Under the pieces are notes generated by a model, which saw nothing but the letters and a program-made list of their open reading frames with translations, did no database searches and was not told the origin of the DNA. This document shows, piece by piece, positions 1 to 41,969 of a stretch of DNA of 41,969 nt. The position numbers and the translations under genes are program-made. Every line of letters begins with the position of its first letter. Within the stretch, counting starts at the first letter, position 1. The stretch is from Candidatus Levyibacteriota bacterium (GTDB taxonomy: Bacteria; Patescibacteriota; Microgenomatia; Levybacterales; UBA12049): NCBI GenBank assembly GCA_013816255.1, contig JACDET010000006.1:4586-46554 (forward strand). The letters are read 5' to 3'.

Positions 1-134
1 ATATCTTCACTGATAGTCGAAGTAACGTAGATATGGTAAACGTTAAATCCTATCCAGGCTACAACAACAATAAAGGATGAGCCAAGAATAAAAAGAATAT
101 CTTTATGCCGTTTGTTTTGTTTATTCGGTTTCAT
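1..134 (-). CDS. N-terminal fragment of a single-pass membrane protein (pilus operon)
   Basis: Reading leftwards from an ATG at 134, an open frame continues off the window edge (44 codons visible). It begins with a basic stretch (MKPNKQNKRHKD) followed by a hydrophobic segment of about 20 residues (ILFILGSSFIVVVAWIGF), as in a type II membrane anchor. It starts 4 nt after the stop of the PilO-like gene, so it is probably the third gene of the same operon. Its position would suit a PilP-like or other pilus accessory protein, but too little is visible to identify it. Confidence 0.6.
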   Translation of the reverse strand, partial: MKPNKQNKRHKDILFILGSSFIVVVAWIGFNVYHIYVTSTISED

Positions 135-138
135 ATGC

Positions 139-756
139 TTAAGGTTTAAAATATTGTCGTCCCCGTAATGTTAATATCAGATCATTTGTTTTAGTGTCAC
201 GCCCTATACTCATTGATTCGACGGTGATAACACGGCTTAATCGGGAAAGAGATGCTGAAAAGTCAATCATGTTCTGGTACGCTCCTTCAGCTTGTAAAGT
301 AAAGATATAGGAGAGAGTTTTTGTTGATGGTTGATTTGATGCCAATTGTACTTCGGCCACACGAAATGTCGAGATCGTGACGTTATTTTGTTGTGCCAAA
401 GCTTCAACTTGTGCACTGAGTAATGGAGCATCAGCAGACGTAGGAATGGCTGCATATATTATAGGCAGGTCCTTTTCAAGAACATTATATTGTTGCTGGA
501 GAGAACTTAAGTTATTTATTTTGGTAGTCAGTTGCTCCTCAACTGCTTCATTATCCGCGAGTTCTTTTTGTAGTTCTGCAATCGTTGTCAGTGTAGGATT
601 GATAGCAAAAATACCAAAAAATGAAAGTGCCGCCAAAGTCAATGCAATTGCCACAAAGATTGTTGTATTTTCCTGCTCCATGCTCGGGAGAAGTTTAAGA
701 TATTCGCGGTATTTGGCCGCTGATAAATTTTCAAAATAACTTTTAGGCAGTTTCAT
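139..756 (-). CDS. pilO: PilO-like type IV pilus inner-membrane protein
   Basis: A 205-residue protein with a short cytoplasmic N-terminus, one membrane segment at about residues 31-52, a coiled-coil stretch (about 58-95, rich in Glu/Gln/Leu) and a C-terminal alpha/beta domain. This is the layout of PilO, which pairs with PilN to form the alignment subcomplex of the type IV pilus or type II secretion machine. It lies 5 nt downstream of the PilN-like gene. The call rests on architecture and gene order, because PilO sequences diverge strongly. It could be another pilus assembly protein of the same fold. Confidence 0.65.
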   Translation of the reverse strand: MKLPKSYFENLSAAKYREYLKLLPSMEQENTTIFVAIALTLAALSFFGIFAINPTLTTIAELQKELADNEAVEEQLTTKINNLSSLQQQYNVLEKDLPIIYAAIPTSADAPLLSAQVEALAQQNNVTISTFRVAEVQLASNQPSTKTLSYIFTLQAEGAYQNMIDFSASLSRLSRVITVESMSIGRDTKTNDLILTLRGRQYFKP

Positions 757-761
757 ATATA

Positions 762-1376
762 TTACTCTCCAAGAGCTGGTATTGGTGCTCCGACGGTAGG
801 ATCATTCGTTTGATCAGTTTTATCAAATGCAGATTGTTTCAATGACGCGGTAATACTGACATTGATTCGTGAAGTTGAGGTACTGTTCTCAACTTTATCA
901 ACAATAACACCGGTTACGGATGGGTGGGCACGAAGAGCAGCGACAAACTGAGAAAGAATTTCAGTAGACGAGGCTTGCATTTCAATCTTGGCATTCTCAG
1001 GTTCAATGGTAAGATTTTTAAAGGTAACTTTACCTTGTCCTAGCTTTGTTATATCACTAAATATATTTGTTGTGGTTGTCCCGATAGCGTCATAGCGTTC
1101 AACAAGCGCTAATCTATCTTGAATGTCACGAAAGTTTTCTTCTGACTTTTGGAAGTTAGCCACAATAAAACTTTGTGCTTCAATTTTGTCATGCAAATCA
1201 ACAATTTTCATATCCAAGTCAAAACGCATGAGAAATGTCCCAAGCGCGACCATTTCAACGAGTATGATCAAAAGTCTTCCAACACTGAGCGTCCAATTAA
1301 GAAGTTGTGTCACAAAACTCTCACCTTTTTGTGGTAACAAATTGATTGTCGGGACAGTTCTTTCAGCCATAGCCAT
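762..1376 (-). CDS. pilN: PilN-like type IV pilus assembly protein
   Basis: A 204-residue protein whose N-terminus carries the INLLP motif (residues 11-15) typical of the PilM-binding tail of PilN. A membrane segment follows at about 30-50, then a coiled coil (about 53-95) and a periplasmic alpha/beta domain. In known systems PilN recruits cytoplasmic PilM and dimerises with PilO. A pilM gene would normally lie just upstream, but here the gene is first in its operon and faces fusA divergently. The promoter at 1410-1438 and a hairpin at the expected transcript start support this start codon. Confidence 0.72.
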   Translation of the reverse strand: MAMAERTVPTINLLPQKGESFVTQLLNWTLSVGRLLIILVEMVALGTFLMRFDLDMKIVDLHDKIEAQSFIVANFQKSEENFRDIQDRLALVERYDAIGTTTTNIFSDITKLGQGKVTFKNLTIEPENAKIEMQASSTEILSQFVAALRAHPSVTGVIVDKVENSTSTSRINVSITASLKQSAFDKTDQTNDPTVGAPIPALGE

Positions 1377-1377
1377 A

Positions 1378-1403
1378 AAACCGTCATTGATACAAAACGG
1401 CTT
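1378..1403 (-). promoter_or_regulatory. 5'-terminal hairpin of the pilN transcript
   Basis: AAGCCGT and ACGGTTT (minus strand) can form a 7-bp stem, including one G-T pair, with a 12-nt loop. The stem begins at the predicted transcription start and ends 1 nt before the pilN ATG, so the leader would be almost entirely hairpin. Confidence 0.45.
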
Positions 1404-1409
1404 AATTTT

Positions 1410-1438
1410 AGTGTATGAGTTCTTGAGGCAAAAGTCAA
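1410..1438 (-). promoter_or_regulatory. Promoter of the pilN-pilO operon
   Basis: On the minus strand, TTGACT (1438-1433) is followed after exactly 17 nt by TACACT (1415-1410), a good sigma-70-type pair. The expected first transcribed base is near 1403, the 5' foot of the hairpin at 1378-1403. Confidence 0.6.
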
Positions 1439-1498
1439 AGTAAATTACTTAAAATATTCATAGAGTGTATATTACTTCTAGAAAACTGACACTAAGTA

Positions 1499-1507
1499 TG
1501 CTATACT
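1499..1507 (+). promoter_or_regulatory. Extended -10 promoter of fusA
   Basis: TGCTATACT is an extended -10 element with no convincing -35 at 17 nt. Transcription would begin near 1514-1516. Confidence 0.55.
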
Positions 1508-1515
1508 TTTTCAAG

Positions 1516-1541
1516 TCCCGGTAGTCGGGATGATTTTTTTT
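1516..1541 (+). promoter_or_regulatory. 5'-terminal hairpin plus U-tract in the fusA leader
   Basis: TCCCG (1516-1520) and CGGGA (1526-1530) form a short GC-rich stem. A run of eight T (1534-1541) follows, 5 nt before the fusA ATG. It resembles a weak intrinsic terminator at the very start of the transcript; an attenuator or a 5' stabiliser are both possible. Confidence 0.45.
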
Positions 1542-1546
1542 AACCT

Positions 1547-3685
1547 ATGGCAGACGCTAAATCACGAATTTACCCACTTAATCGCATTCGTAACATCGGA
1601 ATTATTGCGCATATTGATGCAGGTAAAACAACCACCACTGAACGTATTTTGTTCTACACGGGTCGTACTTATAAAATTGGTGATATTGACGACGGAAATA
1701 CACAAATGGACTGGATGGATCAGGAAAAAGAACGTGGTATTACTATCGTTTCTGCTGCGACAACAGCTTTCTGGGTTCCAAAGACAGGCCAATTTGCAGG
1801 GGATGAGCACCGCTTTAATATTATTGATACTCCTGGACACGTTGACTTTACCGCTGAAGTAGAACGATCGCTGCGTGTACTTGATGGGGGAGTAACCGTA
1901 CTTGATGCTGAAGAGGGCGTACAATCACAATCCGAAACAGTATGGCGCCAAGCTGATAAATATAAAGTTCCACGTATCTGTTTTGTGAACAAAATGGATA
2001 AATTAGGAGCAGACTTCCTCCAAACAGTCAAAAGTGTTGTGGACCGCCTCGGTGCAAATCCTGCTATTATGGTGCTTCCAATTGGTGCCGAAGATACCTA
2101 TATCGGTAACGTTGACCTTTTGACTCGTCAATCATTTATCTGGGGATCAGATGAACTTGGCGCAAAGTACGAAGTAAAAGATGAAGTCCCTGAAGACATG
2201 AAAGATCAGGTTGAAGAATATCGTAATAAACTTATTGAAAAGATCTCCGAAACAGACGACGTGCTTCTTGAAAAATATCTTGGTGGGGAAGAGCCAACAG
2301 TTGAAGAATTGAGAAAAGCTCTTCGGGCCGCAGTTATTGCATACAAATTAGTTCCAATGTATGCAGGAACTTCACTTCGTAACAAAGGTGTACAACCACT
2401 CTTAGACGCAATTGTTGATTATCTTCCATCCCCACAAGATTTAGACGATGTTAAAGGACTTAATCCAAAAACTGGTGCTGAAGAGACCCGTAAGCTTGTT
2501 CCTGAAGAAGATTTCTCAGGTTTGGCATTTAAGATTCAAAATGATCCACACGTAGGAAAGATTGCATACTTTCGTGTCTATTCAGGTAAATTAAGTGCTG
2601 GGTCCTATGTTGTTAATGCCAATAAAGGTATTAAAGAACGTATCGGGAGACTGCTTCTTATGCATGCAAACGATCGTGAAGATGTGAAAGAAGCATATGC
2701 AGGTGAAATTGTGGCAATTGTCGGTTTGAAAGATACTATTACAGGAGATACACTTTGTGATGAAGCAAAGCAAATTGTTCTTGAGCAAATCACCTTTCCA
2801 GATCCTGTTATTTCACTTGCTATTGAGCCAAAGACAAAATCAGATCAGGAAAAGCTTGGTTATTCACTCAAGAGACTTATGGAAGAAGATCCGACGTTTA
2901 CTGTGAAGAGTAATCCAGAAACAGGCCAGACAATTATCTCAGGTATCGGAGAATTGCAGCTTGAAATTATGGTTGACCGTATGAAGCGCGAATTCGGTGT
3001 TGAAGCAAATGTCGGAGCTCCGCAAGTCGCATATAAAGAAGCTATTGTCGAAAAAGCAGAGGCCGAAGGTAAATACATCAGACAATCTGGAGGAAACGGT
3101 ATGTATGGTCACTGCTTCCTTAGAATTGAACCCCAACCACGAGGTGAAGGTTTTGCATTTGTTGATGCCATTAAAGGTGGATCGATTCCTGCAGAATATA
3201 TAAAAGCCGTTGAAAAAGGCGTCAAAGAAACACTTAAAAATGGTGTACTGTTAGGCTTTCCGCTTATTGATATTAAAGTAACTTGCTATGACGGGTCATA
3301 CCATGATGTTGACTCTTCAGAAATTGCTTATAAGATCGCTGCAAGTCAGGCAATTCAGGCTGCATCAAAGAAAGCCGGTATTACGCTTCTTGAACCGATC
3401 ATGAAAGTTGAAGTTACCACACCAAATGAATATATGGGTGAAGTTATGGGTGATCTCTCATCAAAGCGGGGACAAATCTCAGGTAATGAAGAGCGTGGAA
3501 ATGCAGCTATTATTTTGGCACAAGTTCCATTATCTGAGCTTTCAGGATATGCAACACAATTACGCAGTCTTACCAAAGGCCGTGCAAGTTATTATATGGA
3601 GCCAAGTCACTATGAATTCGTGCCAAAACACATTGTTGACGACCTCTTAGCCAAATCCACATTTACTGGCCGGATTGAACAGTAA
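1547..3685 (+). CDS. fusA: Elongation factor G
   Basis: This 712-residue GTPase catalyses translocation of tRNAs and mRNA on the ribosome and, with RRF, ribosome recycling. G1 is AHIDAGKT (residues 21-28), G2 RGITI, G3 DTPGHVDF (from residue 94) and G4 NKMD (148-151). Domain II and the C-terminal domains are complete, and the length is normal for EF-G. It stands alone: rpsL and rpsG, its usual str-operon partners, are not beside it, and tuf lies about 5.7 kb away behind unrelated genes. The start at 1547 fits the family N-terminus and lies just after the leader hairpin. Confidence 0.97.
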
Positions 3686-3713
3686 TTTATCTTCATAAGC
3701 TCCGCAACATATT

Positions 3714-3722
3714 TGGTATAAT
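3714..3722 (+). promoter_or_regulatory. Extended -10 promoter, leaderless start
   Basis: TGGTATAAT ends 7 nt before the ATG at 3730, so the first transcribed base should be at or next to the start codon. Confidence 0.6.
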
Positions 3723-3729
3723 TCTTGAC

Positions 3730-4179
3730 ATGGCAACCGAATCTTTTTGTGGTACTCAAGACCGTTGTGTACAATGTCCAGTTATAAAGTACCAGGATGA
3801 GACAATTAAAAATAAGAAAACCCGTATTGCAGATTCTCTTCAGCAGGGGATGAGGGCATTGGATCGAGCTGCTGTAGCTGATTCTGAAAGTGAACGCACG
3901 CACGCATATAATAGTGCGCAATATTTTGTAAATATTGTTGATAATACTGAAGCTAGTATTCCGGCAACACAAAGGCAGATAGGGGAATTAACTTTAAATT
4001 GTGAAGGTCCACGAAAGATTAGGAATGTACTAACGCTTGGGAGAACTATATATGAGTGTGATTCACGAAGTAAATGGCGTAATGCATATCGGAAAATACG
4101 TTTTTTTCAAGCTTTGTACGCAGAAGCTAAAATGATTTATCAAATGCGTAAAGCAACAACAATGAACATCCGGGAATGA
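3730..4179 (+). CDS. Hypothetical protein with an N-terminal Cys cluster
   Basis: A 149-residue soluble protein that I do not recognise. It has three cysteines near the N-terminus (FCGTQDRCVQCPV) that could bind metal, then a helix-rich, strongly charged body with many Arg and Lys (for example SRSKWRNAYRKIRFF). No membrane segment or signal peptide is apparent. It has its own promoter ending 7 nt before the ATG and no Shine-Dalgarno sequence, so the mRNA is probably leaderless. It is a lone gene, followed by a long gap. Confidence 0.6.
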   Translation: MATESFCGTQDRCVQCPVIKYQDETIKNKKTRIADSLQQGMRALDRAAVADSESERTHAYNSAQYFVNIVDNTEASIPATQRQIGELTLNCEGPRKIRNVLTLGRTIYECDSRSKWRNAYRKIRFFQALYAEAKMIYQMRKATTMNIRE

Positions 4180-4651
4180 GTGGGGAAGAGAGTAGTACAA
4201 ACTATATCACGTACATCCTATATAGTTAGGCTATCAAACTATATCATTTAGTTTTCACGAAATGACTTTTCACAGCGCTATAATATGAAAAAAATACGAA
4301 CGCACATTATAGGGTCTAAAATGTGGATAAATAGTGGTTGCTATAGTGTAATAACGCAATTCAGGGTGTCATATCCAGCTAGTTTTGGCAGTCTGAGTCT
4401 TTATTGCTAAACTGGTATATTGCTGTAATGTTTGAGAAGATAATAAAATTTTATTTTTCAGGGGACATAAAATAAGTGCGTTAGGTCTCCCCTACATAAA
4501 GCAACTTTTGACTCCCCTGCCAAATGCATACGTTTTGTTCAAAAAAAAGATTTAAATAATAATATTTGTTTACATACTGTTTATATAGAGAAAAGATACT
4601 AATGCAATTCCCCTACCGCATATCGAATAAAGATTGCTATAATAGAGACAT
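4180..4651. other. 472-bp intergenic gap with repeats and orphan promoter
   Basis: No convincing gene. The 12-mer CAAACTATATCA occurs twice (4198-4209 and 4235-4246) and flanks ATATAGT (4220-4226), which can pair with ACTATAT in either copy, giving an operator-like arrangement. A -10-like TATAAT at 4279-4284 is followed by a weak 41-codon frame (ATG at 4285). AGGGGA near 4460 and TCTCCCCT near 4486 could form a hairpin. An unrecognised small RNA is possible but unproven. Confidence 0.35.
4635..4643 (+). promoter_or_regulatory. Extended -10 promoter of the PIG-L gene, leaderless start
   Basis: TGCTATAAT ends 8 nt before the ATG at 4652, so little or no 5' untranslated region is expected. Confidence 0.6.
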
Positions 4652-5341
4652 ATGAAGCCAGTTGTTGCAGTCTTTGCACATCCAGATGATGAAGTTTTTG
4701 GTCCAGGAGGAACCATGGCAATTTTTGCCAAAGAACGAGAGGTGTATGTCATCTGTGTAACAGATGGTGACGCAGGGATGAATAGTCTCAAAGATGATGA
4801 TGGAACAAAGAGCCTTGGCGAAATACGTAAAGAAGAGATGCGAGCATCTGCAGCCTCAATTGGCGTAAAAGAAGTCATTTTTCTTGGCTATAAAGATGGC
4901 ACACTTTGCAATAATCTCTATCATGAAATCGCAGCAAAGGTGCAAACCCAAATTGAATCCCTAGAGCCTGGAATTATCATGACATATGAACCCCGTGGCG
5001 TCTCCGGACATATTGACCATATAACTGTGTCTATGATTACGAGTTTTGTATTCGAGCGTGTACCAGCGGTCGAGGAGCTTTGGTACTACTGTATGTCTGA
5101 GTATGCACGGTCATTCCAAAAACCATATTTTATTTACTTCCCTCCTGGCTATAAAGATAGTGAGATTTCAAAAGTAGTCAATATTGAACCTGTTTGGGAT
5201 CAAAAAGTAACTGCTATGACCAAGCATGAATCACAAAAACATGATATAGATAATATCCTTGGAGCATTTAGGCACAAACGTAAAGAGGAATACTTTATAA
5301 TTTTAAAAAGAGAAGATCTCCCTAAAACAAATACGGAATAA
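4652..5341 (+). CDS. PIG-L/LmbE-family deacetylase
   Basis: A 229-residue protein of the zinc-dependent PIG-L/LmbE family, which removes N-acetyl groups from GlcNAc-type substrates. The metal and catalytic motif AHPDDE (residues 10-15) is intact, and the second metal site appears as SGHIDH. Length and fold match the family. The substrate cannot be read from sequence; a cell-envelope sugar or thiol precursor would be typical. The gene has its own promoter, and its last 20 nt overlap the convergent methyltransferase-like gene. Confidence 0.88.
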   Translation: MKPVVAVFAHPDDEVFGPGGTMAIFAKEREVYVICVTDGDAGMNSLKDDDGTKSLGEIRKEEMRASAASIGVKEVIFLGYKDGTLCNNLYHEIAAKVQTQIESLEPGIIMTYEPRGVSGHIDHITVSMITSFVFERVPAVEELWYYCMSEYARSFQKPYFIYFPPGYKDSEISKVVNIEPVWDQKVTAMTKHESQKHDIDNILGAFRHKRKEEYFIILKREDLPKTNTE

Positions 5342-5765
5342 TTCTTTTCGTTTTCTTTTTATATTCTTCATATTCCTTTACTTCTTGAGTCATTGTATGT
5401 CCTTCCCGAATAATTTTAAGAGAAATTGCCATAAGGAGTATGAGAAACGCAAAAACACGTGGTCCATTAAAATCATATTGTACAAGACTCGACATTATTA
5501 AGAGAAAGCCCGCATAAATAGGATGTCTGAGGATTTCATATGGGCCTTGGGTTACAAAGAAATATCCTTTTGGCAGTTTGTGCGTTGTTTCAGGTTTATT
5601 AACCTTTCTGGCAATAAGTGCCCAGATAATCAGAAGCGCTCCAAAGACGAGTACCATGATAAATGCTGGGCTCTGAGAGACATATGGTGGCCATGTGAGG
5701 ATAATAAACAGCGATGAGAGTATCACCAGTCCTGTAAAAAATAATGCTTTCTTTTCTGTTTCCAT
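5322..5765 (-). CDS. Isoprenylcysteine carboxyl methyltransferase-like membrane protein
   Basis: A 147-residue integral membrane protein with about four hydrophobic segments. The motif GPYEILRHPIYAG, with its RHPxY core, is the SAM-binding signature of the ICMT/phospholipid methyltransferase (PEMT) superfamily. The C-terminal tail (TQEVKEYEEYKKKTKRIIPYLF-like, Glu/Tyr/Lys rich) also matches the family. The bacterial substrate is unknown; lipid or small-molecule methylation is likely. It overlaps the 3' end of the PIG-L gene in convergent orientation. Confidence 0.8.
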   Translation of the reverse strand: METEKKALFFTGLVILSSLFIILTWPPYVSQSPAFIMVLVFGALLIIWALIARKVNKPETTHKLPKGYFFVTQGPYEILRHPIYAGFLLIMSSLVQYDFNGPRVFAFLILLMAISLKIIREGHTMTQEVKEYEEYKKKTKRIIPYLF

Positions 5766-5791
5766 AGAAATAGTATAAATGAAAAGTAGTA

Positions 5792-5797
5792 TATAAT
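5792..5797 (+). promoter_or_regulatory. -10 element of the GH18-like gene, leaderless start
   Basis: TATAAT ends 6 nt before the ATG at 5804, placing the likely transcription start on the start codon. No clear -35 is visible. Confidence 0.5.
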
Positions 5798-5803
5798 GGA
5801 AGC

Positions 5804-6598
5804 ATGAAACGGTTTATCCTTGTCGTTCTCCTTCTGTTTCTTTTAGTATTTGTTATTCTCCAGGCAGCCAAAGCAAAAGTTGGTCGGGATCTCGCGCAGC
5901 CTGTGCAAGAACGTATTTTGACCCCTACCCCATTCGTACCAATTGATAAAAACCAGCAGGTTACAAATTCTGTCTTTGTCCCCTACTGGGCAGTAACTGA
6001 ACAAGAAAGTGGTATGGAATATGATCAATATATTTATTTTGGTATAACGCCAACAACCAAAGGCATACAGAATGAAGCGGGTTTACAACGAGTGGAATCA
6101 TTCAAAGAGCTTGTCCCTTCAGGCAAAAAGTCCCTTTTAGCCCTCCGAATGGTAGATTCTGAAATGAATGCAGACATACTGAGTGATAAAGCGGCACAGA
6201 AAAAAATTATTGCTGAAACCATGACATTTGCTAAAAAGCATAATTTCTCAGGTGTTGTCCTGGATCTTGAAATGAGCGCAATCCCTTTTGATTCTTTGGT
6301 AACACAAATTAGCGAATTCAGCCGAGATATTGCGCTACAAGCAGGAAAACAAGAGCTTACGTTTGAGATGACATTATACGGTGATACGTTTTACCGTGTC
6401 CGGCCGTTTGATGTTAAAACACTCTCTCAAACCAACGAAAACTTTATGCTTATGGCCTACGATTTTCATAAATCCCGGTCAAATCCTGGTCCCAATTTCC
6501 CACTCAAAGGAAGTAAGACATATGGATATGATATGGAAAAGCTGGCTGATGATATTCTCAGGTACTCTTCTCCTGCGAAAGTCAGTATTATTTTCTGA
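5804..6598 (+). CDS. GH18-like exported protein, N-terminal part (ends at in-frame TGA)
   Basis: 264 codons beginning with a signal peptide or anchor (a Leu/Val/Phe-rich segment at residues 3-20). The body resembles glycoside hydrolase 18 proteins of the spore-germination/SleL type. GVVLDLE, with Glu156, corresponds to the DxxDxDxE catalytic strand, and FMLMAYDFH matches the later family strand. The frame ends at TGA (6596-6598) in the middle of the barrel, just before a typical GYDWP motif. The next codon continues the same domain in the same frame (see 6599-6886). Either a nonsense mutation, a sequencing error, or readthrough explains this. Confidence 0.75.
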   Translation: MKRFILVVLLLFLLVFVILQAAKAKVGRDLAQPVQERILTPTPFVPIDKNQQVTNSVFVPYWAVTEQESGMEYDQYIYFGITPTTKGIQNEAGLQRVESFKELVPSGKKSLLALRMVDSEMNADILSDKAAQKKIIAETMTFAKKHNFSGVVLDLEMSAIPFDSLVTQISEFSRDIALQAGKQELTFEMTLYGDTFYRVRPFDVKTLSQTNENFMLMAYDFHKSRSNPGPNFPLKGSKTYGYDMEKLADDILRYSSPAKVSIIF

Positions 6599-6886
6599 AT
6601 GTTTGGGTATGACTGGCCAGTTGATGATAAAGGGAAAGCCATAGATCAAGGCAAACCGCTTACCTATGAGCAAATTCAGGCCACGTTTCTTAATGATTGC
6701 AAGTACAAGAACTGTACTATAAAGCGTGACGCATTGTCGGCTGAGACAAGTATTGCATACATTGATGCAAATGACCAAAAACATATTGTATGGTTCGAGG
6801 ATATGCAGTCAGTGAAAGAAAAACAAGAATATCTCAGAACCCGTGGTATCACCAACTTTTCATTTTGGGCGTATTCCTATTTTTGA
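6599..6886 (+). CDS. GH18-like protein, C-terminal part, same frame after TGA
   Basis: 95 codons directly following the TGA in the same reading frame. They contain the conserved end of a GH18 barrel: FGYDWPV near the start, then HIVWFEDMQSVKEK and a final GITNFSFWAYSYF strand. ATG is the first codon after TGA, so it could be started separately, but alone it would be an unfolded barrel fragment. It is best read as the rest of the upstream gene (full length would be about 360 residues). It ends 12 nt before the convergent propeller gene. Confidence 0.7.
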   Translation: MFGYDWPVDDKGKAIDQGKPLTYEQIQATFLNDCKYKNCTIKRDALSAETSIAYIDANDQKHIVWFEDMQSVKEKQEYLRTRGITNFSFWAYSYF

Positions 6887-6898
6887 TCACGTCTTCCT

Positions 6899-9184
6899 CT
6901 ACTCTACCATTTCACTCACTTCAACTGCTGTGAAGCCTGAGCGCTTCAATGGGGCTGGGAATATAGGAGATGCTGGTGTAAAGTCTGGCTTGGCATCATA
7001 AAGCTTGAAGTAAAAGACGACATTCAAATAGTTGTCTGGTTTTGGCGAGAAAGAGATCGGCAAAATTTGCTCTGATTGTTCTTGGTTAAAGAAGGATATA
7101 AAAGCATAGGGAGAGGTTACTTTTGTAATTCCAGCAGTGACGAGATCGGCAGTTTCTTTTGGATTGAGACCTAATTTATCAGCATACTCACGTAATACTC
7201 TCTCTACATCAGTTTTGCTCACAACGTTACCTTTGGTTGGAGGAGTAATTCTCTTTGCATTGGAGGCGTAATCATAGGCAATACTTTGATGTGCTTTTCC
7301 ATGTATAACCATGGCTCCATTGTCACTCAGTGTAATTGCATACTCACCTTCTGATGCTGGAATGGTATTGTAAATAGGTGTCTGGATCTTTACACGGACA
7401 GACTTACCCGTTTGGCCGTACAGGTACAGCGGTGAATCATGACATCTTCCCTCATTCTTGGCACTGTCTTTATTTATATTTTTATTTGTTTTTACACAAT
7501 CTTCATACGCTTCAGTATTAGTAGCTATACCGGTTGCTTGACACTGGGTTTCTGCAAGCTGCTCACATGTAGGACTATTCTTGTTCTGTTTAGAGCTAGT
7601 TTGAATTGGTGTGCTTTGTTGCTTCAACCGCTGTGGCGACAGATCTGATTTTAGAAAGAATGTGTACAGTTGTAAGTTTTTCTTCTCAGCGTTCTTATCT
7701 GAATACATATCTATATACGTTGGTTGCGGTATTGCTTGCGCAATTGTTTTTATACCCAAAACAGTTTCGAAATAGTTAGAAGGTAAGAGCGTTATATATT
7801 GTGCAAAAGAATCTTCTAAAGAGACAAAACTTACCTTTGAAGATGGAAAATCAAGAAGTGCTAATTGTGTGAACGCGTATGCATAATTTTCTCCGAGATT
7901 GCCTAAGTTTGACGCACTTGTATCTTGCGTTCCAATAAGTGCTTTACTTTCATTGAGCTTTGAAATATATCCGTACGCTGTCGTATCTTGCGATGGAACA
8001 ACAATCTCGTTTGGTGATTGTGTCCTTAGATTGTATGAAAAGACCCCAGTTTGACTACTCTCTTTGGATAATACTGTTAGGATAATATTGCCTGTTTGCA
8101 CTTCCCAATTAGAAGCAGCGTATGTATTTGCGTTAGTCAAGTTTGGTAATGTGAACCGTTTGAGGGATTCTGTGTTAAGTACATCAACAGTATTTGGCGT
8201 TAATAGCGCTTGCCTGTAACCATCTTTTACCGCTTTGCCATCCCCTTTTGAACCATCATATCCTGAAAAAACGAGATATTTCCCATCAGGTGAAAGAGAT
8301 GGTTGTGTGCCATATGTTCCAGCTTTCATGTTTTCTAGATTACGCTTATTTGTTCCATCAAAATCAACTACACTCATGCCGTACGCCCAACCGGCTCCAC
8401 CATTTGGATCATTTGGCAGGAACATATCAGCAAAGACCTTACCACTATTTAAGATTGCACGCGGGTAGTGAATTGGGTTTGTGAGGTTAACTTGTTCATC
8501 ATACAATAGGTTTTTAACAGAAGGTTGGGATAAATCTACTGCATATACACGCGATTTGCCTCCTTGCAAAACTTGTGATCCTTGTGCAAAGCTCACTTCC
8601 CATATCGCGAGATATTTTTTATCGGGTGAAAGGACATAATCATCTATGACGTAACCAGCACTGGCGGGGATACTCAAACTAGAGCTTTTATCTTTAATGT
8701 TATATACAGTGATTCTCTTACCATGATCCTTCGTGTCTACCTGATCTATATAGAGGAGATTTTGTGATGAAAGTACACTTACCTTTTTAATCTCGAGCGG
8801 TAATGTTGCAACAAGAAAGCTGTTTGAGGAACCAAGATCAACTGCTTTTATAACGGTTGTTTGTCCTGTCCATGCCCCGTATACCATTATCTGTGATGGG
8901 TTCTGTGCATCGGGAGCAGGTGGCGTTGTTTTTACTTGCTCGATTGATGGAGCGGGAGCTTGAGAAGTCTCAGCCTTTTCTTTCGAATCAAGAGCTTTTT
9001 TATCTGATCCACCAAATAAAACACCTAATCCAATAATGAGCATAAGCAATAATACTCCTCCTGCAATGAGAATTACTTTTTTCGAAAGAGTTTTCTTGGG
9101 AGTTACAGGAGTATTCCCATCTGCTTGGAGTTGGTCGACTGGTTTTGGCGCAGATGAATCGGAATTAGGCAGGTCGGATTGCAT
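6899..9184 (-). CDS. Large membrane-anchored beta-propeller-like protein
   Basis: A 761-residue protein with a Pro/Lys-rich cytoplasmic N-terminus, one hydrophobic anchor at about residues 35-60 (VILIAGGVLLLMLIIGLGVL) and a large extracellular part. Residues about 95-480 contain repeated strands such as LSPDKKYLAIWE and LSPDGKYLVFSGYDG, typical of TolB/WD40-like propellers. A Cys-containing segment (residues about 538-590) and a distinct C-terminal domain follow. Function is unknown; such propellers often bind proteins or glycans at the surface. TTGACA and CACAAT, 18 nt apart, place the transcript start at the ATG. Confidence 0.7.
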   Translation of the reverse strand: MQSDLPNSDSSAPKPVDQLQADGNTPVTPKKTLSKKVILIAGGVLLLMLIIGLGVLFGGSDKKALDSKEKAETSQAPAPSIEQVKTTPPAPDAQNPSQIMVYGAWTGQTTVIKAVDLGSSNSFLVATLPLEIKKVSVLSSQNLLYIDQVDTKDHGKRITVYNIKDKSSSLSIPASAGYVIDDYVLSPDKKYLAIWEVSFAQGSQVLQGGKSRVYAVDLSQPSVKNLLYDEQVNLTNPIHYPRAILNSGKVFADMFLPNDPNGGAGWAYGMSVVDFDGTNKRNLENMKAGTYGTQPSLSPDGKYLVFSGYDGSKGDGKAVKDGYRQALLTPNTVDVLNTESLKRFTLPNLTNANTYAASNWEVQTGNIILTVLSKESSQTGVFSYNLRTQSPNEIVVPSQDTTAYGYISKLNESKALIGTQDTSASNLGNLGENYAYAFTQLALLDFPSSKVSFVSLEDSFAQYITLLPSNYFETVLGIKTIAQAIPQPTYIDMYSDKNAEKKNLQLYTFFLKSDLSPQRLKQQSTPIQTSSKQNKNSPTCEQLAETQCQATGIATNTEAYEDCVKTNKNINKDSAKNEGRCHDSPLYLYGQTGKSVRVKIQTPIYNTIPASEGEYAITLSDNGAMVIHGKAHQSIAYDYASNAKRITPPTKGNVVSKTDVERVLREYADKLGLNPKETADLVTAGITKVTSPYAFISFFNQEQSEQILPISFSPKPDNYLNVVFYFKLYDAKPDFTPASPIFPAPLKRSGFTAVEVSEMVE

Positions 9185-9190
9185 AAACTT

Positions 9191-9220
9191 ATTGTGGCAT
9201 TAACCAAATTAATTTGTCAA
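9191..9220 (-). promoter_or_regulatory. Promoter of the propeller gene, leaderless start
   Basis: On the minus strand TTGACA (9220-9215) and CACAAT (9196-9191) are separated by 18 nt. The -10 ends 6 nt before the ATG at 9184. Confidence 0.55.
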
Positions 9221-9333
9221 GCATAGTGTTACTATTCTTAATTAAAAAGACGTAATTATTACAAACTTAACATATACCTTAATAGTATACTTAGATTATG
9301 CGTTAAAAAGAGCAAATATCCCCTTTTTGACTA

Positions 9334-9362
9334 TTGACGGGTGAAAAAAAATATTGTATCAT
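9334..9362 (+). promoter_or_regulatory. Promoter of tuf
   Basis: TTGACG (9334-9339) and TATCAT (9357-9362) are separated by 17 nt. The start is expected at about 9369-9370, the foot of the hairpin at 9370-9390. Confidence 0.65.
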
Positions 9363-9369
9363 ACATTTA

Positions 9370-9402
9370 CTCTCATAAAAGAAATGAGAGCTTTTATTTT
9401 TT
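9370..9402 (+). promoter_or_regulatory. 5'-terminal hairpin plus U-tract in the tuf leader
   Basis: CTCTCAT (9370-9376) pairs perfectly with ATGAGAG (9384-9390). CTTTTATTTTTT follows, then the ATG at 9409. It has the shape of an intrinsic terminator but starts at +1, like the fusA leader. Confidence 0.55.
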
Positions 9403-9408
9403 AAGACT

Positions 9409-10587
9409 ATGGCAACATTTCAACGAACTAAACCACACGTAAATATCGGAACTATTGGTCACGTCGATCACGGCAAGACTACTACTACCGCAGCTATTAC
9501 AACTGTACTCGCTAAAAAGGGTATGGCACAAGCACGATCATACGCTGATATCGATAATGCTCCTGAAGAAAGAGCTCGAGGCGTCACGATTAACATTTCT
9601 CACCAAGAGTATGAAACAGAAGCACGTCACTACGCACACATTGATGCTCCAGGACACGCTGATTATATCAAAAACATGATCACAGGAGCAGCCCAAATGG
9701 ACGGAGCAATCTTAGTTGTATCAGCACCAGATGGCCCTATGCCACAAACTCGCGAACACATTCTTTTGGCTCGCCAAGTCGGTGTACCATCAATCGTAGT
9801 CTTCCTTAATAAATGTGATATGGTAGACGATCCAGAACTGCTTGATCTTGTTGAAATGGAAGTACGAGAATTACTTTCTAAATATCAATATCCAGGAGAC
9901 GATACACCAATTATCCGTGGATCAGCGCTTAAGGCTATTGAAGGTGATGCTGAAGCAGAAAAAGCTATCTTAGAACTCATGGCTAAAGTTGATGAGTTCA
10001 TCCCAACTCCAGAGCGTGCACTTGATAAACCTTTCCTTATGCCTGTTGAAGATGTGTTCTCTATCAAAGGCCGTGGTACAGTTGTTACAGGAAGAATTGA
10101 AAGAGGAATGGTTAAAGTAAACGAAGCAGTAGAAATCGTTGGTCTTGGTAAAAATAAAGATTCAGTTGTCACAGGTGTCGAAATGTTCAAAAAGCAACTT
10201 GATGATGGTCAAGCAGGAGATAACGTCGGACTTCTTCTCCGAGGTCTTGAAAAGACAGATGTAGAGCGTGGTCAAGTTATTGCTAAGCCAAAGAGTATTA
10301 CACCACACACAAAATTTGAAGCAGAAGCATATGTCTTAACGAAAGAAGAAGGCGGACGTCATACTCCATTCTTTAAAGGGTACCGACCACAATTCTATAT
10401 CAGAACAACTGATGTAACTGGAGATGTTAAGCTCCCAGAAGGAGTAGAAATGGTTATGCCTGGAGATACAATAAAAATGGAAGTTGAACTAATTGTACCG
10501 GTTGCTCTTGAAGAAGGTCTTCGCTACGCGATCCGTGAAGGTGGAAGAACAGTTGGAGCTGGTGTAATTACTAAAATCATTAAATAA
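9409..10587 (+). CDS. tuf: Elongation factor Tu
   Basis: A 392-residue GTPase that delivers aminoacyl-tRNA to the ribosomal A site. The P-loop is GHVDHGKT (residues 17-24), the switch region contains [10 protein letters not shown]3 is DAPGHAD (the usual DCPGHAD with Ala replacing Cys) and G4 is NKCD. Domains II and III are complete and the length is normal (about 394). It is followed 57 nt later by rpsJ. Its promoter and leader hairpin support the start. Confidence 0.98.
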
Positions 10588-10644
10588 TACCTCTAATAAA
10601 GAATTATTTGTGACTTAGATCTTTGACAGTCTGGTGGTAAAATT

Positions 10645-10953
10645 ATGGCAAAAGGAAGAATTAGAGTTCGATTAAAGAGTTATGATGCACGCGTCCTTGA
10701 TGCGTGTTGTCAGCAAATCTTAGATTCTGTTATTAGAACAGGAGCTAAAGTAGTCGGGCCTGTACCTCTTCCTACTGATAGAAGCATGTACGCAGTCAAC
10801 AAATCACCATTTGTTGATAAAAATGCACGAGATCATTTTGAAATTAGAATTCATAAGCGATTAATTGATATAGTTTCACCAACAGACAAAACAATAGATA
10901 GTCTCACAAACCTTGCACTTCCAGCAGGCGTAGACGTAGAGTTAAAGATGTAG
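10645..10953 (+). CDS. rpsJ: Ribosomal protein S10
   Basis: A 102-residue protein of the 30S head, which also acts in antitermination as NusE in other bacteria. It starts with RIRVRLKSYD, followed by GPVPLPT and the loop segment KNARDHFEIRIHKRLIDI, all typical of S10. Length is normal (E. coli 103). It follows tuf and is separated from rplC by a 208-nt structured gap with a terminator, so it may be regulated apart from the rest of the cluster. Confidence 0.97.
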   Translation: MAKGRIRVRLKSYDARVLDACCQQILDSVIRTGAKVVGPVPLPTDRSMYAVNKSPFVDKNARDHFEIRIHKRLIDIVSPTDKTIDSLTNLALPAGVDVELKM

Positions 10954-11023
10954 TTTTACATCTCTAATATTTTATTACATTAATGCCCAATCTAATTAAA
11001 CATGCAAAATGTATGATTGATTA

Positions 11024-11107
11024 AAAAAGCCTAACTAGGGCCACCCCGTTTAGAGGGGATCACATCAACGTTGTGAATACAAGGTAGCCTAATGGCTATC
11101 TTTTTTT
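11024..11107 (+). promoter_or_regulatory. Structured leader with attenuator upstream of rplC
   Basis: The gap between rpsJ and rplC holds three consecutive stems: CCCC-GGGG (about 11043-11058), CACA-TGTG (about 11061-11074) and the terminator stem at 11083-11100. The heptamer AGCCTAA occurs at 11028-11034 and again as the 5' half of the terminator (11086-11092), so the upstream copy could compete for GGCT at 11094-11097 and open the terminator. This suggests an r-protein attenuator comparable in logic to L4 control of the E. coli S10 operon; the ligand is inferred, not seen. A possible -10 is TATGAT at 11012-11017. Confidence 0.5.
11083..11107 (+). terminator. Intrinsic terminator before rplC
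   Basis: GGTAGCC (11083-11089) pairs with GGCTATC (11094-11100), including one G-T pair, across a 4-nt loop. Seven T follow (11101-11107). It lies 54 nt before the rplC start. Confidence 0.75.
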
Positions 11108-11161
11108 GTCGTTAAAAATGTAATAAAAAAGAAATAAAGTAACAATAAAGAGGTAAATATT

Positions 11162-11989
11162 ATGATACAAGCACTAATAGGTCAAAAAATTGAACAGTCA
11201 CAAATGTTTTTAGAAAACGGACGACGGATTCCCGTTACTGAAGTTTCTATGGATGACAATATCGTGTTGCAAGTTAAAACCCTTGATAAGGATAAATACA
11301 CATCTGTACAACTAGGTTTTGGCGGGAAAAGAAAATCAACTAAATCTATTATCGGACATATTAAAACTGCGAAGTTATCACTTGCTCCCAAAGTAATTAA
11401 AGAAGTTGCATGGGATAATGAGGGTGAATTGCCAAATGCAGGTGATAAAATTACTGTTGAGAGTGTTTTTAAAGCAGGAGATATAATTCAAGTTACCGGA
11501 ACATCAAAAGGTAAAGGGTTTGCAGGTGTTATGAAACGCCACAACTTCCGTGGAGGACCAAAAACTCATGGACAGTCAGATCGACAGCGTGCGCCTGGAT
11601 CAATTGGACAGACAACAACACCAGGACGTGTCTATAGAGGTAAAAAGATGGCAGGTCGTATGGGAAGTGACATGGTAACAGTGCGAAATTTATCAGTTGT
11701 TAATGTTGATGCAGTTAACAAGAAACTATACGTGCTTGGACTTGTACCAGGACACAAAAATGCAATGATTTTAATTACCCGAATGGGTGAGCAAAAAGAC
11801 TTTGTTCCGTTGGTTAACGTAGCAATGCCAGACGCGGTTGCAAATGAAAATACTGAGGCAAATGTTGCTGTATCTGAAGAGCCAACGACAGTTGTTGAAG
11901 CAGCAGCAGAGGTAGCAAAAGAACAAAATGAATCAGCTAAAGACACAGCAGTAAAAACTGAAATGAAGGAGGAGAAAAAAAGCGTCTAG
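11162..11989 (+). CDS. rplC: Ribosomal protein L3
   Basis: A 50S assembly-initiator protein. The conserved loop that reaches the peptidyl-transferase centre is present (GGPKTHGQSDR, then PGRVYRGKKMAGRMG). At 275 residues it exceeds the usual 205-215 because of a C-terminal Ala/Glu/Val-rich, disordered-looking tail from about residue 218. The last codons (Ser-Val-stop, AGC GTC TAG) are the first bases of the following hairpin repeat, so the repeat provides the stop codon. An AGAGG-like site 8-9 nt upstream of the ATG is one of few Shine-Dalgarno candidates here. Confidence 0.97.
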   Translation: MIQALIGQKIEQSQMFLENGRRIPVTEVSMDDNIVLQVKTLDKDKYTSVQLGFGGKRKSTKSIIGHIKTAKLSLAPKVIKEVAWDNEGELPNAGDKITVESVFKAGDIIQVTGTSKGKGFAGVMKRHNFRGGPKTHGQSDRQRAPGSIGQTTTPGRVYRGKKMAGRMGSDMVTVRNLSVVNVDAVNKKLYVLGLVPGHKNAMILITRMGEQKDFVPLVNVAMPDAVANENTEANVAVSEEPTTVVEAAAEVAKEQNESAKDTAVKTEMKEEKKSV

Positions 11990-12051
11990 GGTATAGCGTC
12001 TGGCGTCTAGTACATTAATCACTAGAAGCTAACCGCTAGAAGCCAACCGCT
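11981..12051 (+). repeat. Heptad hairpin repeat, rplC-rplD junction
   Basis: AGCGTCT-family. The arms 11981-12011 and 12021-12051 are 31 nt each and pair in one register without bulges at about two thirds of positions. The loop is ACATTAATC. The 5' arm contains the rplC stop codon; the 3' arm ends 11 nt before the rplD ATG. Confidence 0.85.
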
Positions 12052-12062
12052 CAGGAAACCAT

Positions 12063-12884
12063 ATGGCAAAAGTAGTAACAACAAAAGAAGTAAAAGAGAA
12101 AAAAGAGGGTAAAGTAACACCGAAAGCTACGGTTGCAAAGCCTGTCGCAAAAGTTGCACCTGTAAAAGCTGTCAAAAAAGAAGCTTTGAAAGCAGAATCG
12201 CCTATAAAGGTCAAGCCGGTGAAAGAAAGTACGAATGCAGCAGTGTCAATCGATGTTATGGGCATTGATGGTAAAATAAGTGGCAAAATTGCTTTGCCTG
12301 GAGCAATCTTTGGAGAAAAAGTAAACAAGGTTCTTATTGCACAAGCAGTTCGGGTCTATTTAGCTAACCAACGACAAGGTAATGCATCAACGAAGACACG
12401 TGGTGAAGTTGAAGGATCAACAAGAAAGATATACCGACAAAAAGGAACAGGTCGTGCCAGACATGGTGGGATACGCGCTCCAATTTTTGTCAAAGGTGGT
12501 ATTGTTTTTGGTCCAAAGCCACGAGATTTCAGTCTTTCATTGCCAAAAAAGATGAAGAGAAAAGCCTTGTTCAGTGCATTATCTTCCAAAGTACAGGACA
12601 AACAAGTAACAGTACTTTCAGGACTTGAAAGTATTGAACTAAAAACAAAAGCATTTGTTACTGTCTTAACCAAGATGGGCGCTATCGATAAAAAAAGAAA
12701 ACTCTTATTTGTCGTAGCATCAGATTCAGAAGGGGTAAAACGCGCAGGACGAAACATTCCTGGGATCAGTTTCACATCAGTTACAAGACTGAATACATAC
12801 GAAGTGTTGAACACTAAAAATTTAGTTATTTTGAAAGACAGTGTGAAAGAAATGGAAAAGCATTTTTTGGGAGGGGATAAATAA
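12063..12884 (+). CDS. rplD: Ribosomal protein L4
   Basis: A 273-residue protein lining the 50S exit tunnel. The conserved core KTRGEVEGSTRKIYRQKGTG and GRARHGGIRAP with FGPKPRDFS is intact. It is about 70 residues longer than E. coli L4 (201) because of an N-terminal Lys/Ala/Val/Pro-rich extension (about residues 1-58) of low complexity. Its TAA stop overlaps the rplW start (TAATG), so those two genes are translationally coupled and have no hairpin between them. Confidence 0.97.
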   Translation: MAKVVTTKEVKEKKEGKVTPKATVAKPVAKVAPVKAVKKEALKAESPIKVKPVKESTNAAVSIDVMGIDGKISGKIALPGAIFGEKVNKVLIAQAVRVYLANQRQGNASTKTRGEVEGSTRKIYRQKGTGRARHGGIRAPIFVKGGIVFGPKPRDFSLSLPKKMKRKALFSALSSKVQDKQVTVLSGLESIELKTKAFVTVLTKMGAIDKKRKLLFVVASDSEGVKRAGRNIPGISFTSVTRLNTYEVLNTKNLVILKDSVKEMEKHFLGGDK

Positions 12885-13186
12885 TGCGATCAGCTATTGT
12901 TATAAAACCATTAGTTACCGAAAAATCAATGGAAGATGTTTCCAAAGGGAAATATACTTTTGTTGTCGACCGCTATGCAACCAAACCTGTCATCAAGCAA
13001 GCGATCAAAGACATGTTCAATGTCACCGTTATGAGTGTCAGAACAAGTGTGGTTAAGGGTAAATCAAAAAGAGTTGGCGTCAGACGCCTTGAAGTACCTG
13101 CAGCTATTTGGAAAAAAGCGCGTGTTACGTTGAAAAAAGGTGAAAAGATAAGTCTTTTTGAACCAGGTGGAGAGGAAAAGAAATAG
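12884..13186 (+). CDS. rplW: Ribosomal protein L23
   Basis: A 100-residue protein at the exit of the 50S tunnel, the docking site for trigger factor and SRP. It begins IKPLVTEKSM and contains the conserved FNVTVMSVRT strand and KSKRVG loop. Length is normal. The start overlaps the rplD stop by one base. The TAG stop is the first triplet of the next hairpin repeat. Confidence 0.96.
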   Translation: MRSAIVIKPLVTEKSMEDVSKGKYTFVVDRYATKPVIKQAIKDMFNVTVMSVRTSVVKGKSKRVGVRRLEVPAAIWKKARVTLKKGEKISLFEPGGEEKK

Positions 13187-13254
13187 CGTCTAGGAAAATA
13201 GCGTTCAGCGTTTAGAAAAAGAACTATACGCTATACGCTCAGGAACTAAACGCT
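13184..13254 (+). repeat. Heptad hairpin repeat, rplW-rplB junction
   Basis: AGCGTCT-family, somewhat diverged. The 5' arm (13184-13215) starts with the rplW stop TAG and the 3' arm (13224-13254) ends in AACGCT, 9 nt before the rplB ATG. Confidence 0.8.
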
Positions 13255-13263
13255 CAAAGCAAT

Positions 13264-14025
13264 ATGAATAAGTTAAAAACTATTAAAAAGAAACATTCAG
13301 GTCGCGACGCAAGTGGAAAAGTTGTTGTACGTCATCAGGGTGGACAGCACAAAAGATATTTACGTCAAATTGATTTTAAGAGAAACAAATTTACAATTAT
13401 TGGACGGGTTGAAGCAATAGAGTATGATCCGAATAGAACCTGTGATATTGCACTTATCCATTATGCTGATGGAGAGAAACGGTATATTTTGGCCCCACTT
13501 GGACTCAAAGAAAATGATACAATCGCATCTGGTCATGGTGTAGAACCAACACTTGGAAATGCATTGCCAATGAGTGAAATACCAGCTGGTACTGTTGTTC
13601 ATAACATTGAATTGACACCTGGAAAAGGTGGACAAATAGCGAGAGGAGCTGGTACCGGAGCGATTATCTCAGCCAAAGAAGGAGATTATATCTTCTTAAA
13701 GCTTCCATCAAGTGAAGTGCGAAGAGTCAAGGCAAACGGTATGGCTACTGTTGGCCAGCTTGGAAACGTTGATCACAAAAACGAAGTTATCGGTAAAGCA
13801 GGACGTGCACGAAACATGGGACGTCGGCCAACTGTACGGGGAGTTGCCCAGAATCCTCGTTCTCATCCACACGGTGGAGGAGAAGCGAAGTCAGGTATCG
13901 GTATGTCGAGTCCAAAAACATATGCAGGACGTAAGGCTGTCGGTAGAACGAGACGACCAAAGAAGTATTCTGATAAACTTATCGTAACACGAAGAAAGGG
14001 AGGAAAGCATAATCCTACAAGATAA
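13264..14025 (+). CDS. rplB: Ribosomal protein L2
   Basis: A 253-residue RNA-binding protein needed for subunit joining and the peptidyl-transferase centre. The hallmark loop NPRSHPHGGGEAKSGIG, with the conserved His, is present, followed by the basic C-terminus (TRRPKKYSDKLIVTRRK). It is about 20 residues shorter than usual: the N-terminal segment before the RHQGGQHK region is abbreviated. The start at 13264 directly follows the hairpin. Only 2 nt separate it from rpsS. Confidence 0.97.
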   Translation: MNKLKTIKKKHSGRDASGKVVVRHQGGQHKRYLRQIDFKRNKFTIIGRVEAIEYDPNRTCDIALIHYADGEKRYILAPLGLKENDTIASGHGVEPTLGNALPMSEIPAGTVVHNIELTPGKGGQIARGAGTGAIISAKEGDYIFLKLPSSEVRRVKANGMATVGQLGNVDHKNEVIGKAGRARNMGRRPTVRGVAQNPRSHPHGGGEAKSGIGMSSPKTYAGRKAVGRTRRPKKYSDKLIVTRRKGGKHNPTR

Positions 14026-14027
14026 TT

Positions 14028-14312
14028 ATGGGAAGAAGCAGTAAAAAAGGACCATATATAGATCAAAAACTTTTGCAGAAAGTTGTAAAACAAAAGCAAA
14101 TGAACATAAACGAACCTATCAAAACATGGGCGCGTTCAAGTCAAGTTCCACCGGAATTTGTTGGACACACGATGATGATTCATAATGGAAAACACTTTAT
14201 ATCAGTTCTGATCTCAGAAGGTATGGTCGGACACAGACTTGGAGAATTCTCTCCAACAAGACACTTTAGAGGTCACGGTAAGATCGTTGCCCGGGAAGTA
14301 TCTAAGACATAG
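14028..14312 (+). CDS. rpsS: Ribosomal protein S19
   Basis: A 94-residue protein of the 30S head that partners with S13. It contains GRSSKKGPYID at the N-terminus, then IKTWARSSQVPPEFVGHT, VLISEGMVGHRLGEFSPTR and FRGHGK, all family signatures. Length is normal (92-94). It starts 2 nt after rplB. Its TAG stop is the beginning of a hairpin repeat. Confidence 0.97.
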   Translation: MGRSSKKGPYIDQKLLQKVVKQKQMNINEPIKTWARSSQVPPEFVGHTMMIHNGKHFISVLISEGMVGHRLGEFSPTRHFRGHGKIVAREVSKT

Positions 14313-14381
14313 CGTCTAGGTTATAGCGTCTAGCGGCTAGTACATTAATTACTAGACCCTGGAAGCTAAACGCTAAACGCT
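14310..14381 (+). repeat. Heptad hairpin repeat, rpsS-rplV junction
   Basis: AGCGTCT-family. The 5' arm opens with the rpsS stop codon TAG; the loop is TACATTAATT; the 3' arm ends AACGCT, 10 nt before the rplV ATG. Confidence 0.85.
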
Positions 14382-14391
14382 CATTAAAATT

Positions 14392-14907
14392 ATGGAAGTA
14401 CGAGCAATATCAAAATCAGTACGGGTAAGTCCACGGAAAATGCGTTTGGTCGCAGATGCAATCCGTAATTTACCAATTGAAGAAGCATACCGTGTTTTGC
14501 ATGTGACAGAACAGAAGGCTGCAGACTCAATACAGAAAACATTAAAGAGTGCCGTTGCCAATGCAGTAACAAATGCACAACTTGAAATAAAGAATTTATA
14601 TATTAGTACCGTTATGGTGAATCAAGGACAGGTTTTAAAAAGATTCCGTCCATCAACAAGAGGAAGAATTCACCCGTACAAGAAGCGCGGAAGTCACTTA
14701 ACTATTATTTTGAAAGAGAAAGTTGTCATGAACGCTACTACAGTAGGAGCGCAATCAAATGGAGGGGCAGCTTCAAATAAAGCAGACGAAGCAGTTGCAG
14801 CAGCTATTTATGGCGGTAAAGAAGAGAAGAAAACAGGTGGCAAATCATTAGTACAACGCCTTACAGGACGGGGAGCAAAAAAAGAGAAGAAGGAGGTAGT
14901 CAAGTAA
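14392..14907 (+). CDS. rplV: Ribosomal protein L22
   Basis: A 171-residue protein whose beta-hairpin lines the exit tunnel. The core is clear: SVRVSPRKMRLVADAIRN at the N-terminus, and RPSTRGRIHPYKKRGSHLTI at the hairpin end. It is about 60 residues longer than E. coli L22 because of a low-complexity Ala/Lys/Gly-rich C-terminal tail (from about residue 115). The junction to rpsC carries a hairpin of a different sequence family. Confidence 0.96.
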   Translation: MEVRAISKSVRVSPRKMRLVADAIRNLPIEEAYRVLHVTEQKAADSIQKTLKSAVANAVTNAQLEIKNLYISTVMVNQGQVLKRFRPSTRGRIHPYKKRGSHLTIILKEKVVMNATTVGAQSNGGAASNKADEAVAAAIYGGKEEKKTGGKSLVQRLTGRGAKKEKKEVVK

Positions 14908-14972
14908 TTAGTAGGGAGTTCTTAGTAATTAGAAATATTACTAAAGACTAAGCACTAAAGACTAAGCACTAA
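14905..14972 (+). repeat. Heptad hairpin repeat, rplV-rpsC junction (ACTAAG family)
   Basis: The 3' arm consists of ACTAAAG and ACTAAGC heptamers in alternation; the 5' arm has TTAGTAG- and TTAGTAA-type heptamers starting at the rplV stop TAA. An A-rich linker leads to the rpsC ATG at 14980. Confidence 0.75.
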
Positions 14973-14979
14973 AAAAAAT

Positions 14980-15636
14980 ATGGGACAAAAAGTTAATCCA
15001 CACGTTATAAGACTAGGAGCCGTACATACGTGGAGTAGTCGATGGTTTGATGAACGCAAGTATGGAGCAGTCGTTCTTGAAGACTATGGCCTTCGAAAAA
15101 TGCTTATGAATAAGCTTCGCTCAGCAGGTGTTGCGAGTGTGGAAATTGAACGGTCAATTAATAGTTTGAAAGTAATTATTCACGTTTCAAGGCCTGGTAT
15201 TGTTATCGGACGGGGTGGAAGTGGACTTGAAGAATTGAAGAAAACAATTGTTGCGTACTTTGCAAAACATCGCGGTGATAAAACTATGCCAAAGATGGAT
15301 ATCAGAGTCGAACCAGTGAAAGAACCTAATCTGAATGCATATTTGGTTGCAAATAACATTGCTGATCAATTGATACGAAGATTACCTTTTAAGAGAATTT
15401 TAAATTCAACAGCAGAACGGGTTATGGGTTCTGGAGCACTTGGCGTAAAGATTCTTTTGACCGGACGTATTGGTGGAGCTGAAATTGCCAGGCGTGAAAA
15501 GATTCATTTGGGTACAGTTCCACTGTCAACAATCCGTGAAGATATCAGTTATGCACAATTTCCTGCATTGACCAAAAAAGGGTACATCGGTATAAAAGTA
15601 TGGATTAATAGAGCTGAAGGAGGAGACGCACTGTAA
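14980..15636 (+). CDS. rpsC: Ribosomal protein S3
   Basis: A 218-residue protein of the 30S head at the mRNA entry channel. It starts [13 protein letters not shown], has a KH domain ([19 protein letters not shown]) and the C-terminal domain signature [13 protein letters not shown]. Slightly shorter than E. coli S3 (233). It begins 8 nt after a hairpin and ends 1 nt before rplP, with no hairpin there. Confidence 0.97.
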
Positions 15637-15637
15637 T

Positions 15638-16051
15638 ATGTTAACACCGAAAAGACAAAAATATAGAAAACAAATGCGCGGGAGCATGAAGGGAGACGCG
15701 ACTCGAGGTATCAAGCTTTCATTTGGTGACTATGGTTTGCAAACACTTGATACAGCGTGGATTAGTAGCCGTCAGATTGAATCAGCCAGGCGTGCTATTA
15801 CCAACTATACACAGCGTGGTGGAAGAATTTGGATCAGGGTTTTTCCTGATAAACCAATTACCAAAAAACCAGCTGAAGTACGTATGGGTGGAGGAAAAGG
15901 AGATATTCATGAATATGTCGCACCGGTAAAACCAGGACGGATTATGTTTGAAATGGCAGGCGTATCAGTTGCAGTTGCAAGAGAAGCATTACGCCTAGCG
16001 TCACACAAGTTACCGGTTAAAACAAAGATCTTAATTAAGGGAGAAATGTAA
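15638..16051 (+). CDS. rplP: Ribosomal protein L16
   Basis: A 137-residue 50S protein near the A-site tRNA. It begins [14 protein letters not shown] and contains [19 protein letters not shown] and the VRMGGGKGD loop, whose Arg is hydroxylated in some bacteria. Length is normal. It is packed 1 nt from both rpsC and rpmC. Confidence 0.97.
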
Positions 16052-16052
16052 T

Positions 16053-16274
16053 ATGAAACTAAACGATAAAAAAGAATTACGTGGCAAAACAAGCGAAGAA
16101 TTAGCAAAATTGCTCAAAGAGTCGTATAATACGCTTGCTCAGCTTACATTGGACAATGTGCAGAACAAATTAAAGAATACAAGGAGCATGACAAATACAC
16201 GAAAAGAAATAGCAGTTATGAAAACGTTACTTAATGAGAAAGCAAAAACAGAGGAAGGAGAAAAAAGCGTCTAG
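16053..16274 (+). CDS. rpmC: Ribosomal protein L29
   Basis: A 73-residue helical protein at the tunnel exit. It starts MKLNDKKELRGKTSEELAKLL and ends its core with NTRKEIAVMKTLLNEK, as the family does. The final Ser-Val-stop (AGC GTC TAG) lies in the following hairpin repeat, exactly as in rplC and rpsE. Confidence 0.95.
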   Translation: MKLNDKKELRGKTSEELAKLLKESYNTLAQLTLDNVQNKLKNTRSMTNTRKEIAVMKTLLNEKAKTEEGEKSV

Positions 16275-16336
16275 GGTAGAGCGTCTGGCGTCTAGTACAT
16301 TAATCACTAGAAGCTAATCGCTAGAAGCTAACCGCT
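16266..16336 (+). repeat. Heptad hairpin repeat, rpmC-rpsQ junction
   Basis: AGCGTCT-family, almost identical to the rplC-rplD copy, including the coding overlap (Ser-Val-stop). The 3' arm ends ACCGCT, 11 nt before the rpsQ ATG. Confidence 0.85.
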
Positions 16337-16347
16337 TAACAAAAGAT

Positions 16348-16587
16348 ATGGCAAAAGTATTAACAGGAAAAGTAATATCAGCAAAAATGACAAATACTGT
16401 AGTGGTAGAGGTTTCACGACGTGTACCACATCCGCTTTATAAAAAGCTTATGAAGAAAACAAAAAACTTCAAAGTTGATTTAGCAGGACATACAGTCGAA
16501 ATTGGTAATGAAGTAAAAATTGTTGAAATCAAGCCAATGTCCAAAACAAAGTTCTTTGCAATTAAAGAAGTAAAGGACCGCAAGTAA
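16348..16587 (+). CDS. rpsQ: Ribosomal protein S17
   Basis: A 79-residue OB-fold protein of the 30S body. It contains GKVISAKMTNTVVVEV at the N-terminus and the RRVPHPLYKK loop with a typical C-terminal strand (VKIVEIKPMSKTKFF). Length is normal. A short 9-nt A/T-rich gap, without a hairpin, precedes rplN. Confidence 0.96.
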   Translation: MAKVLTGKVISAKMTNTVVVEVSRRVPHPLYKKLMKKTKNFKVDLAGHTVEIGNEVKIVEIKPMSKTKFFAIKEVKDRK

Positions 16588-16596
16588 AATAATTAT

Positions 16597-16971
16597 ATGT
16601 TACAGTTACGATCCATTGTAAAAGCAGCAGACAATTCAGGAGCCAAAGAGCTTTATGTGATTCACATCTATGGTGGGTCAAAACATAAGTTTGGCCGTAT
16701 AGGGGACGTGGTAAATGCAGTTGTAAAATCAGCTATACCGCATGGTCAAGTTAAAGATTCTGAAATGGTTAAAGCAGTTATTGTCAGAACAAGAAAAGAA
16801 TTCAGACGAGCTGATGGATCGTATGTGAGATTTTCAGATAATGCAGTTGTGGTCATTGATAATCAAAAAGATAAAAATGTGCGTGGAACCCGTATCTTCG
16901 GACCAATCGCAAGAGAAGTTCGAGATCGAGGATTTACAAAAATCGCCAGTATGGCAGTGGAGGTAGTATAA
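16597..16971 (+). CDS. rplN: Ribosomal protein L14
   Basis: A 124-residue beta-barrel protein at the subunit interface. Signatures include [38 protein letters not shown] and [20 protein letters not shown]. Length is normal (122-124). It is followed by a hairpin 2 nt after its stop. Confidence 0.97.
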
Positions 16972-16973
16972 CA

Positions 16974-17044
16974 AGCGTCTAGGGTGTAGCGTCTGGCGTC
17001 TAGTAAATGAATCACTAGACCCTAGCAGCTAGAAGCTAAACGCT
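16974..17044 (+). repeat. Heptad hairpin repeat, rplN-rplX junction
   Basis: AGCGTCT-family starting 2 nt after the rplN stop. Heptads of the 3' arm include AGACCCT, AGAAGCT and AAACGCT; it ends 11 nt before the rplX ATG. Confidence 0.85.
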
Positions 17045-17055
17045 TAAAAAATAAT

Positions 17056-17361
17056 ATGAAATTAAAATCAGGAGATACAGTCAGTATAGTAAGGGGAAAA
17101 GATAACGGTAAACAAGGAACCGTGCAAAAAATCTTTACCAAAGAAGCAAAAGTATTGGTCGAAGGAATCAATCAGTACAAAAGGCATTTAAAATCTCGTA
17201 CACCTGGGCAGAAGTCTGAGATCATTACAATTACCAAGCCATTGTCACTTGCTAATGTGCAGTTGATTTGCCCGAAATGTAAAAAAACAACTCGTGTTGG
17301 CTATAAATTACTTAAAGATGATAAAGTGCGCGTCTGTAAAAAATGCCAGACAGAACTATAG
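17056..17361 (+). CDS. rplX: Ribosomal protein L24
   Basis: A 101-residue 50S assembly initiator with an N-terminal KOW motif (VRGKDNGKQGTVQKI) and the NQYKRHLKSR segment. The C-terminus carries two Cys pairs, CPKC and CKKC, which probably bind zinc; many bacterial L24 proteins lack one or both. Length is normal. Hairpins lie on both sides. Confidence 0.96.
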   Translation: MKLKSGDTVSIVRGKDNGKQGTVQKIFTKEAKVLVEGINQYKRHLKSRTPGQKSEIITITKPLSLANVQLICPKCKKTTRVGYKLLKDDKVRVCKKCQTEL

Positions 17362-17364
17362 ATT

Positions 17365-17435
17365 AGCGGCTAGGGTATAGCGCTTAGCGTCTAGTAAATA
17401 AATCACTAGACCCTAGAAGCTAGACGCTAAGCGCT
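17365..17435 (+). repeat. Heptad hairpin repeat, rplX-rplE junction
   Basis: AGCGTCT-family starting 3 nt after the rplX stop. 5' heptads read AGCGGCT, AGGGTAT, AGCGCTT and AGCGTCT. The 3' arm ends AAGCGCT, 9 nt before the rplE ATG. Confidence 0.85.
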
Positions 17436-17444
17436 CAAAAGAAT

Positions 17445-17999
17445 ATGACAGATTTACAAAAAAATTATAATGAAGAGATAGTGCCTAAACTTACAAAAGA
17501 GTTGGGTATTAAGAATCCTATGGCTTTACCCAAGCTTACAAAGATTGTTGTAAACATGGGAGTTAAAGACGCAGTTAACGATAAAAAAGTCATCGACAAA
17601 ATGGCTACTGCTTTGGGCATAGTAACAGGTCAAAAAGCAAAACCAACCCAAGCAAAAAAAGCTATTGCAGGATTTAAGATCCGCCAAGGTGACACAATCG
17701 GTTTGGTCATAACAATACGTGGTAACCGTATGTATGACTTTTATGATCGGCTTATAAAGATTGTTTTACCACGTATTAAGGATTTTCGTGGGGTACCTCG
17801 AACTAGTTTTGATGGTCGTGGTAATTACACACTCGGATTTCATGAATACTCAACATTTCCTGAAATTGATCCAGCAAGCGTTGAAAGATTACAGGGAATG
17901 GAAATGATCTTTGTAACTTCAGCTCTTGAAAACAAACATGGTTTTGCACTGCTTGAAGCACTCGGTATGCCTTTTACAAAGGAGGCAAAGAAAAAATAG
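17445..17999 (+). CDS. rplE: Ribosomal protein L5
   Basis: A 184-residue protein that binds 5S rRNA and contacts P-site tRNA. It contains NPMALPKLTKIVVNMGVKDA, the GQKAKPTQAKKAIAGFKIR loop and DFRGVPRTSFDGRGNYTLG. Length is normal (178-185). Its stop lies at the foot of a small hairpin that holds a -10-like element, and a second, larger hairpin precedes rpsN. Confidence 0.97.
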   Translation: MTDLQKNYNEEIVPKLTKELGIKNPMALPKLTKIVVNMGVKDAVNDKKVIDKMATALGIVTGQKAKPTQAKKAIAGFKIRQGDTIGLVITIRGNRMYDFYDRLIKIVLPRIKDFRGVPRTSFDGRGNYTLGFHEYSTFPEIDPASVERLQGMEMIFVTSALENKHGFALLEALGMPFTKEAKKK

Positions 18000-18027
18000 C
18001 CTTGTATATGGTATAATGCCAAGGCTA
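17997..18027 (+). promoter_or_regulatory. Hairpin with -10-like element in its loop (rplE-rpsN)
   Basis: TAGCCTTG (17997-18004, including the rplE stop) pairs perfectly with CAAGGCTA (18020-18027). The 15-nt loop contains TGGTATAAT (18009-18017), an extended -10 sequence. An internal promoter giving a transcript start near 18024 is possible. Confidence 0.5.
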
Positions 18028-18036
18028 GAAAGAAAT

Positions 18037-18109
18037 AGGGTCTAGGGGCTAGGTTCTAGGGTTTAGTAAATTAAAATCACTATCCCCTAATCACTAAACC
18101 CTAATCCCT
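18037..18109 (+). repeat. Heptad hairpin repeat, rplE-rpsN junction (TAGGGTT family)
   Basis: 5' heptads TAGGGTC, TAGGGGC, TAGGTTC, TAGGGTT; the 3' arm has CCTAATC repeated at 14-nt distance. It ends 9 nt before the rpsN ATG. Confidence 0.8.
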
Positions 18110-18118
18110 CACAATAAT

Positions 18119-18304
18119 ATGGCTAAGAAATCAAACGTTGTAAAAATGCTCAAGAAACAAAGATTCGCACACAGACTTGTGAATAGATGCGGAATTTGTG
18201 GCCGTGACAAGGCATATATGCGAAGATTCGGTTTGTGCAGAATTTGTTTCCGTGAGCGAGCCATGAAAGGAGAATTACCAGGAGTATTTAAAGCTTCTTG
18301 GTAG
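18119..18304 (+). CDS. rpsN: Ribosomal protein S14, zinc-binding type
   Basis: A 61-residue protein of the 30S head. The two Cys pairs (CGIC and CRIC) with [12 protein letters not shown] and the C-terminal GVFKASW define the short, zinc-containing type. Normal length for this type (61). Flanked by hairpins on both sides. Confidence 0.97.
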
Positions 18305-18307
18305 TCA

Positions 18308-18381
18308 AGCGCCTAGGGTCTAGCTTCTAGCGACTAGTAAAAAATAAATTACTAAACGCTAAACGCTAGAAGCTAAACGCT
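18308..18381 (+). repeat. Heptad hairpin repeat, rpsN-rpsH junction
   Basis: AGCGTCT-family starting 3 nt after the rpsN stop. 5' heptads AGCGCCT, AGGGTCT, AGCTTCT, AGCGACT; the 3' arm ends AAACGCT, 11 nt before the rpsH ATG. Confidence 0.85.
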
Positions 18382-18392
18382 TCAAACATATT

Positions 18393-18782
18393 ATGAATTA
18401 CGTTATAGGAGATTTTGTTATTCAATTAAAGAACGCGTCACTCGCTCGTAAAAAAGCGGTTGTAGCACCATATGCGAACTTAAGTAAAGCTGTGGCTAAA
18501 GTCCTAAAGAAAGAAGGCTTTTTGGATGAAATCAAGGAAGAAACTATTGATGGTCATCGAATGCTTTCAGTTTCACTTCGATACCAAAAGCGCAAACCTG
18601 CAATTACTGATGTGCATTTGATCTCAAAGCCGTCACTTAGAACATATGTCAATGCATCTGAAATTGCTCGGACACAAGGAAAAGCAACAATTGCTGTTAT
18701 CTCAACCAATGTCGGTGTTTTAACAGGAAAGGAGGCAATCAAAAAAGGAGTAGGTGGCGAACTTCTTTTTAAGATTTGGTAA
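18393..18782 (+). CDS. rpsH: Ribosomal protein S8
   Basis: A 129-residue protein that organises the central domain of 16S rRNA. It shows VIGDFVIQLKNASLARK at the N-terminus and TNVGVLTGKEAIKKGVGGELL at the C-terminus, the family signatures. In E. coli S8 also represses the spc operon. Length is normal. Its stop lies 4 nt before the rplF ATG, with no hairpin between. Confidence 0.96.
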   Translation: MNYVIGDFVIQLKNASLARKKAVVAPYANLSKAVAKVLKKEGFLDEIKEETIDGHRMLSVSLRYQKRKPAITDVHLISKPSLRTYVNASEIARTQGKATIAVISTNVGVLTGKEAIKKGVGGELLFKIW

Positions 18783-18786
18783 TAGT

Positions 18787-19335
18787 ATGTCTAAGATCGG
18801 AAAATTGCCAATTGCTCTCGGAAACGGTATCACAGTACAAGTGCAAGGAAATCAAGCAACTGTAACTGGTCCAAAAGGAACGATGTCCTTGACTATTCCT
18901 CACGGTATAAAGATTGAACAGCAAGAGGGACGGTTACAGCTGACAACTGAAAATAAAGACGATAGAACTGTCAGAGCGATGTATGGTCTCACTCGTGCAA
19001 ACCTTGCAAACTTGGTCAAAGGTGTTGATACAGGATTTGAGAAAAAATTAGAAATAATTGGAGTTGGATATCGCGGAGTAATGCAGGGGGCAACGCTCGT
19101 ACTTTCACTTGGGTTTGCTCATCAAGTTAAGTTTGAATCGACAAAAGACGTTACCTTGGCAATAGCTGACAATGTCATTTCAGTTATGGGAAGTGATATC
19201 AGCCAGGTTGGAGAGATGGCAGCGAAAATACGCGCGTCAAAACCACCTGAACCATACAAGGGAAAAGGTATAAAATATAAAGGTGAAAAGATCAGACGTA
19301 AAGCAGGAAAGGCAGCGAAAGCAGCCGGAAAGTAG
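18787..19335 (+). CDS. rplF: Ribosomal protein L6
   Basis: A 182-residue protein near the factor-binding site. It begins MSKIGKLPI and includes GPKGTMSLTIPHGI and the RASKPPEPYKGKGIKYKGE motif. An in-frame ATG at 18754 exists, but the family N-terminus (SKIGKxPI) sets the start at 18787. Normal length. Its TAG stop is the first base group of a hairpin. Confidence 0.96.
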   Translation: MSKIGKLPIALGNGITVQVQGNQATVTGPKGTMSLTIPHGIKIEQQEGRLQLTTENKDDRTVRAMYGLTRANLANLVKGVDTGFEKKLEIIGVGYRGVMQGATLVLSLGFAHQVKFESTKDVTLAIADNVISVMGSDISQVGEMAAKIRASKPPEPYKGKGIKYKGEKIRRKAGKAAKAAGK

Positions 19336-19402
19336 CGCCTAGGGTATAGCGGCTAGCGTCTAGAAAAAATTACTAGACCCTAGAAGCTAGCCGCTAATCG
19401 CT
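19334..19402 (+). repeat. Heptad hairpin repeat, rplF-rplR junction
   Basis: AGCGTCT-family overlapping the rplF stop by 2 nt. 5' heptads AGCGCCT, AGGGTAT, AGCGGCT, AGCGTCT; the 3' arm ends AATCGCT, 10 nt before the rplR ATG. Confidence 0.85.
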
Positions 19403-19412
19403 CAAAAAGAAT

Positions 19413-19757
19413 ATGAATAGAAAGCATCCAAAAATTCAAAGACAAATCAGAGTCCGTAAAAAGGCAGTCACTGTTTCTGACAGACCACGGTTAACTGTGT
19501 TCCGTTCAAATAATTATGTGTACGCACAGATTATTGATACTACTGGAAAGACAATTGTCGGTATTTCAGAAAAAGCATTGAAAGCTGATGCGAAGCTCAA
19601 GCCAGTAGAGCGTGCAAGATTAGTTGGAGCTGAAATTGCAAAATTGGCAGTCGCTAAAAAAGTGAAAGACGTTGCTTTTGATAAAGGAAGATTTGCATAT
19701 CACGGACGAGTCAAAGCAATTGCTGAAGGTGCACGAGAAGGAGGATTAAATCTATGA
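19413..19757 (+). CDS. rplR: Ribosomal protein L18
   Basis: A 114-residue 5S rRNA-binding protein. It contains RPRLTVFRSNNYVYAQIID, FDKGRFAYHGRVKAIAEGAREGG, typical of the family; length is normal. The stop codon is TGA, and ATGA overlaps the rpsE start by 4 nt, so the two are translationally coupled and have no hairpin. Confidence 0.96.
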   Translation: MNRKHPKIQRQIRVRKKAVTVSDRPRLTVFRSNNYVYAQIIDTTGKTIVGISEKALKADAKLKPVERARLVGAEIAKLAVAKKVKDVAFDKGRFAYHGRVKAIAEGAREGGLNL

Positions 19758-20290
19758 GCCGAAATTTTAACGCGTCACGATACAATCAAGTACCAAGTGA
19801 ATTTGACGAGCAAGTTGTACAAATTAACCGAGTTTCCAAAAAAACAAAAGGTGGAAATAAAGTTGGCTTTTCAGCACTTACAGTTGTTGGTGATAAAAAA
19901 GGTCGAGTCGGTGTCGGCCTTGGTAAAGCACCTGATGTTTCAAGTGCTATCCGTAAAGGTATGAATCAGGCAAAGAAGAACTTAATCGATGTGCCATTGG
20001 TTGAAGGAACAATTCCTTTCAGAATTGATATCAAGCTTGGCGCGGCACGCATCATGCTTAAGCCTGCACCATCAGGTAGTGGTATTATTGCAGGTGGCGC
20101 TGTCAGAAGTGTTGTCTCGGCGGCTGGTATCAAGAACATCTCGAGTAAAATGCTTGGAACAGAGAACAAAATTAGTAACATCTATGCAACACTTGAAGCA
20201 CTCAAAAGAGTTGGTGAACAGGCTGCAAAACAGAAAGATCGAATAGCCCTAAATAAAGCAAGAAAAGAGGAGGCAAATAAGAGCGTCTAG
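19754..20290 (+). CDS. rpsE: Ribosomal protein S5
   Basis: A 178-residue protein at the mRNA entry site, involved in decoding fidelity. It contains VVQINRVSKKTKGG, FSALTVVGDKKGRVGVGLGKA and the C-terminal GIKNISSKMLGTENKISN. The C-terminal Ser-Val-stop is contributed by the following hairpin. The next gene is rplO: rpmD (L30), found here in most bacteria, is absent. Confidence 0.97.
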   Translation: MSRNFNASRYNQVPSEFDEQVVQINRVSKKTKGGNKVGFSALTVVGDKKGRVGVGLGKAPDVSSAIRKGMNQAKKNLIDVPLVEGTIPFRIDIKLGAARIMLKPAPSGSGIIAGGAVRSVVSAAGIKNISSKMLGTENKISNIYATLEALKRVGEQAAKQKDRIALNKARKEEANKSV

Positions 20291-20352
20291 GGAATAGCGC
20301 CTGGCGTCTAGTACATTAATCACTAGAAGCTAAACGCTAGAAGCTAAACGCT
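20282..20352 (+). repeat. Heptad hairpin repeat, rpsE-rplO junction
   Basis: AGCGTCT-family with the Ser-Val-stop coding overlap and the loop TACATTAATC. The 3' arm ends AAACGCT, 11 nt before the rplO ATG. Confidence 0.85.
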
Positions 20353-20363
20353 TTTCTATAAAT

Positions 20364-20807
20364 ATGAATTTATCAGGACTTACAAAAATTAAAGCAAAGA
20401 GTAAAAAGAGAGTTGGTCTCGGACATGGTTCAGGTCGTGGTAAAACAGCAGGCCGTGGACAAAAAGGACAAAAAGCTCGGACAGATGTTCCGCTACGATT
20501 TGAAGGTGGAGCGCTTCCTCTTACTAAGCGTTTACCATTTCTTCGTGGTAAAGACCGTAACAAGTCACTTAATGAAAAGCCACGTATTCTGAACGTTGAA
20601 GCGTTAAATGTTTTCCCGAAAGGTTCAGTTGTTGATCAGGAAAGTTTGACCAAACAAGGTCTAGTCCGCGATATGGGTAAATATGAAACAATTAAAATTC
20701 TTGGTGACGGTGAATTGCAAGTTGCTTTGACTGTAAAACTACCTGTCTCCAAAGGGGCGGCAGAAAAAATCAAAGGAGCAGGCGGAACTATCGAAGTTGA
20801 AAATTGA
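20364..20807 (+). CDS. rplO: Ribosomal protein L15
   Basis: A 147-residue late-assembly 50S protein. The glycine-rich N-terminal motif KKRVGLGHGSGRGKTAGRG and KARTDVPLRFEGGALPL identify it. Length is normal. The TGA stop lies inside the first heptads of the A-rich hairpin that precedes secY. Confidence 0.96.
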   Translation: MNLSGLTKIKAKSKKRVGLGHGSGRGKTAGRGQKGQKARTDVPLRFEGGALPLTKRLPFLRGKDRNKSLNEKPRILNVEALNVFPKGSVVDQESLTKQGLVRDMGKYETIKILGDGELQVALTVKLPVSKGAAEKIKGAGGTIEVEN

Positions 20808-20874
20808 AAATGGAAAATTGAAATTTTGTTATGTAATGAGTAACTTTCAACTTTCAACTTTCCATTTTCAATTT
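20798..20874 (+). repeat. Heptad hairpin repeat, rplO-secY junction (TGAAAAT family)
   Basis: 5' heptads TGAAAAT (20798), TGAAAAT (20805), GGAAAAT and TGAAATT; 3' heptads ACTTTCA (20843), ACTTTCA, ACTTTCC and ATTTTCA. The arms are nearly perfectly complementary. The 5' arm contains the rplO stop TGA (20805-20807); the 3' arm ends 5 nt before the secY ATG. Confidence 0.85.
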
Positions 20875-20879
20875 ATATT

Positions 20880-22169
20880 ATGAACAGTTTATTTACGACC
20901 CTTCGAAACAGTTTTAAATCACCAGAGCTACGAAACAAAATTCTTTTCATACTCTTCATCTTTTTGGTATTCAGATTTTTTGCGCACGTTCCTGTGGCCG
21001 GCGTTGATGTCGATCAACTGCGTAACATCTTTGCCAATAACCAATTCCTCGGTTTTCTCAATGTCTTCTCCGGTGGTACGCTTGCCAACTTCTCGATTAT
21101 GGCACTCGGGCTTAACCCATATATTAACGCGTCAATTATTCTCCAGCTTCTTACTATGGTCTTTCCAAAGCTTGAAGAACTTTCCAAAGAAGGGGATTCA
21201 GGCCGGCGAAAAATTAATCAATACACCCGTTTCTTAACAGTTCCGTTAGCGGTACTTCAGGCAATCGGTGTCTTTGCCTTACTCAAGAGTCAAGGGCTCG
21301 TTTCCAATCTTGGACCACTCGAATTTATGGCATTTATTCTGACACTTGTTGCAGGTTCGATGCTTCTCGTTTGGCTTGGAGAGTTGATTACAGATAAAGG
21401 TATCGGAAATGGTATTTCACTTTTAATTGTGGCTGGTATCGTCGGGCAATTGCCAATTCTTATCGGGCAAACCTTTTCAACTGCGAATGCTCAGGCAAGT
21501 TTGAGTCTCTTAAGTTTTGTTGTGATGACGTTACTTGTCATTATCGGTATTATCATTGTGAACGAGGCAACGCGGCAAATCCCTGTACACTATGCCAAAA
21601 GGATGCGCGGAAATAAAATGTATGGTGGCCAATCAACATTCCTCCCTCTTCGTTTGAATCAGGCTGGTGTTATTCCAATCATCTTCGCGGTCTCTATCGT
21701 ACTCTTACCATCACTCATTTCCAGTGTCTTTCTCCAATCAGATAATGCTTCGCTTCGCGGTATGGCGCAGTGGCTTAACGTCTGGTTTTCGCCAACAAGT
21801 ATTCTCTATAACCTTTTTTACTTTCTTTTGGTTGTGGCTTTTACTTTTTTCTATACTGCTGTTGTCTTCAATCCCAAAAAGATTTCAGAGGATATTCAAA
21901 AGTACGGAGGTTTCATCCCAGGAGTTCGTCCCGGTAAACCTACAACAAATTATCTCAATTACATCTTAACCAGAATTACATTGGTCGGTGCATGTTTCTT
22001 AGGGTTTGTTGCGATCTTACCGGAAATTGGACGTGCCGCAACTGGTTTGCAAACATTACTTTTAGGTGGCGCAAGTATCTTGATCGTCGTCTCAGTTGTT
22101 CTTGAAACCTTTAAAGCAATTGAGGCAAATCTCGTCATGCGCAATTACGAAGGCTTCCTAAATAAATAG
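20880..22169 (+). CDS. secY: Protein translocase subunit SecY
   Basis: A 429-residue integral membrane protein, the channel of the Sec translocon, with ten predicted membrane segments. It shows the plug-region motif ([16 protein letters not shown]), the cytoplasmic loop [10 protein letters not shown], and [18 protein letters not shown] in slightly altered form ([12 protein letters not shown]). The last loop has [14 protein letters not shown]. Length is normal. It lies between rplO and adk as in most bacteria. Confidence 0.97.
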
Positions 22170-22245
22170 GGTTTAGGGTTTAGGGTCTAGGGTCTAGTAA
22201 AATAGAAAATCCCTAACCCCTAAAACCTAACCCCTAAAACCTAAT
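22167..22245 (+). repeat. Heptad hairpin repeat, secY-adk junction (TAGGGTT family)
   Basis: 5' arm TAGGGTT x2 then TAGGGTC x2, starting with the secY stop TAG; 3' arm CCCTAAC, CCCTAAA, ACCTAAC, CCCTAAA, ACCTAAT. The unit matches the plant-type telomere heptamer by coincidence of sequence. It ends 2-3 nt before the adk ATG. Confidence 0.85.
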
Positions 22246-22247
22246 CT

Positions 22248-22793
22248 ATGAAACTTATTATTATTGGTATCCAAGGGGCGGGGAAATCTACCCAAGGGAA
22301 CTTACTTAAAAAAAAATTAAAAATACCATACCTCTCAACCGGGCATATATTCCGGGAAATCGCTAAAGAGAGAAGTTCACTGGGCCGCTACATTAAAGAA
22401 ACAATGAATGCAGGGTATCTTATCCCGGACGATAAAACACTTGAAATTGTTTCAGAGTATCTTTCCCGTCCTGAGTACCAAAAAGGATATATTCTTGACG
22501 GTTTTCCCCGCACTGCGACACAAGCTGAATCGTTTAAAAATGGGATTGATAAAGTAGTTTATCTTGAAGTAAGCGACAAAGAAGCATTATGGAGACTTTC
22601 ATACCGAGGGGAAGATGGGCATGAGCGCGAAGATGATACACTGCGGGCATTGAGAAAGCGAATTGAACTTTTTCATAAGTTTACAGGACCAGTCTTAGAA
22701 CATTATAAAAAGAAACGCAAGCTCGTTACAATTAACGGCGAACAATCTATTCCAAAGATTTGTAAAGAAATAATAACTAAATTGAAAGTGTAG
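22248..22793 (+). CDS. adk: Adenylate kinase
   Basis: A 181-residue nucleoside monophosphate kinase (ATP + AMP to 2 ADP). P-loop GIQGAGKST at residues 7-15, AMP-binding LSTGHIFRE and DGFPRT are present. It is the short form without the zinc LID insert. The LID arginines appear in YRGEDGHEREDD and LRKRIELF. Position after secY is standard. UMP/CMP specificity is not excluded, but context favours adk. Confidence 0.9.
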   Translation: MKLIIIGIQGAGKSTQGNLLKKKLKIPYLSTGHIFREIAKERSSLGRYIKETMNAGYLIPDDKTLEIVSEYLSRPEYQKGYILDGFPRTATQAESFKNGIDKVVYLEVSDKEALWRLSYRGEDGHEREDDTLRALRKRIELFHKFTGPVLEHYKKKRKLVTINGEQSIPKICKEIITKLKV

Positions 22794-22799
22794 GCATTT

Positions 22800-23363
22800 A
22801 TGGCAAAGAAAGATATCATAGCGATTGTTGGAATGCCAGGTGCTGGGAAAAGTGAAGCAGCTTCATATCTGGACGAGAAAGGAATTCCATTTATCCGTTT
22901 TGGTCAATTAACAGACGAAACAGTACAAGAAATGGGTTTGCCTTTAACACCACAAAATGAGCGTACAGCGCGAGAAAAACTCCGCAATGAATTAGGAATG
23001 GCTGCCTATGCCATAAAAGCAAAGCCTAAAATTAAAGCACTTTTAGAGAAGGCAAAAGTTGTGGCATTAGACGGTTTATATTCCTGGGAAGAATATCTCT
23101 TATTAAAAGAAGAATTTCCAGAGCTTATCTTAATCCACGTATACGCTGAGCCAACAGTACGATATGCACGTTTGGCAAAAAGAAAAATACGCCCGCTTAC
23201 ACCAGGTGAAGCAAGAATACGCGACGTTGCGGAACTCGAAAAATTAAATAAAGGTGGTCCAATTGCTATAGCAGATTACATGATAGAAAATGATACTGAG
23301 GATATTTCGCAATTACATAAACAAATTGATGCGTTGTTTGCACGTCTAGAAATAAAAATATGA
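22800..23363 (+). CDS. P-loop kinase related to dephospho-CoA kinase (UPF0200-like)
   Basis: A 187-residue P-loop NTPase with Walker A GMPGAGKS (residues 11-18) and a conserved Asp in VVALDGLYSWEE. A segment YAEPTVRYARLAKR resembles the LID region of CoaE and the archaeal UPF0200 family. It is sandwiched between adk (6 nt) and map (4-nt overlap), so it is co-translated with both. The substrate is not determined by sequence; a nucleotide or dephospho-CoA is likely. Confidence 0.7.
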   Translation: MAKKDIIAIVGMPGAGKSEAASYLDEKGIPFIRFGQLTDETVQEMGLPLTPQNERTAREKLRNELGMAAYAIKAKPKIKALLEKAKVVALDGLYSWEEYLLLKEEFPELILIHVYAEPTVRYARLAKRKIRPLTPGEARIRDVAELEKLNKGGPIAIADYMIENDTEDISQLHKQIDALFARLEIKI

Positions 23364-24121
23364 TACATCTAAAATCACCAGAACAGATAAAAATAATGCA
23401 GCATGGCGGTCATATCTTGGCTACTGTGCTAGGGGAAGTTATGGATGCGGTTGCCCCAGGAGTTACAGAACTTGATTTGGACAGATTGGCGGAGAGACGG
23501 ATCCGTGAAATGGGCGGCGAGCCTGGCTTTATGCGAGTTGAGGGATATAAGCACACGACGTGTATGTCAACCAATGACGTTGTCGTCCATGGTATACCGA
23601 CAGAGTATGCATTGCAAGCTGGTGACGTCGTTGGCGTTGATTGTGGCGTGTTCTATAAAGGCTTCCATACAGACATGAGTGATTCAAAAAGGGTAAAGGG
23701 GGAAAGGGGAAAGAAAGATGCGATTGATACGTTTTTGGAAATTGGAAAAGTTGCACTTGATGAAGCCATTGCGCAAGCAGTCGTCGGGAATCATGTCGGC
23801 CATATCTCAAAAGCGATTCAAGATATCGTCGAAAAGCAGAACGGTTACAGTATAGTACGCAGTTTGATTGGTCATGGTGTAGGAAAAGAACTCCACGAAG
23901 AGCCCGAAGTGCCAGGATATCTCCGTGGAAAAATCGAAAAAACGCCAAAACTGCGCATCGGGATGACAATTGCTGTTGAAGTAATATATAATATGGGTAC
24001 TGCTGAAGTGATGTTGGACCGTGACCACTGGACGATCCGGACAGCAGATGGTAAAATAGCAGGACTCTACGAAAGAACTATAGCGATCACCAAAGATGGT
24101 CCGCTTATGGTAACGAAGTAA
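23360..24121 (+). CDS. map: Methionine aminopeptidase, type I
   Basis: A 253-residue metalloprotease that removes the initiator Met. Metal ligands are visible: two Asp in GVDCGVFYKGFHTDMSD, His in GHGVGKELHEEP, Glu in MTIAVEV and Glu in GLYERTIAIT. Length is normal. A short Lys/Arg/Gly-rich insert (SKRVKGERGKKDA) follows the second Asp. It overlaps the preceding kinase gene by 4 nt and is separated from infA by a long imperfect hairpin. Confidence 0.96.
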   Translation: MIHLKSPEQIKIMQHGGHILATVLGEVMDAVAPGVTELDLDRLAERRIREMGGEPGFMRVEGYKHTTCMSTNDVVVHGIPTEYALQAGDVVGVDCGVFYKGFHTDMSDSKRVKGERGKKDAIDTFLEIGKVALDEAIAQAVVGNHVGHISKAIQDIVEKQNGYSIVRSLIGHGVGKELHEEPEVPGYLRGKIEKTPKLRIGMTIAVEVIYNMGTAEVMLDRDHWTIRTADGKIAGLYERTIAITKDGPLMVTK

Positions 24122-24125
24122 GTTA

Positions 24126-24211
24126 GCTTCCGAAAACTCGGATTACTCAGAAGATCAGACTGTCAGATTTTCAGACATTCTGGACTACCGAAGCTCCGAG
24201 TATTCTGAGTG
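24126..24211 (+). repeat. Long imperfect hairpin, map-infA junction
   Basis: Around the centre TGTCAGA/TCAGACA an imperfect stem extends outward through GATCAG/CTGGAC-type and ACTCGG/CCGAG pairs for about 40 nt per arm. The 5' half shows 8-nt spacing of CAG (TTACTCAG, AAGATCAG, ACTGTCAG, ATTTTCAG). Same position as the heptad hairpins but a different sequence and period. Confidence 0.6.
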
Positions 24212-24221
24212 ATTCAATCTG

Positions 24222-24250
24222 TTGCTCTTTTGAGCCTGCTTTGTTATAAT
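24222..24250 (+). promoter_or_regulatory. Promoter of infA, leaderless start
   Basis: TTGCTC (24222-24227) and TATAAT (24245-24250) are 17 nt apart. The -10 ends 6 nt before the infA ATG at 24257. Confidence 0.65.
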
Positions 24251-24256
24251 GCACGA

Positions 24257-24475
24257 ATGGCTCACCAAGGCTCTTTTGAAAAAGACGGCACAGTGCGCGA
24301 AGCTCTGCCTAATACATTGTTCCGTGTGGAACTCGAAGATGGTTCACTCGTTTTGTGTCACCTCTCAGGAAAGATGCGTATGCATTTTATAAAAATTTTA
24401 CCTGGAGACCGAGTCAGAATTGAGATGACACCATATGATCTCGCCCGTGGCAGGATCATGTATCGGTATAAGTAG
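24257..24475 (+). CDS. infA: Translation initiation factor IF-1
   Basis: A 72-residue OB-fold protein that binds the 30S A site. It has the family pattern [37 protein letters not shown] and RGRIMYRYK. An earlier in-frame start (24209) would overlap the promoter, so 24257 is chosen. The mRNA from the upstream promoter would be leaderless. Its TAG stop overlaps the next hairpin. Confidence 0.96.
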
Positions 24476-24544
24476 CGTCTAGGGCATAGCGCCTAGCGTC
24501 TAGGAATAAAATTACTAGACCCTAACCGCTAGAAGCTAAACGCT
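24474..24544 (+). repeat. Heptad hairpin repeat, infA-rpmJ junction
   Basis: AGCGTCT-family overlapping the infA stop by 2 nt. The 3' arm ends AAACGCT, 9 nt before the rpmJ ATG. Confidence 0.85.
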
Positions 24545-24553
24545 TTCAAGAAT

Positions 24554-24667
24554 ATGAAAGTACAAGCAAGTGTCAAAAAGCGATGTCTAAAATGTAAAAT
24601 TATTAAGCGCCGAGGCGTGATTCGAGTTGTGTGTGAGAACGCACGACATAAACAAAGACAGGGATAA
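24554..24667 (+). CDS. rpmJ: Ribosomal protein L36
   Basis: A 37-residue zinc protein of the 50S subunit. It begins [15 protein letters not shown], contains [17 protein letters not shown], and keeps the Cys11, Cys14, Cys27, His32 zinc ligands. Exactly the family length. It lies in its standard place between infA and rpsM, with hairpins of two different sequence families on its two sides. Confidence 0.96.
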
Positions 24668-24670
24668 GAT

Positions 24671-24748
24671 CAGTACTTAGTAGTTAGTGCTCAGTAATTA
24701 GCTAGAACTAAGAACTAAGAACTAAGAACTAAGAACTAAGAACTAATT
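24671..24748 (+). repeat. Heptad hairpin repeat, rpmJ-rpsM junction (GAACTAA x6)
   Basis: Six perfect tandem copies of GAACTAA occupy 24705-24746. They face 5' heptads ACTTAGT, AGTTAGT, GCTCAGT and AATTAGC (24674-24701). The tandem tract reaches to the rpsM ATG at 24749. Confidence 0.85.
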
Positions 24749-25156
24749 ATGAGAATTGTAGGTGTAATAGTACCAGATGAAAAAAAGGTAAAGATTGCTT
24801 TAGCATACATTTACGGCATTGGTCGGAATAATGCGTTACCTGTTTTGGAAAAAGCAGAAATTGATCCAGACAAAAGAGCAAAGGATTTAACAGAAGACGA
24901 AATTAAACGCTTAACCAAAGTTCTTGAAAAGTTCAAGATTGAAGGAGATCTCAAAGCAGATATTGCAGCAAACATCCGTAGATTGCGCGACATCGGTGCA
25001 TATCGAGGAATACGACACGCACGAGGTTTACCGTCCCGCGGACAACGTACCAGATCAAATGCACGTACAAAGCGTGGTAAGAGAGTTACTATCGGTGCTA
25101 TCAAGAAAGAAGTAATGGCAAAGATGGATGCAGCACAGAAAGCGAAAGGTAAATAA
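24749..25156 (+). CDS. rpsM: Ribosomal protein S13
   Basis: A 135-residue protein of the 30S head contacting P-site tRNA. It starts MRIVGVIVPDEKKVKIAL, and has YGIGRNNA and the C-terminal RHARGLPSRGQRTRSNARTK, the family signature. Slightly longer than E. coli (118) through a basic C-terminal tail. Hairpins on both sides. Confidence 0.96.
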   Translation: MRIVGVIVPDEKKVKIALAYIYGIGRNNALPVLEKAEIDPDKRAKDLTEDEIKRLTKVLEKFKIEGDLKADIAANIRRLRDIGAYRGIRHARGLPSRGQRTRSNARTKRGKRVTIGAIKKEVMAKMDAAQKAKGK

Positions 25157-25226
25157 GCGTCTAGGGTATAGCGTATAGCGTCTAGGAAAAAAATCACTAG
25201 ACCCTAACCGCTAGAAGCTAAGCGCT
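25156..25226 (+). repeat. Heptad hairpin repeat, rpsM-rpsK junction
   Basis: AGCGTCT-family overlapping the rpsM stop by 1 nt. The 3' arm ends AAGCGCT, 10 nt before the rpsK ATG. Confidence 0.85.
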
Positions 25227-25236
25227 CATAAAGAAT

Positions 25237-25644
25237 ATGGCAAACAAACAAGTTAAAAAAGTTACAACAAAAGCAAAGAAAAAAGCAGGTGCACTCGTCA
25301 CTGAACATGGTCGTGTGTATGTAACAGCAACCTTTAATAATACACTGGTAACCGTCACCAACGATAAGGGGGACGCACTTGGATGGAGTTCATCAGGAGC
25401 CCGTGGCTTTAAAGGAACACGGAAATCAACTCCGTATGCTGCAAGTATTGCTGTTGAAGAAGTTGTGAAGCGGATTGTTGATAAAGGTATGAAGTCAGTT
25501 GACGTTTTCGTCAAAGGACCAGGATCTGGACGCGATTCATCATTACGAGGTGTCAAAAGTGCAGGCCCGGTTATTACATCTATTTCAGATATAACACCAA
25601 TGCCACACAACGGACCGAGAAGTAAAAAGAAACGAAGGGTTTAG
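25237..25644 (+). CDS. rpsK: Ribosomal protein S11
   Basis: A 135-residue protein of the 30S platform. It contains GRVYVTATFNNTLVTVTN, WSSSGARGFKGTRKSTPYAA, and the C-terminal PMPHNGPRSKKKRRV, all typical of S11. Length is near normal (129). Its last codon and stop (GTT TAG) run into the following hairpin. Confidence 0.97.
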   Translation: MANKQVKKVTTKAKKKAGALVTEHGRVYVTATFNNTLVTVTNDKGDALGWSSSGARGFKGTRKSTPYAASIAVEEVVKRIVDKGMKSVDVFVKGPGSGRDSSLRGVKSAGPVITSISDITPMPHNGPRSKKKRRV

Positions 25645-25708
25645 GGCATAGCGTCTAGCGCCTAGTAAATTTTAATTACTAAAAGCTAGACCCTAGAAGC
25701 TAAACGCT
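25636..25708 (+). repeat. Heptad hairpin repeat, rpsK-rpsD junction
   Basis: AGCGTCT-family that begins with a TAGGG-type heptad containing the rpsK stop codon, so it mixes two sequence families. The 3' arm ends AAACGCT, 9 nt before the rpsD ATG. Confidence 0.8.
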
Positions 25709-25717
25709 CAATAAAAT

Positions 25718-26320
25718 ATGGCAAGATATACAGGACCAAAACATAAATTAGCACGACGCGAAGGTGTAAATCTTTTGGAAAAAACTTCAGCAAGTTTGAC
25801 ACGAAGATTGAATGTCCCGCCAGGTGTGCATGGTAAAAAAGGCAAAAGACGACCATCTGAGTATGGAGTACAGCTTCGTGAGAAACAAAAGGCAAAGGTA
25901 ATGTATGGTCTTCTCGAGAAACAATTCAGAAAGATTGTTGATTTAGCATCAGTACAGCAAGGCGATACCGAAGAATTACTCCTCTCACTTCTTGAAAGAA
26001 GACTTGATAATGTTGTGTATCGTCTCGGACTTGCAAAGTCACGGATGATGTCAAGACAGTTTGTCTCCCATGGACATGTGTCTGTGAATGGGAAAAGAAT
26101 GTCTATTCCTTCATACACAGTAAAAGTCGGCGATGTTATCGCGCTTGATGAAACGATTCAAAAGAACCCTGACGTTATAACGGTCATGGAAGAGAAAAAA
26201 GAAACCATGGGCTTTCTCGAGCAAAAAGGCCCTGCAGGGAAGTTAGTACGTTTGCCGATTGCTGAAGACATTCAGGTTCCATTTAGCACAAGACAGATTA
26301 TTGAATATTACTCACGATAG
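25718..26320 (+). CDS. rpsD: Ribosomal protein S4
   Basis: A 200-residue primary 16S-binding protein that nucleates the 5' domain. It starts MARYTGPKHKLARREG and contains RRPSEYGVQLREKQK and an S4 RNA-binding domain (RLDNVVYRLGLAKSRMMSRQFVSHGHVSVNGKR-type, with the loop SHGHVSVNG). Length is normal. Its stop codon lies within the rpoA promoter region. Confidence 0.97.
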   Translation: MARYTGPKHKLARREGVNLLEKTSASLTRRLNVPPGVHGKKGKRRPSEYGVQLREKQKAKVMYGLLEKQFRKIVDLASVQQGDTEELLLSLLERRLDNVVYRLGLAKSRMMSRQFVSHGHVSVNGKRMSIPSYTVKVGDVIALDETIQKNPDVITVMEEKKETMGFLEQKGPAGKLVRLPIAEDIQVPFSTRQIIEYYSR

Positions 26321-26354
26321 TGGTATAATGATTTTAGACTCATCTTTGATGAGT
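26321..26354 (+). promoter_or_regulatory. rpoA promoter 1 with 5'-terminal hairpin
   Basis: TGGTATAAT (26321-26329) is an extended -10. ACTCAT (26338-26343) and ATGAGT (26349-26354) form a 6-bp stem beginning at the expected transcription start. Confidence 0.55.
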
Positions 26355-26363
26355 AAGATACTA

Positions 26364-26413
26364 TTGTCAAAAATAGTTATTTAGTGTATTATACAGATTA
26401 GAAAAACGTCTAA
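26364..26413 (+). promoter_or_regulatory. rpoA promoter 2 with 5'-terminal hairpin
   Basis: TTGTCA (26364-26369) and TATTAT (26387-26392) are 17 nt apart. TTAGA (26398-26402) pairs with TCTAA (26409-26413) at the expected start. AAAGG at 26412-26416 may serve as a weak ribosome binding site for the ATG at 26423. Confidence 0.5.
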
Positions 26414-26422
26414 AGGAAATAT

Positions 26423-27355
26423 ATGGAAGAATTCAATTTTAAAGTTAAAGAAGTTACATTAACTCCAGATTTCGGAGAATTTGTTATCGAACCTCTTGCG
26501 CCAGGATATGGTCACACAATAGGAAATGCGATACGAAGAGTTCTCTATACTTCTATTCCAGGATCAGCTGTTACTTCAGTACGTGTTACCGGAGCAAAAC
26601 ACAAATTCTCAACACTCCCAGGTTTAAAAGAAAATCTTATTGACCTTCTTCTCAATGTTAAAGAACTTAACTTAAAGCTCGCTGAAGGTCGCGAAAATGC
26701 AACAATCAAACTTTCAGTTACTGGCGCAAAAAAAGTAACTGCCGCAGATTTAGAGACAACAGATGGTGTTGAAGTTGTTGATAAGACGCAATACATCGGT
26801 TCACTTTCAGGTGACAAAGCAAAACTCGAAATGGAACTCACAATCGAAAAAGGTTTTGGATTTTCACTTGCTGAAGAACGACGCTCAACAACACTTGGTG
26901 TTATGACAACAGATGCAGTCTATACACCAGTACGACGTGTCACATACACTGTCGCTTCAACCCGTGTTGGACGCCGAACTGATCTTGATAAAGTAACACT
27001 CAAAATCTGGACAAATGGTACAGTTGATCCAAAAGAATCACTTATGAATGCGGCTCGGATCCTGACTTCATACTTCCAACAAATTTATGAACCAAAAGAA
27101 ACAGCAACAGTAAGTGAAAGTCCAGTTATCACTTCATCAATTCCTCAGAATTTGTTGAAGATGACCATTGATGAATTAGATCTTCCAACAAGAATCTATA
27201 ACAGTTTGCGCAACGGCGGTATTGAAACAATCGAACAATTATTAAGTACACCGCGTAAAGACTTGGTCTCCATGCGAAACATGGGTGGTAAATCCATCTC
27301 TGTTATTGAAGAAAAACTTGGAGAAAAAGGAATTAGTTTAAACCTAAACGCATAA
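26423..27355 (+). CDS. rpoA: RNA polymerase subunit alpha
   Basis: A 310-residue subunit that seeds RNA polymerase assembly. The N-terminal dimerisation domain contains FVIEPLAPGYGHTIGNAIRR and a complete second insert domain. A C-terminal domain of about 60 residues has helix-hairpin-helix features (LDLPTRIYNSLRNGGIETIEQLL, NMGGKSISVIEEKL). Length is slightly below E. coli (329). It is the only gene in the cluster with two promoter candidates immediately upstream. Confidence 0.97.
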   Translation: MEEFNFKVKEVTLTPDFGEFVIEPLAPGYGHTIGNAIRRVLYTSIPGSAVTSVRVTGAKHKFSTLPGLKENLIDLLLNVKELNLKLAEGRENATIKLSVTGAKKVTAADLETTDGVEVVDKTQYIGSLSGDKAKLEMELTIEKGFGFSLAEERRSTTLGVMTTDAVYTPVRRVTYTVASTRVGRRTDLDKVTLKIWTNGTVDPKESLMNAARILTSYFQQIYEPKETATVSESPVITSSIPQNLLKMTIDELDLPTRIYNSLRNGGIETIEQLLSTPRKDLVSMRNMGGKSISVIEEKLGEKGISLNLNA

Positions 27356-27364
27356 AAGAGTATA

Positions 27365-27433
27365 TCCGAAATTCGAATTCCCGCTTCAACTCCGCTCAGC
27401 GAGGCGAGTCGAAATTCGAGCTTCGGATTTTTT
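27365..27433 (+). terminator. Large hairpin with T-run, rpoA-rplQ junction
   Basis: TCCGAA (27365-27370) pairs with TTCGGA (27422-27427), with further pairing between the inner ATTCGAATT and AATTCGA segments, and six T follow at 27428-27433. It looks like an intrinsic terminator placed 7 nt before the rplQ ATG, so it may attenuate rather than end transcription. Confidence 0.6.
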
Positions 27434-27440
27434 ATTAGCT

Positions 27441-27986
27441 ATGAGAAAAAATGTTTTTGGACGACAATTAAAAAGAGATGCAAACGAAAGGAAGGCTTTG
27501 TTTAAAAACTTGCTTACTTCTTTGGTTCTTGAAGAACGGATCACAACAACGCCTGCTAAAGCCAAAGCTATTAAAGCAGCTGCAGACAAATTAGTCACCA
27601 AAGCGAAAAAAGGTGGAGACGTAGCGTTCCGTGCACTTGCGCCTGATGTCAGACACATTGCTGTTGAAAAATTGATTAGTCAGATCGCACCAAGATTCGT
27701 AACCCGCGCGGGCGGATATACACGGATCATAAAAGTAGGACGACGAGTCGCAGATAATGCTCCACAAGTTATTATGGAGTGGGTTGTCAAAGGTGAAAAA
27801 GCAGTTGCGAGCATGAAAGCCAAAAAAGCAGCGAAGAAGACAAAAGCAACAAAGACAACTGATCTTGCATCAACAGCCGCAAATACAGCTGGGGTTGCCG
27901 CAGTAACAGCCAAAACAGATAAAAAATCAAAAGCAGTAAAGGGCTCAGCACCAAAACAAATGGTAACGAGACAGAAGAAAGGGTAG
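27441..27986 (+). CDS. rplQ: Ribosomal protein L17
   Basis: A 181-residue 50S protein. It starts with a typical MRKNVFGRQLKRDANERKALF, followed by LVLEERITTTPAKAKAIK and GGYTRIIKVGRRVADNAP. The conserved part ends near residue 117; the remaining ~60 residues are an Ala/Lys/Thr-rich low-complexity tail, so the protein is much longer than its usual 115-130. The start follows a terminator-like hairpin. Confidence 0.95.
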   Translation: MRKNVFGRQLKRDANERKALFKNLLTSLVLEERITTTPAKAKAIKAAADKLVTKAKKGGDVAFRALAPDVRHIAVEKLISQIAPRFVTRAGGYTRIIKVGRRVADNAPQVIMEWVVKGEKAVASMKAKKAAKKTKATKTTDLASTAANTAGVAAVTAKTDKKSKAVKGSAPKQMVTRQKKG

Positions 27987-27989
27987 TTC

Positions 27990-28060
27990 AGCGTCTAGGG
28001 TATAGCGGCTAGCGTCTAGTAAATTGATCACTAGGCCCTAGAAGCTAGAAGCTAGAAGCT
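27990..28060 (+). repeat. Heptad hairpin repeat, rplQ-rplM junction
   Basis: AGCGTCT-family starting 3 nt after the rplQ stop. The 3' arm contains AGAAGCT three times and ends 10 nt before the rplM ATG. Confidence 0.85.
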
Positions 28061-28070
28061 CAATAAAGAT

Positions 28071-28499
28071 ATGAATCAAGCAGCACAGACAGTCGCAACA
28101 AAAGCGTCAGACATTAAAAGAACGTGGCATCTTATTGATGTAAAGGATCAAACATTGGGTCGTATTGCGTCCCAAATTGCGCAACTTTTGATGGGAAAGA
28201 GTAAGCCATATTTTGTCCGTAATCTTGATTGTGGTGATTACGTCGTTATTGTTAATGCAAAGAATGTTAAAGTAACCGGTAAAAAAGAAATACAAAAAAA
28301 TTACTACCGTCACTCAGGATATCCTGGTGGTTTTAAATCAGAGACATTAAAGGAACTCCGCGTACGAAAGCCTGAAACTATCATTACTCACGCAGTCAAA
28401 GGTATGCTCCCACAAAACCGTTTGCGTGATAAAATGTTAAAAAGATTATTCGTATTTGCCGAGGAAGAACATAAATATAGTGATAAGTTTAATAATTAG
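28071..28499 (+). CDS. rplM: Ribosomal protein L13
   Basis: A 142-residue early-assembly 50S protein. Signatures: WHLIDVKDQTLGRIASQIAQ, GDYVVIVNAKNVKVTGKK, YYRHSGYPGG and AVKGMLPQNRLRDKMLKRL. Length is normal. The TAG stop is part of the following hairpin. Confidence 0.97.
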   Translation: MNQAAQTVATKASDIKRTWHLIDVKDQTLGRIASQIAQLLMGKSKPYFVRNLDCGDYVVIVNAKNVKVTGKKEIQKNYYRHSGYPGGFKSETLKELRVRKPETIITHAVKGMLPQNRLRDKMLKRLFVFAEEEHKYSDKFNN

Positions 28500-28568
28500 C
28501 GTCTAGGGTATAGCGGCTAGCGTCTAGTACATTGATCACTAGGCCCTAGAAGCTAGAAGCTAACCGCT
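28498..28568 (+). repeat. Heptad hairpin repeat, rplM-rpsI junction
   Basis: AGCGTCT-family overlapping the rplM stop by 2 nt and very similar to the rplQ-rplM copy. The 3' arm ends AACCGCT, 8 nt before the rpsI ATG. Confidence 0.85.
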
Positions 28569-28576
28569 CATAAAAT

Positions 28577-29062
28577 ATGGCAGAAGAAATACAACCAGTA
28601 CAAACAAAAAAAGTGAGAAACGCGAAAAAAGAGTATGTCTTTGCTGTCGGACGACGCAAGGAATCAGTCGCTCGTGTCAGACTCTATGAAACAGTGAAAG
28701 CTGATCTCGCTTGGGGTGAAGTTGCTGTAAAAAAAGGTGACATGATCGTCAATGAAAAGCCAATCGCTGAGTATTTTTCGGGTGAAGTAAGCAGACATCA
28801 GTACACTGAACCACTTCGTATTACCAACGCGCACCAATTGAACTTCACATTCACTATCAAAGTCGCAGGTGGTGGCCCTTCAGGGCAACTACAGGCAGCT
28901 ATTGCTGGTATCTCCAATGCATTAAATAAGCTTGACCCTGAGAAATACCGAGCGCTTTTGAAGAAAAAAGGATTCCTAACCCGTGACGCACGTATTCGTG
29001 AACGACGATCAGTCGGCACAGGTGGTAAATCCCGACGCAAGAAGCAGTCACCAAAGCGATAA
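28577..29062 (+). CDS. rpsI: Ribosomal protein S9
   Basis: A 161-residue protein of the 30S head whose C-terminal tail touches P-site tRNA. It contains FAVGRRKESVARVRL, GGGPSGQLQAAIAGISNAL, LTRDARIRERRSVGTGGKSRRKKQSPKR; the conserved terminal Lys-Arg is present. An N-terminal extension of about 20 residues precedes the core. It is the last gene of the cluster; a hairpin with the stop codon in its loop follows. Confidence 0.96.
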   Translation: MAEEIQPVQTKKVRNAKKEYVFAVGRRKESVARVRLYETVKADLAWGEVAVKKGDMIVNEKPIAEYFSGEVSRHQYTEPLRITNAHQLNFTFTIKVAGGGPSGQLQAAIAGISNALNKLDPEKYRALLKKKGFLTRDARIRERRSVGTGGKSRRKKQSPKR

Positions 29063-29108
29063 ACGCTTCTCTCCTTTTCGTCATTCTGGCCGTGTCCAGA
29101 ATCAGTTT
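29054..29108 (+). terminator. Two terminator-like hairpins after rpsI
   Basis: AAGCG (29054-29058) and CGCTT (29064-29068) form a small stem with the rpsI stop codon in the loop, followed by CTCTCCTTTTC. ATTCTGG (29083-29089) and CCAGAAT (29096-29102) form a second perfect stem followed by CAGTTTTC. Together they probably end the ribosomal protein transcript. Confidence 0.6.
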
Positions 29109-29140
29109 TCTCAATTATTTATTTAAATAGACCCTTGTTC

Positions 29141-29421
29141 GTACTTTTGGCCGCAAAAGTACCAAAACTCTGTCCGCTCGTGAAGTCGGGCTACAATTAT
29201 TCCATTCGCTTGTCGGGGGAAACGTTGCCCCCTCCGGCACAAGGCCGGCGGTCCCCCTGACGACTCATTCCATAATTGCTTGACGCCCTTTGTTCAACGC
29301 TCCCATACATAATCTATTATTGATAAGTGTCAGTCAGTTATGAGCACGCGTTAAACCCTCAAGAGGATACGCCAGCGGAGTTATCGAATGAGAGCTTTGG
29401 TACTTTGTCGGCACAAAGTAC
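29141..29421. mobile_element. 281-bp palindromic element with self-complementary ends (MITE-like)
   Basis: The ends 29141-29171 and 29391-29421 are inverted copies of each other (25 of 31 positions identical). Each end is itself a palindrome: GTACTTTT-AAAAGTAC on the left, GTACTTTGT-ACAAAGTAC on the right, with compensating base changes. In the middle GTCGGGGGA (29212-29220) pairs with TCCCCCTGAC (29252-29261) around an inner CCGGC/GCCGG stem. The central part is more GC-rich than its surroundings. No open frame. It lies between convergent genes. A non-autonomous mobile element or a structured RNA are both possible. Confidence 0.55.
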
Positions 29422-29431
29422 AACAGAAAAA

Positions 29432-30604
29432 CTATCTTTTCTTTGTAGTATTTTTAACTACGCTCTGATCAGAGTTTAATTGTATAAGTGCTTCAAGCAA
29501 AGCTCCAAGAGCCATGAAGAGGAGGATTGCTATTGCTAACCATCCGAATACGGGAATGAAGAGTAAGATGAAAAGAAGTATTGGACCGACGATAGCAGCT
29601 TTCCAGTCGAGTTCGTACGCATGTTTATTATTGCGATTCCACCAGTGAAGTACGGCCCAGCCGAGAAATAGTTTGACGATAAATATGCCGACGATAAGTG
29701 TGAGAAAGTAGAAAAGATACGTGGCTAGACCGAGCCAAATCAGGAATAAGAAGAATATACCAGCAAGTGGGACGAGGGCGATGTATCCAAAACCAATAGC
29801 GCCACTTCTCAACGGTGTTCCCCGCATACGATTGACAACTGCCATAAGAGCGCGTCTGAAGAAATAGACGAAGAGCAAGCTCAGAATAATATCTGTAACG
29901 AGCTTATACAACGCTACTGTCGTCAGAAATGCTCCCGCTGCGTCATCCTCTCCATCATTCTCAGTCAACTGATAGTCAGTTCGTCCTGAAATAGTTGCTC
30001 CCTGTGCAATCTCTGCACGCTTTGGGGATTCATAGGAGAGGTTTCCTGCTACTTTTGCACCCGATCCGAGTGTCAACGCTTCAATTTCTCCACTGACATT
30101 CCCACCAACACTATTATTAAGTGTAATATCTCCACCATTAATCATTACTTTTCCGGCCACTGGTCCATCAACTTGTAGCTTCCCTCCAGCAAAGATCAGA
30201 TCTCCTCCAATTGTTGCATTTTCAGTGAGCCTTATATTTCCTCCTGCTATAACTAAATCATTGGCAATTGGTCCATCAATCGTTATATCGCCACCAGCGA
30301 TCCTGGCATTATTACCCACTGATCCAGCAAGGGTTATATTTCCGCCAGCAATTAACGCGCTTCCCTCAACGTTACTGTTGATAATAATATCTCCACCAGC
30401 AAGAGTGAGCTCATTTGCTATAGGCGAATCAACCTGAATAGCACCGCCAAATATGTACGGATTAACAAGTGTTTGGTTTGTGTCAGTGATGCGTATCTCG
30501 TCACCGGCTCTGAAGTCGGCAGCATATATAGGAGGAGTAATGAGCGTGGTACATACAAGGGCTAAGGAGAAACATACTGTTAGCAATCGAAGTAGTTTTT
30601 TCAT
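29432..30604 (-). CDS. Exported bactofilin-like beta-helix protein with C-terminal membrane domain
   Basis: 390 residues from the ATG at 30604 (an earlier TTG at 30610 is less likely). A signal peptide (about 1-27) is followed by a long array of short repeats such as LAGGDIIINSNVEG, LIAGGNITLAGSV and ARIAGGDITIDGPI (about residues 40-200). These resemble the polymer-forming right-handed beta-helix of bactofilins. About four membrane segments make up the C-terminus (about 230-375). This suggests an envelope scaffold that assembles outside the membrane. Specific function unknown. A TGCTATAAT promoter lies 18 nt upstream. Confidence 0.7.
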   Translation of the reverse strand: MKKLLRLLTVCFSLALVCTTLITPPIYAADFRAGDEIRITDTNQTLVNPYIFGGAIQVDSPIANELTLAGGDIIINSNVEGSALIAGGNITLAGSVGNNARIAGGDITIDGPIANDLVIAGGNIRLTENATIGGDLIFAGGKLQVDGPVAGKVMINGGDITLNNSVGGNVSGEIEALTLGSGAKVAGNLSYESPKRAEIAQGATISGRTDYQLTENDGEDDAAGAFLTTVALYKLVTDIILSLLFVYFFRRALMAVVNRMRGTPLRSGAIGFGYIALVPLAGIFFLFLIWLGLATYLFYFLTLIVGIFIVKLFLGWAVLHWWNRNNKHAYELDWKAAIVGPILLFILLFIPVFGWLAIAILLFMALGALLEALIQLNSDQSVVKNTTKKR

Positions 30605-30622
30605 ACACAATGTATTGTAGGG

Positions 30623-30631
30623 ATTATAGCA
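30623..30631 (-). promoter_or_regulatory. Extended -10 promoter of the bactofilin-like gene
   Basis: On the minus strand TGCTATAAT (30631-30623) predicts a start near 30616, about 12 nt upstream of the ATG at 30604. Confidence 0.5.
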
Positions 30632-30742
30632 GGTATTTCAGTACTTTGTATTACAGTAACACAGGTATTATTTCATCTTGACTGTGGGTTCTGTTGACTT
30701 CTTAGTCTCAATCCCAGATACTATAATTACGGCGAAAAGGAG

Positions 30743-31126
30743 GTGAGCATCAGCAATCATATTGCAGAAAAAATGAACGAAAACATACAAATCCCAGAAG
30801 ATATTAGACAATTTCTTGATGGCATGTTGCAAGAAGCGGGCATGCTCACTCTTGATGATCAAATGCGTGAGGGAATGATTCAAGAACTCTTCTATCAATT
30901 AGATAATTATTTGGCAAGCGTCATTGTAAAAAGTCTGGAACCCGAAGATCTCGAAACGTTTATCAAAATGAACGAGGAGAAAAAATCAAAAGTTGAGATT
31001 GAACAATTTATAGCACAAAAAGTACCAAACGCACAGGAGATTTTCTCAGGTGCGATTATGGAATTTAAAAGACTGTATCTGGATAATGTCGCGACAAAAC
31101 GCGATGAACAATCAGGCACAGAGTAA
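30743..31126 (+). CDS. DUF5663-like small helical protein
   Basis: A 127-residue acidic, all-helical protein. The pattern IPEDIRQFLDGMLQEAG, then QELFYQLDNYLASVIV, and PEDLETFIKMNE resembles DUF5663 proteins often found in CPR genomes; function unknown. The start is uncertain. GTG at 30743 lies inside the strong Shine-Dalgarno AAGGAGGTGA (30737-30746), and the first ATG is 30 nt further on (30773). The ATC at 30749 is in frame at ideal spacing. The gene ends 2 nt before the giant kinase gene, so the two are probably co-translated. Confidence 0.6.
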   Translation: MSISNHIAEKMNENIQIPEDIRQFLDGMLQEAGMLTLDDQMREGMIQELFYQLDNYLASVIVKSLEPEDLETFIKMNEEKKSKVEIEQFIAQKVPNAQEIFSGAIMEFKRLYLDNVATKRDEQSGTE

Positions 31127-31128
31127 CT

Positions 31129-34100
31129 ATGGCTGAAAACGCTGAAGCATTTCCAAGCGCCCCAACCAAGGCGCCTTCTGCCGTCGGTTCAAAAGAATCG
31201 GGGTTTTCTCCTGCGCCAACCGCAAAAGCCGGCGAAAAAGCTGTGCCAGCTAACGGAAAGCCAAAGGATGTACCGATTGCTCCAACGGATACAGACAAAG
31301 GGGCTCCACAACCTGAACCGCTCAAAGTAGAAGCAGATGAGAATGGTGTGTATACCGCAAATGTGGTCAACCGCCAGGGTGATCTGGAAAAGCGTATCCG
31401 TAAAGAAGCTCAGGATCAGGTCCGGGAACACCAACAAAAAGGCAAAGCCTGGGATATCAGAACGTGGCCCCGAAAAATGCGATTCCGCTTTGGTGAAGAC
31501 TATTATGTACAGCGTGGTATCAAGATGCTCCGCGATGAAGCCGTAAAGAATAACAATGTCTTTTTGGACATGGATATTATCAAAAAGAGTATGCGTGATG
31601 CTGGGCGGAATAAGGCAGAGCATACAAGTGAAGCACATGACAAGCTTAGACAGATCAGTTTGGGACAGCAGATAGAAGGAGATACCAAGTTCCAAGATGT
31701 AAAAGAAGCGCAAGGTCCGCTTAAGGATCTCATGGTGAAGGAGATCTTCAAACCAATTGTCGACGGAACGATCACTGATGAGGCGGGAATTCAGAACAAA
31801 CTTCGTGAATTTGTAGCTGCGCATGAAAATCATGCTGATCAGAGCGTCAAAGATCAACTCAATGCAATGTTTGGACAGGGTGCAACGGAATTCGCTGAAC
31901 GTGCAAAGATCTTTGCTTCTGACTTTTTGGAAGTTGGGCAAGCAATCAAAAGTGATGTGGAGGCAAATAAGTTTGCAGTTGATAAGATTGGTGACAAGGT
32001 CCGAATAAATCTGGCCAATACTGAATGGGCAGCTTCGACACAGACGAAATTTAGCAGAGCAGATCAGCTCGCTACACGTTTGAAAAGTACAAAATATGGT
32101 GGCTGGGTGAACGAGGCAACGGTTGGGGCTTTTGTTTCAGTTGGAACGTTCGTCGCATGGCGGGGTGCGGGGCAATCACTGCGGGCTGTAGGTTTTGGCG
32201 TAGGCGCAGGTGCAGTTATGGGGTATTTTGAGCGCAACCGCAATCTCAAAAAAGACATCGCAACACATAGAGCAGATACTGAGTATGGGCAGAATATTGA
32301 TACAACCAAACGAACAGGTGGAAAGGGTAGGGTTTTAGATTCTTTGGACATGCGTAAAAAGCTTGAGACGTTCAGGTACAAAGAAATGGCTTCAGTGAAC
32401 GATATCCTCAATAGCGATGAAGACCGTAATACGGTAGGCGGTGACTCGAGGAGTTTGAATACACTATTATCACTTGATATCTCAGGCGGGAATTTTGCCA
32501 ATCGTGATGCGCTTGTACGAAGAGTTGCTGAAATCCAGGAGCGTCTCAAATTCTCAGCAGATCAAGGTGCAGGGATGATTCAGTTTGCTGAAGGAAAACA
32601 AGTTGAACGGGGGAGATTGGAATTGGTCAAAGGTATTGTCCAAGGGAAAGAGGCACTCGTCAAGTCGATCATGGCTACCGGTGTGAGTGAGGCTGATGCT
32701 CGAGGTGAAGTGGGGAGACTCGTTCAATCTTCAATGAATGATTGGGAAAAACGTTTCACCGGTGATACAGAGCAACAGGATAAAGCGTTTGCAAGATACC
32801 GAGTCGCTTCGTCTTTGCGAATGGGTGCATTTGGTGGAGCTGTTGGTTTTGCCTCTGCTGTTTTAGTACAGCAAGGAGTAGCGGAAATTGGTGCGCATCC
32901 TTTTGATAACAAGCCTGTTAATCCGACACTCCTTCAGAAAGCCGATGCGGCAATAGGTACAAATCTAATGGAGAATCACAGTATCCCTAACGCTGAAGCA
33001 GTCAATGGTTTGCGGGAGGCGTTGAGTAATAATCAGCCGAATGAAGTAATGGCGAGATTTGGAGAAATCGGAATACAGACGCATACTGAGCTTGATGGGA
33101 GGATTATTATCGATAAAGTGAATGGTGCAACTATCGATACTCCTGTTCCTCCTACCCTGACGTATAATCCAGATACCACATCATTCACTTTCGCCGGAGA
33201 GCTTCCTCCACAGGTTGAAGGAGTATTAAAACAGAACTATTTTGATATTAATACACAACCTAGTCCCTCAGAAGCAATTAATGCGAACCCAGGGGTTACA
33301 GAGACTGTTCTGCCGGGTACAGATACGAAAGTAAGTATTCCTAATGGTACAGAACTACGTCCAGGAGAGAATGGAACATGGGATCTTGTTACAAAGGATG
33401 TTACAACTCCTCAGAGCGTCATGCAGGAGACCAAGTTCTCAACGCCAGGTGCATATGGAATAGGGGGAGAAAGCGTTACTATACCTGGTGAAGGGGCCCC
33501 GATTAAGATCGCCGAAGGATTACAGTTTAGCGCAACTGGTGAAATGACCGCTTACAATATCGTCAGGCCTGATATTATCCAACTTGGAGAATCAGTCCCG
33601 GGACCTGAGACGACGACGAATGTGGAACAATGGCTTGGTGAGAATACTGCTCATGTTGATGGCTATCAATGGTATGGCAATGACTCAGGGAAATCAGATA
33701 ATAATGAATTGCGGCTCTATGATAATCGCGTCCCAGGTACTGTTCCCGGTGAAGATGCGATCCGGTTTGATATGCTCTCTATGGAGAACAGTTGGCAAAA
33801 TGGTAATTTCCCACCAAACGTCGATGTCCCTGATGCTATCCGCGATGACAAAGCTGTATTTACCTTCTGGGATAAGGGAAATCCGAACGAACCGATAATT
33901 GTGAAGGCTGATCATGGACAGATAACGCTAGATAAAAATTCTGATCAGATGATACAAGTATGGAAAACGGGTCCTGACGGTACGCAACAATGGATGGATG
34001 TCAAGAATTCCGAAGTTGCCAACGTCGTCGTCGGAGATATGCGGGATTTTGAATCAGGATCAGATGTCGGCTACAAAGATATTTTGAACTACAACGTCTC

Positions 34101-37100
34101 AGCCGGTGATGTCCAAGAACGCCCAGATGGCCGAACCATTGTCAGCTCCTACGCCACCGCCACCGGTACAGGCAGCCCCCCAGCTGAAATCCCCGGCGGT
34201 CAATCCGAGATCACAACCTTTAAAGCCGTCCAATCAACAGAAATAAAAATGCCCGACAGCTGGGAACCAATGCCAATAGTAATCCCAGCCACACCGAGAA
34301 GGCATTTGAAGGATGGGGAGAAATCTGAGAATGAACAATCTATTACAGCTGCTGCTCTTCCTTCAGAGATAGATAAACCAGAAGATGCAGAAGATAGTGG
34401 GTATGACTACGATGATAGTGAATATGATTATGATGATAGTGAATACGACTATGATGATAGTGAAGAGCAAAAATTAGATGCTATCGATGCAACGCAATTA
34501 GTAGATTCACAAGTCAGATCGCTGCATGATGATGCAAATCAATTATTAAAAGATGGTAAACCTCGAGAAGCTATAACAATGTATGAACAAGCAATTGATC
34601 TTGCCGGGGATAAAACACCATGGAGTGTTTACTATAATCGAGGAAGAGCAAATGCAGCTGTCGGAAATTCTAATGAAGCAATTATCGACTATGAGGAAGC
34701 AGCTCGATTAGAACCTCTCTCAGCCAAGCCAGTATTTCGATTAGGACAAACCCATTTTGCAGCAGGTGATCTCGACGCAGCAGAGGCGGCATTCCAAAGT
34801 GCGATTGACCTTCCACTTCGGGACGGAGACGAAGACGCCCAAAGAAGAGCGAGAGCAGGGTTAGTAAGGATAGCACGAAGAAGACAAACAGCGTCTGGGG
34901 AACCCCGTCAACGAGAAAGTCTTCGATTTACGCACCCTAAAGATATAGAAAGATACGATCGGTTACGAGAATGGGTAAGAACGCATCCGGATGTTCATCA
35001 TCCATATCATCAACAGACTCGTGAAATAATGACACCAACTGGACCACAGACAGAAGTAGTTAAAGATGCACGAGGACGAGAAATATGGTTGGATGAAAAG
35101 GGACAACCAATTGAAAGAAATACAACAAGAGAAAAAGCTTTTATAAAAACATACCTAGATGGACAATATGCAAGAAACAGAGTCTATGATTCTCGTTTTT
35201 CTGACTATAAAGAATTTTTGCAAACCAGCACTGCAGCAATGGCTCCAATGAAAGAAGAGTGTCGAGTTTCAATTTGCCTCCCTGCTATGGGAGAAGGTCG
35301 TATTATTTACGATGCGCTTTCACAATATGTCACACAAACAGATAGTGCAGGAAATGAAGTAGATCCTGATAGTTGGGAGATGAATGTATTAGTAAATAGA
35401 AAAACTGGAACCCCTGCAGATAGCACTGTGGCAGAGATTCAACGTTTTGTTCAAGATATTAATGATGAAAGAGCGCGTACTGGTAAGAAATTATTCAATA
35501 TTAATTTTGCAGATGTAGAGTTTGATCCACCTAAATATAACAACGTTGGTACGGCTCGAAAAGTAGCAACAGATCTAACATTTTACCGCTCCTTACAACG
35601 ATCAAAACAAGTAGGTCCTTTGTATATAGCTCCGGAAGATGCAGATATCACGCATGCTGATCCACATCTCGTCCATACTATTATGACGAAGCTTGATGAG
35701 AACCCGCAGTTGGATATTGTTCGCGGGACACAAGACAGAGATCCTGAAATTATTATGCAGAACGATTACCTTTTTCTTAGGAGACGGTTAGATGACTTTA
35801 AAAATATTTTCATGACTAGCAAGGATTATCGATCAGAAGACACAAATCCTAATTACAATTTCCGATTTAATAGGATTGTTCCCAGCGGATGGAATACTGC
35901 ATTTAGCGCAGAAGCAATAGCATTATCAGATGGGTATTCTGATCGGGCTAAGCTGGGAGAGAACCGTATTATGGCAGAAAAGATTACTATGCTTAGAGGA
36001 GATGGGACAAGACCAAATCTTGAAGTAATAGGCAGAATGGGTACACGAGCAGAGTCCTCACCACGGAGATTTATCGCTGAGGTTATTTCTGGGCAACCAG
36101 CATATGAAAGTTTTGACGATACGGAAATAAACGCTTTGATAAGAAAATTTGATGACACAGAACTTTTAGGTATGATAAGCTCAGATGCTCGAATCACAGA
36201 AGAAAACCAGGCAAAATTCGAGGAATTAATTGCAAATCACATTGTTCGAAATGCAAAGATGAGTCCTGATCCTGTTAAGTATGCTGATTCAATGATGTTC
36301 TGGCTTGGGTTTAAACGCCAGGCGAAAGATGGCAAAGGTCAACAGCTACCATCAGACTACACCGTTGATGATGATGGAAGAGTACATATCACGAACTGGT
36401 CGAATGTATCAAATGCATTACATGATTATAGGACAAGACATAATCGTCCAAGAGAACAGGGTGAACGATGGGGCAATCGTAAAATGCCAGAAGGGCAACT
36501 CGCTACTTTCCCAAGACGGTATACATTAGCTGAGCTACAATCGAGTACGCAGACAGAAACACGAGGCAACTACACCGTATGCTTGGATAGAAAAATAGGT
36601 GAAGGATGGAATGGTCAAGTAGTAGCAGGTTATGATAACCGGACAAATACAGTTGTAGCTGTAAAGACATTAGATAAACAATACGTAGAAGATGTAGCGC
36701 AACAAAATATTCGTATTGATAGTGTCAACGATGCTGAAGATTACATTAAAACCCAAATTACTTCTCCCGATCCATCGCTTTTATTATATGAAGAAAGATT
36801 TGAGGAAGGTAATGATGTTATCAAAATATATCCGGCAGTTTCAGTAAACTTAGCAAAACAGATAGAACAGGGAGGGAAAATGGCTCCCCAACAAGCAGTA
36901 GGAATTACACAACAATTACTAAAAGGAGTTTCACAATTGCATCAAGCTGGCATTGGGCATTTTGATATAAAACCTGGAAATATCCTCTTTGATGAGCAGG
37001 GCAGAGCGTATCTATCTGATTTTGACGAAGTCACTCGGTGGACCGCTCGTGAAAAAAGATTTATTCGCCCACCATTAACAGCAAGTAACCTTATTATTCC

Positions 37101-37878
37101 CCCTGAAGGAGTAACCGCAAACTTCCAAGGATTGACTGCAAATGGAGACACTTATGAAATGGGTATAAATCTCTACTATATGCTGGAAGGAAAGTATCCA
37201 TTCGATCCTAAGAATGCAAGAGCAGCAGAGAAGAGCAAGATGTATCGAGAGATAGAACAATCAGGAATAACAGGGGGGAAGCGGAAAAGAGCAGAGTATG
37301 TCAGAAGACTGAAAGAATCAGGAGACATATCGTTCTCTACAGATGTACCAGATGCATTACAAGCAGTAATACGAAAATCACTGCAATATACACCAGCAGA
37401 TCGATATCAAAGTGCAGCAGCGATGGCAAATGCTTTGGAGAATCTACCTCAATTCACATCACCTGATGCAGATACCACTGTAGAGGCTGAGCAAAATATG
37501 GAAGCGTTTATCAATTCTATGCCAAGAGGGTTTAATAGATACAAAGCTGAAGCAATTGAACAAGGGAAAGCATTCCTTCAAACACCCGAGGCACAATCGC
37601 ATGGTCCAAAGCAGTCTGAACAGGATCTCCAAAATTTTTGGAAGTTTTATCTCGCTTACCCTCAAGATAAATTGCGAGAAGATGACTCAACCGTTGGTAG
37701 CGATTTGAAAAAGGAAGTGCAAAGATATATACCAGCAGATATAACTGATACAGATGAGCGAGAAGAAATAACGCAAGTCATCGGTAAATTTTTTGCAACT
37801 AACCCTGGATATCAACCTTCACCAGATCAGATCCAAGTTCTTATACAAGCATATAACGTCGTTGATACAGTAATGTAA
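31129..37878 (+). CDS. Giant TPR / glycosyltransferase-like / Ser-Thr kinase fusion protein
   Basis: 2249 residues, unusually large for a CPR genome. In order: a Pro/Ala-rich N-terminus; a charged helical part (about 60-325); two hydrophobic stretches (about 330-368 and 562-588); a large extracellular-looking region (about 600-1060); an acidic repeat YDYDDSE x3 (1092-1112); a TPR cassette (about 1131-1250); a GT-A-like domain (VSICLPA from about 1379, EDAD at 1503-1506); and a protein kinase (about 1815-2130). Kinase motifs are intact: GEGWNGQV 1824-1831, Lys1846, HFDIKPGN 1944-1951, and DFD 1964-1966 in place of DFG. Architecture suggests envelope-linked signalling coupled to glycan synthesis; this combination is not one I know. 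Confidence 0.8.
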   Translation: MAENAEAFPSAPTKAPSAVGSKESGFSPAPTAKAGEKAVPANGKPKDVPIAPTDTDKGAPQPEPLKVEADENGVYTANVVNRQGDLEKRIRKEAQDQVREHQQKGKAWDIRTWPRKMRFRFGEDYYVQRGIKMLRDEAVKNNNVFLDMDIIKKSMRDAGRNKAEHTSEAHDKLRQISLGQQIEGDTKFQDVKEAQGPLKDLMVKEIFKPIVDGTITDEAGIQNKLREFVAAHENHADQSVKDQLNAMFGQGATEFAERAKIFASDFLEVGQAIKSDVEANKFAVDKIGDKVRINLANTEWAASTQTKFSRADQLATRLKSTKYGGWVNEATVGAFVSVGTFVAWRGAGQSLRAVGFGVGAGAVMGYFERNRNLKKDIATHRADTEYGQNIDTTKRTGGKGRVLDSLDMRKKLETFRYKEMASVNDILNSDEDRNTVGGDSRSLNTLLSLDISGGNFANRDALVRRVAEIQERLKFSADQGAGMIQFAEGKQVERGRLELVKGIVQGKEALVKSIMATGVSEADARGEVGRLVQSSMNDWEKRFTGDTEQQDKAFARYRVASSLRMGAFGGAVGFASAVLVQQGVAEIGAHPFDNKPVNPTLLQKADAAIGTNLMENHSIPNAEAVNGLREALSNNQPNEVMARFGEIGIQTHTELDGRIIIDKVNGATIDTPVPPTLTYNPDTTSFTFAGELPPQVEGVLKQNYFDINTQPSPSEAINANPGVTETVLPGTDTKVSIPNGTELRPGENGTWDLVTKDVTTPQSVMQETKFSTPGAYGIGGESVTIPGEGAPIKIAEGLQFSATGEMTAYNIVRPDIIQLGESVPGPETTTNVEQWLGENTAHVDGYQWYGNDSGKSDNNELRLYDNRVPGTVPGEDAIRFDMLSMENSWQNGNFPPNVDVPDAIRDDKAVFTFWDKGNPNEPIIVKADHGQITLDKNSDQMIQVWKTGPDGTQQWMDVKNSEVANVVVGDMRDFESGSDVGYKDILNYNVSAGDVQERPDGRTIVSSYATATGTGSPPAEIPGGQSEITTFKAVQSTEIKMPDSWEPMPIVIPATPRRHLKDGEKSENEQSITAAALPSEIDKPEDAEDSGYDYDDSEYDYDDSEYDYDDSEEQKLDAIDATQLVDSQVRSLHDDANQLLKDGKPREAITMYEQAIDLAGDKTPWSVYYNRGRANAAVGNSNEAIIDYEEAARLEPLSAKPVFRLGQTHFAAGDLDAAEAAFQSAIDLPLRDGDEDAQRRARAGLVRIARRRQTASGEPRQRESLRFTHPKDIERYDRLREWVRTHPDVHHPYHQQTREIMTPTGPQTEVVKDARGREIWLDEKGQPIERNTTREKAFIKTYLDGQYARNRVYDSRFSDYKEFLQTSTAAMAPMKEECRVSICLPAMGEGRIIYDALSQYVTQTDSAGNEVDPDSWEMNVLVNRKTGTPADSTVAEIQRFVQDINDERARTGKKLFNINFADVEFDPPKYNNVGTARKVATDLTFYRSLQRSKQVGPLYIAPEDADITHADPHLVHTIMTKLDENPQLDIVRGTQDRDPEIIMQNDYLFLRRRLDDFKNIFMTSKDYRSEDTNPNYNFRFNRIVPSGWNTAFSAEAIALSDGYSDRAKLGENRIMAEKITMLRGDGTRPNLEVIGRMGTRAESSPRRFIAEVISGQPAYESFDDTEINALIRKFDDTELLGMISSDARITEENQAKFEELIANHIVRNAKMSPDPVKYADSMMFWLGFKRQAKDGKGQQLPSDYTVDDDGRVHITNWSNVSNALHDYRTRHNRPREQGERWGNRKMPEGQLATFPRRYTLAELQSSTQTETRGNYTVCLDRKIGEGWNGQVVAGYDNRTNTVVAVKTLDKQYVEDVAQQNIRIDSVNDAEDYIKTQITSPDPSLLLYEERFEEGNDVIKIYPAVSVNLAKQIEQGGKMAPQQAVGITQQLLKGVSQLHQAGIGHFDIKPGNILFDEQGRAYLSDFDEVTRWTAREKRFIRPPLTASNLIIPPEGVTANFQGLTANGDTYEMGINLYYMLEGKYPFDPKNARAAEKSKMYREIEQSGITGGKRKRAEYVRRLKESGDISFSTDVPDALQAVIRKSLQYTPADRYQSAAAMANALENLPQFTSPDADTTVEAEQNMEAFINSMPRGFNRYKAEAIEQGKAFLQTPEAQSHGPKQSEQDLQNFWKFYLAYPQDKLREDDSTVGSDLKKEVQRYIPADITDTDEREEITQVIGKFFATNPGYQPSPDQIQVLIQAYNVVDTVM
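34402..34464 (+). repeat. Three tandem 21-nt repeats encoding YDYDDSE
   Basis: Three adjacent 21-nt units within the giant gene encode residues 1092-1112. They form an acidic, Tyr-rich linker between the N-terminal half and the TPR cassette, with possible phosphorylation sites. Confidence 0.85.
34508..34885 (+). repeat. TPR cassette shared with the minus-strand TPR protein
   Basis: The roughly 120-residue block from QLLKDGKPREAI to RAGLVRIARRR recurs twice in the minus-strand gene at the right end, with shared TPWSVYYNRGRA and RDGDEDA motifs. At DNA level 34613-34650 matches the reverse complement of 41756-41793 at 36 of 38 positions. Confidence 0.8.
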
Positions 37879-37900
37879 TCAGCACTATTTATAGTATCTT

Positions 37901-40699
37901 ATGACAGCAAGTCCAGAAATTACAGTACAGAGAGAAGCAGCAGATACATCAAATGCAAATGCTTTTGAGGCACAGGTATTAGTTCATACGCCAAAAATTC
38001 TTTCAGAAGAAATACGAACACGTGTTAATAGTCTTAATGCTTTAGGAAATACTCCTGATGATGATTCAAAAGCTGAAGAGATTGAAAGAGAACTTGGACT
38101 ACTTGAAGATCGAAAAAAATTGCTCAGGCAAGACGCCCACGCACCGGATCTTAATACATCTCATGAGAGATTTGATGCAATTGTCGCGGAAATGGGGGCA
38201 ATGGATGAGGATGCTCGACAGGCCGAAGATAATGTTTTTTTGGGATTAGCAGTTCGTCATAAGATCTTGCGAGAACGGAGAAGAGTGTTAGTTGGGCAAT
38301 CAATGGGTCTTGCCGGTGTGGCAGCATTACCTGTTGAACCAATCCCAGCAGTACCAGCACACGTTGATTTAGCACCTCAGCATAGCGTGCCTATACACGA
38401 GCAACTCCCACATGCTGATTTGGGCGACGAGGTGCAAGCTGCGAGTCCTGAGCCGGTGGGGAAGAGTACTGTATTAAAAGATAGTTATTCATTAACCGCT
38501 GATATGAGAGATGTGCTGGAAAATGAAACAGAGGACGAACATACATTTTTTGTTGAACCGCAATCGTTGTCAGAGTTTCTTGCTGAAAAGACAAGGTTAG
38601 CTCATGATACGAAAAATTATGACCAGCTCTTTGGAGGGACAACGTACACTGATGAAGTCGATGGGCTTACATGCAAAGTTGAAGGGGATGAAGTTATCGT
38701 CAGTGGTGGGTATAACTATCTCACAGGAAATAATGATCGAGAGTTTTTTGAGCATGCATATCTGAAACGGGCAGCTTTTCAGGTAAGCCCTGAAGGCAAA
38801 CTTGTTCCCGTCGGCAAGGTAACACTAAGAAATAATTATGGTATTCCTTACAGCAAACAAGACGTAGCATCTTTTGACAGAGAGGCTTTTGGAGATAATT
38901 TGGCAGCGCTTATTAATCAACGAATTGATCCTACATGGGAAGCTGAAGGGTATGAAATTAAAGATGGCCAGCTCGGTATACGTACTGCACGCAATAAGGA
39001 CGTTCCTGCCGGTACTCGTCGAGTTGAACCAGGTGTTCCGCTTGATGTGATTGAGGGCGATAAACCTGCTACATATTCTAAACCAATTCTCAATGGCGAA
39101 TATCGAAGTGGTGGTAAAATGTATGTTTTGGAAGAAATAAAAAAAATCAATGTAAATGGAGCAGTGATACCTAGAAACAGAGAAATGGTTCCAACACAGG
39201 TGGTATTGCGCGGACCAGAGGGAGAGAGACTAACCTTTGATTATGATAGATTCCGACGAGAAATAAATAGGCCAGATGGGGCATATGCATATATACAAAA
39301 AATTGTTGACAAGACACAACCGTTGCCTGTCTATGAAGAAAAGACAACTAAAATCCCAGTTCAAAGTGCTCCATCTCCAGAGCAGCAGCCAATCGAACCA
39401 GTTCTACCAGAAGAGGAAACTACTGTTCTTGCTCCAGCAGGTGGGAATGATGATATAGAAAAGACTACACTTCCTTCCGACCCGAATGCTGATGATCCAA
39501 CAGTAAAGATAGAAGTTCCTCCTGACAAACGTGATACTGATCCAACAGATACGCAGCCAGGCGTACCGCCTGTCGTACCTACGCCTGATAAGGCACCTAA
39601 GGAGCCACCTGTTCTTGAAAATACTGTTGCTGCAATGAATGCGGTTGACATACCTGCTGATGCTGAGGCAACGCAAGAATCAGAGAGTGTTACGCTTGTA
39701 CAGACAGAACCTGCAGATAGTGAAACTGTTATAAGTGAATTACCTCCTACAGCGCAATTGCCAGAAGCAATGGCTGAAGAATTGCAGAAAGAAGCTGCAG
39801 ATACGCACGAGTTTGTCCTCGATCCACAAACAATTTCTGATTTCCTTGTTCAAGAAACACAGCCAAAGAAAAATAATTTATTTGGACAAAATCTACAATT
39901 TGATAATCTTAAGATAGGTATTGAAGACGGCCGGCTTATTGTAAGTGGGAATTTCTCAGTGAACGGCGTGCTTTCAATGCATCTTGATGACGCTGTATTT
40001 CGACCAAATGCAGCGGGGAATTTGATTCCAATTGGTCCAATTGATTTTCAAGAAATGGGAGTAATCAATGGAAGCGAATCTACAATGGATGCAGGAAGGA
40101 GAGATCAATTACATATCTCAGCAAGATCAATTTTAGATAATTTCGGCACGTGCTTACGGATGCTTACAGATCAAAGTATGCAGCGTGTTGATACTTCATG
40201 GAGAGCAAATGCATTTGCTATTGATGGTGATAAACTACGCATCCTCACAGAAAGAATTCCGGACAAACCCGCTCATTTACCTGAACCAAGTGAACCAAAA
40301 GAATCTGTAGTAGAATCCACTGGCGCTTTTGATCCTTTTGCTGATGATGAAGGAGAATTAACAGGACAATCAGAATCTGTTCTGCAAGATAACGTTGCAG
40401 AAGTAACAGATATACCTGAACAAAGAGATGTTGTAGAGCATACACAAACACCGCATATGCCTAACGAAAATACTTTATACACTGATGAAAAAGGTCAAGA
40501 ATACAGACTTGTACGGATTAAAAAGGCAAATACAAACGGTGCAATTTTACCAAGAAATCGAGCAATGCAACCAGTCAGGGTTGTTTTAAAAAGAACGGAT
40601 GGGAAAGGAAAGATTTTTGGAGAGAGGGTAGATTATCAAGAGTTTGAAAGTGATATTAATAGTCCTACTGGTAGATTTCAACCCAAAGCTGATGAGTAG
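37901..40699 (+). CDS. Hypothetical protein with two homologous modules
   Basis: A 932-residue protein I do not recognise. It has no membrane segment or signal peptide. Two copies of a two-part module are visible. Part A is at about 213-367 (EPQSLSEFLAEKTRL to YEIKDGQLGIR) and again at 636-790 (DPQTISDFLVQET). Part B is at about 397-465 (KKINVNGAVIPRNREM) and again at 859-927 (KKANTNGAILPRNRAM). A Pro/Thr/Glu-rich linker (about 470-630) separates them. It follows the giant kinase gene by 22 nt and may be a partner or substrate. A decayed third copy lies just downstream. Confidence 0.7.
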   Translation: MTASPEITVQREAADTSNANAFEAQVLVHTPKILSEEIRTRVNSLNALGNTPDDDSKAEEIERELGLLEDRKKLLRQDAHAPDLNTSHERFDAIVAEMGAMDEDARQAEDNVFLGLAVRHKILRERRRVLVGQSMGLAGVAALPVEPIPAVPAHVDLAPQHSVPIHEQLPHADLGDEVQAASPEPVGKSTVLKDSYSLTADMRDVLENETEDEHTFFVEPQSLSEFLAEKTRLAHDTKNYDQLFGGTTYTDEVDGLTCKVEGDEVIVSGGYNYLTGNNDREFFEHAYLKRAAFQVSPEGKLVPVGKVTLRNNYGIPYSKQDVASFDREAFGDNLAALINQRIDPTWEAEGYEIKDGQLGIRTARNKDVPAGTRRVEPGVPLDVIEGDKPATYSKPILNGEYRSGGKMYVLEEIKKINVNGAVIPRNREMVPTQVVLRGPEGERLTFDYDRFRREINRPDGAYAYIQKIVDKTQPLPVYEEKTTKIPVQSAPSPEQQPIEPVLPEEETTVLAPAGGNDDIEKTTLPSDPNADDPTVKIEVPPDKRDTDPTDTQPGVPPVVPTPDKAPKEPPVLENTVAAMNAVDIPADAEATQESESVTLVQTEPADSETVISELPPTAQLPEAMAEELQKEAADTHEFVLDPQTISDFLVQETQPKKNNLFGQNLQFDNLKIGIEDGRLIVSGNFSVNGVLSMHLDDAVFRPNAAGNLIPIGPIDFQEMGVINGSESTMDAGRRDQLHISARSILDNFGTCLRMLTDQSMQRVDTSWRANAFAIDGDKLRILTERIPDKPAHLPEPSEPKESVVESTGAFDPFADDEGELTGQSESVLQDNVAEVTDIPEQRDVVEHTQTPHMPNENTLYTDEKGQEYRLVRIKKANTNGAILPRNRAMQPVRVVLKRTDGKGKIFGERVDYQEFESDINSPTGRFQPKADE

Positions 40700-40811
40700 C
40701 ACCACCTCTCTAGCATTTAGAGCCTGTAGTATCCACGCTTTATCAGTAGAGCAGGTGCACGAAGCGATGAGTAACGAGTTTGTTGGATAAAACGGACAAG
40801 AACATATTTTT

Positions 40812-40953
40812 GCATTTGACCCTTTAAACATTCGCAGACGAATGATCTTTGGGATTTGGGACAGCATTAGCAACAATGCTCAATAGGCGTGTTAATAAAA
40901 ATGTAGAGTTTAGTAGGTATAAAATTAAAGATGGTCAACTAGGTATAAAATAA
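40812..40953 (+). pseudogene. Decayed third copy of module A from the 932-residue protein
   Basis: Frame-shifted remnants align with the upstream gene. AFDPLNIRRRMIFG matches SFDREAFG in one frame. Then FGTALATMLNRRVNKN, followed by YKIKDGQLGIK and a stop, match FGDNLAALINQRIDPT and YEIKDGQLGIR in another frame. No start codon or complete frame remains. The rest of the gap 40700-40990 shows nothing I can support. Confidence 0.7.
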
Positions 40954-40990
40954 GGAGAGAACTAGAAATGTTGCATACACGTGCTAATAT

Positions 40991-41969
40991 TTAACGACTT
41001 CTTCTATCTTTCCAACGCCTTTTTGCCCAACTCACTGCTCTTGAAACAGGGTCTGGATCTATACTTGGTTCAGGTACAGCAACATTTCTCAGTTCAGCTA
41101 TCCTTGCTAATCCTTCTCTTGCTTTCCTATGTGCATCTTCATCTCCCTCTCTCACAGGAATGGTAGCCGCATGGTTGAAAGCTCTCTCTGCAGAATCAAG
41201 ATCGCCTATTGATAGATAGACCTCTCCCGATTGCCATGCTGGTTTGACTGAACGTGGTTCTAATTGTCCGGCATGCCATAGATCGCTAATCGCTGCTTCT
41301 GGGTTTCCATCCGCAAGATTTGCTCGCCCTCTATTGTAATAAATATTCCAGGGTGTAAGTCCTCCACCTCGCGCTATTGCTTGCGTATATGTTGCTAGTG
41401 CTTCTTGTGTTCGTCCTTCTGTTAATAATTGATTTCCACTTCCGCCCAGCTTTCGTATTTCCGCTCTTATTTCTTTCTGGTCTTTTTCTAGTCTTTTCCG
41501 TTCATCTTCCATTCTTTGTTCAGAAACTTTAGTTACCTTTACTAACCCAGCTTTCGCTTTCTCTTGAGCTTTTTCATCTCCATCTCGCACAGGCATGGTA
41601 GCTGCATGGTGGAAAGCTGTCTCTGCTGCCCCCAAAAGGCCTGTTGCCAGATATGCTTCTCCCAATCTCCAAAAAGGCTTAACGGAGTCAGGCTCTGATT
41701 GAGCTGCTATTTTAAAGTCTCTAACCGCATCCCCGTATCGTTCAGTTGCAGCATATGCTCTTCCTCGATTATAGAAAACACTCCAAGGTGTTTCTGTTCC
41801 ACCAAGTGCTACTGCTTGTTCAAAAATTGCCAAAGCCTCACGGGCGTTGCCGTCAGCTAGAAGCTCATCTCCCGTCGCACCCAACTCTCGTACTTGTTTT
41901 TCTATTTTTTTATTACGAGCACCTGCTTGTTCAATAACAACTGACGTAACATTATCTTTCGAGTGATGT
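40991..41969 (-). CDS. TPR protein, probable C-terminal part of a PP2C-type phosphatase (5' end beyond window)
   Basis: The frame is open to the window edge, so the gene begins outside; a TTG at 41884 is not its start. The first visible residues, HHSKDNVTSVVIE, resemble the last conserved motif of PP2C Ser/Thr phosphatases (DN-V/I-T followed by a hydrophobic strand). Two tandem TPR cassettes of about 120 residues follow, both with TPW(S/N)(V/I)(F/Y)YNRGRA and a final RxGDE motif, and a basic C-terminus (WAKRRWKDRRSR). Both are close relatives of the TPR block in the giant kinase. The phosphatase call rests on few residues and is tentative; the TPR call is firm. Confidence 0.65.
   Translation of the reverse strand, partial: HHSKDNVTSVVIEQAGARNKKIEKQVRELGATGDELLADGNAREALAIFEQAVALGGTETPWSVFYNRGRAYAATERYGDAVRDFKIAAQSEPDSVKPFWRLGEAYLATGLLGAAETAFHHAATMPVRDGDEKAQEKAKAGLVKVTKVSEQRMEDERKRLEKDQKEIRAEIRKLGGSGNQLLTEGRTQEALATYTQAIARGGGLTPWNIYYNRGRANLADGNPEAAISDLWHAGQLEPRSVKPAWQSGEVYLSIGDLDSAERAFNHAATIPVREGDEDAHRKAREGLARIAELRNVAVPEPSIDPDPVSRAVSWAKRRWKDRRSR

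Follow-up and report, generated by a model that had tools for sequence, protein, structure and literature searches.

A predicted glycosyltransferase-kinase protein and a neighbouring predicted PP2C phosphatase share an exclusive TPR cassette in a Microgenomatia bacterium

Do a protein kinase and a protein phosphatase that are encoded close together, and that carry matching TPR modules, act against one another? This question is raised by a locus in the 1.55 Mb draft genome of an uncultured tiny-genome bacterium (G000; 78 contigs, 79.9% complete, 0.43% contaminated). A first-pass annotation of the window (the whole stretch of 41,969 nucleotides analysed here, G000:C65:4586-46554) had proposed that a kinase and a probable PP2C phosphatase share common partners and form an antagonistic signalling circuit, with the 932-residue protein encoded between them as a candidate target. 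Contig C65 stops at the last base of the window, so this annotation had to work with a truncated phosphatase gene. Here the gene was completed, the domains of both proteins were characterized (Table 1), and relatives were sought in 82 genomes of the order (81 others) and 374 genomes of the class (373 others).

Table 1. Features of the kinase-phosphatase locus, in window coordinates
Feature	Coordinates	Strand	Basis or remark
DUF5663-like 127-aa protein	30743..31126	+	directly 5' of the kinase-protein gene; Pfam DUF5663 E=0.0015, under the cut-off
2249-aa protein: conserved N-terminal region, inserted TPR cassette, predicted GT2-like domain, predicted Ser/Thr kinase	31129..37878	+	
Conserved N-terminal region of the large-protein family (alignment A1)	31306..32928	+	identity to relatives
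Three acidic YDYDDSE repeats, within the insertion, just 5' of the TPR cassette	34402..34464	+	translation
TPR cassette of the kinase protein, aa 1131-1256	34519..34896	+	
Predicted GT2-like (GT-A) glycosyltransferase domain, EDAD (DxD) motif	35209..36168	+	model, fold and profile matches
Predicted Hanks-type protein kinase domain, aa 1820-2099	36586..37425	+	PF00069 E=4.4e-28
932-aa orphan protein with internal repeated segments, without known domain	37901..40699	+	
3' half of the predicted PP2C-TPR phosphatase gene	40991..41969	-	5' half is C71:10650-11780
Last PP2C motif HHSKDNVTSVV with the fourth metal-binding Asp	41936..41968	-	aligned with the GRDNVTVVV end of tPphA
Phosphatase TPR cassette 1	41504..41887	-	own-genome search, pairwise identity
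Phosphatase TPR cassette 2	41072..41452	-	own-genome search, pairwise identity

A search of the draft genome for the PP2C family gave three places. One of them lies on contig C71 (11,782 bp), which ends in a 377-aa open reading frame that has a PP2C_2 match and runs off the contig. The final codons of this frame (...GHHSKDNVTAVV) repeat the first residues of the window frame, and the ends of C65 and C71 overlap by 36 nt with one T/G mismatch. The overlap sequence occurs at no other place in the genome, even when 3 mismatches are allowed. The two halves were read as one gene encoding a 691-aa protein, a PP2C phosphatase followed by two TPR cassettes. A misjoin of two near-identical genes, in which case the window gene may carry something else upstream, would fit the mismatch, since a clean assembly overlap would be exact, but is very improbable: the overlap is confined to the two contig ends, the halves are complementary and both broken inside the same terminal PP2C motif, their G+C contents agree (44.7 and 44.8%), and a strain variant at the assembly break, most simply the source of the mismatch, would account for the contig break as well.

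The joined protein is a predicted PP2C/PPM enzyme. Its catalytic part scored 44.3 bits with PF13672 (PP2C_2; cut-off 24) and matched 5d2u, a cyanobacterial phosphatase of known structure, with an E of 5.5e-10; we take 5d2u to be tPphA (its database record reads protein serine-threonine phosphatase). The best NCBIfam match was the Stp1/IreP model, again over the catalytic part only. All four metal-binding Asp are present, within the motifs RSVNQD (43), DGVGG (130), SDGVSE (294) and SKDNVT (369), and the alignment and motif positions place about 80 residues between the first two motifs, where 5d2u has fewer. The first-pass annotation had recognized a PP2C-like end in the truncated frame, and the sequence that continues beyond position 41969 bears this out: a PP2C domain lies upstream of the TPRs, with DGVGG as anticipated and RSVNQD in place of the anticipated RxxNED, the Q for E being shared with tPphA.

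The kinase domain of the 2249-aa protein matched PF00069 with 98.8 bits and retains the catalytic residues Lys, Asp and Asn, as well as the Asp that binds metal (VAVK, HFDIKPGN, SDFD). The canonical HRD and DFG triplets are not present, their places being taken by HFD and DFD, and the relative in G047 has HLD and DFN. These triplets are not universal in Hanks-type kinases, and non-RD kinases exist. The HFD and DFD triplets, with the catalytic Asp kept, mark a putative non-RD kinase and do not exclude the Hanks-type family, so that the protein is a predicted Hanks-type Ser/Thr kinase. The best NCBIfam matches were PknB/Stk1 models, over the catalytic domain only, and no match to PASTA repeats was found in the protein (PknB_PASTA scored 85.7 bits against a cut-off of 450, for the kinase domain only). 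A phage-defence reading was also considered (PD-T4-6, MADS, BREX PglW) and rejected: the PADLOC matches are generic and confined to the kinase domain, with none for the neighbours.

The kinase protein belongs to a class-wide family of large proteins with a shared N-terminal region, mostly a GT2-type domain, and a variable C-terminus. The N-terminal stretch is 38-39% identical to its counterparts in G047 and G066, and 23% to that in G019. Pfam searches with the N-terminal region alone or with the glycosyltransferase (GT) region alone gave nothing usable, and the N-terminal profile matched only designed helical proteins among solved structures. G047 encodes a relative of 2290 aa, with about 31% identity in the first 1000 aa, in which N-terminal region, GT domain and kinase all recur but TPRs are absent; its IIPIPFAPRHPL linker (PRHPL-type) runs straight into the GT region. 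The same linker is followed by a GT9 domain (PF01075) in G066, and a similar one by little else in G019. In the window protein the linker is followed by the acidic YDYDDSE repeats and the TPR cassette, and then by the GT domain. Given the TPR-free relative in G047, the cassette is most simply read as an insertion in this lineage, the alternative being a loss in G047. Among the family members examined, the TPR insertion was seen only in the window protein.

Pfam did not recognize the middle domain of the window protein. Searched as a profile, it turned up in 19 of the 374 class genomes, mostly within proteins of about 1300-2140 aa. A model built from 19 sequences reached a pLDDT of 80 and a pTM of 0.83 (pLDDT 35 from two sequences), and its best fold matches in the PDB were GT2/GT-A enzymes, namely chondroitin polymerase, cellulose synthase, PcManGT and TarP (best E 5.9e-9), at 10-16% identity and a TM-score (query) of 0.4-0.5. 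The profile also matched PcManGT (6yv7, GT2) by sequence (E 1.1e-4). The Pfam GT2 family PF00535 was matched by 4 of 22 family members, the window protein not among them, and the DxD motif, EDAD in the window protein, is degenerate in some relatives. These results point to a GT2-like glycosyltransferase with a predicted GT-A fold and a DxD motif. Likeness to K4CP (chondroitin polymerase), PcManGT and TarP extends to the fold and this motif. In contrast to those enzymes, the window-type domain is part of a very large protein whose C-terminus varies and is a protein kinase in three cases, and it goes unrecognized by Pfam in most members. The three cases are G000, G047 and G192, the only genomes of the GT-domain set with a Pkinase C-terminus, where GT and kinase are fused.

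The family has a recurrent genomic setting. Most related loci have a DUF5663-like gene adjoining the gene for the large protein, and the latter usually follows directly 3'; often a divergent gene is present as well, a homologue of a putative membrane peptidase gene in G047. The pair of a DUF5663-like gene and a very large GT2-like protein gene was seen at window positions 30743-37878 and at loci L021, L023 and L055-L072, in many families of the class, and the C-terminus of the large protein may be a kinase, GT9, APH-like or other. VirB4- and PrgI-like genes, so named from reading their sequences, are close by in G047 and G066 and not in the window. In G066 (L023:12333-18958), where the large protein ends in GT9, the next gene encodes a 574-aa protein with weak similarity to HipA-like/PI3K-like kinases; GT and putative kinase are here separate neighbours and not fused. 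Divergent from the DUF5663 and kinase genes, window positions 29432-30610 encode a FapA-like beta-solenoid protein with hydrophobic C-terminal segments, a homologue of which is found near a GT gene in L069. Open frames of 10,737 and 6,962 aa were also seen in the class, at G371:C44 and G356:C29, with two protein kinase matches each. Our literature searches found no work on DUF5663 or on giant Microgenomates kinases, and no description of the DUF5663 and giant GT2 protein gene pair. The kinase protein itself is a more notable result than its pairing with the phosphatase.

The genes of the locus form two convergent groups, with the DUF5663, kinase and 932-aa genes on one strand and the 1559-aa and phosphatase genes on the other. 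The kinase and phosphatase genes are tail to tail and share no common operon, and a terminator was looked for between the convergent genes and not found. A G+C content of 43-46% is common to the kinase, phosphatase and 1559-aa genes, compared with about 40% in nearby DNA, a shared rise that speaks for the module favoured below. The 932-aa protein contains two copies of IKK.N.NGA.(I/L)PRNR.M.P..VVL and other duplicated stretches, with Thr/Pro-rich linkers between them. It has no Pfam, NCBIfam or PADLOC match and no homologue in the 81 other genomes of the order. Its proposed role as the target is a guess, to which nothing but its position points. The 1559-aa protein encoded directly upstream of the phosphatase (L007:5952-10631) likewise has no homologue in those 81 genomes; it shows an apparent tandem duplication and short DYxxxFxxDSxxxF repeats near its C-terminus.

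The relatedness of the TPR cassettes, as first described for this locus, was substantiated. The three cassettes have pairwise identities of 47.6, 50.8 and 48.0% over 126-127 aa. Used as a query against its own draft genome, the kinase cassette matched the two phosphatase cassettes with E values of 1e-36 and 2e-35, and these three places were the sole matches up to E = 10. Within the class, the phosphatase-plus-cassette protein had no other match at E<=1e-10 in the 373 other genomes. By these comparisons the likeness is far above chance and above generic TPR resemblance, and the sharing of the cassette is real, exclusive and local. The cassettes are equally distant from one another, and the kinase cassette is therefore not a recent copy of either phosphatase cassette.

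A claim that matching TPRs indicate common partners gained no support from the residues conserved among the cassettes. Taking helix-A positions 2, 5, 6, 9, 12 and 13 as presumed ligand-facing, 6/17 residues of the binding face are invariant, compared with 15/59 elsewhere and 14/24 structural consensus positions, so that the binding face is not preferentially conserved, a pattern that gives no support to a common ligand but leaves room for one. The invariant residues include W1 and Y5-N6-R7-G8-R9-A10 of repeat 2 and K2-P3 of repeat 3. The carboxylate clamp of TPR co-chaperones consists of K5 and N9, N6, and K2 and R6 in three repeats; at these positions, K5 is found in none of the three cassettes, N6 and K2 in all three, and N9 and R6 in two.

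Comparative genomics did not reveal a conserved pair. No homologue of the phosphatase was found in the 81 other genomes of the order, and no other genome among the 374 of the class has this phosphatase or the cassette. At the level of families, Pkinase was matched in 24 class genomes and PP2C_2 in 63; both were matched in 7, where 4.0 are expected (Fisher p 0.088, or 0.16 without the genome of the window, counted from match lists). Co-occurrence in related genomes, which the first-pass annotation had named as a check, thus gives the pair no support; moreover G192 (98% complete), which has a close kinase homologue and the most similar kinase architecture in the class sample, has no PP2C_2 match. 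The draft genome also encodes a second kinase, an LRR-kinase on C74, and two more PP2C genes, on C66 and C1, and the pairing is therefore not forced. A 1260-aa protein at L008:2901-6683 has two PP2C-like domains in tandem (the second recognized by eye), and a 429-aa protein at L002:6748-8037 carries leucine-rich repeats together with a protein kinase domain. From the genomes sampled, the pair appears neither conserved nor the only possible pairing in the genome. What stands of the proposed antagonistic circuit is a predicted PP2C domain upstream of the TPRs, neighbouring genes and an exclusive cassette; convergent transcription, the other kinase and PP2C genes and weak co-occurrence speak against it. 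Proximity and the shared cassette make an antagonistic pair plausible, and a neighbouring kinase and phosphatase that share an exclusive docking cassette would be reasonable antagonists.

Known systems resemble parts of the locus. Dedicated pairs of an STK and an STP are a common find, and PPM phosphatases often serve a single kinase that shares their operon (PMC6213207). As in PrkC-PrpC, PknB-PstP and Stk1-Stp1, a eukaryotic-like Ser/Thr kinase and a PPM/PP2C phosphatase are encoded close together. Unlike those pairs, the window pair has no PASTA repeats and convergent genes instead of an operon, the same TPR cassette occurs on both proteins, and the kinase is fused to a predicted glycosyltransferase and a 1000-aa N-terminal region. 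PknG is also a bacterial Ser/Thr kinase with a TPR domain, which couples the kinase to its substrate and acts as a scaffold governing substrate phosphorylation; its TPRs are C-terminal to the kinase, whereas those of the window protein are far N-terminal, before the GT domain, and the accessible part of the PknG account describes no related cassette on a phosphatase (PMC8546545). PP2C with TPR is already among the bacterial PP2C domain arrangements, and a cassette common to phosphatase and neighbouring kinase is not mentioned in the accessible part of that survey (PMC12088040). Kinase-PP2C pairs, TPR-bearing kinases and TPR-bearing PP2Cs are all known already. Within the limits of our literature search, neither a private cassette shared by a kinase and a phosphatase nor a GT2-kinase fusion is known to us from earlier descriptions.

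We tentatively favour a model, which we rate somewhat short of an even chance, in which the products of the locus make up a reversible phosphorylation module: the GT-kinase protein stands at its centre, and related TPRs bring the phosphatase into the same complex. One copy of the shared cassette would have been inserted, in this lineage, into the large GT2/kinase protein, between the PRHPL-type linker and the GT domain. The kinase would phosphorylate proteins recruited by the cassette, its own long low-complexity linkers, or partners of the GT domain, and the phosphatase, recruited through its related cassettes to the same complex, would strip those phosphates. Since a single polypeptide holds both kinase and GT, the process controlled would probably be the synthesis of a glycan or glycopolymer by the GT domain. 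The domains, motifs, shared cassette, fusion and neighbouring genes can be read from the sequences; catalytic activity, the sharing of a partner and control of glycosyl transfer are inferred.

The main competing explanation is local duplication of a building block: TPR DNA would have been copied between neighbours, and the two proteins would act in separate pathways with different TPR ligands. Several of the results above fit this explanation. The three cassettes are about equally diverged (47.6-50.8% identity), so there was ample time to gain different ligands, and by the same measure the duplication within the phosphatase goes back as far as the exchange between the genes. The binding face holds no excess of invariant residues, the co-occurrence of the families is not significant, and C-terminal modules are readily shuffled in the wider family. 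However, random copying between neighbours would have no preference for enzymes with opposing actions, and in the draft genome only this kinase and this phosphatase received the cassette. As the cassette is found only in two neighbouring genes and is absent from the 373 other class genomes, that it spread to just a kinase and a phosphatase is probably no accident. We regard the building-block explanation as a serious possibility, if a doubtful one.

A further alternative, which we consider improbable, is that the main task of the phosphatase is to undo autophosphorylation of the kinase protein or its GT domain, the TPRs linking the two proteins with no third protein recruited. TPR modules can self-associate, and the long, disordered-looking linkers would be available as sites. 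The usual dedication of bacterial PPM phosphatases to one kinase (PMC6213207) also agrees with this alternative, but the closest kinase architecture occurs in a near-complete genome, G192, that is without a PP2C.

Returning to the reversible module, it would at its broadest be a phosphorylation switch on a glycosyltransferase megaprotein in Microgenomatia (Patescibacteria), with the kinase built in and a TPR-matched phosphatase resetting it. Such a switch would have evolved locally from a class-wide glycan system of DUF5663 and GT2 proteins, which some relatives encode beside VirB4-type secretion genes. Taken as a whole, this wider picture is unlikely, though worth stating. Protein phosphorylation in Patescibacteria appears little studied. 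If the model holds, kinase and phosphatase partners marked by a private docking cassette would let the wiring of a signalling pair in a small genome be read off. More widely, DUF5663 and the giant GT2 protein constitute a recurrent class-wide gene pair with a swappable C-terminal enzyme.
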